Shown here piece after piece: positions 1-64,000 of a stretch of DNA of 64,000 bases. Within the stretch, counting starts at the first letter, position 1. The number at the start of each line of letters is the position of its first letter. The notes beneath the pieces were generated by a model, which was not told where the DNA came from, ran no database searches, and saw nothing but the letters and a program-made list of their open reading frames with translations. The position numbers were made by a program, and so were the translations under genes. The stretch is from Burkholderiales bacterium Ga0077543. GTDB taxonomy: Bacteria; Pseudomonadota; Gammaproteobacteria; Burkholderiales; Burkholderiaceae_C. The DNA lies in assembly GCA_001464055.1 (NCBI GenBank), contig LNET01000117.1, positions 26,134 to 90,133 on the forward strand. The letters are read 5' to 3'.

Positions 1-433
1 GCGCGCCGTCGTGCCAGGTGACGCCCCGCTTGAGCTTCCAGACGACGCTGCGCCCGTCGGCGGCCAGCCCGCCGTTTTCGCGGCTGGGAACTTCGGCGGC
101 CAGGATGGGCACCAGGTTGCCCTCGGCGTCCCAGGCAGCCAGGGGTTCGTAGAAGATGCGCGAGCCTTCCTGGTCCTTCGTGCCGGTGGCGAAGTGCGGG
201 TTCAGCAGGGTGGGGCCTTGCCACCACAGCAGCTTCAGCGCGCCACCGCCGCCACGTTTGGTGGGCTTGTAGGTGCTGGGGGTTTGGGCCTGGGCCACGC
301 CGGCATGCATGAGCAGCTGCGCGGCGATGGGCGCGGCCAGGCCGGCGGCCACCAGGCGTTCGATGAAGCGTCGGCGGGGCTGGCGCCCGCGCTGCACTTC
401 TTCGATGAGTTTGCGGATGTCGGATTCCTGCAT
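1..433 (-). CDS. Peptide/opine ABC transporter substrate-binding protein, N-terminal part
   Basis: This gene is cut by the left edge of the window, so it is missing from the ORF track; 144 codons are visible. It starts MQESDIRKLIEEV and carries a twin-arginine type signal (QPRRRFIERLVAAGLAAP), then the mature start of a family 5 extracellular solute-binding protein. The stretches LLNPHFATGTKDQEGSRIFYEPL and VVWKLKRGVTWHDG are typical of SBP_bac_5 receptors for peptides or opines. Export through Tat and a periplasmic location follow from the signal. It diverges from the N-formylglutamate amidohydrolase gene, 143 nt away, so the two could share control, but no operator was recognised. The substrate is unknown. 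Confidence 0.8.
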   Translation of the reverse strand, partial: MQESDIRKLIEEVQRGRQPRRRFIERLVAAGLAAPIAAQLLMHAGVAQAQTPSTYKPTKRGGGGALKLLWWQGPTLLNPHFATGTKDQEGSRIFYEPLAAWDAEGNLVPILAAEVPSRENGGLAADGRSVVWKLKRGVTWHDGA

Positions 434-576
434 GGTGTCTGTGGTCCTGGCGGCGGCCCCGGGGCCGGATGCGAGTGGATGCTATCGGCTGCCCCCGGGG
501 TCACCATCCGGGGAGCCCCGGGTGGCATCCGCGAGAGCAAGCAAGGAATCTGCCACGCGGGGCGATACTTCCGGGG

Positions 577-1449
577 ATGACATCCCCCATGCTCGTGGTC
601 CATGGCCCGCCCACCCACGCCGGAGCCACGCCGTCCAGCCCGCTGGTGCTGGACTCGCCACATTCCGGCTTTCAGATGCCCGAGGACTTCGGCGCCGCCC
701 TGCCCGAAGCCGCACTGCGCGAGGGCGAGGACAGCTTCATCGACGCCCTGTACCGGCCGGCGGCCGACCGGGGCGTGCCCCTTCTGTCCGCCCTGTTCCC
801 GCGCACCTACCTCGACCCCAACCGCCACGCCGCCGACATCGACCCCGCGCTGCTGGACGCGCCCTGGCCGGGCGAACGCGTGGACAGCGGCAAGTCACGC
901 ATCGGAAAGTCGCTGGTGTGGCGCACGATGATCGACGAAGCGCCGATCTACGACCGCCTGCTCACCGTGGCCGAGGTGCAGGGGCGGGTGCAGCGCTGCC
1001 ATGCCCCTTATCACGCCACGCTGCGGCAACTGCTGGACGCGGCGCACGCGCGCTTCGGGGTTGTCTTCCACATCAACTGCCACTCGATGGGCCCCTGGTC
1101 CAGCGTGGCGATGGAAGGCGTGGAAGGGCAGCCCCGTGCCGACATGGTGCTGGGCGACCGCGACGGCAGCACCTGCGCGCCGGAGCTGACCGCCTTCGTG
1201 CGCGACACCCTGGCCGGCTTCGGCTACCGGGTGGCGGTGAACGACCCGTTCAAGGGCGTTGAGCTGGTGCGCGCCTATGCCGACCCTGCACGCGGCCGCC
1301 ACAGCCTGCAGCTGGAAGTGAACAAGCGCCTGTACATGCACGAAGACCGCATCGAGACCCATGCCGGGTTCACCACGCTGCAAGGGCAGCTGATGCAGCT
1401 GCTGCAGGCCGTCGAAACCCAGGTGATGAAGAACCCGCGCCATGCCTGA
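577..1449 (+). CDS. N-formylglutamate amidohydrolase family protein (HutG-like)
   Basis: The 290-residue product begins MTSPMLVVHGPP. The family pattern LVLDSPHSGFQMPEDF near the N terminus and a metal-ligand type HINCHSMGPWSS motif near residue 170 fit the FGase family (PF05013), which hydrolyses N-formyl-L-glutamate or related N-acyl amino acids. The track's earlier ATG at 469 would add 36 residues with no family character, so the ATG at 577 is preferred. The gene overlaps the next, a succinylglutamate desuccinylase/aspartoacylase homologue, by 8 nt. Two hydrolases of acylated amino acids are therefore probably cotranslated. No other hut genes are present, so histidine degradation is not assured. 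Confidence 0.85.
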   Translation: MTSPMLVVHGPPTHAGATPSSPLVLDSPHSGFQMPEDFGAALPEAALREGEDSFIDALYRPAADRGVPLLSALFPRTYLDPNRHAADIDPALLDAPWPGERVDSGKSRIGKSLVWRTMIDEAPIYDRLLTVAEVQGRVQRCHAPYHATLRQLLDAAHARFGVVFHINCHSMGPWSSVAMEGVEGQPRADMVLGDRDGSTCAPELTAFVRDTLAGFGYRVAVNDPFKGVELVRAYADPARGRHSLQLEVNKRLYMHEDRIETHAGFTTLQGQLMQLLQAVETQVMKNPRHA

Positions 1450-2422
1450 CCAGCCGAATACCCCCGTGAAGGTGGAACTGAAGGCCCCGGACATCAATCC
1501 CTGGCTGCCGTCGAACACCGGCGTGCCCGGTGTGCATGTGTTCGACAGCGGTTTGCCTGGCCCGAACGTGATGGTGCAGGCACTGACCCACGGCAACGAG
1601 ATCTGCGGTGCGATCGCGCTGAACTGGCTGATGCTGCAGTTCAAGCGAGGCGAGTTCAAGCCTTTGTGCGGCACGTTGACCCTGGCCTATGCCAACCTGG
1701 AGGCCTACGCGCGCTTCGACCCGGCCGACCCCTATTCTTCGCGCCTGGTCGACGAGGACTACAACCGCGTGTGGTCCGACGCCGCGCTGGACGGACCGGG
1801 CGACAGCGTCGAGCTGCGCCGCGCCAGGCTGCTGCGACGCTTCGTCGACCGGGCCGACCTGCTGCTGGACATCCACAGCATGGGCGAGCCCTGCCGGCCG
1901 CTGATGGTGTGCGGCAAGCTCGACAAGAACGCCGCGTTCGCGCGCGCACTGGGCCAGCCGGCCGACCTGCTGATCGACACCGGCCACCCGGCCGGCCTGC
2001 GCATGATCGACCGCGGCGCTTTCGGCGACCCGGCCAGCCCGAAGAAGGCCTTGCTGGTCGAGTGCGGCCAGCACTGGGAAGCGGCTGCCGAGCACGTGGC
2101 CATCGACACCCTGGCCCGCTTCCTGGGCCTGACCGGCCTGGCCCCGGCGGTCTGGGTGCAGGCGCACACGCGCATCGCCCTGCCATCGACGCAGCGTCTG
2201 GTGCGGGTGACCGAGCCTGTGATCGCCCGCAGCACCGCCTTTCGTTTCCTGGTGCCACCGGTGGGCCTGGGCGTGATCGAGAAGGCCGGCACGCCGTTTG
2301 CACAGGATGGCGAGCACGTGTTCAGCACGCCTTACGACCACGCCGTGCTGGTGATGCCGGGCACCCACAACCTGAAGCCGGGCGGCACGGCGGTGCGGCT
2401 GGGGCGGTTCGAGCAACCCTGA
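1442..2422 (+). CDS. Succinylglutamate desuccinylase/aspartoacylase family zinc hydrolase
   Basis: This 326-residue protein resembles the AstE/ASPA branch of zinc carboxypeptidases (PF04952). The first zinc-binding pattern is QALTHGNEICGAIAL (H-G-N-E, near residue 45) and a later ligand lies in DLLLDIHSMGEP. Such enzymes remove an acyl group from an N-acylated amino acid. The start overlaps the stop of the preceding amidohydrolase, so the two are likely translationally coupled. No astABCD genes are nearby, so arginine succinyltransferase catabolism is not supported and the real substrate is open. The next gene is on the opposite strand and convergent. Confidence 0.82.
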   Translation: MPDQPNTPVKVELKAPDINPWLPSNTGVPGVHVFDSGLPGPNVMVQALTHGNEICGAIALNWLMLQFKRGEFKPLCGTLTLAYANLEAYARFDPADPYSSRLVDEDYNRVWSDAALDGPGDSVELRRARLLRRFVDRADLLLDIHSMGEPCRPLMVCGKLDKNAAFARALGQPADLLIDTGHPAGLRMIDRGAFGDPASPKKALLVECGQHWEAAAEHVAIDTLARFLGLTGLAPAVWVQAHTRIALPSTQRLVRVTEPVIARSTAFRFLVPPVGLGVIEKAGTPFAQDGEHVFSTPYDHAVLVMPGTHNLKPGGTAVRLGRFEQP

Positions 2423-2475
2423 AGACCGGACGGCAGCCCGCTGCCCGCTGCGGCCGCCTTCAGCCCCTGCCAGAC

Positions 2476-3291
2476 TCAGGTTCTGGCGGGGCCCAGGCAG
2501 TGCAACACGGCCGCCGCGGTTTCGTCGGGCTTTTCCATCGGAAACAAGTGGGTGCCTTCGACCCAGCTCAGTCGCTCGCGCACCAGCGCCCGCGTCGCGG
2601 CCATGCCGGCCTGGCGCAGTTCTGCCGACTTCGTGCCTGCGATGAAGTGCACCGGCATCTGCAGCGGGTGACGGCGCAGCAGCACCCCCAGGCGCGTGGG
2701 CAGGGTGTCGTAGATGCGCGTCTCGACCTCGCGATGAAAAGCCAGGCGGACGGCCTGCGGGCTGGCGCCGTCGGGGTCGGGTTCGGTGCCGCAGCGGATG
2801 TAGTCGCGCAGCACGCGCTCGTCCCAGCGGGCAAACGCTGCTTTCGCCGCGTAATGCCGGTGGGCTGCTTCGCTGTCAGGCCACTGGAAGCGCCGCTTCT
2901 CGGAAACGCGCCCTGGCGAAAAGCGCTTGTACAGCCCCAGCGTACGCGCCATCGCCACGCTGTGCGAACGCCAGCCGCCGACCACGGGCGAGTCCAGCAT
3001 CACCACCTGCGCTGCCAGCGCCGGCTGGCGCGCCGCCACCATCAGGCTGAGGAAACCGCCCAGCGAATGCCCGACCAGATGGATCTTCTGGCCGGGTGCC
3101 TGATGTTCGATGAACTGCGCCAGTTCGCGGCGCAGGTGCGGCCAGTTGGCGGTGACTGGCAAGTCCGGATCGTGGCCGATGCGCGGCAACGCGATGACCC
3201 GCCAGCCCGCGGCCTGCCAGATGTCGAACATGACACGATACGTTCCGGCAGGAAAGCCGTTGGCGTGGCTGAAGCAGATCGTGGGTTTCAA
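2476..3291 (-). CDS. Alpha/beta-fold hydrolase
   Basis: This 271-residue protein has the standard alpha/beta hydrolase layout: an early oxyanion region (CFSHANGFPAGTY), a nucleophile elbow HLVGHSLGGFLSLM (G-H-S-L-G, serine near residue 96), and a late histidine in WVEGTHLFPMEKP. It has no signal peptide, so it is probably cytoplasmic. Its start overlaps the stop of the upstream Anbu-like gene by 4 nt (ATGA type), indicating an operon and coupled translation. An esterase or lipase-like activity is likely, but no substrate can be read from the sequence. Confidence 0.85.
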   Translation of the reverse strand: MKPTICFSHANGFPAGTYRVMFDIWQAAGWRVIALPRIGHDPDLPVTANWPHLRRELAQFIEHQAPGQKIHLVGHSLGGFLSLMVAARQPALAAQVVMLDSPVVGGWRSHSVAMARTLGLYKRFSPGRVSEKRRFQWPDSEAAHRHYAAKAAFARWDERVLRDYIRCGTEPDPDGASPQAVRLAFHREVETRIYDTLPTRLGVLLRRHPLQMPVHFIAGTKSAELRQAGMAATRALVRERLSWVEGTHLFPMEKPDETAAAVLHCLGPART

Positions 3292-4112
3292 ACGATGCGT
3301 TCACCCGGATGGGTGATCTTGCGCATGGGTTCGTGCCGTTGCAGCGGGCTCATCAAAGGGTGGGCGGTGTCGCCGCCGTCCCAGCGCGGGTCGTCGATGC
3401 TTTCGAAGACCTCGCGCAGGCGCTGGCCCCAGGTGTCGTGGATCATCCTGAAATACGGGTTGTGTTCGTCGATGCAGACGATCTGCGTGCTCTGCAGTGC
3501 ACCTTCCTCGTAGACCAGCAGATCCAGCGGCAGGCCCACGCCCAGGTTGCTCTTCAGCGTGCTGTCCATGCTGACCAGGGCGCACTTGGCGGCTTCGTCC
3601 AGCGGCGTGCGCGGTGTCAGCACGCGGTCGAGGATGGGCTTGCCGTACTTGCTTTCGCCCACCTGGAAGAAGCAGGTCTCGCGCGTGGCCTCGATGAAGT
3701 TCCCGGCCGAATAGACCAGGAACATGCGCATGGCCTCGCCCCGGATCTGGCCGCCGAAGATCATGCTGGCGTTGAAGTCGATGCCCGCCGCCTTCAGCGA
3801 CTTGCCGTCCTGTTCGTAGACCCGGCGCACCGCGCTGCCCAGCACGCGCACGGCATCGAACATGCTCTTGGCGTTCCAGATGGTGATGGGCTCATCGTCA
3901 CCGTTGTCGATCTTCTCGACCTGCAGGATCTCGCGCACGCTCTGACTGATGCTCAGGTTGCCGGCCGACAGCATCACCATGAAGCGGTCGCCCGGTTTTT
4001 CATACACCATCATCTTGCGGAAGGTGCTGATCTGGTCCATGCCGGCGTTGGTGCGCGAGTCCGACAGGAACACGAGTCCGGCGTTGAGGCGGATGCCGAC
4101 GCAATAGGTCAT
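3288..4112 (-). CDS. Anbu-type proteasome-like protease
   Basis: The product (274 aa) starts MTYCVGIRLNAGLVFLSDSRTNAG, which fits the bacterial proteasome homologue Anbu of the Ntn-hydrolase superfamily. Thr2 would become the N-terminal nucleophile after Met removal. Asp17 and Lys32 in mature numbering sit where proteasome beta subunits have their catalytic Asp and Lys. Known Anbu genes usually neighbour an alpha-E protein, a circularly permuted ATP-grasp and a transglutaminase-like gene. None is visible here; the only partner is the overlapping alpha/beta hydrolase. The 183 nt upstream show no gene and should hold the promoter. Confidence 0.85.
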   Translation of the reverse strand: MTYCVGIRLNAGLVFLSDSRTNAGMDQISTFRKMMVYEKPGDRFMVMLSAGNLSISQSVREILQVEKIDNGDDEPITIWNAKSMFDAVRVLGSAVRRVYEQDGKSLKAAGIDFNASMIFGGQIRGEAMRMFLVYSAGNFIEATRETCFFQVGESKYGKPILDRVLTPRTPLDEAAKCALVSMDSTLKSNLGVGLPLDLLVYEEGALQSTQIVCIDEHNPYFRMIHDTWGQRLREVFESIDDPRWDGGDTAHPLMSPLQRHEPMRKITHPGERIV

Positions 4113-4295
4113 CTTGATGGGTCGCGGTGAAGCCGCGCGCAGGGCCGTTTGAATGGCGAAGCGCCAAGATTAGCAGGCCGGCCTCGGCCGGATGGTCGGC
4201 CCTGGCCGCCGCGGCACGCGGCAAGCCGCACAGCCGTCGGACGACGCGCAGACTCGCGCGACCAAGCAGCGGCCCTTCTCTCGTCCGGCTTGGCT

Positions 4296-5300
4296 CTATG
4301 TGCGGGGACTGCGGGGACCTGCCGGCACCCGTCGCTTCCACCACTCGGGCCGCTCTGAAGGCCGCACGGCCTGCAGACCTTGGGGAAGCCGCGCACGGGC
4401 CAGCTCGGCGGTGTAGTCCGCGGCGAAGTCGATCCAGGCGCGGACGCGAGGCTGACGCGTCAGTGAACGCCTGGCGACCAGGCTGATCGGTGGCGAATGC
4501 AGGCCGGTCCAGTCCAGCAGCACCGGTTGCAGTGTGCCGTCGGCAAGTTCGCGACGAATCGACAGATCGTTGACTCGAGCGACCACCTGGCCAGCCAGGA
4601 GCGGCCCGTCCAGCACGCTGCGGTTGTCGCTGACGAGCCAGCCCTCCACGTCGACCGCCTGCTTCTGGCCGTCGCACTCGAACGCCCATCGACTGAGCAC
4701 CTCGCCGAAGGGGGTGCGGTAAAGCGCGCAGCCATGACGGGCCAGATCCGACGGCTGCGTCGGCTGACCATGGCGTGACCAGTACGCAGGCGTGGCGACG
4801 ATCAGCCAGCGGGTCTCTGCCAATGTCCGTAGCACCGCATCCTGCGGCGGTGGCCAACCCGACTGCATCAGCAGGTCCGTGCCAAGGCGGGCCAGGTCTC
4901 GCACAGAGCCGGCCTCGAAGACGTGCACTTCGATCTCGGGAAATCGAGCATGGAACGACGCCAGCATATGCGGCAAGAGGTACTCTCGCAGGACGCTGTC
5001 GGCCGCCAAGGAGATGGTGCCTCGGGGCGCGCTGCTCTGGTCGTGCAGGCTGGCGTCGAGCTCGCGCAGCTCCGACAGCAGCACGCGCGCCCTTTCGACG
5101 TATGCGGTGGCGTAGGAAGTCGGCCGCAAGGGCTGCACTGAGCGATCGATCAGCGAAACGCCCAGCTCGGCCTCCAAGGCCTGCACCAGGCGGTGGACCG
5201 AGGGTGTCGACACCCCCAGGTGCCGGGCCGCGGCACTGAAGCTGCCGCTGTCGACCGCCGCCACCAGGTACTCCAGGCCGCGCAGCTTGTGGATGCCCAT
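4296..5300 (-). CDS. LysR-family transcriptional regulator
   Basis: The protein is about 334 aa with an N-terminal winged HTH (GLEYLVAAVDSGSFSAAARHLGVSTPSVHRLVQALEAELGVSLIDR) followed by a LysR effector-binding domain. The track start at 5324 is a TTG lying inside a palindrome. I prefer the ATG at 5300 (MGIHKLRGLEY) because GGGAG precedes it at good spacing. The gene is divergent from a Bug-type solute receptor. Its upstream region contains a 25-bp perfect palindrome, which suggests autoregulation and control of the receptor gene. The effector is unknown; a carboxylate is a reasonable inference from the neighbour. Confidence 0.88.
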   Translation of the reverse strand: MGIHKLRGLEYLVAAVDSGSFSAAARHLGVSTPSVHRLVQALEAELGVSLIDRSVQPLRPTSYATAYVERARVLLSELRELDASLHDQSSAPRGTISLAADSVLREYLLPHMLASFHARFPEIEVHVFEAGSVRDLARLGTDLLMQSGWPPPQDAVLRTLAETRWLIVATPAYWSRHGQPTQPSDLARHGCALYRTPFGEVLSRWAFECDGQKQAVDVEGWLVSDNRSVLDGPLLAGQVVARVNDLSIRRELADGTLQPVLLDWTGLHSPPISLVARRSLTRQPRVRAWIDFAADYTAELARARLPQGLQAVRPSERPEWWKRRVPAGPRSPRT

Positions 5301-5312
5301 GGCGCACTCCCA

Positions 5313-5337
5313 TGCCTTCAGCAAATTGCTGAAGGCA
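5313..5337. promoter_or_regulatory. 25-bp palindrome, candidate LysR operator
   Basis: TGCCTTCAGCAA-A-TTGCTGAAGGCA is a perfect inverted repeat with 12-nt arms and a single central base. It contains LysR-box style T-N11-A spacing. It ends 12 nt before the proposed ATG of the lysR gene and lies 76 nt before the ATG of the divergent Bug receptor. That is where an autoregulatory LysR site is expected. Binding is inferred, not shown. Confidence 0.6.
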
Positions 5338-5412
5338 GATTAGCAGACCTCGGCATTGCTCTTCAGGGAGCCAGCCTGCAGCATTGACCAACCCAGGTCC
5401 AGGACTCATCCC

Positions 5413-6405
5413 ATGCCTTACGCGTACCTTGCCCGACGTCGCCTCGCACCGGCTCCGCGCTGGAGTGCGGCCCTTGCACTGATGGTAGCGTCGATCGCCG
5501 CGGTTTCGTTCCCTGCGCAGCCGGTGCGCGTGATCATTGGCTCGCCGCCGGGCTCCGCTCCCGATGTTGTCGCACGCCTGCTGGGCGAGACCATGGCTTC
5601 TTCTTTGGGGCAGCCGGTGGTGGTCGAGAACCGCCCGGGCGCGGGCGGCACGATCGCCACCGCGGCCGTCGCCGCCGCGGCGGCCGATGGGCACACGCTG
5701 AACGTCAGCGGTTGCTCGGGGGATGCCATCACCCACGCTTTCCTCAGCCAGGGTCGGACACCGTTGGTGCTCTTCAAGGACCTGAGGCCGGTGGGCCGAT
5801 TGCTGCTCGATCACTGGCTCGTGCTGGTGCCGGCCAGCAGCGACGTGGCCTCGCTGGCGGACCTCGCCCGCCAGGCGCAGGCCGCCGCCGAGCCTGTGGC
5901 CTACCCTTCGCAGGGGGAGGGCAGCACGCCGCATCTGCAGGCCGAGCGCCTGGCGCGCACACTGGGCTTCAAGGCGCAGCACGTGCCTTACAAGGACAGC
6001 CCGGTCAACGATCTTGTCGGTGGCCGGCTGGGCTACGCGGTCCTCCCATCGGCGGCGGCACTGCCGCTGGTCAAGGGCGGTCGCCTGAGGGCACTGGCGG
6101 TGTTGTCGGCCGAACGCCTGGGCGCTTTGCCCGACGTTCCCACGGCCGAGCAGGCCGGGCTGGCGGGATACCGCTTCAACGGCGGCCTGTGCCTGTGGGC
6201 GCCAGGCGCGACGCCGGACGCTGCCGTCCAGCGACTGAATGCCGCGTTGGCGAGCGCCGCGAGCCAGCCCGCCGTTCGCGAGAAGATGCTGGCGGTGGGC
6301 GCTGATCCCACGCCGTTCGACCTGGAGACCACCGAGCGATACGTGCGCGACTTCGCGGCCGAGAGCGTCCTTCTGCGTGCTGCCGTCTTTGGCAGCGCGC
6401 GCTGA
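5413..6405 (+). CDS. Bug-family (TctC-like) tripartite tricarboxylate transporter receptor
   Basis: This protein of about 330 aa has an N-terminal signal (RRRLAPAPRWSAALALMVASIAAVSFPAQ) and the Bug/TctC core: PVRVIIGSPPGSAPDVVARLLGETMASSLGQPVVVENRPGAGG, then HVPYKDSPVNDLVGGRLGYAVLP. Such periplasmic receptors bind carboxylates or other small organic ligands; Burkholderiales carry many, often without their TctAB membrane partners, as here. The track start at 5356 is a TTG; the ATG at 5413 directly precedes the signal peptide. The divergent lysR and shared palindrome suggest ligand-responsive expression. Confidence 0.9.
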   Translation: MPYAYLARRRLAPAPRWSAALALMVASIAAVSFPAQPVRVIIGSPPGSAPDVVARLLGETMASSLGQPVVVENRPGAGGTIATAAVAAAAADGHTLNVSGCSGDAITHAFLSQGRTPLVLFKDLRPVGRLLLDHWLVLVPASSDVASLADLARQAQAAAEPVAYPSQGEGSTPHLQAERLARTLGFKAQHVPYKDSPVNDLVGGRLGYAVLPSAAALPLVKGGRLRALAVLSAERLGALPDVPTAEQAGLAGYRFNGGLCLWAPGATPDAAVQRLNAALASAASQPAVREKMLAVGADPTPFDLETTERYVRDFAAESVLLRAAVFGSAR

Positions 6406-6688
6406 GCCTGCACGCCTTGGCCATGCTGGTCGACCATCACGCACACTGGCTGCTGCAAGCCGTGCACGAACAGCTCAGCCGCCGCAACGGGGCGCCGCGG
6501 GTCTGGCGCGAGCAGGGACGGTGGGTCTTTCAGGCCGCGATCAAGCCGCGACCCTGGACCTGTCGCGGAGCTTCAACGATGGCACTGCGGAGCAGACCCA
6601 GGCCAGCAGATAAAGCGGCCTGGCAGTCGCACCACTGGCGTTCGACCTTGCGCAGGAGTTCCAGCTGCGCGTTTGAGAGGAAGTGACC

Positions 6689-7030
6689 GTGGACATCTCG
6701 AACATCGCCGCAGCCGATGGCGGCCCTGGTCGCATCACCGCACGGGTGGCGTACCTGAGGGTGCTGACCTGGGCCTTCACATTGTTCAACTCTGTGCGCA
6801 TGCTGGCTTATCTGCCCACGATCTGGGCGATCGTCGAGAGCGGTGATTCGAGTCAGCACTCGCTGTTGACCTGGTGTACCTGGCTGGGTGCGAACGCGAC
6901 CATGGCCGCGTGGTTGTACGAGTCCAACGGCCAGCGCTTCAGCCGCGCGGTAGTGGTCAACGCCGGCAACGCGACGATGTGCGCAGGCACCGTGCTGGTG
7001 ATTGCGACCCACCGAGGCCTGCCGATCTAG
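6689..7030 (+). CDS. Small three-helix membrane protein of unknown function
   Basis: I do not recognise this 113-residue protein. It reads as a membrane protein with three hydrophobic stretches: LRVLTWAFTLFNSVRMLAYLPTIWAIV, LLTWCTWLGANATMAAWLY and VVVNAGNATMCAGTVLVIA. A GTG at 6689 follows GAGAGGAAG at good spacing and is preferred to the in-frame GTG at 6683. It stands alone: the 283 nt before it hold no convincing gene, and the 155 nt after it separate it from the convergent mutS. Regular hydrophobic periodicity and the RBS argue that it is real. No function is assigned. Confidence 0.6.
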   Translation: MDISNIAAADGGPGRITARVAYLRVLTWAFTLFNSVRMLAYLPTIWAIVESGDSSQHSLLTWCTWLGANATMAAWLYESNGQRFSRAVVVNAGNATMCAGTVLVIATHRGLPI

Positions 7031-7185
7031 CCCATCGGTGTGAAGCGGCCCATCACTGACGGATGCGGAGACGGCGTCGGATTCCGCCCATCGACACCAG
7101 CGGATGGCAGCATGGTCGATCTTGGTGCCCGGCAAAGTCGACCTGTCCCATCGCCTGGCGGGGCACGGACTTCCGGCGCACCACC

Positions 7186-9795
7186 CTAACGGTTGCGGCC
7201 CTGCAGCGCCTTCAGCCTGTACAGCGCGTCCAGCGCTTCACGCGGCGTCAGCGCGTCGGGGTCGATGGCGGCCAGGGCGGCGTCGGTGGCGCTGGGCTCG
7301 GGCGCAGTGGCGGCGGCGGGTGGCGCGGCAAACAGGTCCACCTGGGCGCGGCTGTTGCCGGCCTGGGCTTCCAGCGCTTCCAGCGTGGCCCGCGCCTGGC
7401 GCACCAGCGCTGCCGGCATGCCTGCCAGCCGCGCCACCTGCACGCCGTAGCTGCGGCTGGCCGGGCCAGCTTCCAGCTGGTGCAGGAAGACGATGTCGTT
7501 GCCGCTTTCCACCGCACCCACGTGAAGATTGATGGCCCGGTCGTGCCGGCCCGGAAACTCGGTGAGTTCGAAGTAGTGCGTGGCGAACAGCGTGAAGGCG
7601 CGGCTCTTGTCGTGCAGGTGGCTGGCAATGGCGCCGGCCAACGCCAGCCCGTCGTAGGTGCTGGTGCCGCGGCCGATCTCGTCCATCAGCACCAGGCTGT
7701 GTTCACCCGCAGCGTGCAGGATGGCCGCGGCCTCGGTCATCTCGACCATGAAGGTGCTCTGCGCATTGGCCAGGTCGTCGGCGGCGCCGATGCGGGTGTG
7801 GATGGCGTCGATGGGCCCTAGCCGGCAGGCGCTGGCCGGCACATAGGCGCCGATGGCGGCCAGCAGCACGATCAGCGCCACCTGGCGCATGAAGGTGCTC
7901 TTGCCGCCCATGTTCGGGCCGGTGATGACGAGCATCTTGGTCTTCGCGTCGAGCCGGCAGTGGTTGGCGATGAAGCTGCCGCCGGTGGTCTCGGCCAGCC
8001 GCGCTTCGACCACCGGGTGGCGGCCGGCTTCGATGTCGATGCAGGGGTAGGGCACGAACTGCGGGCGGCACCAGCCCAGCGTGTCGGCGCGTTCTGCCAG
8101 GGCGGCCAAGGCGTCTAAACCGGCCAGGGCGCGTGCCAGGGCGGACAGCACAGGCAGGTGTTGCTGCAAGGCGTCCAGCAGCTGTTCGTACAGGAATTTT
8201 TCGCGCGCCAGGGCCCGGTCCTGGGCCGACAGCGCCTTGTCCTCGAAGGCCTTGAGTTCGGGCGTGATGTAGCGCTCGGCGTTCTTCAGGGTCTGCCGGC
8301 GCTGGTAGTCGGCGGGCACCTTGTCCACGTGCGAGGCCGTCACCTCGATGTAGAAGCCATGCACCTTGTTGAACTGCACGCGCAGGTTGGGAATGGCGGT
8401 GCGTGCCTTTTCGCGGGCCTCCAGGTCCAGCAGGAAGGCGTCGCAGTTCTGTGCGATGCCGCGCAGTTCGTCCAGGTCGGCGTCGAAGCCGCTGGCGATG
8501 ACGCCGCCTTCGCGCAGCAGCACGGCCGGTTCTTCGGCAATGGCCTGCAGCGTCTGCGCCACGGCCGGGTCGGGCTGCAGCGCCGCGTGCCATTGCGCCA
8601 GCAGTGTCGTGCCTTGGGGTGCGGCGGCGCGCAGCGCGGGCAGGGCGGCCAGGGTTTCCCGCAGGCCGGCCAGTTCACGCGGGCGCACCTGGCGCAGCGC
8701 CACGCGGGCGGTGGTGCGCTCGACGTCGCTGACGCCGCGCAGCGTCTCGCGCAGGGCCTCGAAGCCCTGGGTATGGCAGGCCGCGATGGCGTCGTGCCGC
8801 GCGCTGGCGGTGCTGCGTTCGCGCTGCGGGTGGGTGAGCCAGTGGCGCAGCAGCCGGCTGCCCATGCCGGTGCGGCAGCTGTCCAGCAGTGACAGCAGGG
8901 TAGGGGCGCTTTCGCCGCGCAGCGTCTGCACCAGTTCCAGGTTGCGGTGGGTGGCCGGGGGCAGGTCCAGCAGTTCGCTGGCGCGTTCGACGCTCAGCGT
9001 CTGCACGTGGGCCAGGGCGCGGCCCTGGGTGTGTTCGGCAAAGCTCAGCAGCGCGGCGGCGGCGGCCTGCGCGGTGCCCAGCTCCTGGGCGTTGTAGCCA
9101 GCCAGGCTGGCCACCTTGAGTTGCGTGCACAGCTTCTTCTCGCCCAGCGCCCGGTCGAACTGCCAGGCCGGGCGCGTAGTGCGCGCCGCGCGCGCCTGCA
9201 GCAGGGCTGCGGGCAGGGGGTTGATGGCGCCGTCGTGCAGCACCTCGGCCGGCTCCAGCCGGGCCAGCCAGCTGGGCAGTTCGGCTTCGCCGCATTCGGC
9301 CAGGCCCAGCTGGCCGCTGGCCAGGCCCAGCCAGGCCAGGCCCCAGGTGGCGCGATGCTTGTGCACGGCCAGCAGCAGGGTGTCGGCGCGCTCGGCCATC
9401 AGTTCGCCGTCGGTGACGGTGCCCGGGGTCACCACGCGCACCACCTTGCGCTCGACCGGGCCCTTGGCGGTGGCGACATCGCCCACCTGTTCGGCGATCG
9501 CCACGGGCTCGCCCAGCTTGATCAGCCGGGCGAGATAGCCTTCGACCGAATGCACCGGCACGCCGGCCATCACCACCGGTTCGCCGGCGCTCTGGCCGCG
9601 CGTGGTCAAGGTGATGTCGAGCAGCCGGTTGGCCTTGCGCGCGTCGTCCCAGAACAGCTCGTAGAAGTCCCCCATCCGGTAGAACACCAGGGTATCGGGG
9701 AAGTCGGCCTTGATGCCCAGGTACTGGGCCATCATGGGCGTGTGTGCGGACACATCGGGACGTCTGGCGACCGGCGGTGAGATTTCGTGTGGCAT
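7186..9795 (-). CDS. mutS: DNA mismatch repair protein MutS
   Basis: MutS (869 aa from the ATG at 9795) recognises mismatches and recruits MutL. The mismatch-reading motif appears as [11 protein letters not shown] (Phe-Tyr-Glu) after the usual [17 protein letters not shown] start. The ATPase has Walker [17 protein letters not shown] and downstream [20 protein letters not shown]. The C terminus is a short helix-turn-helix region ([18 protein letters not shown]). The track's start at 9873 would prepend unrelated residues. It lies 94 nt downstream of the sulP gene on the same strand and may be transcribed with it or from its own promoter. The length is normal for the family. Confidence 0.97.
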
Positions 9796-9889
9796 GTAGG
9801 GCGGGTCTGCAGGTCGCAGCGTGCGACAAGGTATCGGTCTGCTGCGCCCGGAATTATCGGACGCCGATGGCACGCTGCTGCAGGAAGAT

Positions 9890-11650
9890 TCAGCCCGCAG
9901 GTGCCAGCTGCTGCTGCGCCTGGTAGTGCGTCAGGAACACCTGCCCACGCAGTTGCCTGAGCAGCTGTGTGTCCTTCAGCCTGTCCATCACCGGCCCCTT
10001 CACTTCGCTGAAGTGCAGCACCACGCCGGCATCCTGCAGGCGCTGGTCGATGGCCTCCAGGCTTTCCAGCGCGCTGGCGTCGATGTCGTTGATGGCCGAG
10101 CATTGCAGCACCACGTGCTTCAGCGCGGGCCGGCGGGCCAGTTCTTCGTTGATGCGGTCTTCCAGTGCGCGCACGTTGGCGAAGTACAGGCTTTCGTCCA
10201 CGCGCAGGCTCAGCAGCTGCGGGCTGGTCTGCACCTCGTGGCGCAGCACGTTGCGGTAGGACTCGGTGCCCGGCACCAGCCCCACCTCGGCGATGTGCGG
10301 CCGGCTGGTGCGGTGCAGGAACAAGGCCAGGCTGAGCAGCACGCCCGCGATCAGCCCGGCCTCCACCCCCAGGCCCAGCGTGAACAGCACGGTGGCCAGC
10401 ACGGCGGCGAAGTCGGGTTTCGAATAGGCCCAGGTGCGCTTGAAGATGCCCAGGTCGACCAGCGACAGCACGGCCACCACGATGGTGGCCGCCAGCGTGG
10501 CCTGGGGCACGAAGTAGAGCGCTGGCGTCAGCAGCAGCGCCGCCAGCAGGATGCCCGCCGCGGTGAAGATGCCGGCGGCCGGGGTCTGGGCGCCGGCGTC
10601 GTAATTCACCACCGAACGCGAGAATCCGCCCGTCACCGGGAAGCCCCCGCTGAAGGCCGCGCCCAGGTTGCTGGCGCCCAGGGCCACGAGCTCGCGGTCG
10701 GGTTCGATGCGCTGGCGGCGCTTGGCCGCCAGCGTCTGGCCCACCGAGACCGACTCGACGAAACCCACCACGCTGATCAGCAGTGCCGGCACGGCCAGCT
10801 GCTGCCACAGCCCCAGGTCCCAGCTGGGCAGGGTCAGCGGCGGCAGGCCCTGGGGCACGGTGCCGACGATCTTCAGCCCCTGTTCGTGCAGCCTGAACTG
10901 CCAGGTCACCCAGGCCGTCAGCGCAATCGCGGCCACCGGCCCGGCCTTGGCCACCACGTCGGCCAGCCCGGTGGGCAGGCCCAGCCGCACCAGCAGCGGC
11001 TTCAGGGCGCGACGGGTCCACAGCAGCAGGGCGACGGTGGCCCCGCCCATCACGGCGGTCACGGCGTGCACCTGGTCCAGCTGCCGCACCAGTCCCGAGG
11101 CCAGTTCGACGAAGTTGTGCCCCTCGACCCGAACCCCCAGCAGCGGCTTCAGCTGCCCGGCCGCGATCAGCAAGGCCGAAGCGGTGATGAAGCCCGAGAT
11201 CACCGGATGACTCAGGAAGTTGGCCAAAAAGCCCAGCCGCAGCAGCCCCATGGCCAGCAGCATCGCGCCCGACAGGAACGCCAGCGTGATGGCCACCGTC
11301 CAGTACTCGGGCGTGCCGGGCACGGCCAGGTTGCCGATGGCCGCGGCCGTCATCAGCGACACCACTGCCACTGGCCCCACGGCCAGCACCCGGCTGGTGC
11401 CGAACACCGCGTACAGCAGGAGCGGCGCGATGCTGGCGTACAAGCCCACCACCGGCGGCAGCCCGGCCAGCGATGCATAGGCCAGGCTCTGCGGGATGAG
11501 CATGATGGTGACGATGAGCGCCGCCATCAGGTCGCGGGTGAAGGTGCCGCGGTCGTAGCGGCGCCCCCAGTCCAGGATGGGCAGGTGGCTTGCCAGGCCG
11601 GTGGCCGGCAGGGCCCGGTTCACGGCCGCGGGGGCGGCGGGCTCGGTCAT
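9890..11650 (-). CDS. SulP-family inorganic anion transporter with STAS domain
   Basis: This 586-aa protein has the SulP architecture: a hydrophobic core beginning [39 protein letters not shown], about 10-14 membrane segments, then a cytoplasmic STAS domain ([23 protein letters not shown] ... [22 protein letters not shown]). SulP proteins move sulfate or other anions, usually with Na+ or H+. Its start overlaps the stop of the upstream YeeE/YedE half-transporter gene by 4 nt, so it belongs to the arsR-led sulfur operon. Export of sulfate or sulfite produced by persulfide oxidation is an inference from context; uptake is equally possible. Confidence 0.92.
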
Positions 11651-12096
11651 GCAGTGGCTGGCGGCCGGCGCGACATCCGGTCGGTCAGCTCGAACAGGCC
11701 CATGCCGGCCAGCATGGCCACCACGAACAGCAGCGCCTTCGGTTCGCCGGCCGCCATCGACACGATGGCCGGGCCCGGGCAGAAGCCCGCCAGGCCCCAG
11801 CCGGCGCCGAACAGCAGCGCGCCCACCACCAGGGGCCGGTCGATGTCGCGCGACTTGGGCAGGTGCAGGGCGCCGCCCAGCAGGTTGGTGGTGCGCTTGC
11901 GGGCTGCCGTGAAGGCGAACAGACCCACGAGTACGGCGCCGCCCATCACGAAGGCCAGCGACGGGTCCCAGGCGCCGGCCAGGTCGAGGAAGCCGAGCAC
12001 CTTGCCCGGGTCGGTCATGCCAGAAATCATCAGCCCCCAGCCGAACAGCAGGCCGACGCCGAATTCCGTGGCGCGAAGCATGGTGGTGTTTTTCAT
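11647..12096 (-). CDS. YeeE/YedE (DUF6691-type) half-transporter, second subunit
   Basis: The 149-residue membrane protein starts MKNTTMLRATEFGVGLLFGWGLMISGMTDPGKVLGFLDL and ends with GALLFGAGWGLAGFCPGPAIVSMAAGEPKALLFVVAMLAGM. The conserved G-x-C-P-G cysteine resembles the site that passes a sulfur species in YeeE/YedE (TsuA/PmpAB-like) channels. It follows the sister subunit by 22 nt and overlaps sulP by 4 nt. The track start at 12153 lies inside the previous gene, so the ATG at 12096 is used. The pair probably forms one split transporter for thiosulfate, sulfide or persulfide sulfur. Confidence 0.88.
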   Translation of the reverse strand: MKNTTMLRATEFGVGLLFGWGLMISGMTDPGKVLGFLDLAGAWDPSLAFVMGGAVLVGLFAFTAARKRTTNLLGGALHLPKSRDIDRPLVVGALLFGAGWGLAGFCPGPAIVSMAAGEPKALLFVVAMLAGMGLFELTDRMSRRPPATA

Positions 12097-12118
12097 GATG
12101 AAGTTTCCTTGGCCGATG

Positions 12119-12556
12119 TCAGAACAGGTGGCGCAGGGCGTAGACCATCGCAAAGCCGGCGGCCATGAAGGTGCCGGTGGCCACCAGCGAACGGGGTGAC
12201 AGCCGCGACAGCCCGCAGACCCCGTGGCCGCTGGTGCAGCCCGAGCCCAGCCGCGTGCCGTAGCCCACCAGCAGGCCGGCGGCCACCACGGCCAGGGTGC
12301 CGGCGTCGATGCGCGCGGCGGCCAGCCAGCCGGCCGGCGCCAGCAGCCCCAGCGTGACCGGTGCGGCCAGCATGCCCAGCAGGAAGGCGATGCGCCAGCT
12401 GCTGTCGCCGGCGCGCGGCGGCATCAGGCCACCCAGGATGCCGCTGATGCCCAGGATGCGGCCGTTCAGCAGGATGAAGGCCGCCGAGGCCAGGCCCAGC
12501 AGCAGTCCGCCAGCCAGGCTCATCCAGGGGGTGAAGTGGGTCCAGTCGATGTTCAT
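12119..12556 (-). CDS. YeeE/YedE half-transporter, first subunit
   Basis: This 145-aa membrane protein has about four helices and the family signature [37 protein letters not shown]. The GxGCTSGHG cysteine is the proposed sulfur-relay residue of YeeE/YedE transporters. In bigR-type operons two half-length YeeE/YedE genes sit together, as here. It lies 75 nt downstream of the ArsR-type regulator; that gap holds a poly-G tract and a 12-bp tandem repeat. Transport of sulfide-derived sulfur is inferred from context and family. Confidence 0.9.
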
Positions 12557-12593
12557 GGTGGTGATTCAGGGTCGGTGGTGGGGGGGGGTCGGG

Positions 12594-12641
12594 CTTCGAC
12601 GCGGGCTGTAACGCGAGCTTCAACGCGAACTTCAGCGTGCG
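12594..12641. repeat. Four imperfect 12-bp tandem repeats
   Basis: Four consecutive 12-mers are visible: CTTCGACGCGGG, CTGTAACGCGAG, CTTCAACGCGAA and CTTCAGCGTGCG. The last overlaps the stop of the arsR-type gene. They lie between that gene and the first yeeE gene, next to a G9 tract. They probably arose by slippage; I see no functional motif. Confidence 0.55.
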
Positions 12642-12949
12642 CCCTGGCAGAACTGTTCGTACAGGGTCTTCATCAGGGCCAGCGCCTGCGGGCTGCTCAG
12701 GCTGTAATGGATGTGCTTGCCATCGCGGCGCGTGCTCACCAGTTGCTGTTCGCGCAGCACGGTGAGCTGTTGCGACAGCGTGGGCTGAACGATGCCCAGC
12801 AGTTCCTCGAGCTCGCCGACGCGCTTCTCGCCCTGGGACAGTTCGCACAGGATGAGCAGCCGATCGGGGTTGGCCAGCACCTTCATCAGGCTGCAGGCCG
12901 CGCCGGCCGAGGCGCGCATCTCGCTCAGGGGCATGGTTGCCGTGCTCAT
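12632..12949 (-). CDS. ArsR/BigR-like persulfide-responsive repressor
   Basis: This 105-residue winged-helix protein has the ArsR recognition region EELLGIVQPTLSQQLTVLREQQLVSTRRDGKHIHYSL. Cys35 (LLILCELS) and Cys101 (YEQFCQ) are 66 residues apart, the same spacing I recall for the redox pair of BigR (Cys42/Cys108), which forms a tetrasulfide or disulfide with persulfide. No typical metal-binding ArsR motif (CVC) is present. An additional Cys19 occurs. It heads a leftward operon with two YeeE/YedE genes and sulP and diverges from a BLH hydrolase gene across the 12991-13025 palindrome, which is its likely operator. GGAGG lies upstream of its ATG. Confidence 0.9.
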   Translation of the reverse strand: MSTATMPLSEMRASAGAACSLMKVLANPDRLLILCELSQGEKRVGELEELLGIVQPTLSQQLTVLREQQLVSTRRDGKHIHYSLSSPQALALMKTLYEQFCQGAR

Positions 12950-12990
12950 CGTGCCGTGGCCTCCAGGGGCAAGTCATTTAAGTTGAAGAT

Positions 12991-13025
12991 AGTTTATTGA
13001 CGAATGATTTGTTTGTCAATAAACT
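12991..13025. promoter_or_regulatory. Symmetric divergent promoter and operator
   Basis: AGTTTATTGAC and GTCAATAAACT are perfect 11-nt inverted arms around 13 nt. On the + strand the arms create TTGACG (12997-13002), 17 nt, then TAAACT (13020-13025). On the - strand they create TTGACA (13019-13014), 17 nt, then TAAACT (12996-12991). Both are sigma70 promoters with ideal spacing, and the -35 of each lies against the -10 of the other. The predicted leaders are short (about 20-35 nt) and end in AAGG and GGAGG ribosome-binding sites. The ArsR/BigR-like repressor is the likely ligand and would shut both directions at once. Promoter activity is predicted, not measured. Confidence 0.75.
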
Positions 13026-13054
13026 GATGCATCGATATCGCAAGGATGCGTCCC

Positions 13055-13939
13055 ATGACCACCGCCTCGGCCCCCAGCGCCAACCCCATCGTCCACGCCA
13101 TCTTCGACCCCGCCACCTGGACCGTCAGCTACGTGGTGCACAGCGGGCCGGGCTCGTCGTGCGTGCTGATCGACAGCGTGCTCGACTACGACCCCAAGGC
13201 CGGCCGTACCCGCACCGTGTCGGCCGACAAGCTGGTCGATTACGTGCGCGCCCACGACTTGCGGGTCGAATGGATCCTGGAAACCCATGCCCATGCCGAC
13301 CACCTGAGTGCCGCACCCTATCTGAGGCAGCAATTGGGCGGGAAGATCGCCATTGGCGATCAGATCACCCGGGTGCAGAAGGTCTTCAAGGGCCTGTTCA
13401 ACCTGGAGCCCGAGTTCCAGACCAACGGCCTGCAGTTCGACCGCCTGCTGGCCGACGGCGACACCGTGCAGGCCGGCGCACTCACTGGCCGCGTGATGGC
13501 GGTTCCCGGGCACACTCCGGCCTGCGTGGCCTACCAGTTCGGCGACGCCGTGTTCGTGGGCGACACCCTGTTCATGCCCGACGTGGGCACCGCGCGCTGC
13601 GACTTCCCGGGCGGCGACGCGCGCACGCTCTACGCCAGCACGCGCAAGCTGCTGGCCCTGCCGCCGCAGACCCGGCTGTTCATGTGCCACGACTATCCGC
13701 CGCCGGGCCGCGATGTGGCCTTCGAGTGCACCGTGGCCGATCAGCGTGCGCGCAACATCCACGTGCACGATGGCATCGGCGAAGCCGAGTTCGTGGCCAT
13801 GCGCACCGCGCGCGACGCCACGCTGGAAATGCCCACGCTGATCCTGCCGGCCGTGCAGATCAACATCCGCGCCGGTGAAATGCCGCCGAAGGAAGCCAAC
13901 GGCACGTCTTACGTGAAGATTCCCATCAACGCCCTGTGA
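13055..13939 (+). CDS. BLH/ETHE1-like metallo-beta-lactamase-fold persulfide dioxygenase
   Basis: The 294-aa protein has the metallo-beta-lactamase fold ligands: ETHAHADHLSAA (HxHxDH), VMAVPGHTPACVAY and GDTLFMPDVGTARCDF, with a late MCHDYPPPGRD. The single-iron ETHE1/BLH group oxidises glutathione persulfide to sulfite during sulfide detoxification, which suits the neighbouring BigR-like repressor. The track starts at an ATG at 13046; the second ATG at 13055 has AAGG at better spacing and is used. It is the first gene rightward from the shared palindrome. Unlike some BLH proteins it lacks a fused DUF442 phosphatase-like domain; a separate DUF442 gene lies at 33754. Confidence 0.9.
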   Translation: MTTASAPSANPIVHAIFDPATWTVSYVVHSGPGSSCVLIDSVLDYDPKAGRTRTVSADKLVDYVRAHDLRVEWILETHAHADHLSAAPYLRQQLGGKIAIGDQITRVQKVFKGLFNLEPEFQTNGLQFDRLLADGDTVQAGALTGRVMAVPGHTPACVAYQFGDAVFVGDTLFMPDVGTARCDFPGGDARTLYASTRKLLALPPQTRLFMCHDYPPPGRDVAFECTVADQRARNIHVHDGIGEAEFVAMRTARDATLEMPTLILPAVQINIRAGEMPPKEANGTSYVKIPINAL

Positions 13940-13958
13940 AGCCGCCGAGGAACCGCGC

Positions 13959-14312
13959 ATGAGCTCCTTCGACCACCCTGCGCTCGTCCAGAGCATCAGC
14001 CATTCGCTGGCCAGCCTGCGCAAGTCGCAGCCCGAGGTGATGCAGGGCTTCGGCGCCCTGTCCAAGGCCGCGATGGCCGCCGGCGCCATTGACGAAACGC
14101 ACAAGGAACTGATGGCGCTGGCCATCGGCATCACCCAGCGCTGTTCGGGCTGCATCGGCTTTCACGTCAAGGCGCTGCGGCGGCTGGGCTGCACCCGGCA
14201 GCAGCTCGACGAGACGCTGGCGGTCTGCGTCTACATGGGCGGCGGCCCGGCCTTGATGTACGCCGCCGAGGCCGTGGCGGCCTGGGAAGCGTTCGCGCCC
14301 GCGGTTCCCTGA
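13959..14312 (+). CDS. AhpD-like carboxymuconolactone decarboxylase family protein
   Basis: This 117-residue all-helical protein carries the AhpD-type site ALAIGITQRCSGCIGFHVKALRRLGC, with CxxC followed by a histidine four residues later. That arrangement acts as a peroxidase or disulfide relay in AhpD. It follows the BLH gene by 19 nt, so it is probably cotranscribed from the 12991-13025 promoter. A role in reducing oxidised thiols or handling persulfide is inferred from this context. The name of the family reflects fold, not decarboxylase activity. Confidence 0.88.
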   Translation: MSSFDHPALVQSISHSLASLRKSQPEVMQGFGALSKAAMAAGAIDETHKELMALAIGITQRCSGCIGFHVKALRRLGCTRQQLDETLAVCVYMGGGPALMYAAEAVAAWEAFAPAVP

Positions 14313-14351
14313 AGGTGCGGCGCGCCGGCCACAGGGTCGACGGGGCTGGGG

Positions 14352-15332
14352 CTATGGCTCCACGGGGGGCTTGGGGCCGGTTTTGGTCGTGGTCGTGTCG
14401 GCTTGCAGGCTGCGGTCGGGCGTCTTCTTGCGCGTGAGGGCTTCGCGCCGCGCCGAGCGTTGGGCGTCCAGCACCTGGCCATGTGCCCACCAGCGCAGGA
14501 ACTCTTCGGGCGTTTCCAGCGTGATGCGGCCCCAGGCGCCGGTGCGGAAGTCGTTGATGGCCACTTCGGCCGCCTTTTGCATGTTCACGCGGCCACCGGG
14601 CAGCAGGCCTCCGCGCTTGCGGCCCACCTCGGCCAGCAGGGCTTCGTCGCCCAGGGCCGCGATGTCGCCCAGCTTGTAGCGTTCCTGCAGGCGGTGGCCA
14701 TAGCGCGGGCGCACACTGGCCAGCAGGACCAGGGCGACTTCCTCCTCGTCGTAGGCATTGCGACCGATGCCGCCGCTGGCGGCCAGGTGGTAGCCGGTTT
14801 GTTCGACGGTGATGCGCGGCCACAGCATGCCCGGCGTGTCGAAGAGATAGACGTCACTGGCCAGCACCAGTTTCTGTTCGGCCTTGGTGATGCCGGGCTC
14901 GTCACCGGTCTTGGCCGAGCGCTGGCCCATCAGGGTGTTGATCAGGGTCGACTTGCCGACGTTCGGGATGCCGCAGATCAACACCCGCAGCGGCTTGACC
15001 ATGCCGCCGCGCAAGGGCGCCAGCGCGCGGCAGGCGGCCACCAGCTGCCGGGCCGGCGCGGCGGCACTCGCGTCCAGGCCCAGAGCACGCGTCGCGGCCT
15101 GGGCCTGGTAGTGGTCCAGCCACAGTGTGGTCAGTTCGGGGTCGGCCAGGTCCTGCTTATTCAGTACCTTCAACGCCGGCTTGCCTTGGGTCAGCTCGGC
15201 CAGCAGCGGGTTCGCACTGGAACCGGGCAGCCGGGCATCGAGCAGTTCGATGACGACGTCGATCTCGGGCAGCCGTTCGCTGATGGCCTTCCGGGTCGAA
15301 TGCATGTGACCGGGAAACCATTGGATGGGCAT
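14352..15332 (-). CDS. YlqF/RbgA-like ribosome-assembly GTPase
   Basis: This 326-aa circularly permuted GTPase starts MPIQWFPGHMHSTRKAI, a conserved YlqF/RbgA opening. The G motifs appear in the order G4 (LNKQDLAD), G1 (GIPNVGKSTLINTL) and G3 (DTPGML), the permuted order of this family. Homologues act late in large-subunit ribosome maturation. The track start at 15536 adds 68 residues without family character. The C terminus ends in a short Thr/Pro/Lys-rich tail. It is divergent from the DJ-1 family remnant, 148 nt away. Confidence 0.93.
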   Translation of the reverse strand: MPIQWFPGHMHSTRKAISERLPEIDVVIELLDARLPGSSANPLLAELTQGKPALKVLNKQDLADPELTTLWLDHYQAQAATRALGLDASAAAPARQLVAACRALAPLRGGMVKPLRVLICGIPNVGKSTLINTLMGQRSAKTGDEPGITKAEQKLVLASDVYLFDTPGMLWPRITVEQTGYHLAASGGIGRNAYDEEEVALVLLASVRPRYGHRLQERYKLGDIAALGDEALLAEVGRKRGGLLPGGRVNMQKAAEVAINDFRTGAWGRITLETPEEFLRWWAHGQVLDAQRSARREALTRKKTPDRSLQADTTTTKTGPKPPVEP

Positions 15333-15480
15333 GGGGGCAGGGGCTTTCGCCGAAGAAGCGGGAGCCCGGATTGTGCGGCGTGTGCGTCGCGGCCTTGTCC
15401 TACGGGCCCATGGGTGCTGCGCACTGCCCCGCCTGGCCCAAGGCAGGCTACGGTGAGTGCAACCATCCAACGGAATCCCG

Positions 15481-15885
15481 ATGAACATCCTCATGGTCCT
15501 GACTTCGCACGACACGCTCGGCAGCACCGGTCGCAAGACCGGCTTCTGGCTGGAAGAGTTCGCCGCGCCCTATTACGTCTTCGAGGACGCCGGCGCCCAG
15601 CTGACCCTGGCTTCACCGCTCGGCGGCCAGCCGCCGCTGGACCCGAAGAGCGACGAAGCCGACGCCCAGACCGATGCCACCCGGCGCTTCAAGGCCGACG
15701 GCCAGGCCCAGGCGGCGCTGGCCCAAACCATGCTGCTGTCGGACGTCAAGGCGGCGAGCTTCGACGCCGTCTTCTATCCCGGTGGCCATGGGCCGCTGTG
15801 GGACCTGGCCGAAGACACGGGCCAGAATCCGGCCTCGTCCGCACCGGCAGCGCAAGCGCTGCTGGCACGCATCCAGAGCAGCTGA
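15481..15885 (+). pseudogene. DJ-1/PfpI family gene with in-frame internal deletion
   Basis: The reading frame is open (134 aa) and starts like the class I glutamine-amidotransferase-like DJ-1/PfpI proteins: MNILMVLTSHDTLGSTGRKTGFWLEEFAAPYYVF, then FDAVFYPGGHGPLWDLAED. In intact relatives, as I remember them, about 90 residues follow, including the nucleophile elbow AVCHAPG, before the C-terminal TGQNPASS. Here WDLAED joins directly to TGQNPASSAPAAQALLARIQSS. The catalytic cysteine and half the core are therefore gone without loss of frame. It may be a recent pseudogene or a truncated protein of unknown use. The next gene, an aldehyde dehydrogenase, starts 19 nt downstream. Confidence 0.82.
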
Positions 15886-15904
15886 AACTTCCAGGTAAAG
15901 AATC

Positions 15905-17275
15905 ATGGCCTACATCAGTACCAATCCCTTCAACGGCAAGGTTCTGCAGCGCTTCGACGACGTTGGCGACGCAGCCCTGCAGCAAAAGCTGCAAGCCGCC
16001 CACGACTGCTTCGGCACCCATTGGCGCGACACCAGCTTCGAGCAGCGCCGCACCGTGATGAAGCAGGCTGCCGCGCTGATGCGCGAACGTGCACCGCAGC
16101 TGGCCGAACTGGTCAGCCTGGAGATGGGCAAGCTCATCGCGCAGAGCCTGGGCGAAGTTGCGCTCAGCGCCGCCATCCTCGACTATTACGCCGACCATGC
16201 CGAGGCCTTCCTGGCACCCGAGGTGCTGCCCACGTCAAGGGGCACGGCAGTGGTCGAAAGCCAGCCCTTGGGCGTGCTGCTGGGGGTGGAGCCCTGGAAC
16301 TACCCGTACTACCAAATTGCCCGTTTCGCCGCGCCGAACCTCATGGCCGGCAACGTGGTGATGGTCAAGCATGCCTCCAACGTGCCGCAGTGCGCACAGG
16401 CCTTCGAGCGCTTGATGCATGACGCCGGCCTGCCGCAGGCGGCCTATACCAACCTGTTCATCAGCACCGACCAGGTGGCCGGGCTGATCGACGATCCGCG
16501 CGTGCGGGCGGTGGCCCTGACCGGCAGCGAACGTGCGGGCGCCGTGGTGGCCGCGCGCGCAGCGCAGAACTTGAAGAAGTCCACGCTGGAGCTCGGCGGC
16601 AGCGACGCCTTCATCGTGCTGGAAGATGCCGACATGGCGCTGGCGCTGAAACACGCGGTCGCCGGCCGCATGGGTAACGCCGGGCAGGCCTGCACCGCGT
16701 CCAAGCGTTTCATCGTCGTCGACGCCGTCGCCGATGCCTTCCTCGACAAGTTCCAGACGGCGCTGTCGGCCTTCGTGCCCGGCGACCCGCTGGACAAGGC
16801 CACGACGCTGGCCCCGTTGTCCAGCGCCGCGGCGCTGGACACGCTGCTCAGGCAGGTGGACGAAGCCGTGGCCCATGGCGCACGCGTGCTGATGGGAGGC
16901 CAGGCCGTGGCGGGCTTGCCTGGCGCTTTCATGCAGCCCACGGTGCTGACCGACATCGACGCGGCGAACCCGGCCTACGCGCAGGAATTCTTCGGACCGG
17001 TGGCGCTGTTTTTCCGCGTGAAGGACGAGGCCGCGGCCGTGAAGCTGGCCAACGACTCGCCTTTCGGCCTGGGCGGTTCGGTCTTCACGACCGACATCGA
17101 CCGCGGCCGGCGCGTCGCGCGCGCCATCGACACCGGCATGGTGTTCATCAACTCTGCCGCCGCGTCGGCGCCCGAGCTGCCTTTCGGCGGGGTGAAGAAT
17201 TCAGGCTACGGACGTGAACTCTCACGCGCCGGCATCCTGGAATTCGTCAACCGCAAGCTCATTCGCGTGGCCTGA
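15905..17275 (+). CDS. NAD(P)-dependent aldehyde (succinate-semialdehyde type) dehydrogenase
   Basis: This 456-residue aldehyde dehydrogenase has the general-base motif TLELGGSDAFIVLEDADM, the nucleophile motif NAGQACTASKRFIV (Cys near residue 262) and the late EFFGPVALFF segment. It resembles the shorter ALDH subgroup often annotated as succinate-semialdehyde dehydrogenase (N-terminal ISTNPFNGKVLQRF), which also accepts other short aldehydes. It follows the deleted DJ-1 gene by 19 nt, so the two were probably one transcript. No gab genes are present and the substrate is uncertain. Confidence 0.9.
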   Translation: MAYISTNPFNGKVLQRFDDVGDAALQQKLQAAHDCFGTHWRDTSFEQRRTVMKQAAALMRERAPQLAELVSLEMGKLIAQSLGEVALSAAILDYYADHAEAFLAPEVLPTSRGTAVVESQPLGVLLGVEPWNYPYYQIARFAAPNLMAGNVVMVKHASNVPQCAQAFERLMHDAGLPQAAYTNLFISTDQVAGLIDDPRVRAVALTGSERAGAVVAARAAQNLKKSTLELGGSDAFIVLEDADMALALKHAVAGRMGNAGQACTASKRFIVVDAVADAFLDKFQTALSAFVPGDPLDKATTLAPLSSAAALDTLLRQVDEAVAHGARVLMGGQAVAGLPGAFMQPTVLTDIDAANPAYAQEFFGPVALFFRVKDEAAAVKLANDSPFGLGGSVFTTDIDRGRRVARAIDTGMVFINSAAASAPELPFGGVKNSGYGRELSRAGILEFVNRKLIRVA

Positions 17276-17296
17276 ACGGGCCCGGCCGGTCTGATA

Positions 17297-17327
17297 CTTG
17301 CTGGAAGCGCAATGCGTAACCAGCAAG
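17297..17327 (+). promoter_or_regulatory. 31-bp dyad overlapping the zwf ribosome-binding site
   Basis: CTTGCTGG-aag-CGCA-A-TGCG-taa-CCAGCAAG has 8-nt outer and 4-nt inner complementary arms, symmetric about position 17312. The right arm runs into the zwf Shine-Dalgarno (CAAGGAG). As RNA it would form a stem with a small internal loop that partly covers the ribosome-binding site; as DNA it could be an operator. GATACT at 17293-17298 could be a -10 element. Function is inferred. Confidence 0.5.
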
Positions 17328-17337
17328 GAGTTGCACC

Positions 17338-18801
17338 TTGGCGAAAGTACCCTCCGGCGTCGGCCCGAGCCACCCGCAGGTGGTGGTGTTGTTCGGTGCC
17401 ACGGGCGACCTGGCGCGGCGCAAGCTGCTGCCGGGGCTGTACCACCTGGCCACATCGGGGTTCATCCCCGACTGCCGCGTCATCGGAGTGTCGCTGGACG
17501 ACATCGACGCCGATGGCTTCAGGCGGCTGGCGCGGCAGTCGCTGGGCGACTTTTCGAGCCGCTCGACCGATGACGCCGACTGGGCGGCCTTCGCGCAGCG
17601 ACTCGACTACGTCAGCCTGTCGGCCGGCCCCCAGGCCCTGAAGGCCGCGGTCGACGCGGCCGAGGCCAGCTTCGACACCGAAAGCCGGCGTCTGCACTAC
17701 CTGAGCGTGCCGCCGAGCGCAGCCCTGTCGGCGGTGCGCATGCTGGCCGAAGCACGGCTGGTCGAGCGCTCGCGCATCGTCATGGAAAAGCCCTTCGGCA
17801 CCGACCTGGCCAGCGCGGTGGAACTGAACGCCCGCCTGCACCAGGTCTTCGCCGAAGACCAGATCTTCCGCATCGACCATTTCCTGGGCAAGGAACCTGC
17901 GCAGAACATCCTGGCCTTCCGCTTCGCCAACGGCCTGTTCGAACCCATCTGGAACCGCAACTTCATCGACCACGTGCAGATCGACGTGCCCGAGACCCTG
18001 GGCCTGGCCCAGCGTGCCACGTTCTACGAACAGACCGGCGCTTACCGCGACATGGTGGTGACGCACCTGTTCCAGATCCTGGCCTTCATGGCGATGGAGC
18101 CACCCACGGCACTGGAACCGCAGCCCATCAGCGAGGAAAAGAACAAGGTCTTCCGCAGCATGTTGCCGATCCAGCCCGGCGACGTGGTGCGTGGCCAGTA
18201 CAGCGGCTACCGCGACGAGCCGGGGGTGGACGTGCAGTCAGAGACCGAGACCTTCATCGCGCTGAAGTGCTTCATCGACAACTGGCGCTGGGCCGGCGTG
18301 CCCTTCTTCCTGCGCACCGGCAAGAAGCTGGCCGAGGGCCAGCGCATCATCAGCATCGCCTTCCGCGAGCCGCCCAAGAGCATGTTCCCGCCGGGCTCGG
18401 GCGTGGGCGCTCAGGGCCCCGACCACCTCACCTTCGACCTGGCCGATGCCTCGAAGATGAGCCTGTCGTTCTACGGCAAGCGGCCGGGCCCGGGCATGCG
18501 GCTGGACAAGCTCAGCCTGCAGTTCGCCATGCACGACACCGGTCTTGCCGGCGAAGTGCTGGAGGCCTACGAACGCCTGATCCTGGACGCGATGCGCGGC
18601 GACCACACGCTGTTCAACACCGCCGAGGGCATCGAACGCTTGTGGCAGGTGTCGGTGCCGTTGCTCGAAGCCCCGCCGCCCGTGCGGCTGTACGCACCGG
18701 GTTCGTGGGGCCCGAAGTCGGTGCACCAGCTGATCGCCCCGCACGCCTGGCGGCTGCCGTTCGAGCGCAGCTGGCGCAGCCCGAACAGCACTGGCAACTG
18801 A
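17338..18801 (+). CDS. zwf: Glucose-6-phosphate 1-dehydrogenase
   Basis: The 487-aa protein oxidises glucose 6-phosphate to 6-phosphogluconolactone with NADP+ or NAD+, feeding the pentose phosphate or Entner-Doudoroff route. It shows the nucleotide-binding [19 protein letters not shown], the active-site [21 protein letters not shown] and [15 protein letters not shown]. The start is a TTG preceded by AAGGAG at ideal spacing; no in-frame ATG is suitably placed. A 31-bp dyad overlaps this ribosome-binding site. No pgl, edd or eda genes are next to it. Confidence 0.95.
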
Positions 18802-18814
18802 AGGCCCGTGCCGT

Positions 18815-19159
18815 TCAGGGCGCGGTGGCTTCGAGCTTGATCGACGCGTACCAGGCGGCGAGGTTCTGGATGTCCTCGTCGCTCAGCGGCCTGGCGATCA
18901 CTGCCATGACCTCGTGCTTGCGTGCACCGCTGCGGTAGGCACGCAGCTGCGTGGCCAGATACATCGCGGGCTGGGCGGCCAGGTTGGGCGCGTCGGGCGC
19001 GGTGCTCAGGCCCAGCGGGCCGTGGCACACCGCGCATGCCGCCGCCTTGGCGCGGCCGGCCGCGGCGTCCTGCGCCACGGCCGGCCCGCTCATGCCGGCG
19101 GCCAGGGCCAGAGCGGCCCCGGCCGCCGCCACCTTGGCCTTGAAGGTGGCGCGCCGCAT
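18815..19159 (-). CDS. Small periplasmic c-type cytochrome (class I, c553-like)
   Basis: This 114-residue protein has an N-terminal signal (KAKVAAAGAALALAAGMSGPAVAQ), one haem-binding CAVCH, and a later methionine (HEVMAVIARPLSDEDIQNLAAWYASIK), as in class I cytochromes of the c553/c4 type. The start ATG overlaps the stop of the upstream PQQ-type dehydrogenase gene by 1 nt (TGATG), so the two are translationally coupled. It is probably the electron acceptor of that dehydrogenase in the periplasm. It converges on zwf, from which it is 13 nt away. Confidence 0.9.
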   Translation of the reverse strand: MRRATFKAKVAAAGAALALAAGMSGPAVAQDAAAGRAKAAACAVCHGPLGLSTAPDAPNLAAQPAMYLATQLRAYRSGARKHEVMAVIARPLSDEDIQNLAAWYASIKLEATAP

Positions 19160-20472
19160 CAAGGTGCGGTGTAGGTCACGCGGTAGATGGCGCCAGCGAA
19201 GTCGTCGCTGATCAGCAGCGATCCGTCCTTCATCTGCGCCACGTCCACCGGCCGGCCGCGGTACAGGCCGGTGTCCGGGTCCAGGAAGCCGGATGCGAAG
19301 ACCTCGGTCTTCTCGGCGTTGCCGTCGGCCTTCATCGACACGAACTGGATGTCGGCGCCCGAGGGCTTGGTGCGGTTCCACGAGCCGTGCGAGGCCACGA
19401 AGGCGCCGCCCTGGTACTTCGCCGGGAACATCTTGCCGTTGTAGAAGGCCATGCCCAACTGCGCCTGGTGTGCCGGGAACTCGATCTGCGGCTTGGTCCA
19501 CTGCGCCGGCGGGGCCATGCCTTTCAGGTCGGGCGCGGCGGCGGTGCCGGCGATCTGCACGTTGTTGCCGTGGATGAAGGGGTAGCCGAAGTGTTCGCCC
19601 ATCCGCGACACCTTGTTCAGCTCGCCCGGCGGGATGTCGTCGCCCATGCCGTCGGTCTGGTTGTCGGTGAACCAGACGGACTTGTCCTTGGGGTTGATGT
19701 CCATGCCCACCGAATTGCGTACGCCGCGGGCCACCACTTCGCGCTTGCCGCCGTCGAAGGCGTTCACCTTGATCATGCCGCCGATGCCGAGTTGTTCGTA
19801 CAGCGCCACCTTTTCCTTGGGCTGCACGTTGTAGGGCTGGCCCAGGGTGATGTAGAGCATGCCGCTGTCGTCGACACGGCAGGTGCGCGCGCCGTGGTTG
19901 TAGCTTTCCTCTTCCACCGGGATCAGCTTGCCCTGGGGCACCACCTCGATCACGGCCACGTCCGGGCCTTCGTAGAAGAACTCGGCGGCGGGGAAGTTCA
20001 GCACCCGGTTGTGCTCGGCCACGATGAGGAAGCCGTCACGCGTCCAGCACACGCCGTTGGGGTTGGTGAACTTCAGGCTGGGGGCGAAGGACTTCACCTC
20101 GTCGGCCACGCCGTCGCTGTTGCGGTCGGTCACGGCCCATACCGTGGTCTTGCGGGTGCCCACGAACAGCATGTTGGTGCTGGGCGCAACGGCCATGTGG
20201 CGGGCATCCGGAACGATCGCGAACAGTTCGATCTTGAAGCCGGGCGGCAGCTTCACGCGTTCCAGGTTTTTCTTGATGGCATCGGCGTTGCGGCCGGTCT
20301 GCGGCACCACCGGGATGTTCAGGTCGGTGGTCGCGACCTTCATCTGCTTGAGCTTCTCGATGTTCTGCTGCGCCATGGCCGGCAGGGCCAGGCTGGCTGC
20401 CAGCGCGGCGGCGGCCAGCACGGGCCGGCGCAGCACAGCGCGAGGACGGGGGCTGGTCTGGGGTGATGTCAT
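19159..20472 (-). CDS. PQQ-dependent sugar/sorbosone-type dehydrogenase
   Basis: This secreted protein (437 aa) has an N-terminal signal (RPVLAAAALAASLALPAMAQ) and the beta-propeller of the glucose/sorbosone dehydrogenase family: LPPGFKIELFAIVPDARHMAVAPSTNMLFVGTR, NPNGVCWTRDGFLIVAEHNRVL, and a C-terminal RGRPVDVAQMKDGSLLISDDFAGAIYRVTY. The family typically uses PQQ to oxidise sugars or alcohols. The ATG at 20472 has AGGAGA upstream; the track's start at 21123 runs through the regulator on the other strand. It precedes and overlaps a cytochrome c gene. A sigma54-type promoter lies about 70 nt upstream and an AcoR-like activator is divergent. The substrate is unknown. Confidence 0.88.
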   Translation of the reverse strand: MTSPQTSPRPRAVLRRPVLAAAALAASLALPAMAQQNIEKLKQMKVATTDLNIPVVPQTGRNADAIKKNLERVKLPPGFKIELFAIVPDARHMAVAPSTNMLFVGTRKTTVWAVTDRNSDGVADEVKSFAPSLKFTNPNGVCWTRDGFLIVAEHNRVLNFPAAEFFYEGPDVAVIEVVPQGKLIPVEEESYNHGARTCRVDDSGMLYITLGQPYNVQPKEKVALYEQLGIGGMIKVNAFDGGKREVVARGVRNSVGMDINPKDKSVWFTDNQTDGMGDDIPPGELNKVSRMGEHFGYPFIHGNNVQIAGTAAAPDLKGMAPPAQWTKPQIEFPAHQAQLGMAFYNGKMFPAKYQGGAFVASHGSWNRTKPSGADIQFVSMKADGNAEKTEVFASGFLDPDTGLYRGRPVDVAQMKDGSLLISDDFAGAIYRVTYTAP

Positions 20473-20539
20473 CGGAGGTCTCCTGGTGTTGTGAACTGAA
20501 AGGGATCGCGCCGCGACGTCGCGCGGCTGCCACTCCCAG

Positions 20540-20555
20540 TGCAATTGGTGTTCCA
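20540..20555 (-). promoter_or_regulatory. Predicted sigma54 (-24/-12) promoter
   Basis: On the minus strand the sequence is TGGAAC-ACCAA-TTGCA. This differs from the sigma54 consensus TGGCAC-N5-TTGCA at one base and keeps the invariant GG-N10-GC spacing. Transcription would begin near 20529, giving a leader of about 57 nt before the PQQ-dehydrogenase ATG. The divergent gene encodes an AAA+ sigma54 activator, which supports the call. Confidence 0.65.
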
Positions 20556-20568
20556 TTTGGGGAACACC
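20547..20568. promoter_or_regulatory. Inverted repeat overlapping the -24 element
   Basis: GGTGTTCC-atttgg-GGAACACC is a perfect 8-nt inverted repeat that covers the -24 element of the predicted sigma54 promoter. It could be an operator for a repressor or for autoregulation of the activator gene. No particular protein can be assigned. Confidence 0.45.
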
Positions 20569-20610
20569 CGCAGTGCGCGCAGGGTCACCCTGGGTGAAGC
20601 TCTCGGCCCT

Positions 20611-20648
20611 TGTGCACATCCCCTGAACAGGTGTGGCCAATGTGTACA
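20611..20648. promoter_or_regulatory. Candidate upstream activator sites
   Basis: TGTGCACAT (20611-20619) and ATGTGTACA (20640-20648) form an 8/9 inverted repeat with centres 29 nt apart. They lie about 55-95 nt upstream of the -24 element at 20540-20555, where enhancer sites of AcoR/NtrC-type activators usually sit, and just before the activator gene itself. Confidence 0.35.
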
Positions 20649-20698
20649 GAAACTGGACGGCCACAACGCATGGCCCACCGCAACGAGGAGACCCACGC

Positions 20699-22555
20699 AT
20701 GGCACTTTCACACGCACAGGCACTGCATGCCCGCGGCAGCACCTTGCCTCCCGAAGGCGTCCCAGGCGCGGTGGTGCTGGACAGCTGGGGCCGTTGTGCC
20801 CAGGCCGGCCTGGACCCGCACGCCCTGCTGTCGGTGCCCGTGGTCGAAGCCCAGGACCTGCGCCAGAGGCAACTGCGCAGCGAAGTCGTGCGCAAGCTGG
20901 CGCAGGCAGAGCTGGAGACGCTTTCGCGCCAGATTGCCGGGTCGAACTTCCTGCTCGCCTTCGCCGACCGCGACGGCATCATCCTGGATCTGTATGCCGA
21001 CAACCGGTTCTCGATGTCGGACCAGGGCGCCGGCATCGTGGCGGGCAGCTGCTGGGCTGAAAACCTGTCCGGCACCAATGGCCTGGGCACGGCGCTGGCC
21101 ACTGGCGCGCCGGTTGCTGTCACCGGGCTGGAGCACTATTTCCTGTCGCTGGGCAACGTGTCGTGCACCGCCGCGCCCGTGCGCGACGCACGGGGCGACA
21201 TCGTGGGCGTGCTCGACGCGTCGAGCTACTTCGAATCCCGCCAGCGCCACACCCAGGCCCTGGTGCAGATGGCCGCCACGCACATCGAGAACGGCCTGCT
21301 GCTGCACCAGATGCGCCAGCACTGGGTACTGGCCATCCACCCGCGGCAGGAGTTCCTGGGCACGCTCAGTGCCGGCCTGCTGGCCTTCGACGACGCCGGC
21401 CGGCTGGTCGCGCTGAATGCGCGCGCCGGGCAACTGCTGCAGGGGCTGGACGCGACGCCGGGCACGGCTTTCGATGCTCTTTTTGGCGAGCGCTTCGAGC
21501 TCGTGGCCGCGCGCTTGCAGCGCCAGGGCGAGCACGGGCTGCGCGATGCCTTCGGCAGCACCCTGGTGGCCATGTGTCTGAGCCGACCCACCCAGCGCAG
21601 CCCGTCGATGCTTCGCCTGCCCGTCTCGGCGTCGGCCCAGGTCGCTTCGCCTGCAGCGGCCATTCGCGCGCCGGGGGATGCGGTCACCGACGACCCGGCG
21701 GTGGCTCAGGCCTACGCCCTGGTGGAGGCTGCGGTGCGCCGCAGCCTGCCCTTGCTGCTGACCGGCGAAACCGGTACCGGCAAGGAGATGCTGGCGCGCC
21801 ACGCGCACCGCAGCAGTGGCCGCACGGGGGCCTTCGTTGCGGTGAATTGTGGTGCGCTGCCGGCCGAGCTGATCGAGGCCGAGCTGTTCGGCTATGTCGG
21901 CGGCGCCTTCAGCGGCGCCCGCCGTGAAGGCAGCATGGGCTTGATCGCCAGCGCCGACGGCGGCACGCTGCTGCTGGACGAACTGGGTGAACTGCCCTTG
22001 CACCTGCAGGCTTCGCTGCTGCGCTTCCTGGACGACCGGCAGGTGCGGCCCGTGGGCGGCACCGCATTCCGAGCCGTCGACGTGCAGTTGTTGGCCGCCA
22101 CCCACGCCGACCTTGACGCCGAAGTCTCGGCCAGGCGCTTCCGCGCCGACCTGCTGTACCGGCTGAACACCGTGAGCGTGCAGTTGCCGCCCTTGCGCGA
22201 GAGAACCGACTTCGCCACAGCCGTGCGCGCGGTGCTGGCGGCGGTGGATTCGGCCGCCAGCATCACCGACGAGGCCATCGAACGCCTGGCAGGCCATGGC
22301 TGGCCAGGCAATTTTCGCGAGCTGCGCTCGGTGCTGACGCGTGCGCTGCTGCAAGGCAGCAGCCGGGTCCAGGCCGCCGCCGTGGCGCCCTGGCTGCCGC
22401 AGGCAGCGGCTGCGCCCGCGGCCGGGACGGTGTCAGCACTTCAACAGAACGCGGCCGAACTGGTGCGGCGCGAGTTCGAGCGCTGCGGCAATGTCAGCGC
22501 CACGGCGCGGGCGCTGGGCATCAGCCGCACCACGGTCTATCGCCACCTGCGTTAG
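20699..22555 (+). CDS. AcoR-like sigma54-dependent transcriptional activator
   Basis: The protein (618 aa from the ATG at 20699, preceded by GAGGAG) has an N-terminal GAF-type sensor (FLLAFADRDGIILDLYADNRF ... ENLSGTNGLGTALATGAPVAVTGLEHYF), an AAA+ domain with Walker A GETGTGKEM near residue 355, a GAFSGA loop near 401 (GAFTGA variant), Walker B LLLDELGEL near 424, and a Fis-type HTH at the end (ALGISRTTVYRHLR). There is no receiver domain, so a small ligand rather than a kinase is expected. It diverges from the PQQ-dehydrogenase/cytochrome pair, which has a matching sigma54 promoter and is its likely target. Confidence 0.92.
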   Translation: MALSHAQALHARGSTLPPEGVPGAVVLDSWGRCAQAGLDPHALLSVPVVEAQDLRQRQLRSEVVRKLAQAELETLSRQIAGSNFLLAFADRDGIILDLYADNRFSMSDQGAGIVAGSCWAENLSGTNGLGTALATGAPVAVTGLEHYFLSLGNVSCTAAPVRDARGDIVGVLDASSYFESRQRHTQALVQMAATHIENGLLLHQMRQHWVLAIHPRQEFLGTLSAGLLAFDDAGRLVALNARAGQLLQGLDATPGTAFDALFGERFELVAARLQRQGEHGLRDAFGSTLVAMCLSRPTQRSPSMLRLPVSASAQVASPAAAIRAPGDAVTDDPAVAQAYALVEAAVRRSLPLLLTGETGTGKEMLARHAHRSSGRTGAFVAVNCGALPAELIEAELFGYVGGAFSGARREGSMGLIASADGGTLLLDELGELPLHLQASLLRFLDDRQVRPVGGTAFRAVDVQLLAATHADLDAEVSARRFRADLLYRLNTVSVQLPPLRERTDFATAVRAVLAAVDSAASITDEAIERLAGHGWPGNFRELRSVLTRALLQGSSRVQAAAVAPWLPQAAAAPAAGTVSALQQNAAELVRREFERCGNVSATARALGISRTTVYRHLR

Positions 22556-22627
22556 CGGTCGCTCTCGGCGCGGTCGTGGGCAGAGGGGCTGGCTGGGCAG
22601 GCACTTCGGCCCTTGCCAGCCGGTCGT

Positions 22628-23617
22628 TCACATCGGCGCGTCGTTGCCGTCGAGGTTGGGCGCGTCCTTGCGGATGCGCGACAGGCGCTTCGGGGCTGGC
22701 GCGGCTGCCGTCGCCGGTTTGCCGCCTTCCACGAAGGCCTGGGTGGCGTCGGGCTGGGTGGCGGTTTCAGGCGTGGTCACGCCGATGGCCGCCGACTTGT
22801 CGCTTTCCTTGATCACTCGCGTGTATGGCGCCAGGATCTGCACCAGCTGGCCGTAGACCTTCGGATTGCCCGCCACCACTTCACGCTGGTACAAGAAATC
22901 GGCCTCGCCGGTGAAGTTGCCGATCAGGCCGCCGGCCTCGGTGATCATCAGCGAGCCGGCGGCGATGTCCCAGGGGTTCAGGCCGGTCTCGAAGAAGCCG
23001 TCGTAGTAGCCTGCTGCCACGTAGCACAGGTCCAGCGCTGCAGCGCCCGGCCGGCGCAGGCCGGCGCAGCTCTGCATCACCTCTTCGAACATCTTCACGT
23101 AGCGCTTGAAGTTGTCGCCCTTGCGGAAGGGGAAGCCCGTGCCGATGAGCGAGTCGCTGATGCGGGTGCGCTTGCTCACGCGCAGGCGGCGGTCGTTGAG
23201 AAACGCGCCGCGCCCTCGCGAGGCGAAGAACATGTCGTTGCGGGTGGGGTCGTAGACCACGGCCTGCTCGACCTTGCCTTTGTGGGCCAGGGCGATGCTG
23301 ACGGCATAGACCGGAAATCCGTGCAGGAAGTTGGTGGTGCCGTCGAGCGGGTCGATGATCCAGACATATTCGCTGTGCCTGGCACCGCGCTCGCGGCCCG
23401 ATTCCTCGGCCAGGATGGCGTGGCCGGGATAGGCTTCCAGCAGCACGTCGATGATCGCGTTCTCGGCCGCCTGGTCGACTTCGGAAACGTAGTCGTTGGG
23501 GCCCTTCTGGCCCACCTTCAGAACCTCCAGGTCGAGCGCCGCCCTGTTGATGATGGAGCCTGCTGCCCGTGCCGCCTTGATGGCGATGTTGAGCATGGGA
23601 TGGAGCGCTTGCGACAT
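22628..23617 (-). CDS. suhB: Inositol-1-monophosphatase family protein SuhB
   Basis: The product is 329 aa. The Li+-sensitive phosphatase motifs are present: metal-binding [34 protein letters not shown], and [19 protein letters not shown]. Besides inositol phosphatase activity, SuhB in proteobacteria joins ribosomal RNA antitermination complexes. It is about 60 residues longer than E. coli SuhB; the extra sequence is a low-complexity Ala/Thr/Pro/Lys tail after ESDKSAAIG ending [19 protein letters not shown]. It is divergent from trmJ, and the two ATGs are about 110 nt apart. Confidence 0.94.
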
Positions 23618-23725
23618 GGGTCAGCCTGAGGTGGTGCGATGAACTCGCGATCGACGGAAGGAAAGAGCGGTGGTGCCGCACGCGAAGACAATGCGCGCTC
23701 AGCACAAACCCGGAGTTTACCGTTC

Positions 23726-24445
23726 ATGACCACCCGTTTCGTGCTCGTCGAACCCAGCCATGCCGGCAACGTAGGCGCTGCTGCGCGGGCGATGAAGGTG
23801 ATGGGCTTCCACGACCTCGTGCTCGTGAACCCGCGCCGCCCTGACGTGCTGTTGCTGGAAGAGACCCAGGCCCTGGCCAGCGGTGCTGTCGACGTCTTGC
23901 AGGGCGCACGCGTGGTGGCCACGCTGGACGAGGCCCTGCACGACATCCATCACGCCTGCGCCACCGCCATGACGCCGCGCGACTTCGGGCCACCCACGGC
24001 GGCGCCCAGGACGCACTTCGCCGCGCTGGCGCCGATGGGCCGGCGCGTGGCCCTGGTCTTCGGGCCAGAACGCACCGGCCTCGCCAACGACGACGTTTAC
24101 CGCTGCCATGTCTGCCTGTCGATTCCCACCCACCCCGACTACGGTTCGCTGAACCTGGCGCAGGCGGTGCAGTTGCTGGCCTACGACTGGCGCCAGGCGC
24201 TGGGCGGCTTCGACGTGATGGAACGAACACCGGCCGTGCAGCTGGCCGATGGCGCAGCGGTCGACGGCCTGCTGGCCCATTGGCAGGAAGTGATGGTGGC
24301 CAGCGGCTTCCTGAATCCGGCCGCGCCGAAGAAGCTGCTGCCCCGGCTGCGGCGGCTGGTGCAGCGGGCGGCGCTGTCGATGGAAGAGGTGCACATCCTT
24401 CGCGGCATCGCCCGCAGCGTCGACCCGCGCGACCCGAAGCACTGA
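23726..24445 (+). CDS. trmJ: tRNA (cytidine/uridine-2'-O-)-methyltransferase TrmJ
   Basis: This SPOUT-class methyltransferase (239 aa) begins [37 protein letters not shown] and has the knotted SAM-binding elements [20 protein letters not shown] and [22 protein letters not shown]. TrmJ 2'-O-methylates position 32 of tRNA anticodon loops. The track start at 23639 adds 29 residues without family character. It is divergent from suhB, and cysE follows 29 nt downstream; suhB, trmJ and cysE are commonly neighbours in this order. Confidence 0.93.
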
Positions 24446-24474
24446 ACCGGGGCCTTGGCTACACTGCACGCACC

Positions 24475-25254
24475 ATGTTCAGCCGCCTGCGTGAAGACAT
24501 CCGTTGCATCCTGGAACGCGACCCGGCCGCGCGTTCGAGCTTTGAGGTGCTCACCTGCTACCCCGGCCTGCATGCCTTGATGCTGCACCGGCCGGCCCAC
24601 GCGATGTATCGGCGCGGCTGGTTCTGGGCGGCCCGCTTCACCTCGCAGCTGGGGCGTTTCCTCACCGGCATCGAACTCCATCCGGGTGCCACCATCGGCC
24701 GGCGTGTGTTCATCGACCACGGCATGGGCGTGGTCGTGGGTGAAACCGCCGAGATCGGCGACGACTGCACCATCTACCAGGGCGTCACCCTAGGGGGCAC
24801 TTCCCTCGCCAAGGGCGCGAAGCGACATCCAACGCTGGGCAAGGGCGTGATCGTCGGCGCCAACGCCCAGGTGCTGGGCGGCTTCACGGTCGGCGACGGT
24901 GCCCGGGTCGGTTCCAGCGCGGTCGTCGTCAAGCCGGTACCCGCTGGCGCCACGGCAGTGGGCAACCCCGCTCGCATCATCCAGGCCGAAGCCGACAGCC
25001 TGCGCGAGGAAGTCGCGGCGAAGATGGGCTTCTCGGCCTATGGCTTGACGCAGGGCGACGACCCGGTGTCGCAGGCGATGAAGGGGCTGATCGACAACGC
25101 CGCCGGCCACGAGCACCAGATCACCCTGCTCTGGCAGGCGATCGAGAAACTGTCGGCGCGCGCCCGCGAGCTGCCCGCCGAGGACTGCGTGCCCAGCGGG
25201 GCCCAGACCACCGAGTGTTTCGACGCCGAGAAGCTCAACCGGCTGGTCAAGTGA
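24475..25254 (+). CDS. cysE: Serine O-acetyltransferase
   Basis: CysE (259 aa) acetylates L-serine to O-acetylserine, the first step of cysteine synthesis. The ATG at 24475 gives [42 protein letters not shown]. The left-handed beta-helix has hexapeptide repeats ([43 protein letters not shown]). A C-terminal extension beyond the helix carries acidic and helical residues. The upstream sequence has a possible -10 TACACT. The gene ends against a stem-loop shared with the convergent GGDEF-EAL gene. Confidence 0.94.
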
Positions 25255-25256
25255 AG

Positions 25257-25277
25257 CCAGGCGCATTTGGCGCCTGG
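25257..25277. terminator. Convergent stem-loop
   Basis: CCAGGCGC-atttg-GCGCCTGG is a perfect 8-bp stem between the convergent cysE and GGDEF-EAL genes. Neither strand has a strong U-tract, so it may act as a weak bidirectional terminator or only protect mRNA ends. Confidence 0.45.
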
Positions 25278-25281
25278 GCAT

Positions 25282-27321
25282 TCAAAGCGGCACGTCCACC
25301 ATCATCTGGCTGTCCAGGGGCTCCACCTGATCGGCCACCAGTGCGATGCGCTGGTGCAGGTCCTGCGCCCGCACCGGGCGGCCGAACAGATAGCCCTGGC
25401 CGTTCTTGCAGCCCAGGTTCAGCAGCAGCTGCGCTTCTTCTTCGCTTTCCACGCCCTCGGCCACGGTGTCCACGCCCAGGCTGCGCGACAGGCCCAGGAT
25501 GGCGTCGACGATCTTGGTGCTTTCAGGCCGGCTGCGCAGGGTCTGCACGAAGCTGCGATCGATCTTGATCTTGTCGAAGGTCATTTCGACCAGGTAGCTC
25601 AGGCTGCTGTAGCCGGTGCCGAAGTCGTCCAGCGTCACGGTCATGCCCGCGCGCTTGAGCGCCAGGATGACCTCACGCGCCCGCGCCGTGTCGTTGACCA
25701 GCGCGGTCTCGGTCAGCTCCACGTCCAGCCGGTACGGCGGCACCTGGTTTTCCTTCAGCACGGCCAGCAGTTGCGGCACCAGGTTCTCGTCCTGGATCTG
25801 CTGCGGCGCCACGTTGAACGACAGCCGCCATTGCACCGGGAAGCGCAGCATGTCCTGGCAGGCCTGGTTCAGCAGCGACATGGTCAGCGGCCCGATCAGG
25901 CCCGAGTCCTCGGCCAGCGAAATGAACTTGTCGGGGGTCAGCAGGCCGCGCGTGGGGTGTTTCCAGCGGCACAACAGCTCCAGCGAGATCACATGCCGCT
26001 TCGACAGGCTGACGATGGGCTGGTAGTAGGGGATGAGCTGGCCCTGGGTGATGCCCTCGCGCAGTTCCTGTTCCAGCGCTGCCCTTTCCGCCAGCGCCTC
26101 GTCGAGCCGGGGGTCGTAGATGCAGACGCCGTTCATGCCCGACTTCTTCGCCCGGTACAGGGCCGAGTCGGCCTTGCGGATGAGTTCGTCGTCGCTGGCG
26201 GCGTCGCGCGGGTAGCGCGCCACGCCGACACTGGCACCGATGGTGATCGTCAGGTCGCCGAAGAACATCGGCTCGCCCAGCGTCTCGATGATGCGCTCCG
26301 CGGCGGACAGCGCGGTGCGCTGGCCTTCGGCCTCGTCGATGACGATCACGAACTCGTCGCCGCCATAACGGGCGCGCAGGTCGCTCTGGCGAAGACAGCG
26401 TGCCAGGCGCCCGGCCACTTCCTTCAGAACCAGGTCGCCCACCATGTGGCCGTTGCGGTCGTTGACCGGCTTGAAGCGGTCCAGGTCGACCATCAGCACA
26501 GCCAGTTCCTGCTTGTGCTTGGCAGCACGCGCCAGCCGGGTCTGCATCGCGTCGTGCAGCGCTGCGCGGTTGTCCAGGCCGGTGAGCAGGTCGCTGGCCG
26601 CCAGCCGCTGCACCCTGACTTCGGCTTCGAGTAGCGAGCCACGAGATTCGTTCAGCCCCGTCGACAGGCGACGCCACAGGAAGAAACCGCCACCCAGGGT
26701 CAGCGCCAGCACCCTGCCGGCCACGATGTAGCTGCGCGTGCGCAATTCACGCATCTGGCGTTCGGTGGCTGCCAGCGAGATCGCCGTGAGTTCTTCGGTG
26801 GCCTCGCGGATGAGTCTGGTCCGGCTGGTGTAACGCTCGCCGTCGAAGAGCGATCGTGCCGCATCGAGAGCGCCCGAGTTCAGGGCGTTCAACGCCGACT
26901 GCCGCATTTGCGCGATGTCGGCGCTGGCCTCCTGCGTCTTGTCGCGGTAGCGCTGCGCAACGGTCAAGGGCACCAGGAGGCTGGCATGCTCGACCTTCTG
27001 GGTGAGGTTGGCGGTGAGCCGGTCGTAGCGCTCGATCCAGGCGGTCTCGCCCGTCAGCGCGGCGCTTTGCGCCGCCTGCAGCAGTTCCTGTTCCACCAGC
27101 CGGATCTCACCGGCCAGGCGGTTGGCCTGGGCGTGCCTGTCGGCAGCGTGTTCCAGCTGTGCACTCGACCACAGGCGTTCGGCCAGCAGGGTCCCGGTCA
27201 GCAGTGCCGTGCAGGCCAGGGCCAAGGCCACCGCCCGCAGCGCCTGGCGCATCGTCTCTTCGACGATGGAGACTGTAGGCAACAGTCGTTGCGCGGGTTG
27301 TTTGGCTTCGGGCATGGACAA
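25282..27321 (-). CDS. Membrane-anchored GGDEF-EAL cyclic-di-GMP enzyme
   Basis: This 679-aa protein has two membrane helices (about 27-48 and 195-215) around a helical periplasmic sensor. A GGDEF domain follows with an intact site RYGGDEFVIV and the inhibitory I-site RQSD five residues before it, then an EAL domain with SLELLCRWKHP and DDFGTGYSSLSYL. It could both make and degrade cyclic di-GMP. The EAL signature reads ELL, an accepted variant. No partner gene lies beside it. An alternative start is the second Met, two residues on. Confidence 0.92.
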   Translation of the reverse strand: MSMPEAKQPAQRLLPTVSIVEETMRQALRAVALALACTALLTGTLLAERLWSSAQLEHAADRHAQANRLAGEIRLVEQELLQAAQSAALTGETAWIERYDRLTANLTQKVEHASLLVPLTVAQRYRDKTQEASADIAQMRQSALNALNSGALDAARSLFDGERYTSRTRLIREATEELTAISLAATERQMRELRTRSYIVAGRVLALTLGGGFFLWRRLSTGLNESRGSLLEAEVRVQRLAASDLLTGLDNRAALHDAMQTRLARAAKHKQELAVLMVDLDRFKPVNDRNGHMVGDLVLKEVAGRLARCLRQSDLRARYGGDEFVIVIDEAEGQRTALSAAERIIETLGEPMFFGDLTITIGASVGVARYPRDAASDDELIRKADSALYRAKKSGMNGVCIYDPRLDEALAERAALEQELREGITQGQLIPYYQPIVSLSKRHVISLELLCRWKHPTRGLLTPDKFISLAEDSGLIGPLTMSLLNQACQDMLRFPVQWRLSFNVAPQQIQDENLVPQLLAVLKENQVPPYRLDVELTETALVNDTARAREVILALKRAGMTVTLDDFGTGYSSLSYLVEMTFDKIKIDRSFVQTLRSRPESTKIVDAILGLSRSLGVDTVAEGVESEEEAQLLLNLGCKNGQGYLFGRPVRAQDLHQRIALVADQVEPLDSQMMVDVPL

Positions 27322-27401
27322 AACAGGGGCGGCAGTTCACTCGGTCTGCTCCCTGTATCGGCCACTCGCGCCCCGGACTTGAGTGCGCTGTCGTGCCGGT
27401 C

Positions 27402-28007
27402 TCAGCTCACCTTGGGACGTTGCGCCGACTTGGGCCGAAAGGCCTTGCAGATCTCGGGGTCCGTCTCCAGGTACGGGCCGCCGATCAGGTCGACGCAATA
27501 CGGCACCGCCGCAAAGATGCCGTGTACCGCAGGCGTGGCCTGCGGCAGCCCCTGCAGGGTTTCGGCTATCGATTTGGGCTGGCCAGGCAGGTTGATGATG
27601 AGGGTGCGGCCGCGGATCACCGCCACCTGGCGCGACAGGATGGCGGTGGGCACGAAGGCCAGGCTGATCTGGCGCATCTGTTCGCCGAAACCCGGCATCA
27701 CGCGGTCGGCCACGGCCAGGGTGGCTTCGGGGGTCACGTCGCGCAGCGCCGGGCCGGTGCCGCCTGTGGTCAGCACCAGATCGCAGTGCAGGTCGTCGGC
27801 CAGCGTGCGCAAGGCGGCACTGATCCGGCTTTCCTCGTCCGGCACCAGATGTTCGTGCCACTCGACCGGGTTGAGCAAGGCCCGTGACAGCCAGTCCTTC
27901 AGCGCCGGAATACCCTGGTCGGTGTAGACCCCCTGGGATGCCCTGTCGCTGGCCGACAACAGGCCGATGCGCACGCTGTCGAAACGGGGGGCGGCGGGTT
28001 CGGTCAT
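27402..28007 (-). CDS. mog: Molybdopterin adenylyltransferase
   Basis: Mog (201 aa) adenylylates molybdopterin before molybdenum insertion. The family motifs are present: RIGLLSASDRASQGVYTDQGIPAL, DLVLTTGGTGPALRDVTPEATLAVADRVMPGFGEQMR and INLPGQPKSIAETL. Its ATG overlaps the stop of the upstream yjgA gene by 4 nt, so the two are cotranslated. No other molybdenum cofactor genes are in the window. Confidence 0.93.
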   Translation of the reverse strand: MTEPAAPRFDSVRIGLLSASDRASQGVYTDQGIPALKDWLSRALLNPVEWHEHLVPDEESRISAALRTLADDLHCDLVLTTGGTGPALRDVTPEATLAVADRVMPGFGEQMRQISLAFVPTAILSRQVAVIRGRTLIINLPGQPKSIAETLQGLPQATPAVHGIFAAVPYCVDLIGGPYLETDPEICKAFRPKSAQRPKVS

Positions 28008-28636
28008 GGTGAGGTCGGTCCTTCGGTGGTGCTCGCGCCGGTGCTTGCGCGGTCAAGCAGCGGGCGCAGGAACTGGAAAAGTTCACGGAAGCTCCGCGGC
28101 TGCCGGTCTTCGGGTTTCAGGCCCGCGGCGTCGCGTCGCGCGGCGCGCACCAGGCTGCGCAACTGCTGGGTGTCGGTTTCCGGGTGCTCGTGCAGCCAGC
28201 GCGTCATGGCCTCGTCATCGGTGATCAGCGCCAGCCGCCACTGTTCAGCCTGGTGCAGTGCCAGCGTGTTCTGGGCCGAACCCAGCGTGGCAAGGGCCAC
28301 GGCTTCGCGCAGCACGGCTTCGTCGGCGTTGTGCATCAGCTTGCCGATGTACTGCATCTGCCGGCGCTTGCCTTCGAAGGTCTTGGTGCGGCGATAGTCC
28401 TCGAGTGCATCGCGCAGCGACTCGGGCATCTCGATGCGGTCGAGGCGCTCGCGCGACAGCTCGGTCAGCTGCACGCCGAGTGCCTGCAGGTCGTGCGCCT
28501 TCTGCTTCAGCCGGGTCTTGCTGGGGCGGATGTCGAAGGGGTCCACGTCGGGCGGCAGTCCGGTGTCGGCGCCTTCTTCGGGCTCGCCGCCGTAGTGCAC
28601 ATCGGTCCCGCGGTGGGGGGCGGCGCGTCGGCTCAT
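28004..28636 (-). CDS. yjgA: Ribosome biogenesis factor YjgA/DarP (DUF615)
   Basis: The 210-residue charged protein matches the DUF615 family: RPSKTRLKQKAHDLQALGVQLTELSRERLDRIEMPESLRDALEDYRRTKTFEGKRRQMQYIGKLM. E. coli YjgA (DarP) binds the 50S precursor and assists late assembly. It is divergent from pmbA, with 89 nt between the ATGs, and overlaps mog. The yjgA-mog pair next to pmbA is a common betaproteobacterial arrangement. Confidence 0.93.
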   Translation of the reverse strand: MSRRAAPHRGTDVHYGGEPEEGADTGLPPDVDPFDIRPSKTRLKQKAHDLQALGVQLTELSRERLDRIEMPESLRDALEDYRRTKTFEGKRRQMQYIGKLMHNADEAVLREAVALATLGSAQNTLALHQAEQWRLALITDDEAMTRWLHEHPETDTQQLRSLVRAARRDAAGLKPEDRQPRSFRELFQFLRPLLDRASTGASTTEGPTSP

Positions 28637-28725
28637 GGGGGAAAGGCGCGTGCCTGCTGCTGTGGAGGGTGCCGATTATCATCTGCTGCTTGTCTCCAAC
28701 GCCGCGGTCATCGCGGGCCGCTTCG

Positions 28726-30099
28726 ATGTCCTCCTCCCGTCCAGACCAGGGCTTTGCCTATCGCAAGGACCAGTTTCAGCAGATCGTCGAAGACACCCTG
28801 GCCCTGGCCAGGAAGCTCGGTGCCAGCGACGCCGGAGCCGAAGTCTCCGAGGGCGTGGGCCTGTCGGTGTCGGTTCGCAAGGGTGAACTCGAGAACGTCG
28901 AGCGCAATCGCGACAAGTCGCTCGGCGTCAGCATCTACCTGGGGCAGCGCCGGGGAAATGCCAGCACCTCGGACTTCTCTGCGGCAGCGCTGAAGCAGAC
29001 CGTGCAGGCGGCCTACGACATCGCCCGATTCACCGCCGAAGACCCCGCCGCTGGCCTGCCCGACGCCGAGGATCTGGCCACGCCTGAAGAGGTGGCGCAA
29101 GACCTCGACCTGTTCCACCCCTGGGACATCGACGCCGCAGGCGCAGCCGACCTGGCCCGGCGCTGCGAAGCCGCGGCGCTGCGTGTCAGCAAGAAGATCA
29201 GCAACTCCGAAGGCGCTGGCGTCTCGGCCCAGCAGGCCCATTTCTGGGCTGGCAGCACACGCGGCTTTCGCGGCGGCTACGCCAGTTCACGCCACTACGT
29301 TTCAGTGTCGCCCATCGCCGGCAAGGGCCGCGACATGCAGCGGGATGCCTGGTACACGTCGATGCGCAATGCTGCCGACCTGGCCGACGTCGAGGCCGTG
29401 GGGCGGTATGCCGCGGAGCGTGCACTGGCTCGTCTGAAGTCGCGCCGCGTGGCCACGGGCGAAGTGCCGGTGCTGTTCGAAAGCACGGTTGCGGCCGGAT
29501 TGCTGGGTGCTTATGTTCAGGCCACCTCGGGCGGTTCTTTGTACCGCAAAGCTTCGTTTCTGGAAGCCAGCCTGGGCAAGACCGTGTTGGCCAGGCACAT
29601 CGATATCCGGGAAGACCCCCACATCCCCAGAGGCAAGGGCAGCGCGCCTTTCGACGACGAGGGTGTTCGCACCCGCGCTCGCAGCATCGTGCAGCGCGGG
29701 GTGTGCAAGAGCTACTTCCTGAGCAGCTATTCGGCGCGCAAGCTGGGCATGAAGACCACGGGCCATGCCGGCGGCTCGCAAAACCTGTCGATGACCAGCC
29801 GCCTGACCCAGCCTGGCGACGACCTGCCAGCCATGCTGCGCAAGCTGGGCCGGGGCCTTTTTGTCACCGAGCTCATGGGGCAGGGCGTGAATTACGTCAC
29901 GGGCGACTATTCGCGCGGCGCCGCGGGTTTCTGGGTCGAAGGGGGGGTGATCGTGCACCCGGTTCACGAGGTCACGATCGCGGGCAACCTGGGCCGGATG
30001 TTCAAGGACATCGCCGCCGTCGGTGCCGATGTCTACACCAGCGGCAGCAAGAGCGTGGGCTCGGTGCTCGTGGGTGCCATGAAACTCGCGGGTAGTTGA
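28726..30099 (+). CDS. pmbA: Metalloprotease PmbA/TldE
   Basis: PmbA (457 aa) is the TldE half of the TldD/TldE protease, which matures peptide antibiotics and degrades antitoxins. The visible sequence has SVRKGELENVERNRDKSLGVSIYLGQRRGNASTSD near the N terminus and the late GQGVNYVTGDYSRGAAGFWVEGGVIVHPVHEVTIAGNLGRMF. In this pair the HExxxH metal site belongs to TldD and is absent here, as expected. The track's 613-aa ORF runs 156 codons upstream through yjgA; the ATG at 28726 is used. No tldD is in the window. Confidence 0.93.
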   Translation: MSSSRPDQGFAYRKDQFQQIVEDTLALARKLGASDAGAEVSEGVGLSVSVRKGELENVERNRDKSLGVSIYLGQRRGNASTSDFSAAALKQTVQAAYDIARFTAEDPAAGLPDAEDLATPEEVAQDLDLFHPWDIDAAGAADLARRCEAAALRVSKKISNSEGAGVSAQQAHFWAGSTRGFRGGYASSRHYVSVSPIAGKGRDMQRDAWYTSMRNAADLADVEAVGRYAAERALARLKSRRVATGEVPVLFESTVAAGLLGAYVQATSGGSLYRKASFLEASLGKTVLARHIDIREDPHIPRGKGSAPFDDEGVRTRARSIVQRGVCKSYFLSSYSARKLGMKTTGHAGGSQNLSMTSRLTQPGDDLPAMLRKLGRGLFVTELMGQGVNYVTGDYSRGAAGFWVEGGVIVHPVHEVTIAGNLGRMFKDIAAVGADVYTSGSKSVGSVLVGAMKLAGS

Positions 30100-30201
30100 G
30101 TCGCGAAGGGGAAAACCCGCTCGGGCGGGCAATGACCCCACTTTTAGAATCCGGCGCGTCACGCATCGTCCCCGCAAAGGACTCCCAGGAGAAAAAAAGC
30201 C

Positions 30202-31284
30202 ATGGAACGTCGTTCCTTCGTCCACGGTGCCGGTCTCGCCGGCATCCTTGCAGCGGGTACTGCTCCCGCAGTCGTCCACGCCCAGGCCAACATCCGCTGG
30301 CGGCTGACCTCGGGTTTTCCGAAGGCGCTGGACACCATCTTCGGCGCCGCCGACACCTTCGCCAAGAAGGTCGGCGAACTCAGCGGCGGCAAGTTCCAGA
30401 TCACCACCCACGCCGCGGGTGAGCTGGTTCCGATGCCCGGGCTGGTCGACGCCGTGCAGGCCGGCACGGTCGAGATGGGTCACACCGCGCCCTACTACTA
30501 CTTCGGCAAGAACGACGCCTTTGCGCTGGGTTGCGCCATCCCCTTCGGCCTGAACAGCCGCCAGATGACGGCCTGGATGTACGACGGCAACGGCCTGAAG
30601 CTGATGCGCGAGTTCTACGCTGGCTACAACATCATCAGCTTCCCGATGGGCAACACCGGCGCGCAGATGGGCGGCTGGTACCGCAAGGAGATCAAGACCG
30701 TTGCCGACATGAAAGGCCTGAAGTTCCGCGTCGGCGGCTTTGCCGGCAAGGTGACCGCGCGCCTGGGCACGGTGTCGCAGAACATTCCCGGCGGCGAGAT
30801 CTACCAGGCGCTGGAAAAAGGCACGATCGATGCTGCCGAGTGGGTGGGCCCGTACGACGACCAGAAACTGGGCTTGAACAAGGTCGCGCCCGTCTACCAT
30901 TTCCCCGGATGGTGGGAAGGTGGCCCGCAGCTGGACCTGTACGTCAACACCCGGGCCTATGCCGGCCTGTCGGCCGAATACAAGGCCATCATCGAATGCG
31001 CCGCGGCTTTCGCCCATACGGAGATGCAGGCCAAGTACGACGCCCGCAATCCGGCCGCGCTGAAGGCGCTGGTCGCGGGTGGCGCCCGCCTGGTTGCCTT
31101 CCCGAATCCGGTGCTGGCGGCGGCCTTCAAGGAGGCCATGGCGCTGTACAGCGAGGTCAGCGCCAGCAACCCGGCATTCAAGAAGATCTACGACGACTAC
31201 TCGAACTTCCGCCGCGAAGCCAACCTGTGGTTCCGCTTCACTGAGGCGCGCTTCGACAGCTTCATGCAGCAGCAGCGGCTGTAA
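30202..31284 (+). CDS. TRAP transporter substrate-binding protein (TakP-like)
   Basis: This periplasmic receptor (360 aa) has a twin-arginine-like signal (MERRSFVHGAGLAGILAAG). The DctP/TakP fold follows: WRLTSGFPKALDTIFGAADTFAKKVGELSGGKFQI, GGWYRKEIKTVADMKGLKFRVGGFAGKV, and KGTIDAAEWVGPYDDQKLGLNKVAPVYHFPGWWEGG. The AAEWVGPYDD stretch is typical of the alpha-keto acid (TakP) type. It is alone on this strand; its presumed permeases (dctQ, dctM) converge on it from the other side of a terminator, so receptor and membrane parts are transcribed separately. Confidence 0.93.
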   Translation: MERRSFVHGAGLAGILAAGTAPAVVHAQANIRWRLTSGFPKALDTIFGAADTFAKKVGELSGGKFQITTHAAGELVPMPGLVDAVQAGTVEMGHTAPYYYFGKNDAFALGCAIPFGLNSRQMTAWMYDGNGLKLMREFYAGYNIISFPMGNTGAQMGGWYRKEIKTVADMKGLKFRVGGFAGKVTARLGTVSQNIPGGEIYQALEKGTIDAAEWVGPYDDQKLGLNKVAPVYHFPGWWEGGPQLDLYVNTRAYAGLSAEYKAIIECAAAFAHTEMQAKYDARNPAALKALVAGGARLVAFPNPVLAAAFKEAMALYSEVSASNPAFKKIYDDYSNFRREANLWFRFTEARFDSFMQQQRL

Positions 31285-31306
31285 CGGGCTTGTCAGCTCA
31301 CCCATC

Positions 31307-31333
31307 AAAAAGCCCCGCAGTGCGGGGCTTTTT
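31307..31333. terminator. Bidirectional intrinsic terminator
   Basis: AAAAAGCCCCGC-agt-GCGGGGCTTTTT has a 7-bp GC stem flanked by A5 and T5, so it works on both strands. It lies 22 nt after the TRAP receptor stop and 21 nt after the dctM stop, as expected between convergent genes. Confidence 0.9.
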
Positions 31334-31354
31334 GTCTTGGGTGCGAGTACAGGC

Positions 31355-33127
31355 TCAAGGACGCTTGGGCTGAGCCTGGGCGTCGTTCTTCATTGCTTCC
31401 TCCAAAGCCTTCATCGGGTCCTGTTCCCCGGGCTCGCTTGCCGCAGGATCAGAGCCCTCGGCTTCGGACGCGGCGGGATCGGGGTCGGGAAGACCCATGC
31501 TTTCCAGCGCCTTGGTGGCGTCGATGACGGGTCCCTTGCTGATGTTGCCGCTGACGAGTTCGGGGTTGAGCACGACCGTCACCACCATGATGAGCTGCAG
31601 GATGATGAAGGCGATCGAGCCCTTGTAGATCTGCGCCGTGGTCACGGCCGGGATGCGTTCGCCGGTGATGCGGTCGTCGTAGTCCTTCTTCGCGGCCACG
31701 CTGCGCAGGTAGAACAGCGCGAAGCCGAAGGGCGGGGTCAGGAAGCTGGTCTGCAGGTTCATGGCCAGGATCACGCCGAACCAGATCAGGTCGATGCCCA
31801 TCTTGTCGGCCACCGGCGCCAGGATCGGCACGACGATGAAGGCGATCTCGAAGAAGTCGATGAACATGCCCAGGACGAAGACCAGCAGGTTCACCACCAG
31901 CAGGAAACCCAGTTGGCCGCCGGGCAGCTTGTCGAACAGGTGTTCGACCCAGATGTGGCCGTCGGCCGCGTTGAAGGTGAAGCTGAAGACGGTGCTGCCG
32001 ATCAGGATGAACATCACGAAAACCGACAGCCGGGCGGTGCTGTCCAGCGCCTGCTTCAGCAGGTTCAGCCCGAGCTTGCGACGTGCACCGGCCATGATCA
32101 GCGCGCCCAGGGCACCCATGGCGCCGCCTTCGGTGGGTGTGGCCACGCCCAGGAAGATGGTGCCCAGCACCAGGAAGATCAGCACCAGCGGCGGGATCAG
32201 CACGAAGGTGACCTGCTCGGCCAGCTTCGACAGCAGCCCGAAGCCCAGCAGCCGGTTGGCCAGCGCCAGGCTCAAGGCCAGCAGCGAAGCGATGGTCATC
32301 GACAGGATGATCGTCTCGTCGTTCGGGGCGGGGGTCTCGCGCTCGATCCAGCTGTTGATGATTCCGCCATGCACCTGCGACCAGGCCCAGCCCGCCGCTG
32401 CACAGAACAGCAGCAACACGAGCAGCGAACGGTGGCCTGAGGCGCCGTCGGCTTCACGGTAGATGCGAGCTTCGAGCGGCAGCGCCGGCACCCACTTCGG
32501 TCTGACCAGCGCCACGCCCATGATGAACAGCAGGTACAGCCCGACCAGCATCAGCCCCGGCACCAGCGCGCCGGCGTACATGTCGCCTACCGAACGACCC
32601 AGCTGGTCGGCCAGCACGATCAGCACCAAAGAAGGCGGAATCGCCTGCGCAAGCGTGCCGCTGGCGGTGATGGTGCCGGTGGCGATGGTGCGGTTGTAGC
32701 CGTAGCGCAGCATGATCGGCAGCGATATCAGCCCCATGCTGATCACGGCGGCCGCCACCACGCCGGTGGTTGCTGCCAGCAGCGCGCCGACCAGCACCAC
32801 GGCCACGGCCAGGCCGCCGCGCAACGGCCCGAAGACCTGGCCCACGGTTTCGAGCAGGTCTTCGGCCATGCCCGAACGTTCGAGCACGATCCCCATCAAG
32901 GTGAAGAAGGGGATCGCCAGCAGGGTGTCGTTCTGCATGATTCCGAACACCCGCAGCGGCAGCGCGCCGAACAGGTTGTCCTGGAAGAGCCCGGCTTCCA
33001 TGCCGACAAAGCCGAACAGCAGGCCGGTGGCGGCCAGCCCGAAGGCCACCGGAATGCCCGTCAGCAGGAACAGCAGCAGCCCCGCAAACATCAGCGGGAC
33101 GAAGTTCTGGACAACGAAGTCGATCAT
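31355..33127 (-). CDS. dctM: TRAP transporter large permease (DctM)
   Basis: This 590-aa protein has the DctM pattern of many membrane helices: LLFLLTGIPVAFGLAATGLLFGFVG, IPFFTLMGIVLERSGMAEDLLETV, and TGTITASGTLAQAIPPSLVLIVLADQLGRSVGDMYAGALVPG. An insert around residues 210-290 and a cytoplasmic Glu/Pro/Ala-rich tail (DPAASEAEGSDPAASEPGEQDP) make it longer than the usual 430 residues, as in the keto-acid/TakM group. It is the sodium-coupled channel subunit. It overlaps dctQ by 4 nt and converges on the TRAP receptor gene. Confidence 0.94.
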   Translation of the reverse strand: MIDFVVQNFVPLMFAGLLLFLLTGIPVAFGLAATGLLFGFVGMEAGLFQDNLFGALPLRVFGIMQNDTLLAIPFFTLMGIVLERSGMAEDLLETVGQVFGPLRGGLAVAVVLVGALLAATTGVVAAAVISMGLISLPIMLRYGYNRTIATGTITASGTLAQAIPPSLVLIVLADQLGRSVGDMYAGALVPGLMLVGLYLLFIMGVALVRPKWVPALPLEARIYREADGASGHRSLLVLLLFCAAAGWAWSQVHGGIINSWIERETPAPNDETIILSMTIASLLALSLALANRLLGFGLLSKLAEQVTFVLIPPLVLIFLVLGTIFLGVATPTEGGAMGALGALIMAGARRKLGLNLLKQALDSTARLSVFVMFILIGSTVFSFTFNAADGHIWVEHLFDKLPGGQLGFLLVVNLLVFVLGMFIDFFEIAFIVVPILAPVADKMGIDLIWFGVILAMNLQTSFLTPPFGFALFYLRSVAAKKDYDDRITGERIPAVTTAQIYKGSIAFIILQLIMVVTVVLNPELVSGNISKGPVIDATKALESMGLPDPDPAASEAEGSDPAASEPGEQDPMKALEEAMKNDAQAQPKRP

Positions 33128-33750
33128 GGCTTCTTGCCCCTGGCCGCCAGCAGGGCCTGCTCACGGCGCGCCGCCTCCTCGGCCAGGGCTTCGGCGAACT
33201 TCAGTTCCTCAAGCTTGTCTTCGGCTTCGGTGAAAGGGTGTGCACGCCGACCGGCCAGGAAGGCCGCGCGCTTGATGAGTTCCGACAGGCATTGCAGCAG
33301 CAGCAGACCGAAGCCCACCGGGATGAGCAGCAGCACCGGCCAGCGGATCAGGCCCCCTGCGTTCTGGCTCATTTCGCCAGACACCCAGGCGCGCTCGAAG
33401 ACCGGCCAGGACAGGTACATCAGGATCAGGCACAGCGGAATCGTGAACACGACGATCCCGAGCAGGTCGATCAGCGCATTGGTGCGGGCCGACAGCTTCG
33501 TGGCGATGAAGTCGATGCGCACATGGGCGTTGCGCAGAAAGACATAGCCCGCGCCGAGCATGAACACGGCGGCAAACAAATACCACTGGATCTCGAGATA
33601 GGCGTTCGAGCCGATGTCGAAGGCCTTGCGCATGATGGCGTTCGTGGCGCTGATCAACACGGCCGCAAGCACCAGCCAGCCCACCATCTTGCCTATCAGC
33701 TCGTTGAGATGATCGATGCCCCTGGACAGGGCCAGCAGCGCGGCCACCAC
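33124..33750 (-). CDS. dctQ: TRAP transporter small permease (DctQ)
   Basis: The 208-aa protein has four membrane helices of the DctQ family: MVGWLVLAAVLISATNAIMRKAF, AYLEIQWYLFAAVFMLGAGYVFLRNAHVRIDF, IDLLGIVVFTIPLCLILMYLSWPVF and WPVLLLIPVGFGLLLLQCLSELIKRAAF. The C terminus is a charged helical tail. The start is a GTG 3 nt after the stop of the DUF442 gene, and its end overlaps dctM, so it sits in a tight string behind rpsU-yqeY. Confidence 0.92.
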   Translation of the reverse strand: MVAALLALSRGIDHLNELIGKMVGWLVLAAVLISATNAIMRKAFDIGSNAYLEIQWYLFAAVFMLGAGYVFLRNAHVRIDFIATKLSARTNALIDLLGIVVFTIPLCLILMYLSWPVFERAWVSGEMSQNAGGLIRWPVLLLIPVGFGLLLLQCLSELIKRAAFLAGRRAHPFTEAEDKLEELKFAEALAEEAARREQALLAARGKKP

Positions 33751-33753
33751 GTT

Positions 33754-34101
33754 CTACCGGGCGCTGGCGGCGTCGAACAGGCGGGCCGACCTCCCGCCCG
33801 AGCGGCAGAAGGCCAGCAAGGGGCGCGGAAGTTCAGCCAGCATCTGGGCGAATGCCGCGATCTCCTCGGGCGACTGGTAGCCGCCGTCCACGGGCAGGTG
33901 CCGGTAGACCAGACCGGCGGCGAGGGCTGCAGCCTCGATCTCGGCGCTGGTCGGCTGGTCCGGCCCGTGTTCGTGATCAGGCCGGTTGTTGACGACGCTG
34001 CGAAAACCCGCGCGGGCGGCCTCGGCCATGGCTTCGGGGGTCAGCTGGGGGGCGACACAGACGTCGGCGGCGACGGCGCGCAGGGGCAGGGTGTGGCTCA
34101 T
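33754..34101 (-). CDS. DUF442 (TIGR01244) phosphatase/sulfurtransferase-like protein
   Basis: This 115-residue protein has a dual-specificity phosphatase-like loop, LLAFCRSGGRSARLF (C-x5-R-S), following the conserved VAPQLTPEAMAEAARAGFRSVVNNRPDHE and YRHLPVDGGYQSPEEIAAF. In some bacteria this domain is fused to the BLH persulfide dioxygenase; here it is separate, 20 kb from the blh-type gene at 13055. It lies 6 nt after yqeY and 3 nt before dctQ, implying one transcript. Confidence 0.88.
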   Translation of the reverse strand: MSHTLPLRAVAADVCVAPQLTPEAMAEAARAGFRSVVNNRPDHEHGPDQPTSAEIEAAALAAGLVYRHLPVDGGYQSPEEIAAFAQMLAELPRPLLAFCRSGGRSARLFDAASAR

Positions 34102-34107
34102 GGGGCT

Positions 34108-34581
34108 CTACTTTGCCAGACCTGCGGACAGTGCCGCCTTCACCGCCGCCGACAGCAGCCCCATGTCGGCTTGTCCGGCCAGACGCGACTTGGCCGCAGC
34201 CATCACGCGCCCCATGTCGCCGGGGCCGGGCGCGCGGCCCAGCTCGGCCGTCAAGCCGGCCACGATCTCGGCGACGGCCTGGCCGATCTCGGCCTCGGAC
34301 AGGCGTTGCGGAAGATAGGCCTGCAGCACCATGATCTCGGTCCGTTCCTTGGCTGCCAGGTCCTCGCGGCCGCCGGTCTCGAATGCGCCGACCGAGTCCT
34401 TGCGCTGCTTGATCATCTTGTCGACGATGGCAATCACGGCAGCGTCGTCGAGCACGATGCGCTCGTCGACTTCGCGCTGCTTGCAGGCGGCCAGCAGCAT
34501 GCGGACGGTCGAAAGCCGCTCGGCGTCCTTGGCGCGCATCGCGACCTTCATGTCTTCGTTGATCCGGTCTTTGAGGCTCAT
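34108..34581 (-). CDS. yqeY: GatB/YqeY domain protein
   Basis: YqeY (157 aa) resembles the C-terminal tRNA-binding tail of the amidotransferase subunit GatB. It starts MSLKDRINEDMKVAMRAKDAERLSTVRMLLAACKQREVDERIVLDD and ends GDMGRVMAAAKSRLAGQADMGLLSAAVKAAL. It lies 114 nt after rpsU; rpsU followed by yqeY is a common arrangement, usually continuing to dnaG and rpoD. Here a DUF442 gene and TRAP permeases follow instead. Confidence 0.93.
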   Translation of the reverse strand: MSLKDRINEDMKVAMRAKDAERLSTVRMLLAACKQREVDERIVLDDAAVIAIVDKMIKQRKDSVGAFETGGREDLAAKERTEIMVLQAYLPQRLSEAEIGQAVAEIVAGLTAELGRAPGPGDMGRVMAAAKSRLAGQADMGLLSAAVKAALSAGLAK

Positions 34582-34695
34582 GCGGGTCTCCAGGCCCAAT
34601 AGGAAAGCCCGCGGCGGAGTTCCGGCGCGGGCCTGTCGATCACGTTGTGCGGGGCATGCACGGCCATTTGGCCGACCATGCCTTGTCGCGCTGGA

Positions 34696-34908
34696 TCAGT
34701 AAAGCTTCTTCGGCAGCTGCATGCTGCGAACGCGCTTGAAGTGGCGCTTCACTGCCGCAGCCTTCTTGCGCTTGCGCTCGGACGTGGGCTTCTCGTAGAA
34801 CTCGCGCGCGCGCAATTCGGTGAGCAGACCGATCTTCTCGATGGTGCGCTTGAAGCGGCGCAGGGCGACGTCGAACGGCTCGTTCTCTTTGACGCGGATG
34901 GTGGTCAT
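34696..34908 (-). CDS. rpsU: 30S ribosomal protein S21
   Basis: S21 (70 aa) binds the small subunit and helps initiation on leaderless or weak Shine-Dalgarno messages. The sequence [58 protein letters not shown] is characteristic. The track lists only a 203-codon ORF that contains it; the true ATG is at 34908. The 148-nt leader region carries a -10-like TATACT and an inverted repeat. Confidence 0.96.
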
Positions 34909-34961
34909 GTATGAAGCAATCCTATGGTGCTGCGCCCTGGGGAACCCCGGATTTCCGGAGC

Positions 34962-34979
34962 CTTTCGAACCTTCGAAAG
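34962..34979. promoter_or_regulatory. Inverted repeat in the rpsU leader region
   Basis: CTTTCGAA-CC-TTCGAAAG is a perfect 8-nt inverted repeat about 54 nt upstream of the rpsU ATG and downstream of the proposed -10 at 35030-35035. CCGG-attt-CCGG lies beside it. It may fold in the leader RNA or bind a dimeric regulator. Confidence 0.4.
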
Positions 34980-35029
34980 AACCGGTCTTGACCGAGCGGC
35001 TGACGCAGCCTGTGCCAGCAAAGCCCGCG

Positions 35030-35035
35030 AGTATA
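35030..35035 (-). promoter_or_regulatory. rpsU: Possible rpsU -10 element
   Basis: The minus strand reads TATACT, a good sigma70 -10, about 120 nt upstream of rpsU. No convincing -35 sits at 16-18 nt. It is the best promoter candidate for the rpsU-yqeY-DUF442-dctQM string. Confidence 0.4.
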
Positions 35036-35056
35036 AACCGTTCGCGCGTCAGAAGG

Positions 35057-36247
35057 CTACAGGGAGCGGGCACAGGCGGCTGCGCTGGCCCAGGCCCACT
35101 GGAAGTTGTAGCCGCCCAGCCAGCCCGTGACGTCGACCACCTCGCCAATGAAGTGCAGCCCGGGCAGGCGCCGGCTGGCCAGGGTCTGCGAGTCGAGTTC
35201 CCGGGTATCCACGCCGCCGGCCATGACCTCGGCCTTGCGCCAGCCTTCGGTGCCGGTGGGCTGGACCTGCCAATGCAGGAGGCTCTCGCCCAGCCGCGCA
35301 AGCTCACGGTCGCGCACCTCGGGCAGCGGGCGCTGGGCTGGCAAGTCGTGCACCTGCAGCCAGGTCTGGGCCAGCCGGTCGGGCAGGTGCAGGGACAGTT
35401 CGTTGCCCAGCTGGCGGCGGGAAGTCAGCTTGGCCTGCCGCAATGTGTCCGCCAGACGTGCGTCGGCCAGTGCCAGACGCAGGGGCGCCCCGGGTCGCCA
35501 GTAGCTCGAGACCTGCAGCACCGCCGGGCCGCTCAGGCCTCGGTGCGTGAAGAGCAGGTCTTCGACGAAGCGGCCACGCTGGCGGCCTTCGCCTGTTTCG
35601 ATCCGCACTTCCAGCGACAGTCCGGCCAGGGCGGAAAAGGGTGCCCAGGCTGCCGGGTCGAAGCTCAAGGGCACCAGGGCCGGGCGTGGCTCGACGATGT
35701 GGTGGCCGAACTGCCTGGCCAGGCGCAGGCCCCAGTCGGTGGCGCCGATCTTTGGCACCGGCAGCCCGCCCGTGGCCACGACCAGTTTCGGGGCCGTCAC
35801 CGGGCCGCGCGAGGTGTCCAGTTCGAAGCCGCTCGGGCTGTGGCGGACCGCGTCCACGCTGCAGGGCTGCCAGTGGCTGACGCCGCCGGCCGCGCATTCG
35901 GCCAGCAGCAAGCGGATCACCTGGTCCGATGACTCGTCGCAGAACAGCTGGCCCCGGTGCTTTTCATGGAAGCCGACGCCATGACGCTGGAGCAGGGCGA
36001 TAAAGTCGGCGGGCGTGTAGCGGGCCAGCGCCGATTTGCAGAAAGCCGGGTTGTCCGACAGGAAGTTGGCTGGCGTGCTGTCGCGATTGGTGAAGTTGCA
36101 GCGGCCGCCGCCAGAAATGCGGATCTTCTCGGCCACCTTCTCGGCGTGGTCGACGAGCAAGACCTTCAGGCCGCGCTGCCCGGCCACGCCGGCACAGAAC
36201 AGGCCGGCGGCGCCAGCGCCGACGACGATGGCGTCAAAGTGTTGCAT
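35057..36247 (-). CDS. HI0933/YhiN-family FAD-dependent oxidoreductase
   Basis: The 396-aa flavoprotein begins [54 protein letters not shown], the Rossmann fold and GGGRCN motif of the HI0933/YhiN family. It ends with [39 protein letters not shown], the second FAD-contact region. Members are predicted NAD(P)/FAD oxidoreductases; the physiological substrate is unknown. It follows ybiB by 33 nt on the same strand. Confidence 0.92.
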
Positions 36248-36280
36248 CGAGCCGATTATCGGCAGCGTTGCTGCATCGCG

Positions 36281-37240
36281 TCAGAGCATCTGCCGGGTTG
36301 GCGCGGCCTGGCCCTGCTCCAGCACCCGCAGCGCCTGGAGCACGGCATGGGCCTGTCGTGCGAGCGGCGCCGGCGCCGGCCGCTCACCTGCGAGAACCGA
36401 CTGGATGTACAGCGCGGTGCTGGCAGAGTCGTTGTCGCGGGGCAGAAGTGGAAGCTCGGTCACGACGCCTTGCTGCGCCGCCACGCAGGCCTCGGGGCAC
36501 GCTTGCCCTTCGGCATAGGTGTCTATGCGTGGCTGCCGACGCGGGTCGGCCACGGGTTCGCCTTCGGTGCCGCGCAGCAGCATCGCGTCAGCCCGTTCGC
36601 GTTGCGCCCACTGCGCCATCAATGCCGTGAACTCGGGGTGGGTGCTGTTCACCAGCCGCAGGCACCGCAACGCGCCCAGTGGATGCAGCATCTTGGCAAT
36701 GCTGTGTCCACTGTTGCGCAGGCCCACCGTCCAGCGCACGTTCAGCAACCGCTGCAGCGGTTGGCACAGGGTTTCCAGTGCCATGAAGGCCGGTTCGCGG
36801 CGCGCCCAGGCAGCGTGGATGTCGGCCTGGTCTTGCGCCCGTGGCAGGCCCAGGTCGTGGAAGATCTGGGCGCTGCCGACGCGTTGCGGGTCGTGAACCG
36901 GCCCGTGCACGAGCACTCGCGCACCGGCCCGTGCGAGTTCCATCGCGAGCAGGGGTGTCAGGTTCGGCAGCCGCCGCGAACCGTTGTAGCTGGGAATCAG
37001 AACCACCGGGCGGTCGCTGCGCAGCCGCAGGCAGCGTTCGTGAGCAGCATCCAGGAAGCCGCAGAGTTCGTCCAGCGTTTCCCCCTTCATCCGCAATGCC
37101 ATCACGAACGCGCCCAGTTCGAGATCGCTGACCGCGCCGTCCAGTACCTGTGTCATCACGGCATGGGCCTGGGGTCGGCTCAGGTGCCGGGCGCCCTGGG
37201 CGCCGCGGCCTATGTCCTTCAGGATGGGGATGATGCTCAC
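36281..37240 (-). CDS. ybiB: TrpD2/YbiB-family nucleic-acid-binding protein
   Basis: This 319-residue protein has the anthranilate phosphoribosyltransferase fold: SRPQAHAVMTQVLDGAVSDLELGAFVMALRMKGETLDELCGFLDA and LNVRWTVGLRNSGHSIAKMLHPLG. YbiB (TrpD2) lacks the TrpD catalytic pattern and binds DNA or RNA in E. coli. The track uses 37315; I prefer the GTG at 37240 (VSIIPILKDIGRG), the usual family start, with AGGA upstream. It precedes the YhiN-like gene and diverges from the PAS/GGDEF gene. Confidence 0.88.
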   Translation of the reverse strand: MSIIPILKDIGRGAQGARHLSRPQAHAVMTQVLDGAVSDLELGAFVMALRMKGETLDELCGFLDAAHERCLRLRSDRPVVLIPSYNGSRRLPNLTPLLAMELARAGARVLVHGPVHDPQRVGSAQIFHDLGLPRAQDQADIHAAWARREPAFMALETLCQPLQRLLNVRWTVGLRNSGHSIAKMLHPLGALRCLRLVNSTHPEFTALMAQWAQRERADAMLLRGTEGEPVADPRRQPRIDTYAEGQACPEACVAAQQGVVTELPLLPRDNDSASTALYIQSVLAGERPAPAPLARQAHAVLQALRVLEQGQAAPTRQML

Positions 37241-37314
37241 GACTCGTCTTCCTGCGCCGGGGGCGCGCGCTATTGCCGGTTGTCGGGTGCAAGAAGCGGG
37301 CCCGGTTGCATCCA

Positions 37315-37350
37315 TCCCTAACTTGTTGCCGATAATGACGGTGTTAGGGA
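37315..37350. promoter_or_regulatory. Inverted repeat bracketing a -10-like element
   Basis: TCCCTAAC (37315-37322) and GTTAGGGA (37343-37350) are a perfect 8-nt inverted pair separated by 20 nt that contain GATAAT (37331-37336). It lies 97 nt before the ATG of the PAS/GGDEF gene, downstream of the divergent ybiB start. A regulator bound here would cover the -10. Confidence 0.4.
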
Positions 37351-37446
37351 CATGGGGCTGTTTGCCGCTTGCCCTCGGGCGCGACCACCACCACCATTGG
37401 TGCCAGAGGGCATGTGCCGGAACACTTCACAGAGATCCTCTTTCCC

Positions 37447-38448
37447 ATGAGCCAAACACCCGTTCTCTTGCCGCAGGTCCCGACAGGCCTGGTGGGCGAG
37501 ATCCTGCCCGCGTTCCTGGCGGCGCGGGGCGAAGCATGGGCCTTGAAAGACGTGGCTTCAGGTCGATACGTGCAGGCCAGTTCCGCCTGGCTGCAGTGGC
37601 TGGGCCGCCATGCCGACATGGTGCTCGGTCACACCGATGCCGATGTTTTCGACGCTGCGCTGGCCGGCGCATTCAGGGCAGCCGAAGTGACGGCACTGGC
37701 CCAAGGTGACCCGCTTCACAGCGAACACCGTTTCGATTGGGCCGGACAACGCAGGGCCTTCGACGTGCTGCGTGTCGTGACGCCGGCCGACGGTGAGGGC
37801 CGGCGCTGGATTTTCAGCACCTGGACCGACCTGGGCGAGTCGCAGCGCCAGGAAGCCCAGCTGCGCGCAGCGCTCGAACAGATCGAGCAGCATCAGCGTG
37901 CCAACGAGGCCTTGCGACGCGAACTGGCCGACCAGGCTTTGCGCGATCCGGCCTCGGGCCTGTATTCGCGTGCCCATTTCGAAGACCAGTTGCGCCGCGA
38001 GGCGGACCTGTCCACCCGTGAGCACCGCGAATTCGCCCTGGTGCTGATCGCCGTAGACCCCGCCAGCGACAAAGTGCGGGCACTGGGCCAGGCCGGCCAG
38101 ACCCGCGTCCTGGAGGCGATGGGCAACCTGCTGCGCAGTGGCACCCGAGCGATGGATGCGTCATGCCGCCTCGACGAAGGGCGCTTTGCCGTGCTGTTGT
38201 CGGGGGTCGGGCTCGCTACGGCACATTCCCGCATGGAAGGCCTGCGCCGCAAATGCGCCACGCAGATCGTCATGCATGCCGGCCAGGAACTGGGATTCAC
38301 GGTGGCGATGGGTGTGGCCAGCTTTCCGCACACCGCACATTCGCAGGATGAACTGGTGGCTGCGTGCGAAGCGGCCCTGACGGAAGCCCAGCGCCGTGGT
38401 GGCAACCATGTCACGCTGGCGGCCATCCGCTTCGATCCGGCCCGCTGA
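37447..38448 (+). CDS. PAS protein with degenerate GGDEF domain
   Basis: This 333-residue protein has an N-terminal PAS-like region (LKDVASGRYVQASSAWLQWLGRHADMVLGHTDADVF), a coiled linker (LRAALEQIEQHQRANEALRRELADQAL) and a GGDEF-type domain starting RDPASGLYSRAHFEDQLRREADL. The catalytic loop reads CRLDEGRFAVLLSG where active cyclases have R-x-GGDEF, so both GG and the metal-binding E are altered. It is probably not a cyclase and may bind c-di-GMP or act as a regulatory partner. The ATG at 37447 is used; the track start at 37369 adds unrelated residues. Confidence 0.85.
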   Translation: MSQTPVLLPQVPTGLVGEILPAFLAARGEAWALKDVASGRYVQASSAWLQWLGRHADMVLGHTDADVFDAALAGAFRAAEVTALAQGDPLHSEHRFDWAGQRRAFDVLRVVTPADGEGRRWIFSTWTDLGESQRQEAQLRAALEQIEQHQRANEALRRELADQALRDPASGLYSRAHFEDQLRREADLSTREHREFALVLIAVDPASDKVRALGQAGQTRVLEAMGNLLRSGTRAMDASCRLDEGRFAVLLSGVGLATAHSRMEGLRRKCATQIVMHAGQELGFTVAMGVASFPHTAHSQDELVAACEAALTEAQRRGGNHVTLAAIRFDPAR

Positions 38449-38463
38449 ACGACTGGGGCGGGT

Positions 38464-39282
38464 TCAGCCGAACAGGCCTTTTTTCAGCATGTAAGCCGCC
38501 AGGCCCAGCAGCAGCAGGCCGAACAGCCGCTTCAGTCGCGTCGTGTCCATGCGCTGTGCCACTCGCGCGCCCAGCGGCGCCATCGTCACGCTGGCCATCG
38601 CAATCACCAGCAAGGCCGGCAGGTAGAGGTAGCCGAATACCCCCGGCAAGGCCGGTGGCAGTGACCATCCGCTGATGACGTAGCCAGCGGTGGCTGCCAG
38701 TGCGATCGGAAACCCGATCGCGGCGCTGGTGCCAACGGCATGGCGGATGGGCACGTTGCACCAGACCATGAACGGCACCGCGATGAATGCGCCGCCGGCG
38801 CCGAGCAGGCCCGACAGGAAACCGATCACGCTCCCGGCAGCCGTCTGCCCGGCCATGCCCGGCATGTCGCGCCCCGGCCGGGGCTTGCGGTCGCGGAACA
38901 TGTTCAGCGCCGCCCAACCGATGAAGGCTGCGAAAAACAGCGCCAAGCCCTGCCCCTTGAACAGGGCGAAGGCGCCGGCCCCCGCGGCAAGGCCACCGAG
39001 CACGATGCCCGGTGCCAGGCCACGTACCAGGTCCCAGCGAACCGCGCCCAGCTTGTGATGAGCGCGCAGGCTGGACAAGGAAGTGAACAGAATCGTTGCC
39101 ATCGACGTGGCAATCGCGATCTTCACCGACATCGCCAGTGGTACGCCCCGGTTGCCGAGGATGGCCGTGAGGAACGGCACCATCATCATGCCGCCTCCGA
39201 CCCCCAGCAGCCCGGCCAGGAAGCCGCCGACCATGCCCAGGGCCAGAAGTTCGACGACGAGCAGCAGGCCGAGTTCAGGCAA
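38464..39282 (-). CDS. TauE/SafE-family sulfite/sulfonate exporter-like protein
   Basis: This membrane protein of about 272 aa has the internal repeat of the TauE family: FLAGLLGVGGGMMMVPFLTAIL near the start and FLSGLLGAGGAFIAVPFMVWCNVPIRHAVGTSAAIGFPIAL in the middle. Members move sulfite, sulfoacetate or other anions. The track ATG at 39315 would overlap the EVE gene by 41 nt. A TTG at 39282 gives the usual short N terminus and an 8-nt overlap with the EVE stop; both are possible. Its link to the sulfur module 26 kb away is only suggestive. Confidence 0.85.
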   Translation of the reverse strand: MPELGLLLVVELLALGMVGGFLAGLLGVGGGMMMVPFLTAILGNRGVPLAMSVKIAIATSMATILFTSLSSLRAHHKLGAVRWDLVRGLAPGIVLGGLAAGAGAFALFKGQGLALFFAAFIGWAALNMFRDRKPRPGRDMPGMAGQTAAGSVIGFLSGLLGAGGAFIAVPFMVWCNVPIRHAVGTSAAIGFPIALAATAGYVISGWSLPPALPGVFGYLYLPALLVIAMASVTMAPLGARVAQRMDTTRLKRLFGLLLLGLAAYMLKKGLFG

Positions 39283-39778
39283 GGGCGGCGCTTTCCAGCA
39301 GGGCCAGGACCGCACGCCACTCGGCAGGCGTGACCGGTGTGATCGAGAGCCGGTTGCCGCGCTTCAGCACCTGCATCGTCGCCAGGGCGGGTGTGGCGCG
39401 CATCTGCTCCAGACTCAGCAGCCGGGTCTTGCGCACCAGGCGAACGTCGATCTGCAGCCAGCGCGGCTGCTCGCGTTTCGAGCGGGCGTCGAAGTAAGGG
39501 CTGGTCGGGTCGAACTGTGTCGGGTCCGGCTGTGCGCCGCCGATGACTTCGGCAAGCCCTGCAATACCGGGCTGGGCGCAGGACGAGTGGTAGAACAGCA
39601 CCCCGTCGCCCGCCTGCATGCCGTCGCGCATGAAGTTGCGTGCCTGGTAGTTGCGCACGCCGGTCCAGGGCAGTGTCTGGCCCGGTGCCGACGCCAGATG
39701 GTCGATCGACGCCTCTTCGGGCTCGCTCTTCATCAGCCAGTGGCCGGGCCGCGGTGGGGATGCGCTGGCGCTGGACAT
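39275..39778 (-). CDS. EVE-domain protein
   Basis: The 167-aa protein matches the EVE domain: HWLMKSEPEEASIDHLASAPGQTLPWTGVRNYQARNFMRDGMQAGDGVLFYHSSC, then GGAQPDPTQFDPTSPYFDARS and WLQIDVRLVRKTRLLSLEQMRATPAL. EVE is a PUA-like fold that in other proteins binds modified bases. The ATG at 39778 is preferred to the track's 39823, which lies inside the 6S RNA. It is just downstream of the 6S RNA gene and may be cotranscribed with it, in the position that ygfA occupies in gammaproteobacteria. Confidence 0.9.
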   Translation of the reverse strand: MSSASASPPRPGHWLMKSEPEEASIDHLASAPGQTLPWTGVRNYQARNFMRDGMQAGDGVLFYHSSCAQPGIAGLAEVIGGAQPDPTQFDPTSPYFDARSKREQPRWLQIDVRLVRKTRLLSLEQMRATPALATMQVLKRGNRLSITPVTPAEWRAVLALLESAALA

Positions 39779-39798
39779 CGGGGGCGGGGAAATAAGGT

Positions 39799-39976
39799 GT
39801 CCGTCGTGAGCCGTGAACCGCATTCCTGAACCCTCAGGGAAGTTCAGGTGGGCGAGGTCAGCTGTGCTTCGGGTTCATCTGACGCGAGACGATCACACCA
39901 GCTCAGCAATGTTCCAAGCCCTGGCTCTATGAGCATCGGTCCAAGGAAATATAGAGCTCACGCATTCACGACGGAC
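39799..39976 (-). ncRNA. ssrS: 6S RNA
   Basis: This interval, just after zapA, folds like 6S RNA, which binds sigma70 RNA polymerase in stationary phase. The 5' end GTCCGTCGTGA (39976-39966) pairs perfectly with the 3' end TCACGACGGAC (39809-39799), closing a 178-nt rod. The 3' half has CACCTGAAC-ttccctgag-GGTTCAGG, close to E. coli CACCUUGAACCAAGGGUUCAAGG. The 5' half contains GAGCTCTATATTTCC. TAGAAT (39988-39983) is a -10 exactly 6 nt before the stem start. Strand follows zapA synteny and the E. coli match. Confidence 0.85.
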
Positions 39977-40022
39977 AGGCGCATTCTAGGCACATGCGCT
40001 TGGCCCTGGGGTGCGCTGGATG

Positions 40023-40343
40023 TCACAGCAGCCTGCCGTCTTCGGCCAGCACTTCGTCGACCCGGCGGATGAGCGCACTGATATCGACGGCCTGGCTGCT
40101 TTCGCCCTGGGCTGGGGGCTTCGTGGCTTGCAGGCTGGGGTTGCCACGTTCGGCCAGCTGATAGGCCAGATTCAGCGCAGCCAGCACCGCGATGCGTTCG
40201 CGTGCTTTTACCTTGCCGGCGTCGCGAATACCGACCATTTCGCGGTCGACTGTGGCTACTGCCGTTCGCAGCAGGGCTTCACCGCCTTCGGGGCAGCCCA
40301 GTACATACGCCTGTCCAAGAATGGACACCTCGATCTGCTTCAT
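40023..40343 (-). CDS. zapA: Cell division protein ZapA
   Basis: ZapA (106 aa) bundles FtsZ filaments at the Z ring. It begins MKQIEVSILGQAYVLGCPEGGEALLRTAVATVDREMVGIRDAGKVKARERIAVLAALNLAYQLAE, the conserved N-terminal domain with a short coiled C terminus. It overlaps the upstream zapB-like gene by 4 nt. The 6S RNA gene lies immediately downstream, the usual proteobacterial order. Confidence 0.94.
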   Translation of the reverse strand: MKQIEVSILGQAYVLGCPEGGEALLRTAVATVDREMVGIRDAGKVKARERIAVLAALNLAYQLAERGNPSLQATKPPAQGESSQAVDISALIRRVDEVLAEDGRLL

Positions 40344-40579
40344 GTCGCTCCCTGCTGTTCACCGGGCCCGCCGGCCGCAGGCACCTGGCCATCGGCAGGC
40401 AGGCGTTGCAGCAGGGCGTCGATGCGCGAACGCGCCGCACCGAGCCGCGACTTCAGGCTGTCGCGTTCGGCCGTCATTGCCACCAGTTGCTGTTCGGTCA
40501 GCGCTGCGCTGCGCTGCAGTTCCCCGTGCCGCAGGATCAGGCGTTCGACCCGTTCGGCAAGATCCTCGAGCTTGGACAT
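40340..40579 (-). CDS. ZapB-like coiled-coil protein (TIGR02449)
   Basis: This 79-residue protein is nearly all heptad-rich helix: MSKLEDLAERVERLILRHGELQRSAALTEQQLVAMTAERDSLKSRLGAARSRIDALLQRL, with a flexible Gly/Ala/Gln tail. Proteins of this kind sit directly upstream of zapA and are annotated TIGR02449 or ZapB-like. The 4-nt overlap with zapA supports cotranslation and a role at the division site. Confidence 0.88.
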   Translation of the reverse strand: MSKLEDLAERVERLILRHGELQRSAALTEQQLVAMTAERDSLKSRLGAARSRIDALLQRLPADGQVPAAGGPGEQQGAT

Positions 40580-40623
40580 GGTGGCTGGCCTCTTTCCTCT
40601 GTCTTCATTGTAGGAGCCACCCT

Positions 40624-41268
40624 TCAGCCGACAGCCTTCAGCCGTTTGCGACCTTCGTCACAGCAATCGCTGACGCTGCAGCGTTCGCACAGCGGCTGGC
40701 GCGCCTGGCAGACATAGCGTCCATGCAGGATGAGCCAATGGTGGGCATCCACCAGATAGCGTGCAGGCACCCGGCGCATCAGCGCAGCTTCCACGACCAG
40801 CGGGTTGCGGCCACGCGCGAGGCCAGTCCGGTTGCTCACCCGAAAGATGTGGGTGTCCACGGCCATCGTCGGCTCACCGAAGGCGACGTTCAACACCACG
40901 TTCGCGGTCTTGCGCCCGACCCCGGGCAGCGCCTGCAGGGCTTCGCGTGACCGCGGGACTTGTCCGCCATGCCGACTGACCAGGATCTCGCAGGTGGCCA
41001 GCAGGTTCTTCGCCTTGGTCCTGTAAAGACCGATGGTGCGAACCAGTTCCGTGACCCGTTCCAGTCCCAGGTCGAGCATCTGCTGTGGCGTATGGGCCAG
41101 CGCGAAGAGCGTGCGCGTGGCCTTGTTCACGCTGACGTCGGTGGCCTGCGCCGACAACAGCACGGCGGCGAGAAGTTCGAATGTGTTGGTGTAGAGCAGC
41201 TCGGTCTGTGGCTGGGGGTTGGCGCTTGCCAGCGTCGCGAAGAACTGGTCGATCTGGGTGGAGTTCAA
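40624..41268 (-). CDS. nth: Endonuclease III
   Basis: Nth (214 aa) is a base-excision glycosylase and AP lyase for oxidised pyrimidines. It has FELLAAVLLSAQATDVSVNKAT, the helix-hairpin-helix LQALPGVGRKTANVVLNVAFGEPTMAVDTHIFRVSNR with catalytic Lys and Asp, and a 4Fe-4S loop CQARQPLCERCSVSDCC (C-x6-C-x2-C-x5-C). A TTG at 41268 gives the family length; the track start at 41421 lies inside rsxB. The gene is downstream of rsxB on the same strand, an echo of the rsx-nth operon. Confidence 0.93.
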   Translation of the reverse strand: MNSTQIDQFFATLASANPQPQTELLYTNTFELLAAVLLSAQATDVSVNKATRTLFALAHTPQQMLDLGLERVTELVRTIGLYRTKAKNLLATCEILVSRHGGQVPRSREALQALPGVGRKTANVVLNVAFGEPTMAVDTHIFRVSNRTGLARGRNPLVVEAALMRRVPARYLVDAHHWLILHGRYVCQARQPLCERCSVSDCCDEGRKRLKAVG

Positions 41269-41365
41269 GTCTTTCGGGGGCCGTTGGCTTCGGGCTGTTG
41301 AACGTCCCTGAATGATGCTGCAAACCCTGGCGTCGTGCGCAGGCTGCGTACGCAGCGGCTGCGGA

Positions 41366-42043
41366 TCAGGGGCCTTCGTGCTTGCGGCGCGCGCGCGCCA
41401 GGGCCGCTTCGACAACCGCACGCTTGGCGCTCAGCGCCTCGGGGTCGGTCAGGCGACTGTGGCTGGCCAGATCGGCCAGCTTGGCGGTGGCCTTGGCGGC
41501 AAGGCGCTCGTCGTTTTCGCGCCGGTCGCGATCCAGGCGCACCTGACGAGCCTGGTAGCGCTGCTGTGCTTCGCTGGCCTGTGCGGCGGTCCAGGCCTGC
41601 CAGCCGCTGCGACCGGGCGTGACCGGGACCAGACTGATGCAGTCCACCGGGCAGGCCGGCAGGCAGAGCTCGCAACCCGTGCACTGTGCGTCGATGACAG
41701 TGTGCATCTGTTTGGGTGCTCCGACGATGCAGTCCACTGGGCAAGCCTTGATGCACAGCGTGCAACCGATGCACCAGGCTTCGTCGATCACGGCCAGGGT
41801 CCGTGGCCCTTCCGTTCCATGCGACGGGTCCAGCGGCAGCACAGGCCTGCCGCTGATGGCCGCCAGCCTCAAGATGCCTTCGGCGCCGCCCGGTGGGCAG
41901 CGGTTGATGTCGGCGTTCCCGCTTGCCATGGCTTCGGCATAGCGCCGGCAGTCGGGGTAGCCGCAGCGTGTGCACTGAGTCTGCGGCAAGGCGGCATCCA
42001 GCCTGTCGGCCAGGATGCTGCCGTCGACGGTCGTCGTGTTCAG
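41366..42043 (-). CDS. rsxB: RsxB/RnfB-like ferredoxin subunit
   Basis: This iron-sulfur protein of about 225 aa has a Fe-S domain ([24 protein letters not shown] ... NRCPPGG), then two 4Fe-4S ferredoxin motifs ([15 protein letters not shown] and [15 protein letters not shown]) and a charged helical tail. RsxB normally passes electrons in the Rsx/Rnf membrane complex. The N-terminal membrane helix of E. coli RsxB is absent, and no rsxACDGE genes are here. No ATG precedes the first Cys motif after the phaZ stop. CTG at 42043 overlaps the phaZ stop as CTGA and is the best start, though unusual. Confidence 0.85.
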
Positions 42044-43362
42044 CGGCTGCGCGCCGTCTTCACGGCCGATAGCTTGGCTCCACCCTTGGCAGTCGGGCTG
42101 CGCACAGGTTGGCTGGCCTGGGCGCTGCCGAAGCGGGCGATGAAACCGCGAACTTCGGGGTAGACCTTCTCGCGCCAGCGGCGACCGCTGAAGATGCCGT
42201 AATGGCCTGCTCCTTCGGCGTCGTAGTGGAGGCTGCGGTTGGAGGGGATCCCTTCGCACAGGTCATGGGCCGCCTTGGTCTGGCCGGCACCCGAGATGTC
42301 GTCGAGCTCGCCCTCGATGGTCAGCAACGCAGTGGTGGTGATGTCTTGCGGGCGCACGAGTTCGCCGCGCACGTACCAGTTCTGGTTGACCAGCGCAAAG
42401 TCCTGGAACACGGTCTTGATGGTGTCCAGGTAGTACTCCGCGGGCATGTCGAGCACCGCGTTGTACTCGTCGTAGAACTGGCGGTGCGACTCGGCGCTGC
42501 CGTCGTCGCCCTTGATCAGGTCCTGGAAATAGTCGTAGTGGCTGGTGACATGGCGGTCGGGGTTCATCGCCACGAAGCCGGTGTGCTGCAGGAAACCCGG
42601 ATAGACCGCGCGTCCGGCGCCGGGAAAGTTGCCGGGCACCCGGAAGATGACGTTGTTCTCGAACCAGGCATGGCTCTTGTTCATGGCCAGGTTGTTGACG
42701 GCAGTCGGGCTCTTGCGGGCGTCGATGGGCCCGCCCATCATGGTCATGGTGAGTGGCGTGGCCTCGCCTCGGCTGGCCATCAGTGACACCGCAGCCAGGA
42801 CCGGCACCGTGGGTTGGCAGACCGAAATGACATGCACATCGGGGCCGATCAGGCGGATGAAGTCCTGCACGTAGTCGACATAGTCGTCGAGGTGGAAGGG
42901 GCCTTCTGTCAGGGGCACCATGCGGGCGTCGGTCCAGTCGGTGATGTACACCTTGTGGTCCTGCAGCAGGCTCTTGACGGTGTCACGCAGCAGGGTGGAG
43001 TGGTGGCCCGACAGTGGCGCCACGACCAGAACCCTGGGCTGGATCTTCATCAGCCCCAGCGCAGATTCGTCGTCGGTAAAGCGCTTGAAGCGCAGCAGCC
43101 GGCAGAACGGCTTGGCCATGGCCACCTGTTCCTGCACGGCGACATCGACATTGCCGACACGGGCGCTGGTGATGTTGAACGGCGGCTTTTCGTATTCCTT
43201 GGCCAGGCGATGCAGCAAGTCGAAACTGGCTGACATGCGCTGAGCCATGGGCAACTGCGCGAAGGGCGACAGCGGGTGGTCATAAAGCTTGGCCGAAGCG
43301 CTCGCGAACTCGGAGAACGGCGCCATCAGGGCGCGTTGGGCTTCGTACAGCTGGTAGAGCAT
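42040..43362 (-). CDS. phaZ: Intracellular polyhydroxyalkanoate depolymerase
   Basis: This 440-aa protein resembles the intracellular PHB depolymerase of Ralstonia (PhaZa1 type): [45 protein letters not shown], then a nucleophile region [23 protein letters not shown] in which cysteine replaces the lipase serine, and [24 protein letters not shown]. It mobilises stored PHB granules. The ATG at 43362 is used; the track start at 43392 adds 10 residues. A TGCTGC-act-GCAGCA palindrome lies 43 nt upstream and may be a PhaR-type box. The stop overlaps the proposed rsxB start. Confidence 0.93.
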
Positions 43363-43404
43363 GTGTGTCTCCGTTTGCAGATCGTCGACCAAATGTAAAG
43401 CAAA

Positions 43405-43419
43405 TGCTGCACTGCAGCA
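43405..43419. promoter_or_regulatory. PhaR-like palindrome upstream of phaZ
   Basis: TGCTGC-ACT-GCAGCA contains CTGC-N3-GCAG, a pattern reported for PhaR, the PHB-sensing repressor. It lies 43 nt upstream of the phaZ ATG in a short AT-richer gap after the aminotransferase gene. Assignment rests on recalled motif knowledge. Confidence 0.5.
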
Positions 43420-43435
43420 AATCTGGCCGACGACT

Positions 43436-44641
43436 TTATTTTTCGGCGATCACCCGGGCCAGGGCGGCGACCACGGGCTCGATGTTGCGGCTGTTCAGGG
43501 CGGCCACGCAGATGCGCCCAGAATCAAGACCATACACACCAAACTCGCCTCGCAAACGCTGCATTTGCGGGGCGGTCAGCCCGGAATAGCTGAACATGCC
43601 CTTCTGCCGCGTGATGTAGTCCAGGTCGCCAGCGACACCGGCAGCCCGCAGCTTCTCGACCAGGGCGGCGCGCATCGCGCGGATGCGCAGGCGCATTCCG
43701 GCCAGTTCTTCTTCCCACATCGTGCGCAGCGCCGGGGTGGTCAGCACCGTGGCCACCAGGGTGGCGCCGAAGGTCGGCGGGTTGCTGTAGTTGGTGCGGA
43801 TCACGATCTTCAGTTGCGACAGCACACGGGCCGCTTCATCCTTGCTGCTGCAGACCACGCTGAGAGCGCCGACGCGTTCGCCGTATAGCGAGAAGCTCTT
43901 CGAGAACGAGGTCGACACGAAGAAGTCCATGCCGCTGGCCAGGAACTGCTGGACGACGGCACCGTCCTCCTGGATACCGTCGCCGAAGCCCTGGTAGGCC
44001 ATGTCCAGGAAAGGCACCAGACCGCGCGCCTGGCAGGCACTCACCACCTGCTGCCATTGCGCCGGACTGATATCGCAGCCGGTGGGGTTGTGGCAGCAGG
44101 CGTGCAGAACGACCACAGTGCCGGCAGCGGCAGCGTTCAGCGCCGCCAGCATGTCGTCAAAGCGCACGGCACGGGTGGCCGGGTCGTAGTACGGGTAGGT
44201 GTCCACCTCGTAACCGGCGCTCGAGAACAGGCCGCGGTGGTTGTCCCAGCTGGGGTCGCTGATCATGGCGCGGGCGCCGGGGTTCAGCTTCTTCAGGAAG
44301 TCGGCGCCCAGTTTCAGGCCACCGGTGCCGCCCAGGGCCTGTACCGTGGCAACGCGACCTGCCTGCACCACCGGGTGGTCGGCACCGAACACCAGGGTCT
44401 GAACCGCCTTGTCGTAGGCGGCAATGCCGTCGATGGGCAGGTAGCCCTTGGCCTTGGGCGCTTCCAGCAGCTGCTTTTCGGCCGCGGCCACGCAAGCCAG
44501 CACTGGCAGCTTGCCGTTGTCGTCGAAATACACGCCCACGCCCAGGTTCACCTTGGCGGGGTTCGGATCGGTGTTGAACTGTTCGCTGAGGCCCAGGATC
44601 GGGTCGCGCGGGGCCATCTCGACGGCGGTGAACAATGACAT
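43436..44641 (-). CDS. Aromatic amino acid/aspartate aminotransferase
   Basis: This fold-type I PLP enzyme (401 aa) belongs to the AspC/TyrB subgroup: MSLFTAVEMAPRDPILGLSEQFNTDPNPAKVNLGVGVYFDDNGKLPVL, LHACCHNPTGCDISPAQWQQV, and the PLP lysine in VSTSFSKSFSLYGERVGAL. It transfers amino groups between aromatic or dicarboxylic amino acids and 2-oxoglutarate. TyrB and AspC activities cannot be separated by reading. The track's 1116-residue ORF continues through the antisense of uvrB; the ATG at 44641 is correct. It diverges from uvrB by 60 nt. Confidence 0.93.
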   Translation of the reverse strand: MSLFTAVEMAPRDPILGLSEQFNTDPNPAKVNLGVGVYFDDNGKLPVLACVAAAEKQLLEAPKAKGYLPIDGIAAYDKAVQTLVFGADHPVVQAGRVATVQALGGTGGLKLGADFLKKLNPGARAMISDPSWDNHRGLFSSAGYEVDTYPYYDPATRAVRFDDMLAALNAAAAGTVVVLHACCHNPTGCDISPAQWQQVVSACQARGLVPFLDMAYQGFGDGIQEDGAVVQQFLASGMDFFVSTSFSKSFSLYGERVGALSVVCSSKDEAARVLSQLKIVIRTNYSNPPTFGATLVATVLTTPALRTMWEEELAGMRLRIRAMRAALVEKLRAAGVAGDLDYITRQKGMFSYSGLTAPQMQRLRGEFGVYGLDSGRICVAALNSRNIEPVVAALARVIAEK

Positions 44642-44701
44642 CGTGGTCTTTCGTGGGCTGATGTAGGCTGGCGGGTTGGAGACCAATTTTAGGACGCCCC
44701 G

Positions 44702-46843
44702 ATGAGCGTGACTGCACCCCTGGCTGCGGACTTGCAAGAAGTCGCGCCCGAGCTGGACCCGGGCCTGTTCGTTTCCTACCCGGATTCGCCTTTCCAGCTG
44801 TACCAGCCCTACCCGCCGGCCGGAGACCAGCCCACGGCCATCTCGCAGCTGGTCGAAGGCATCGAGGACGGCCTGCAGTACCAGACGCTGCTGGGCGTGA
44901 CGGGTTCGGGCAAGACGTTCACGATGGCCAACGTGATCGCCCGCATGGGCCGGCCGGCCATCGTTTTCGCGCCCAACAAGACCCTGGCAGCGCAGCTTTA
45001 CAGCGAGTTCCGCGAGTTCTTCCCGAAGAATGCGGTCGAGTACTTCGTCAGCTACTACGACTACTACCAGCCTGAAGCCTATGTGCCGCAGCGCGACCTG
45101 TTCATCGAGAAGGACAGCGCGATCAACGAGCACATCGAGCAGATGCGCCTGAGCGCCACGAAAAGCCTGCTGGAGCGTCGCGACGTCATCATCGTCGCCA
45201 GCGTCAGCGCCATCTACGGCATCGGCAACCCCGCCGACTATCACAAGATGGTGATGACGCTGCGCGTTTCCGACCGCGTGAGCCAGCGCGACCTGATCCA
45301 GCAGCTCATCCGCATGCAGTACAAGCGCAACGAGATGGACTTCAGCCGCGGCAGTTTTCGCGTGCGCGGCGATACCATCGACGTCTTCCCTGCCGAGCAC
45401 AGCGAACTGGCGCTGCGCATCGAGCTCTTCGATGACGAGATCGAAAGCCTGCAGCTGCTGGACCCCCTGACCGGCAAGGTGCGCCAGAAGATCCCGCGTT
45501 TCACGGTCTACCCCAGCAGCCACTACGTGACGCCGCGCGAGCGCGTGGTGGACGCCATCACCACCATCAAGGACGAATTGCGCCTGCGGCTCGACGAATT
45601 GGTGAAGAGCGGCAAGCTGGTGGAGGCCCAGCGCCTGGAGCAGCGCACCCGCTTCGACCTGGAGATGCTGCAGGAGGTGGGTCACTGCAAGGGCATCGAG
45701 AACTACACCCGGCACCTCAGTGGCGCCAAGCCGGGCGACCCGCCGCCGACCCTGGTGGACTATCTGGCGCAGGACGCGCTGATGTTCATGGACGAAAGCC
45801 ATGTGCTGATCGGCCAGTTCGGCGGCATGTACAACGGTGACCGCGCCCGCAAGACCACTCTGGTGGAATACGGCTTTCGCCTGCCCAGTGCGCTGGACAA
45901 CCGGCCCCTGAAGTTCGAGGAATTCGAAGGCAAGATGCGCCAGACCGTGTTCGTCTCGGCCACGCCTGCGAATTGGGAGAAGGAGCACGCGGGCCAGGTG
46001 GTGGAACAGGTGGTGCGCCCTACCGGCCTGATCGACCCGGAGGTGGAAGTGCGCCCGGCCGTCAATCAGGTCGACGACGTGCTGCAGGAGATCCGCATCC
46101 GCGTCGACCAGGCCGAACGGGTGCTGATCACCACGCTGACCAAGCGCATGGCCGAGCAGCTGACCGAGTACCTGTCGGACAACGGCGTGAAGGTGCGCTA
46201 CCTGCACAGCGACATCGACACGGTAGAGCGTGTCGAGATCCTGCGCGACCTGCGGCTGGGCGTCTTCGACGTGTTGGTGGGCATCAACCTGCTGCGCGAA
46301 GGCCTGGACCTGCCAGAGGTCAGCCTGGTGGCCATCCTCGACGCCGACAAGGAAGGTTTCCTGCGCGCCGAGCGCAGCCTGATCCAGACCATCGGACGCG
46401 CCGCGCGCAACCTGAACGGCCGCGCCATCCTTTACGCCGATCGCATGACCGACAGCATGAAGGCTGCGATCGGCGAGACCGAGCGGCGGCGTGCCAAGCA
46501 GATCGCGCACAACCTGGCGATGGGCATCACGCCCAAGGCGTTGAACAAGAAGATCCGCGACCTGATCGACGGCGCAGTGTCCGACAAGACCGCCAAGGAC
46601 GACCTGAAGAACGCGCAGGCTGCGGCCGAGGTCGAATCGATGAGTGAGAAGGACCTGGGCAAGCGCATCAAGCTGCTGGAAAAGCAGATGCTGGAACACG
46701 CGCGCAACCTTGAATTCGAGAAGGCGGCGCGGGTTCGCGACCAGCTGTCGCTGCTGCGAGAGCAGGCCTTCGGTGCGCCCGGGCACGACCTGAACGTGGT
46801 GCCTCTGGTGCCCGCGCCCGGTGCTCCCCGGGGCCGGCCGTGA
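44702..46843 (+). CDS. uvrB: Excinuclease ABC subunit B
   Basis: UvrB (713 aa) verifies DNA lesions in nucleotide excision repair. Visible motifs are Walker [18 protein letters not shown], the beta-hairpin region [40 protein letters not shown], the helicase motif [47 protein letters not shown] ([12 protein letters not shown]), and a C-terminal UVR coiled coil ([24 protein letters not shown]). Its stop overlaps the start of a phosphatase gene by 4 nt. The extra C-terminal Pro/Gly-rich residues are unremarkable. Confidence 0.97.
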
Positions 46844-47379
46844 TCGAGCGCTTCAAGCGGCTTTTCCAGCGCGAAGCCGCAGCCGCGGAGCAGGCCAGGG
46901 TGCGCGTCTTGATGGTCTGCATGGGCAACATCTGCCGCTCGCCCACGGCCGAAGCGGTGCTGCGCAGCAAGCTGCAGCAGGCGGGGCTGCATGGGCAGGT
47001 GCTGGTCGATTCCGCTGGCACACACGGCTACCACACCGGAGAGGCGCCCGACCCGCGCGCGGTGGCGGCAGGCAGCCGGCGTGGCTACGACTTGGCGTCG
47101 CTGAGCGCCCGGCCAGTGCAGCCCGACGACTTCCAGCGCTTCGACTGGCTGCTGGCCATGGACGAGGACAATCTCGCATGGCTGCAGCGCAAGGCGCCCG
47201 AAGCCCACCCAGCCCGGATCGAACTGCTGCTGGTGCATGCGCGCCACCAGCACGGGCAAACACAGGTGCCCGACCCCTACTACGGCGGCCCGGCGGGTTT
47301 CGATCGGGTGCTGGACCTGGTCGAGGACGCTTGCGACGGCTTTGTCACGAAGCTCCAGGGCGACCCGCGCATCGCCTAA
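46840..47379 (+). CDS. Low-molecular-weight protein-tyrosine phosphatase
   Basis: The 179-aa phosphatase has the P-loop [23 protein letters not shown] (C-x5-R-S) and the general-acid motif [23 protein letters not shown]. About 20 extra N-terminal residues ([21 protein letters not shown]) precede the usual start. GTG at 46840 forms a GTGA overlap with the uvrB stop, so translation is probably coupled. LMW phosphatases often act on capsule kinases; no such genes are near, so the target is unknown. The isc promoter lies directly after it. Confidence 0.91.
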
Positions 47380-47402
47380 GCTTGACTAAAACAGTCGGCT
47401 TA
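47378..47402 (+). promoter_or_regulatory. IscR type-1 site 1 and isc promoter
   Basis: AAGCTTGACTAAAACAGTCGGCTTA matches the type-1 IscR consensus (ATASYYGACTRWWWYAGTCRRSTAT) at all core positions. TTGACT (47382-47387) also serves as a -35, with CATACT (47406-47411) as a -10 at 18 nt. IscR with a 2Fe-2S cluster would block the promoter, giving feedback control of the operon. Confidence 0.82.
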
Positions 47403-47406
47403 AGGC

Positions 47407-47431
47407 ATACTTGACCAAAATACTCGGCATC
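47407..47431 (+). promoter_or_regulatory. IscR type-1 site 2
   Basis: ATACTTGACCAAAATACTCGGCATC is a second type-1 IscR-like box, 29 bp after the first measured start to start, overlapping the -10 and start point of the promoter. The tandem arrangement resembles the multi-site E. coli iscR promoter. Confidence 0.75.
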
Positions 47432-47521
47432 AGGCGAGCGGCGTCTACCAAGCGCCCGCGGACCCGGTTCCCTACCGGTTTTTTGCAGGTTGGCACCCAT
47501 GCCTGCCATAGGAGATTTCAC

Positions 47522-48055
47522 ATGCGACTCACGACCAAAGGCCGTTTTGCCGTCACCGCGATGATCGACCTCGCGCTGCGTTCCAACGCCGGTCCGGTGG
47601 CCCTGGCCGCGATCAGCCAGCGCCAGCAGATCTCGCTGTCCTACCTGGAGCAGTTGTTCGGCAAGCTGCGCCGCCATGAACTGGTGGAAAGCACGCGCGG
47701 CCCTGGCGGCGGCTATTCGCTGGGCCGGGCCTCGGGAGAAATCAGCGTGGCCGACATCATCACCGCGGTCGACGAACCCATCGACGCCACCGGCTGCGCC
47801 GGCAAGGAGGGCTGCATGGGCGAGGACAGCGGCAAGTGCATGACGCACGACCTGTGGGCCAGCCTGAACACCAAGATGATCGAGTACCTCGAATCGATCT
47901 CGCTGAAGAAGCTGGTCGACGAGCAATTGGCCAAGGGCGTGTCCATCGACGAAGCCCCGGTCAAGCGCGCCATCAGCAGCCAGCCCGTGGTCAAGCCGAT
48001 CAAGATCACCGCGCCGAATTCGGTGTTTGCCTTCGGAAACACCTTCACCAAGTAA
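47522..48055 (+). CDS. iscR: Fe-S cluster assembly transcription factor IscR
   Basis: IscR (177 aa, Rrf2 family) senses Fe-S status. The ATG at 47522 gives [69 protein letters not shown], the winged HTH. Cluster ligands are Cys92, Cys98 and Cys106 in [21 protein letters not shown]; the last is two residues later than in E. coli (Cys104). The tail ends [13 protein letters not shown]. It heads the isc operon behind two IscR boxes. The track start at 47411 lies in the promoter. Confidence 0.95.
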
Positions 48056-48067
48056 GAGCAGCCCACG

Positions 48068-49282
48068 ATGACCCCGCATTTCCCCATCTACCTGGACTAC
48101 GGCTCCACATCGCCTTGCGACCCGCGCGTTGTCGACGCGATGATTCCCTGGCTGCGCGAGCACTTCGGCAACCCGGCCAGCCGCAGCCACGCCTGGGGCT
48201 GGGAAGCCGAAGCTGCCGTCGAGAAGGCACGTGAGCAAGTCGCCGGCCTGGTGAACGCCGATCCGCGCGAGATCGTCTGGACCAGCGGTGCCACGGAATC
48301 GATCAACCTCGCCATCAAGGGCGCGGCGCATTTCTACGCCAGTCGCGGCAAGCACCTCGTCACCCTGAAGACCGAGCACAAGGCCGTGCTGGACACCATG
48401 CGTGAACTCGAGCGCCAGGGCTTCGAGGTGACCTATCTCGATGTCGAGGAAAACGGCCTGCTCGATCTGGACAAATTCAAGGCGGCGCTGCGGCCGGACA
48501 CCATCCTCGCGTCGGTCCTCTTCGTGAACAACGAGATCGGTGTCATCCAGGACATCGAGGCCATCGGCACGCTGTGCCGCGAACGTGGCATCTTCCTGCA
48601 CGTGGATGCAGCCCAGGCCACCGGCAAGGTGTTCATCGACCTGCAGACCCTGCCGGTCGACTTGATGAGCCTGGCCTCGCACAAGACCTATGGCCCCAAG
48701 GGCATCGGCGCTCTGTATGTCAGGCGCAAGCCGCGCATCCGGCTCGAGGCCCAAATGCACGGCGGCGGCCATGAACGTGGAATGCGTTCCGGCAGCCTGC
48801 CTACCCACCAGTGCGTGGGCATGGGTTTGGCATTCGAGATCGCCAAGAACGAGATGGGCACCGAACTCGAGCGCATCCGCATGCTCCAAAAGCGCCTGCT
48901 GGACGGTATCTCCACCATCGAACAGGTCTTTATCAACGGCGACATCGAACGTCGCGTCCCGCACAACGTCAACGCGAGTTTCAACTTCGTCGAAGGTGAG
49001 TCGCTCATCATGGGCGTGAAGGGCATCGCGGTCAGCAGCGGCAGCGCCTGCACCAGCGCCAGCCTGGAGCCCAGCTATGTGCTGCGCGCCCTGGGTCGCA
49101 GCGACGAACTGGCGCATTCCAGCCTGCGCATGACCATCGGGCGCTTCACCACGGTCGAAGAGATCGACTACGCAGTCAACATACTTCAGGACCGCGTGGC
49201 CAAGCTGCGCGAACTGTCGCCGCTGTGGGAGATGTTCAAGGACGGCATCGACATCAGCACCATTCAGTGGTCAGCCCACTGA
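48068..49282 (+). CDS. iscS: Cysteine desulfurase IscS
   Basis: IscS (404 aa) is the PLP enzyme that takes sulfur from cysteine and gives it to IscU and tRNA-thiolation partners. It starts [25 protein letters not shown], has the PLP lysine in [22 protein letters not shown], and the catalytic loop cysteine in [23 protein letters not shown]. It is 12 nt downstream of iscR and 25 nt upstream of iscU. TPCDP in many relatives is SPCDP here, a minor change. Confidence 0.97.
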
Positions 49283-49307
49283 ACACCCGGAATCAGGAGT
49301 AAACACC

Positions 49308-49730
49308 ATGGCATACAGCGACAAGGTCGTCGACCACTACGAGAACCCCCGTAACGTCGGCAGCTTCGACAAAGGCGACGACAGCGTCGGTACCGGCATG
49401 GTCGGGGCCCCGGCCTGCGGCGATGTGATGAAGCTGCAGATCAAGGTCAACCCCGAAACCGGCTTGATCGAGGACGCGCGTTTCAAGACCTACGGCTGCG
49501 GTTCGGCGATCGCCAGCAGCTCGCTCGTCACCGAATGGGTGAAGGGCAAGAGCCTGGACGAGGCTGCAACCATCAAGAACACCCAGATCGCCGAGGAACT
49601 GGCGCTGCCGCCGGTGAAGATCCATTGCAGCATCCTGGCCGAAGACGCCATCAAGGCTGCGGTGCTGGACTACAAGGCCAAGCACGGCGCGGCGGCTTCT
49701 GCAGCCCCAGCGGCCACCGAAACGCACTGA
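49308..49730 (+). CDS. iscU: Fe-S cluster scaffold IscU
   Basis: IscU (140 aa) is where new clusters are built. The three ligand cysteines are visible: [29 protein letters not shown] and [20 protein letters not shown]. The LPPVK motif is the HscA recognition site, consistent with hscA downstream. A short Ala/Ser/Pro-rich tail ([16 protein letters not shown]) extends beyond the usual end. Confidence 0.97.
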
Positions 49731-49743
49731 GGCTGAAGCTGCG

Positions 49744-50067
49744 ATGTCCGTCACCCTGACCGAAGCCGCTGCCCGGCATGTGTCGCGCTACATCAGCCGC
49801 CGTGGCAAGGGCGTCGGCGTGCGCCTGGGCGTGAAGACCACCGGTTGTTCCGGCCTGGCCTACAAGCTGGAATATGCCGACGACGTGGCGCCTGAGGACG
49901 TGATCTTCGAAGACCACGGCGTGAAGGTGCTGGTCGACCCCAAGAGCCTGCCTTACATCGACGGAACCGAACTCGACTTCGTGCGCGAAGGCTTGAACGA
50001 AGGTTTCAAGTTTCACAACCCACGCGAGAAAGACCGCTGCGGCTGTGGCGAGTCGTTCCGCGTCTGA
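49744..50067 (+). CDS. iscA: Fe-S assembly protein IscA
   Basis: IscA (107 aa) is an A-type carrier of iron or clusters. The conserved cysteines occur as [17 protein letters not shown] and [12 protein letters not shown]. It follows iscU by 13 nt, and the iscA stop lies 7 nt before the TTG proposed for hscB (or overlaps the earlier GTG). Confidence 0.96.
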
Positions 50068-50074
50068 CCTCATC

Positions 50075-50599
50075 TTGAGGCTGGACGACGACGACTTCAC
50101 GCTCTTCGGCCTGCCACCGAAGTTTGCTCTGGAGCGCACCGTGCTCGACCAGCAGTGGCGGCGCCTTCAGGCCGAAGTCCACCCTGACCGCTTCGCAGGC
50201 GATGGCGCCTCGGCCCAGCGCGTCGCGATGCAGTGGGCGGTGCGCGTGAACGAGGCGCACCATCGGCTGAAGGATCCAGTTCGACGCGCTGCCTATCTTT
50301 GCGAGCTGCGCGGTGCCTCGGTCGATGCCGAACGCAACACCGCGATGCCCGCGCATTTCCTGATGCAACAGATGGCCTGGAGGGAAGCCCTGGAAGATGC
50401 CCGCACGCTGGCCCAAGTGCAGGCCCTGGAGGCCGAGCTCGATGCCCAGCACAGCGCCAGCCTCGCCGACACCCAGCGCCTTCTCGACGAGGCCGACCAG
50501 CCGGCTGCTGCCGCCCAGCAGGTTCGCGCCCTGATGTTCATGAGCCGTTTTCGTCAGGATGTCGAGCGTCGCCTCGACATCCTCGATCCCACCCGCTGA
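50075..50599 (+). CDS. hscB: Co-chaperone HscB
   Basis: HscB (174 aa from TTG 50075, 184 from GTG 50045) is the J-domain partner that delivers IscU to HscA. It shows DDDDFTLFGLPPKFALERTVLDQQWRRLQAEVHPDRFAGDGASAQRVAMQWAVRVNEAHHRLKDPVRRAAYLC, with the HPD motif, and a C-terminal helical domain. Neither start has a clear ribosome-binding site; TTG gives the usual family length, GTG overlaps iscA by 23 nt. Translation may depend on coupling to iscA. Confidence 0.93.
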   Translation: MRLDDDDFTLFGLPPKFALERTVLDQQWRRLQAEVHPDRFAGDGASAQRVAMQWAVRVNEAHHRLKDPVRRAAYLCELRGASVDAERNTAMPAHFLMQQMAWREALEDARTLAQVQALEAELDAQHSASLADTQRLLDEADQPAAAAQQVRALMFMSRFRQDVERRLDILDPTR

Positions 50600-50611
50600 A
50601 TCGCACTTTCG

Positions 50612-52480
50612 ATGGCTCTGCTGCAAATCTCCGAACCCGGCCAGGCGCCAGATCCGCATCAGCGCCGAATTGCCGTGGGCATCGACCTGGGCACCACCCA
50701 TTCGCTGGTGGCTGCTGTGCGCCATGGTCTGGCCGAATGCCTGCCCGATGCGCAAGGACGGGTGCTGCTTCCTTCTGCCGTGCGTTACATGGAGGGCGGG
50801 CGTCGCCAGATCGGCTTCGAGGCGCTTTCTGCTCAGGCTGAGGATGCCGAGAACACCCTGGTTTCGGTGAAGCGCTTCATGGGCCGGCGCCTGGCCGACG
50901 TGGCCGATGTGGGCCGCCTGCCTTACCGCTTCGTCGACCACCCTGGCATGCTGGCCGTGTCCACGCGCGATGGCGAGAAGACCCCGGTCGAGGTCTCCGC
51001 CGAGATCCTGGCCAGCCTGCGCCAGCGCGCCGAGGACACCTTCGACACCGACGAGATCTTCGGTGCCGTCATCACCGTGCCCGCCTACTTCGACGACGCG
51101 CAGCGTCAGGCGACGAAAGACGCCGCGCAACTCGCCGGGCTGAACGTCCTGCGTCTGATCAGCGAGCCCACCGCGGCGGCCGTGGCCTACGGCCTGGACA
51201 ATGGCAGCGAGGGGCTCTACGCCGTCTACGACCTGGGCGGCGGCACCTTCGACATCAGCCTGCTGCGCCTGACCGCAGGCGTGTTCGAGGTTGTGGCCAC
51301 CGGTGGTGACGCGGCACTCGGCGGCGACGACATCGACCATGCCGTGGCCGACTGGGCGCTGGCCCAGGCCGGGGTGGCGTCGTCGGCGGGACTGAGCGCA
51401 CACGACAAGCGTGCCGCGCTGGTGGCGGCGCGCGCCGTGAAGGAGACCTTGAGCGAATCTCTGGTGGCCGCCTGGCAGGTGCCGCTGGACGGCGGCACGG
51501 CGCGGGTGGAAGTCTCGCGTGAACGCCTGGAAGCATTGGCCCGGCCGCTGGTCGAGCGCACGCTGGCGGCCGTGCGCAAGGTGCTGCGCGACGCGCGCGT
51601 GGGCCGCGACGAGGTGCAGGGCGTAGTGATGGTCGGTGGCAGCACCCGCATGCCGCTGGTGCGCACCCTGGTCAGCGAACTCTTCGGCCGCCCAGTGCTG
51701 ACCAACGTCAACCCCGACGAGGTCGTGGCGCTGGGTGCAGCAGTCCAGGCCAATGCGCTGGCCGGCAACAGCCGCGACGGCGAGCTGCTGCTGCTGGATG
51801 TGATTGCCCTCAGCCTGGGCCTGGAAACCATGGGCGGACTGGTCGAACGCGTGATCGAGCGCAATACCACCATCCCCGTGGCCAAGGCGCAGGAATTCAC
51901 CACCTTCAAGGACGGGCAGACGGCGATGGCCATCCACGTCGTCCAGGGTGAACGCGATCTGGTCAGTGAATCCCGCAGCCTGGCGCGGTTCGAACTGCGC
52001 GGCATCCCTCCCATGGTGGCTGGCGCGGCGCGCATCCGCGTCACCTTCCAGGTCGACGCCGACGGGCTGCTCAGCGTCAGCGCGCGCGAGCAGGGCTCGG
52101 GTGTCGAGGCCTCGGTCGTCGTCAAGCCCAGCTACGGTCTGGCCGAAGACCAGATCGCGCAGATGCTGAAGGACGGCTTTGCCCACGCCGAAGACGACAT
52201 GGCCGCGCGCTCGCTGCGCGAAGCCCAGGTCGACGCCCAGCGCATGCTGCTGGCGACGCGAGCCGCGCTGCTGGCTGATGCAAGGCTGCTTAGCAGCGAA
52301 GAGCAGGCCGCGATCGGCGAACTGCTGGCCCGGCTGGAAGCCTTGGCATCGGGTACCGACGCCCATGCCATCGAAGCCGCTGTCGAGGCCGTTGCCGAGG
52401 GCACCGAACACTTCGCCGCTGCGCGCATGAACCAGGGCATCCGGCAGGCGCTGTCCGGCCGCACGCTCGACGAGATCTGA
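50612..52480 (+). CDS. hscA: Hsp70-type chaperone HscA
   Basis: HscA (622 aa) is the specialised Hsp70 that releases clusters from IscU. The ATPase has [61 protein letters not shown] and [22 protein letters not shown]. The substrate domain follows from about residue 390, beginning near [23 protein letters not shown]. It is 12 nt after hscB and 20 nt before fdx. Confidence 0.97.
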
Positions 52481-52500
52481 AGATCCCCCAAAGACGATCC

Positions 52501-52839
52501 ATGCCCATCATCCGCATCCTTCCGAACGCCGAACTCTGCCCCGAGGGCGACACCCTGGTCGTGCCCAGCGGCACCTCGATCTGCGAAGCCCTGCTCGAAA
52601 ACGGCATCGCCATCGAGCACGCCTGCGAAATGAGTTGCGCCTGCACCACCTGCCACGTGGTGGTGAAGCAGGGCTTCAAGTCGCTGGGCGAGATGGACGA
52701 GAGCGAGGAAGACCTGCTCGACCGCGCCTGGGGCCTGACGCCCACTTCGCGGCTGAGTTGTCAGGCCATCGTTTCGAACGAAGACGTGACCATCGAGATC
52801 CCGAAGTACACGATCAACCATGCTCGGGAAAACCACTAG
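52501..52839 (+). CDS. fdx: 2Fe-2S ferredoxin of the isc operon
   Basis: Fdx (112 aa) supplies electrons for cluster assembly. The ligands are in CEMSCACTTCHVVV (three cysteines of the C-x5-C-x2-C pattern) and a fourth in SRLSCQAIVSNEDVTIEIPKYTINHARENH. It is the last gene of the isc operon; no iscX follows. The next 181 nt contain structured sequence but no gene on this strand. Confidence 0.95.
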   Translation: MPIIRILPNAELCPEGDTLVVPSGTSICEALLENGIAIEHACEMSCACTTCHVVVKQGFKSLGEMDESEEDLLDRAWGLTPTSRLSCQAIVSNEDVTIEIPKYTINHARENH

Positions 52840-52885
52840 CCCTGGCGGGCCCGGCTGAAGGCCCGACGGGGTCGGTCATCAGGCG

Positions 52886-52921
52886 AAAAAAAAGGCCCCC
52901 CCGCGGTGAAGCGGGGAGGCC
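52886..52921 (-). terminator. Leftward intrinsic terminator
   Basis: The minus strand reads GGCCtCCCCGC-ttcacc-GCGGGGgGGCC followed by eight T. The stem has 10 pairs with one mismatch. It points against fdx and tsaD. On the plus strand it lacks a U-tract, so it is unlikely to be a normal end of the isc transcript, though the stem may still stabilise that 3' end. Confidence 0.75.
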
Positions 52922-52985
52922 GAGAGGGCTGAAAGCCCTGCTGAGGAGACTGACAGACACCACAAGTGGCGTCGAGTTCCATCAT
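52886..52985 (-). ncRNA. Candidate small RNA between fdx and tsaD
   Basis: On the minus strand three hairpins occur in a row: GACgCCAC-tt-GTGGtGTC (52973-52956), AGGGCT-ttc-AGCCCT (52939-52925) and a GC-rich stem ending in U8 (52921-52886). The last is a strong intrinsic terminator for leftward transcription, although both flanking genes read right. CTCCTC and CCTCCCC are pyrimidine-rich segments able to pair with ribosome-binding sites. No clear promoter was found, and a short ORF ([12 protein letters not shown]) also runs through it. The 5' end is a guess. Confidence 0.35.
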
Positions 52986-53020
52986 GCAATGAACGTGCCC
53001 GCGCTGGGCTGAACGGATTC

Positions 53021-54073
53021 ATGAAGGTTTTGGGTTTCGAATCCTCTTGCGACGAGACGGGCGTCGCCCTGGTCGAGGTGCTGGAAGCTCAGCCGCCGCG
53101 GCTGCTGGCCGACGCGCTGCACAGCCAGGTGGAGATGCACCAGGCTTATGGCGGTGTGGTGCCTGAACTGGCCTCGCGCGACCACATCCGGCGCGTGCTG
53201 CCTTTGGCGCGCCAGGTGATGGCCAGTGCCGGCCAGACCCTGGTCGACGTGGACGTGGTGGCTTACACCCGAGGCCCCGGCCTGGCGGGGGCACTGCTGG
53301 TCGGCGCCGGCGTGGCCGTGGCGCTGGGTGCAGCTCTGGGCCGGCCGACCCTGGGCGTGCACCACCTGGAAGGTCATCTGCTGTCGCCGTTCCTCGCGGC
53401 CGACGCACCGCAGTTTCCGTTCGTTGCGCTGCTGGTGTCGGGCGGGCACACGCAGCTGATGCAGGTCGACGGTGTGGGGCGCTACGCCTTGCTGGGTGAA
53501 ACCATCGACGACGCCGCAGGCGAGGCCTTCGACAAGAGCGCGAAGCTGCTGGGGCTGGGCTATCCGGGCGGCCCCGCGCTGGCACGGCTGGCCGAGCACG
53601 GCGATCCAAAGGCCTTTGCCCTGCCGCGGCCGCTGCTGCACAGCGGCGACCTCGACTTTTCCTTCGCCGGTCTGAAGACGGCCGTGCTCACGGCGCACCG
53701 CAAGCTGGGCGCGGCGCCTGTGGCCCAGCAGATTGCAGACCTGGCGGCGTCCACGCAGGCCGCCATCGTCGACGTTCTGGTGGCCAAGACCCTGCGTGCG
53801 CTGAAGGACAGCGGCAGCCGCCGTGTCGTCGTGGCTGGCGGCGTCGGTGCCAACCTCCGGCTGCGTGCGGCGCTGGATGCCGGCGCGGCGCGGCTCGGTG
53901 CGAAGGTCCACTACCCGCCGCTGCACCTGTGCACCGACAACGGCGCGATGATCGCGCTGGCGGCTGCGCTGCGACTGCAGCACGGCCTGGCCGACCTGCG
54001 TCAGGACGGAGCCTTCGACGTGCGTCCGCGCTGGCCGCTCACCGAAATCAGCCCGGCGGTCTGTGGATCGTGA
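53021..54073 (+). CDS. tsaD: tRNA N6-adenosine threonylcarbamoyltransferase TsaD
   Basis: TsaD (350 aa) transfers threonylcarbamoyl to A37 of ANN-decoding tRNAs, with TsaB and TsaE. It starts [20 protein letters not shown] and contains the metal site [16 protein letters not shown] (HxxxH), [32 protein letters not shown], and a late [12 protein letters not shown]. The usual rpsU neighbour is about 18 kb away. It has a short leader after the candidate small RNA. Confidence 0.96.
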
Positions 54074-54326
54074 GCGCCGAAGCGGGTGACGCTGCGCCCG
54101 TGGCAGAGCATGGACCGGTCCGCTTTCCGTCGCTTGCCTTGCGGGCCGCGAGATCGGCGGCTCGCAGGCATGAAGACCGCAGAGGAATCCTAGAATCCTG
54201 AGTGTTCTGCTTCTTGGGGTTCGCGCCTTGTCGGCGTGTCGAACCGTTCGGCTCGTCTTTCTCACAGGTTCCTGCCGGGCATTGTTTCCACGCCCGCCGT
54301 TGTGACCGGTTCAACCAAGTCCCCCC

Positions 54327-55613
54327 ATGCACCCCATACGCCGCAGACTGCTGGCCTCGTCTCTTGCATTTGCCTTCCCTGGCGCCATCGCGCAGAGCGC
54401 CGGCAGCAACGCCGAGCCCTTGCGCCTGGGCTTGATCGAAGGACTGTCCGGGCCTTTCGCGAACGCGGGGGAAGCGGTCTTCCGCAACCTGCTGTGGGCA
54501 GTGGAGCGCATCAATGCCGGCGGCGGGGTGCGGCTGCCTGGCGGTGCCCGGCCCCTGGCCCTGATGCGTTTCGACAGCAAGGGCGCTACCGAAGAAGCTC
54601 TCTCGCTGCTCAAGAGCGCGACGGACCAGCGCGTGAGCTTCGTTCTGCAGGGCAACAGCAGCGCCACGGCAGCGGCCCTGATCGACGCCCTCGACAAGCA
54701 CAACGACCGTGAACCCCAGCGCCGCGCGCTCTTCCTGAACTATTCCGCGGTCGACCCGGCGCTGACCAACGAACGCTGCAGCTTCTGGCACTTCCGCTTC
54801 GATGCGCATGCCGACATGCGACTGGCTGCCCTCACGGACGCGCTGCGCGACGATGTCGACGTGCAGCGGCTCTACCTGTTCGGCCAGGACTACAGCTTCG
54901 GCCAGCAGGTGGCCCGGGCGGCGCGAACCATGGTGGTTGCCAAACGGCCGGACATCACGATCGTCGGCGACGAACTGCATCCGCTGGGTCGCGTGAAGGA
55001 CTTCCTGCCCTATGCCGCGAAGATCAAGGCCAGTGGTGCGCAGGCCGTGCTGACGGGCAATTGGGGCAACGACCTGACCCTGCTGGTGCGGGCCTTGCGC
55101 GAGGTCGGTTCGGCGGCACGCCTGTACACCTTCTACGGCAACGCGCTGGGCGCTCCAGCGGCAATCGGCGATGCTGGTGTCGGCCGCGTGCTGGCCGTTG
55201 CCGAGTGGCATCCGAACCAGGGCGGCGAAGCCTCGGATCGTTTCTATGCCGACTTCAAGCGGCGCTTCCCCGAGCCCAAGGACGACTACGTCCACGTGCG
55301 CATGCACGTGTTGGTCGAGATGCTGACGCGAGCCATCGAACGTGCCGCCAGTGCCGAGGCCGCCGCAGTGGCGCGTGCGCTGGAAGGGGCCACCCTGGAC
55401 AGGGGCTGGCTGGGCGGCCTGCACAGCGCGCAGATGCGCGCTGCCGACCATCAGCTGCAACAGCCGCTGGTGGTCAGCGTGATGGAACGCGCCGGCAGCC
55501 CGGGTGTGAAGCACGACCTCGAAGGCAGCGGCTTCGGCTTTCGCACGCTGCGCCGCCTGGAAGCCGTCCAGGCCCAGCAGGCAACGACCTGCCAGATGAC
55601 CCGTCCCGGCTGA
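54327..55613 (+). CDS. Branched-chain amino acid type ABC transporter substrate-binding protein
   Basis: This periplasmic receptor (428 aa) has a signal (HPIRRRLLASSLAFAFPGAIAQSAG) and the type I periplasmic-binding fold (Peripla_BP_6): LRLGLIEGLSGPFANAGEAVFRNLLWAVERINAGGGV, YLFGQDYSFGQQVARAARTMV and GAQAVLTGNWGNDLTLLVRALREVG. Family members bind leucine-type amino acids, amides or aromatic acids. No permease or ATPase genes adjoin it, so it is an orphan receptor here. The 253 nt before it hold no gene; TAGAAT near 54191 may be a -10. An aminotransferase follows 12 nt downstream. Confidence 0.9.
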   Translation: MHPIRRRLLASSLAFAFPGAIAQSAGSNAEPLRLGLIEGLSGPFANAGEAVFRNLLWAVERINAGGGVRLPGGARPLALMRFDSKGATEEALSLLKSATDQRVSFVLQGNSSATAAALIDALDKHNDREPQRRALFLNYSAVDPALTNERCSFWHFRFDAHADMRLAALTDALRDDVDVQRLYLFGQDYSFGQQVARAARTMVVAKRPDITIVGDELHPLGRVKDFLPYAAKIKASGAQAVLTGNWGNDLTLLVRALREVGSAARLYTFYGNALGAPAAIGDAGVGRVLAVAEWHPNQGGEASDRFYADFKRRFPEPKDDYVHVRMHVLVEMLTRAIERAASAEAAAVARALEGATLDRGWLGGLHSAQMRAADHQLQQPLVVSVMERAGSPGVKHDLEGSGFGFRTLRRLEAVQAQQATTCQMTRPG

Positions 55614-55625
55614 TTCGGCTGAACC

Positions 55626-56789
55626 ATGAACTCGACGCCCTTCATCCGCCCCGCCATCGCCGACCTGCCTGGCTCGAAGATTCGCGATGTCGCCAATGCC
55701 GGTCTGGGGCGCAGTGATGTGCTGGCCTTCTGGTTCGGCGAGAGCGACGAGGTCACTCCCGAACCCGTGCGCCTTGCCGCTGCCGACTCGCTGATGCGCG
55801 GCGAGACCTTCTATTCCCACAACCTCGGACTACCGGAGCTGCGCCAGGCCATCGCCCGCTACAGCAGCCAGTTGCACGGCGCCATCGGCCCCGATCGAAT
55901 TGCCGTCGCCTCGTCGGGCGTGAGTGCGTTGATGCTGGCAATGCAGATGCTGCTGGCGCCCGGCGACGAGGTCGTCGCTGTCGTGCCGGTATGGCCGAAC
56001 CTGACCGCGCAACCGGTCGTCCTGGGCGCCTGTGTGAAGCGGGTCGCGCTCAGGCCGCATGCCGGCGCCTGGACCCTGGACCTGCAGGAACTGCTGGCGG
56101 CGGTGACGCCGGCCACGCGCGTGCTGCTGGTGAATGCGCCAAACAACCCGACCGGCTGGACCCTGAGCCGGGCCGAGCAACAGGCCCTGCTCGACCATTG
56201 CCGCCACACAGGCACCTGGATCATTGCCGACGAGGTCTACGAGCGGGTGTTCTTTGACGGCCCCTGTGCGCCCAGCTTCCTGGATATTGCCGGGCCCGAC
56301 GACCGCCTGGTCGTCGTGCACAGCTTCAGCAAGAGCTTCCTGATGACGGGCTGGCGGCTGGGCTGGATGGTCGTGCCGCCTGCGGCGCTGGACGCGGCGG
56401 GCAAGCTCCTGGAATACAACAGTTCCTGCGCACCGGTCTTCGTCCAGCGCGGCGCCCTGACCGCTCTGGCCCTGGCCGACAGCTTCGTGCCGCCACTGAT
56501 TGCTCGCCTGCAGGCCGGGCGCGACCGCTTGCTGGCTGGCCTGCAGGCCTTGCCTGGCATTGAAACCGCCTTGCCGGCCGGGGGGATGTACGCTTTCTTC
56601 CGCATCGAGGGCGAGCCCGACTCCCTGGCGCTGGCCAAGCGCCTGGTGGCCGAGCACGGCCTGGGCCTGGCACCTGGTGCAGCTTTTGGCGCCGAGGCCG
56701 AAGGCTGGCTTCGCTGGTGCTTTGCCTCACACGATCTGGCCCGTCTGGACGCCGGCCTGCAACGCCTGGCCGCCTGTTTGCGCCGTTGA
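55626..56789 (+). CDS. Class I/II PLP-dependent aminotransferase
   Basis: The 387-aa enzyme has the fold-type I pattern: FWFGESDEVTPEPVRLAAADSLMRGETFYSHNLGLPELRQAIARYSS, LLVNAPNNPTGWTLSRAEQQALLDHCRHTGTWIIADEVYERVFF, and the PLP lysine in VHSFSKSFLMTGWRLGWMVVP. It is close to aspartate/aromatic aminotransferases of subgroup I-gamma. It follows the ABC receptor by 12 nt and is likely cotranscribed. The amino donor is not determined. Confidence 0.92.
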   Translation: MNSTPFIRPAIADLPGSKIRDVANAGLGRSDVLAFWFGESDEVTPEPVRLAAADSLMRGETFYSHNLGLPELRQAIARYSSQLHGAIGPDRIAVASSGVSALMLAMQMLLAPGDEVVAVVPVWPNLTAQPVVLGACVKRVALRPHAGAWTLDLQELLAAVTPATRVLLVNAPNNPTGWTLSRAEQQALLDHCRHTGTWIIADEVYERVFFDGPCAPSFLDIAGPDDRLVVVHSFSKSFLMTGWRLGWMVVPPAALDAAGKLLEYNSSCAPVFVQRGALTALALADSFVPPLIARLQAGRDRLLAGLQALPGIETALPAGGMYAFFRIEGEPDSLALAKRLVAEHGLGLAPGAAFGAEAEGWLRWCFASHDLARLDAGLQRLAACLRR

Positions 56790-56959
56790 TCGGCTACACT
56801 TGCGAGTTCCTTCGGCTTCGGGCTGGGGGGCAAGCACGGCACCGGTTGGTTTCACTGGTGTTCGCAAGTCAACACAGGAAACCGCCAGCCAGTCGACGGT
56901 GCCGTAGCCATGGGCACCCGCGCCGGTGAAGCGGAATCCTGACCACAAAGGAAATCCGC

Positions 56960-57229
56960 ATGAGCCTGGCCATCGCCACCGTCGCAGAAATCGTCAAGGA
57001 AAACGCACGCAGCGCCACCGATACCGGCAGCCCTGAAGTGCAGGTTGCGTTGCTGACCGCACGCATCAACGAACTCACCCCCCACTTCAAGCAGCACCTG
57101 AAGGACCATCACGGCCGCCGCGGGCTGCTGAAGATGGTCAACCAGCGCAAGCGCCTGCTGTCGTACCTGAAGACGACCGACGCCGAGCGCTACACCGCGC
57201 TGATCGGCAAGCTCGGCCTGCGCAAGTAA
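56960..57229 (+). CDS. rpsO: 30S ribosomal protein S15
   Basis: S15 (89 aa) binds the central domain of 16S rRNA. The sequence [74 protein letters not shown] is typical. The 170-nt leader may carry autoregulatory structure, as in E. coli, but I could not identify a pseudoknot by eye. pnp follows, as in most proteobacteria. Confidence 0.97.
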
Positions 57230-57240
57230 GCAGCCGTACT

Positions 57241-57260
57241 GGGGCCGCCCTGGCGGCCCC
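57241..57260 (+). promoter_or_regulatory. Stem-loop after rpsO
   Basis: GGGGCCGCC-ct-GGCGGCCCC is a perfect 9-bp stem 11 nt after the rpsO stop. There is no U-tract, so it probably protects the rpsO 3' end or attenuates transcription into pnp rather than ending it. Confidence 0.55.
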
Positions 57261-57289
57261 TCATCACTTCATGGTCCGCATTGCTGTGT

Positions 57290-57327
57290 CATTCCAACGG
57301 AGCCCGGCCAAAGGCTCCGCTGGAATG
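57290..57327 (+). promoter_or_regulatory. Long hairpin in the pnp leader
   Basis: CATTCCA-a-CGGAGCC, an 8-nt loop, then GGCTCCG-c-TGGAATG forms a 15-position stem with one mismatch. It ends 36 nt before the pnp ATG and just before its GGAGAG site. In E. coli a leader duplex at this place is cut by RNase III and lets PNPase autoregulate; the same role is inferred here. Confidence 0.6.
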
Positions 57328-57363
57328 GCATTGCGCTGACCCCCATACCTGGAGAGACATCGC

Positions 57364-59643
57364 ATGAGCCTGTTCAACAAAGTCACCAAGACCTTCCAAT
57401 GGGGTCCGCATTCCGTCACCCTGGAAACCGGTGAGATCGCTCGCCAGTCCAGTGGCGCGGTCATCGTCAACATCGAAGACACGGTCGTTCTGGCCACGGT
57501 GGTGGCCAAGAACGACGCCAAGCCGGGCCAGGACTTCTTTCCGCTGACCGTCGACTACACCGAGAAAAGCTACGCCGCCGGCAAGATTCCGGGCAGCTTT
57601 TTCAAGCGCGAAGGCCGTCCGAGCGAACTCGAGACGCTCACCTGCCGCCTGATCGACCGGCCCATCCGTCCGCTGTTCCCTGAAGGTTTCCTGAACGAAG
57701 TCCAGGTCATCGTCCACGTGCTCAGCCTGAACCCCGAGGTGCAGGCCGACATCGCCGCGATGATCGGCACCAGCGCCGCGCTGGCCATCAGCGGCATCCC
57801 GTTCGCCGGCCCGATCGGCGCCGCGCGCGTGGGCTACGTCAACGGCGAATACGTGCTGAACCCGGGCCAGACCCAGCTGAAGGACAGCCAGCTCGACCTG
57901 GTCGTGGCCGGCACCGAAAGTGCCGTTCTGATGGTGGAGTCGGAAGCCGACCAGCTGACCGAGGAAGTGATGCTGGGTGCCGTGGTCTTCGGCCATGACA
58001 TGGGCAAGATCGCGATTGCTGCCATCAATGAACTGGTGCGCGACGCCGGCAAGCCCGAATGGGACTGGAAGGCGCCGCCCAAGGACGAGGTCTTCATCGC
58101 CAAGGTGACGGCACTGGCCGAAGCGCCGCTTCGTGCGGCCTACCAGATCCGCAGCAAGCAGGCCCGGACGACGGCCACGCGCGAAGCCTACGCCGCTGTG
58201 GCAGCCGCGCTCAAGGCCGAAAGCTACGAACACGATTCAGGCAAGCTGAGCGATCTGCTGTTCGAGATCGAAAGCCGCATCGTGCGCAGCCAGATCCTGG
58301 CAGGCGAGCCCCGCATCGACGGTCGTGATACGCGCACTGTGCGCCCCATCGAGATCCGTTCCGGCGTGCTGCCGCGCACCCACGGTTCTGCGCTGTTCAC
58401 GCGCGGCGAGACCCAGGCGCTGGTGGTGGCCACGCTGGGCACCGAGCGCGACGCGCAGCGCATCGACGCGCTGGCCGGTGAATTCACCGACAACTTCATG
58501 CTGCACTACAACATGCCGCCCTTCGCCACCGGCGAAGCCGGCAGGTTCGGCACGCCCAAGCGCCGCGAGATCGGCCACGGCCGCCTGGCCAAGCGTTCTT
58601 TGGTGGCGGTGCTGCCGAAGAAGGAAGACTTCCCATACACCATCCGCATCGTCTCTGAAGTGACCGAAAGCAACGGCTCCTCGTCGATGGCATCGGTCTG
58701 CGGCGGCTGCCTGAGCATGCTCGACGCCGGCGTGCCGCTGAAGGCACACGTGGCAGGCATTGCCATGGGCCTGATCAAGGAAGACAACCGCTTTGCCGTG
58801 CTGACCGACATCCTGGGCGACGAAGATCACCTGGGTGACATGGACTTCAAGGTGGCTGGCACGAACAGCGGCATCACGGCGCTGCAGATGGACATCAAGA
58901 TCCAGGGCATCACGAAGGAAATCATGCAGGTGGCACTGGCCCAGGCCAAGGAAGCGCGGCTGCACATCCTGTCGAAGATGGTCGAAGCCGTGGGCGGTGC
59001 CAAGGAAGAGGTCAGCCAGTTCGCACCGCGCCTGTACACGATGAAGATCAACACGGAAAAGATCCGTGACGTCATCGGCAAGGGCGGCGCCACCATCCGC
59101 GCGCTGACCGAGGAAACCGGCTGCACCATCGACATTGGCGAAGACGGCACCATCACCGTGGCCTCGACCGACGCCGACAAGGCGGCATTTGCGCTGAAGC
59201 GCATCAGCGAGATCACGGCCGAAGCCGAGATCGGCAAGGTCTACGAGGGTGCGATCACCAAGATCCTCGACTTCGGTGCCTTGGTCAACATCCTGCCTGG
59301 CAAGGATGGCCTGCTGCACATCAGCCAGATCGCCCACCAGCGCGTCGAGAACGTCACCGACTTCCTGACCGAAGGCCAGGTGGTCAAGGTCAAGGTGCTG
59401 GAAACCGACGAAAAAGGCCGCATCAAGCTCAGCATGAAGGCGCTGCTGGACCGGCCCGAAGGCTTCGTCGAAGAAGAGCGGCCGCGTCGCGACTTCGGCG
59501 ACCGTGACCGGGGTGGCCGTGGCGACCGGGGCGACCGCCCCCGCCGCGAGCCCCGTGAGCCCCGTGAGCCGCGCGCCGATGCACCAGCCGCCGACGCGCC
59601 GGCCGCCGACCACGGCACGCCCCCACAGTCGAACCAAGAGTGA
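57364..59643 (+). CDS. pnp: Polyribonucleotide nucleotidyltransferase (PNPase)
   Basis: PNPase (759 aa) is the phosphorolytic 3'-5' exoribonuclease of the degradosome. It has two RNase PH-like cores ([65 protein letters not shown]), a KH domain ([22 protein letters not shown]) and an S1 domain ([35 protein letters not shown]). A tail of Arg/Gly/Asp and PREP repeats ([33 protein letters not shown]) extends beyond S1 and is more basic than in E. coli. GGAGAG precedes the ATG, and a long leader hairpin suggests autoregulation. Confidence 0.97.
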
Positions 59644-60659
59644 CGATCTCGGCTGCAACGACCACCATGCGCGCCATCGAGATCGCGGGCTTCGGCGGGC
59701 CCGAGGTGCTGCGCGAGACGCAGCGCCCGGTGCCGGTTCCCAAGCCCGGTGAACTGCTGATTGCCGTTCAGGCCAGCGGCGTGAACCGGCCAGACGTGTT
59801 GCAGCGCAAGGGGCTTTATCCCATGCCTGCAGGCGTGTCAGACCTGCCTGGGCTGGAGGTTGCAGGTACCGTGGCCGGCGGGTCGGCCGAAGATCTGGCT
59901 GCTGCCGGGCTGGCACTGGGGGATGCTGTCTGTGCCCTCGTTGCCGGTGGGGGCTATGCAGAACAGTGCGTGGCGCCCGTAGGGCAATGCCTGCCGGTGC
60001 CCCCAGGGCTGACGATGCTCCAGGCGGCCAGCCTGCCCGAGACGGTGTTCACCGTCTGGCAGAACGTGTTTCACATCGCTGGCCTGCAGTCCGGCGAGAC
60101 CCTGCTGGTGCAGGGTGGCAGCAGTGGCATCGGCGTGACGGCCATCCAGATGGCGAAAGCTGCAGGCTGCCAGGTCATCGTGACCGCAGGCAGCGACGAA
60201 AAATGCGCAGCCTGCGTGGCCCTGGGTGCCGACCATGCGATCAACTACCGTACCCAGGACTTCGTGGCCGAGGCGCTGCGCGTGACGGGTGGCAAGGGTG
60301 TGAACGTCGTCCTGGACATGGTGGGCGGCGACTACATCGGCCGCGAACTGAAGTGCCTGGCCGAAGACGGCCGCCTGGCCTTGATCGCCGTGCAGGGCGG
60401 GGTGAAGAGCGAGATCGACGCCGGGCTGCTGCTGCGCAAGCGGCTGTCCATCGTGGGTTCGACCCTGCGCCCTCGAAGCCTGGCCTACAAGACCGTGCTG
60501 TCCCGGGCATTGCGCCGCACGGTCTGGCCCTGGCTGGAAACCGGCCGCGTCAGGCCTGTGATCCACGAGGTGTTTCCGGCTGCCCAGGCGGCTGCTGCGC
60601 ATGCCTTGATGGAGTCGAGCACCCACGTCGGCAAGATCGTGCTGAACTGGGCCCCTTGA
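59640..60659 (+). CDS. NAD(P)H-quinone oxidoreductase (zinc-independent MDR family)
   Basis: This 339-aa enzyme matches the PIG3/QOR branch of medium-chain reductases: [87 protein letters not shown] for NADPH binding, and [33 protein letters not shown]. No structural zinc cysteines are present. GTG at 59640 overlaps the pnp stop as GTGA; an ATG at 59667 is the alternative. It lies between pnp and tpiA, an arrangement seen in other Burkholderiales. Confidence 0.9.
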
Positions 60660-60675
60660 ACCCCATCCCCTCACG

Positions 60676-61419
60676 GTGAACAAGATGCGCAGGACCCTGG
60701 TCGTCGGCAACTGGAAGATGCATGGCAGCCGCCCGGCCAATGCCGAGCTGCTGGCCGGTGTGCTGGCTGCTCGGCCTTTCCTGGCCGACGTGGCGGTGTG
60801 CGTGCCCTTCGTCTACCTGAACGAGACCGCCGCCACCCTGGCTGGAAGCGAAGTTCGCTGGGGAGCGCAGGACGTGTCGCAGCACGCGCAAGGTCCTCAC
60901 ACGGGCGAGATTTCGGCGGCAATGTTGTCTGAATTCGGTTGTCGGTACGCCATCGTCGGCCACTCGGAGCGGCGTGCACACCACGCCGAGAGCGACGACC
61001 TGGTCGCAGCCAAGGCACAGGCCGCCCTGTCCAGGGGTGTCACGCCCATCGTCTGCGTGGGCGAAACCCTGGCCGAGCGCGAGTCCGGGCAGACCGAAGC
61101 CGTGGTCAAGCGCCAGCTTTCTGCTGTCATCCACACCCTGGCCCATTGCGCAGCCGAGATGGTGGTGGCCTACGAGCCTGTCTGGGCCATCGGCACGGGC
61201 CGCACGGCCAGCCCCGAACAGGCGCAGGCGGTGCACGCGGTGCTGCGGGCGCAACTGCAGGCGGCCACGGGCCGCGGCGACGCCATGCGAATCCTTTACG
61301 GCGGCAGCGTCAAGCCCGACAACGCGGCCATGCTGTTTGCACAACCCGACATTGACGGCGGCCTGATCGGCGGTGCGGCCTTGAAGGCCGCTGACTTCGT
61401 GGCCATCTGTCGCGCCTGA
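60676..61419 (+). CDS. tpiA: Triosephosphate isomerase
   Basis: TpiA (247 aa) interconverts dihydroxyacetone phosphate and glyceraldehyde 3-phosphate. Active-site segments are [10 protein letters not shown] (Asn, Lys), [12 protein letters not shown] (His) and [22 protein letters not shown] (Glu and the flexible loop), with [13 protein letters not shown] binding phosphate. The start is GTG at 60676; an ATG three codons on (60685) is possible. It is 16 nt downstream of the oxidoreductase gene. Confidence 0.96.
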
Positions 61420-61456
61420 TGCGCGCAGGCCCCAATACTTTCCTGGAGTTCCCAAA

Positions 61457-61891
61457 ATGCAAATCTGGATGAGCGTGGTGCTGGCAATTCAGCTGCTGTC
61501 TGCCGTGGCGATGGTCGGCCTGGTGCTGGTTCAACATGGCAAGGGTGCCGACATGGGCGCTTCCTTCGGCGGCGGGTCGTCGGGAAGCCTGTTCGGGGCT
61601 ACCGGCAGCGCCAACTTCCTTTCTCGGTCTACGGCGGCATGTGCCACGGTGTTCTTCGTCTGCACCCTGGCCCTGGCCTCGGGGGCGAACGTCGGTGCGT
61701 CGTCGCGCAACGAGGGCGGTTCGGTTCTTGATCGTGCAGCCCCGGCTGCTTCGGCTGCCGACGGCATTCCAGGGGCCATTCCTGCCGCTGCGCCCGCGGT
61801 GCTGCCCACCCCTGCGGCGGCGGCATCGGCACCCACCAGCGAAGTGCCTGCGCCTGCCAGCCTGCCTGCTGCTTCGGCTCCAGCCAAGTAA
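61457..61891 (+). CDS. secG: Preprotein translocase subunit SecG
   Basis: SecG (144 aa) assists SecYE. It has two membrane helices ([68 protein letters not shown]) with the conserved [11 protein letters not shown] loop. A long Ala/Pro/Ser tail after residue 100 is a common betaproteobacterial feature. tRNA-Leu and nuoA follow. Confidence 0.95.
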
Positions 61892-61998
61892 GTTCCCTGG
61901 GCCGGGATAGCCCTTGCTTTGGGGATAGAATCCGAGGCTGTCTGCAACGCGATCTTGTCATCGAGTTGTGGCCCGGCAGCCCGAGCTGTAGACGTCTT

Positions 61999-62083
61999 GC
62001 CGACGTGGTGAAACTGGTAGACACGCTATCTTGAGGGGGTAGTGGCGAAAGCTGTGCGAGTTCGAGTCTCGCCGTCGGCACCA
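61999..62083 (+). tRNA. tRNA-Leu (anticodon GAG)
   Basis: The 85-nt cloverleaf has acceptor strands GCCGACG and CGTCGGC, an encoded CCA end, and the anticodon stem CTATC/GGTAG around loop TTGAGGG. The anticodon is GAG at 62033-62035, reading CUC/CUU. A long variable arm (TGGCGAAAGCT) confirms a class II leucine tRNA, and the T arm is GCGAGTTCGAGTCTCGC. It sits between secG and nuoA, as in many proteobacteria. TAGAAT near 61925 may be its -10. Confidence 0.97.
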
Positions 62084-62138
62084 AGACCTTTGCGCACTGG
62101 CCGCTGCACACACAGCCGACCAACTGCCAGACTGCGCC

Positions 62139-62498
62139 ATGGACTTGCAAAGCTACCTGCCCGTGATCCTGTTCATCCTGGTTGGAATCGGGGTTGGCGT
62201 GGCTCCCCAGGTTTTGGGGTTCATCTTCGGTCCGAATCGGCCTGACGTTGAAAAGAACAGTCCCTACGAATGCGGCTTCGAGGCCTTCGAGGACGCGCGC
62301 ATGAAGTTCGACGTGCGCTACTACCTGGTCGCCATCCTCTTCATCCTGTTCGACCTGGAAATCGCCTTCCTGTTCCCATGGGCAGTGGCACTGCACGACA
62401 TCGGGGCGTCAGGCTTCTGGGCAATGATGGTGTTCCTCGCCATCCTGGTGGTGGGATTCATCTACGAATGGAAGAAGGGCGCTCTCGACTGGGAGTGA
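62139..62498 (+). CDS. nuoA: NADH-quinone oxidoreductase subunit A
   Basis: NuoA (119 aa) is a three-helix membrane subunit of complex I at the quinone-site entrance. It has [80 protein letters not shown], with the YECGFE loop. It is the first gene of the nuo operon, 55 nt after tRNA-Leu. Confidence 0.97.
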
Positions 62499-62520
62499 AG
62501 ACCATGGACCCCCAAGCTCA

Positions 62521-62581
62521 CATTCGTTCGCTGCCCCCCATGGGGGCGCAGGCCTCCCTTGGGGCGGCCCGGCAGGAGGCC
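62521..62581 (+). repeat. GC-rich intergenic element between nuoA and nuoB
   Basis: The 85-nt gap contains two hairpins: GCCCCC-cat-GGGGGC (62533-62547) and GGCCTCC (62551-62557) pairing with GGAGGCC (62575-62581). The second covers the nuoB Shine-Dalgarno GGAGG. Similar TTCGCTGCCCCCC...GGGGGCGC stretches are, from memory, common intergenic repeats in Comamonadaceae-type genomes. Only one copy is seen in this window. Confidence 0.5.
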
Positions 62582-62583
62582 TG

Positions 62584-63060
62584 ATGGGCATCGAAGGCGT
62601 TTTGAAGGAAGGCTTCGTCACCACTTCGGTCGACACGCTGATCAATTGGTCGAAGACAGGCTCGATGTGGCCCATGACCTTCGGCCTGGCCTGTTGCGCC
62701 GTCGAGATGATGCATGCGGGTGCTGCGCGCTACGACATCGACCGCTTCGGCATGCTTTTTCGCCCCAGCCCCCGCCAGAGCGACCTGATGATCGTCGCCG
62801 GTACCCTGTGCAACAAGATGGCCCCGGCCTTGCGCAAGGTCTACGATCAGATGGCCGAGCCGCGCTGGGTGCTGAGCATGGGCAGTTGCGCCAATGGTGG
62901 CGGCTATTACCACTACAGCTACAGCGTCGTTCGCGGCTGCGACCGCATCGTGCCGGTGGACGTCTATGTTCCAGGCTGCCCGCCCACGGCCGAGGCGCTG
63001 CTGTACGGCATCCTGCAGTTGCAGGCCAAGATCCGGCGCGAAAACACCATTGCGCGCTGA
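62584..63060 (+). CDS. nuoB: NADH-quinone oxidoreductase subunit B
   Basis: NuoB (158 aa) holds cluster N2, which reduces quinone. Ligand cysteines appear in [19 protein letters not shown], in [21 protein letters not shown] and in [28 protein letters not shown] precedes the ATG but lies inside a hairpin of the nuoA-nuoB gap. nuoC follows 15 nt downstream. Confidence 0.97.
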
Positions 63061-63075
63061 AGCCGCGGTTGCTGC

Positions 63076-63675
63076 ATGACCCAGAAACTCGACACCCTGC
63101 AAGCCGCCCTGCAATCCGTGCTGGGCGATGCAATCCATCGTTTCCAGCGCGAGCGCGGCGAACTCAGCATCACCGTGAAGGCCGCCGACTACATCCGGGT
63201 CGCGACGACGCTGCGTGATCACCCGCAGTTGAAGTTCGAACAACTCGTCGACCTGTGCGGACTGGATTTCTCCGACTATCGCAACGAAGCCTGGGAAGGC
63301 CAGCGCTACTGCGTCGTGTCGCACCTGCTCTCGATCAGCCACAACTGGCGTGTGCGCCTGAAGGTGTTCGCGCCCGACGACGACATGCCCTCGGTCGAGT
63401 CCGTCACCCCCACCTGGGCTTCGGCAAACTGGTTCGAGCGCGAGGCCTTCGACCTCTACGGCATCCTGTTCGAAGGCCACCTCGACCTGCGCCGCATCCT
63501 CACCGACTACGGCTTCATCGGCCATCCGATGCGCAAGGACTTCCCGACTACCGGGAACGTCGAGATGCGCTACGACGCCGAGAAGAAGCGCGTGATCTAC
63601 CAGCCGGTGAGCATCGAGCCCCGCGAAGTGGTGCCGCGCATCGTGCGCGAAGACAACTACGGCGGCTTGCACTAG
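63076..63675 (+). CDS. nuoC: NADH-quinone oxidoreductase subunit C
   Basis: NuoC (199 aa, the 30-kDa subunit) is part of the peripheral arm. It includes [45 protein letters not shown] and the signature [55 protein letters not shown]. It is separate from nuoD, as usual in betaproteobacteria, not fused as in E. coli. Confidence 0.96.
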
Positions 63676-63684
63676 GCCCGGCAC

Positions 63685-64000
63685 ATGGCAGACATCAAGA
63701 ACTACACCCTGAACTTCGGCCCGCAGCACCCTGCGGCGCACGGCGTGCTGCGCCTGGTGCTGGAGCTCGACGGCGAAGTCATCCAGCGTGCCGACCCGCA
63801 CATCGGCCTGTTGCACCGTGCCACCGAGAAACTGGCCGAAAGCAAGACCTACATCCAGAACCTGCCCTACATGGACCGGCTGGACTATGTCTCGATGATG
63901 TGCAACGAGCACGCCTACTGCCTGGCCATCGAGAAGCTGGCCGGCATCGAGGTGCCCGAGCGTGCGCAGTACATCCGCGTCATGTTCAGCGAACTCACGC
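63685..64000 (+). CDS. nuoD: NADH-quinone oxidoreductase subunit D, N-terminal part
   Basis: The gene runs off the right edge; 105 codons are visible and no ORF-track entry exists. It begins [85 protein letters not shown], the 49-kDa subunit that forms the quinone site with NuoB. It starts 9 nt after nuoC. Confidence 0.95.

Follow-up and report, generated by a model that had tools for sequence, protein, structure and literature searches.

Several bacterial small RNAs, namely GlmY/GlmZ, Qrr and CrcZ, are transcribed from sigma-54 promoters with dedicated activators. NrsZ of Pseudomonas and GlnZ of Enterobacteriaceae are RpoN-dependent sRNAs of the NtrC regulon, and GlnZ arises by processing of the glnA 3′ UTR (PMC9731577). 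The double-hairpin sRNAs of Rfam family RF02278 include ncS27 of Burkholderia cenocepacia (PMC5688073) and S17 of Bordetella pertussis (PMC11722255). The CU-rich sRNAs of Burkholderia (PMC5688073) and S17 (PMC11722255) are described as repressing translation by pairing with the ribosome-binding site. NcS25, also of B. cenocepacia, is about 84 nt long and pairs at the Shine-Dalgarno site, but its authors found no sigma-54 motif upstream of it, and it is unresponsive to nitrogen depletion (PMC10117139). The open-access papers on betaproteobacterial sRNAs that we read report no sRNA transcribed from a sigma-54 promoter, nor did our searches turn up one linked to nitrate uptake. Likewise, open-access papers on sigma-54-dependent betaproteobacterial sRNAs and on Rubrivivax sRNAs yielded no description of the sRNA reported here.

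The DNA analyzed was a single stretch of 64,000 nucleotides, referred to as the window. A sequence-only reading had proposed an unlisted small RNA on the minus strand between two rightward genes, fdx and tsaD. This proposal was upheld by a conserved sigma-54 promoter, a conserved core and a terminator, all on that strand, and the minus-strand locus is almost certainly a real sRNA gene. The features of the locus are as follows.

52986–52999, minus strand: sigma-54 promoter core GGCACGTTCATTGC, with GG at 52999–52998 (−24) and GC at 52987–52986 (−12)
52886–52974, minus strand: small RNA, about 89 nt long, its start predicted at 52974 ± 3 by placing it 12 nt past the −12 element
52956–52973, minus strand: 5′ hairpin 1, of the GACGCCAC/GTGGTGTC type, seen in the fold and paired in homologues
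52935–52949, minus strand: conserved core TCTCCTCAGCAGGGC, its first part unpaired and complementary to the Shine-Dalgarno sequence GAGGAGA
52925–52939, minus strand: small hairpin 2, AGGGCTTTCAGCCCT, seen in the fold and in homologue pairing
52886–52921, minus strand: intrinsic terminator, stem 52921–52894 (11 pairs, 10 of them G-C), then T8 at 52893–52886
52501–52839, plus strand: fdx, the isc-cluster 2Fe-2S ferredoxin (PF00111), convergent neighbor outside the sRNA
53021–54073, plus strand: tsaD (PF00814), divergent neighbor outside the sRNA

As predicted from its sequence, the sRNA would resemble NrsZ and GlnZ in being sigma-54-dependent, in lying near nitrogen genes, in ending at a terminator and in presumably pairing with mRNAs. 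It differs from them in lineage, sequence and locus, in having its own promoter where GlnZ is processed, and in that control by NtrC is here a prediction. By sequence and locus, it is a family separate from NrsZ and GlnZ. GlmY/GlmZ, Qrr and CrcZ have different functions, and no similarity to them in sequence or neighbors was seen. With NcS25, the sRNA shares a betaproteobacterial origin, a similar length and, as predicted, pairing at a Shine-Dalgarno site. Like the RF02278 sRNAs, it is short and carries a CU-rich single strand of anti-Shine-Dalgarno type, with a hairpin and then a terminator 3′ of it. In contrast to them, it has another core, an extra 5′ hairpin, a sigma-54 promoter and another locus.

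The leftward U8 terminator pointed out in the sequence-only reading was confirmed, with its 11-pair stem and T8 run far above what shuffled sequences gave. Three terminator-like sites were found in 52000–54000 compared to 0.8 in shuffles, and the sRNA terminator was by far the strongest. Covariation in its stem was seen as changes on both sides in 8 of the 11 pairs. Hfq-type sRNAs are characterized by a terminator run of at least seven U, a length that the T8 here reaches, and a T run was retained in most homologues. The two further hairpins reported ahead of the terminator on the minus strand were also present (52939–52925 and 52973–52956). Two pyrimidine-rich segments had been reported as well. 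CTCCTC, within 52949–52940, was single-stranded, whereas CCTCCCC was not free but formed the 5′ side of the stem in the terminator. The minus strand from 52985 to 52886 folded at −49.2 kcal/mol (z = −5.3), a value equaled by none of 200 shuffles, and the plus strand of the region gave a much weaker fold (z = −2.4).

No promoter had been recognized in the sequence-only reading, and a sigma-70 scan found none for the sRNA. A conserved sigma-54 promoter is nevertheless present, which shows that searching for sigma-70 promoters alone can leave a real gene without an apparent promoter. The sigma-54 promoter has the form GGGCACG-N4-TTGCA; the minus strand reads GGGCACGTTCATTGCAT, with GG-N10-GC spacing, placing a −24/−12 element directly upstream of the RNA as expected of a sigma-54-dependent sRNA. 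Of the 31 close homologues left after removal of redundancy, 30 had the perfect box (GGCAY-N5-TTGC), with varying spacer bases, 24–28 nt upstream of the hairpin 1 TGTC. Outside the sRNA promoters, the 467 kb of sequence at these loci contained about 11 such boxes, and thus roughly 2 in 10,000 would be expected by chance in a 10-nt positional window. The window contained three boxes, counting both strands. The predicted start of the sRNA was set by the usual sigma-54 rule, about 12 nt past the −12 element, and lies immediately 5′ of hairpin 1. RpoN is encoded in the genome. Going by the promoter sequence, we consider it very likely that the sRNA is sigma-54-dependent. The strict sigma-54 pattern had only four sites in the genome itself, one of them the PEP-CTERM-like gene, and these were no help as a pointer to the activator. 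That site is a perfect box (L177, G000:C39:32321, plus strand) ahead of a short secreted protein resembling a PEP-CTERM gene.

Homologues were recovered in three ways, by DNA search, by covariance model and by pattern. The DNA search of 60 relatives gave 11 matches besides the window, all with fdx nearby. The core pattern gave 30 records, partly from the same genomes, mainly in Rubrivivax but also in Aquincola, Azohydromonas, Leptothrix and other Burkholderiales; Rubrivivax and Azohydromonas belong to the Sphaerotilaceae. The covariance model (R1) picked up the RNA in 39 of the 81 congeneric genomes and in further genera of the same family, but hardly elsewhere. About half of the congeneric genomes sampled had no match; some of these are incomplete, and weak matches are lost at the search filters. 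R1 matches in other families proved to be plain terminators that lacked both the core and the sigma-54 box, and they were dismissed. A box and core 24–54 nt apart were found in 38 of 401 family genomes, covering 18 genera; a few of the 38 look like chance matches, and the backward control found none in 401. Pattern matches outside the family also look like chance.

The homologues share a common layout of sigma-54 box, 5′ hairpin, unpaired anti-Shine-Dalgarno core UCUCCUCAG(C/U)AGGGC, small hairpin and U-tailed terminator. In an alignment of 31 non-redundant sequences (A2), the core TCTCCTCAGCAGGGC was invariant or nearly so, and an invariant TCTCCTCAGCAGGG stretch lay between variable hairpins. 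The core was largely unpaired in most folded homologues, which gives the UCUCCUCAG segment the unpaired, nearly invariant seed of an Hfq-type sRNA. Pairing was counted under a three-helix structure set by hand. This structure paired 92.6% of cells, compared to 85.7% in shuffles and 42–56% with slid partners, and 51 cells were changed on both sides compared to 18 in shuffles. The hairpins, whose poor conservation would have spoken against an RNA gene, are strongly conserved, with base pairing kept through compensatory changes. On the sequence alignment, RNAalifold was misled by misaligned hairpin loops and paired the core in a doubtful way, and its result was set aside. Hairpin 1 turned over in sequence while its pairing was kept (96.6% of cells paired in the 31 homologues), and in other genera a hairpin of unrelated sequence still formed directly 5′ of the core. 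Leaders with at least six pairs made up 50 of 51 distinct ones, with a mean of −11.3 kcal/mol compared to −5.7 in shuffles. Leader lengths were 23–31 nt and not in multiples of three, which argues against coding.

The genomic neighborhood was examined at 57 loci with core and box, after removal of two cynS start sites that matched by chance. The gene fdx lay downstream on the opposite strand at 43 loci and tsaD upstream at 19, so the isc-tsaD setting is found in only about a third. Neither gene was detected nearby at 11 loci. The commonest upstream neighbor was nrtD, the ATPase of a nitrate ABC transporter, which was found on the same strand at 33 loci and was directly adjacent in most. At locus L036, nrtD matches TIGR01184 above its cut-off and is preceded by genes for an NMT1_2 substrate-binding protein and nrtB (TIGR01183, above cut-off); at L041, a gene for a glutamate/aspartate-type binding protein adjoins the sRNA. 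The sRNA is an independent gene that accompanies nitrogen genes more often than isc-tsaD, and this argues against control of isc in cis and for nitrogen control. In three relatives (L021, L041 and L026), a GAF-domain gene (PF13185) lies between nrtD and the sRNA.

The commonest 5-mer between the sRNA terminator and fdx was GCACC/GGTGC, with 40 occurrences compared to 10.7 in shuffles (maximum 21). This 5-mer is the half-site of NtrC. It was enriched 3′ of the sRNA in relatives (e.g. L010 and L022) with no fixed dyad spacing, and it was absent from the short spacer of the window (52840–52885). The NtrC palindrome GCAC-N7-GTGC had seven matches where about one was expected, all at +86 to +117. 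As an NtrC site it is only suggestive, with inconsistent half-site spacing and no copy in the window. On the neighboring genes and these motifs, nitrogen control of the sRNA is favored with moderate confidence. The activator is probably NtrC, although other sigma-54 activators exist.

Position after the isc operon had also led the sequence-only reading to raise a link to iron or Fe-S control, for an RNA that it called antisense to the isc-tsaD direction. The sRNA does lie opposite the fdx 3′ UTR and the tsaD leader, which would suit a cis-acting antisense RNA controlling isc-fdx or tsaD in Fe-S homeostasis, but it reaches neither coding sequence. No rightward terminator was found downstream of fdx (52840–53020, plus strand), so isc transcripts may read through into tsaD, and such an mRNA would contain the exact complement of the sRNA. 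Against this reading, there were 11 of 57 loci with neither gene detected nearby, and nrtD was upstream in 33. Core pairing with the start regions of the isc cluster was also ordinary, and random DNA from the window paired at least as well. The antisense position thus stands while antisense control of isc is unsupported, and we think such cis control very unlikely; a part for the sRNA in Fe-S control is highly improbable, as the link to iron finds no support in the same loci and pairing. The other possibility raised was a structure of the isc 3′ UTR, in which the palindromic hairpin, which could form on the plus strand too, would stabilize or terminate the rightward isc mRNA and the leftward T run would be incidental. 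The plus strand has no T run. The T run, sigma-54 box and core all point leftward and are conserved together, and the RNA gene persists at non-isc loci without fdx. This explanation was already disfavored by the conserved promoter, and we give it almost no credence. Read-through mRNA from isc, with its exact complement, could also serve as a sponge.

Two further explanations concern what kind of sRNA this is. It could be a diverged copy of the betaproteobacterial double-hairpin "toxic" sRNAs of RF02278 (S17/ncS27), whose scheme of CU-rich single strand, hairpin and terminator it follows. At gathering score, the only Rfam match in the window was 6S RNA (RF00013, 52.4 bits, 39796–39978, minus strand), and the sRNA fits no Rfam family. 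A relaxed threshold gave it only matches below the required scores, with 17.6 bits for RF02278 (50 required), 26.8 for suhB/mmgR (RF00519, 41 required) and 13.8 for anti-hemB (RF02837, 49.5 required). Eight homologue loci searched at E up to 0.5 gave neither RF02278 nor RF00519; their sole match was anti-hemB at 23.1 bits (L110). A bona fide RF02278 RNA lies elsewhere in the genome and reaches 66.4 bits; the upstream sequence that was read showed no sigma-54 box. Kinship with RF02278 is therefore hard to reconcile with the weak score, and we regard it as improbable. The bona fide RNA lies outside the window (L013, G000:C62:63594–63657, plus strand), and a further hairpin precedes it. A more serious alternative is that the sRNA is sigma-54-dependent but outside nitrogen control, under another enhancer-binding protein such as one for envelope, carbon or exopolysaccharide control. 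No enhancer was identified in the window, and other activators probably act at the PEP-CTERM-like gene with its perfect sigma-54 box. The recurrent nrtABD neighborhood and the enrichment of GCACC half-sites speak against it, and we hold it to be unlikely, if worth keeping in mind.

The best explanation, in which we have good confidence on the features described above, would be a trans-acting, sigma-54-dependent regulatory sRNA tied to nitrogen assimilation. RNA polymerase with sigma-54 would start leftward from the conserved promoter at 52999–52986, with NtrC or a different enhancer-binding protein as the activator. Starting about 12 nt past the promoter, the transcript would open with a 5′ hairpin that protects it, continue through the unpaired anti-Shine-Dalgarno UCUCCUCAG and hairpin 2, and end at a U-tailed terminator like those that bind Hfq. 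Hfq may bind through the U tail, and UCUCCUCAG may pair with ribosome-binding sites of the GAGGAGA type, repressing translation. That the sRNA acts in trans by pairing appears likely. In most relatives it lies where the nitrate-uptake operon ends, and here it is between fdx and tsaD. A bolder and more tentative proposal is that these sRNAs are an undescribed sigma-54/NtrC-controlled family, widespread in Sphaerotilaceae and related Burkholderiales, that originated at the 3′ end of the nitrate-uptake operon. They could be a main regulator of nitrogen assimilation at the RNA level, and their targets could include the mRNAs of cynS (cyanate hydratase) and of amino-acid uptake genes. The family would offer an RNA arm of nitrogen control in a large environmental, phototrophic group, and its promoter, ends and seed can be tested in cultured bacteria such as Rubrivivax gelatinosus.

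Possible targets were sought by seed match. There was no match to GCTGAGGAGA close to an ATG in the genome itself. Among the 81 congeneric genomes, the genes with GCTGAGGAGA near an ATG were scattered, and they formed small clusters only at cynS (4), leuD (3) and exbD (3). Just 5′ of the ATG, CTGAGGAGA recurred for cynS, leuD, exbD, pntA and an amino-acid binding protein. These seed-matched starts were not separable from plain Shine-Dalgarno conservation, and their counts were near that expectation. The cynS leaders of four genomes (L132, L142, L221 and L240) read CC(C/G)CTGAGGAGAAT(C/T)GCATG, a match of 10–13 bases to the sRNA core, and all four of these genomes carry the sRNA.
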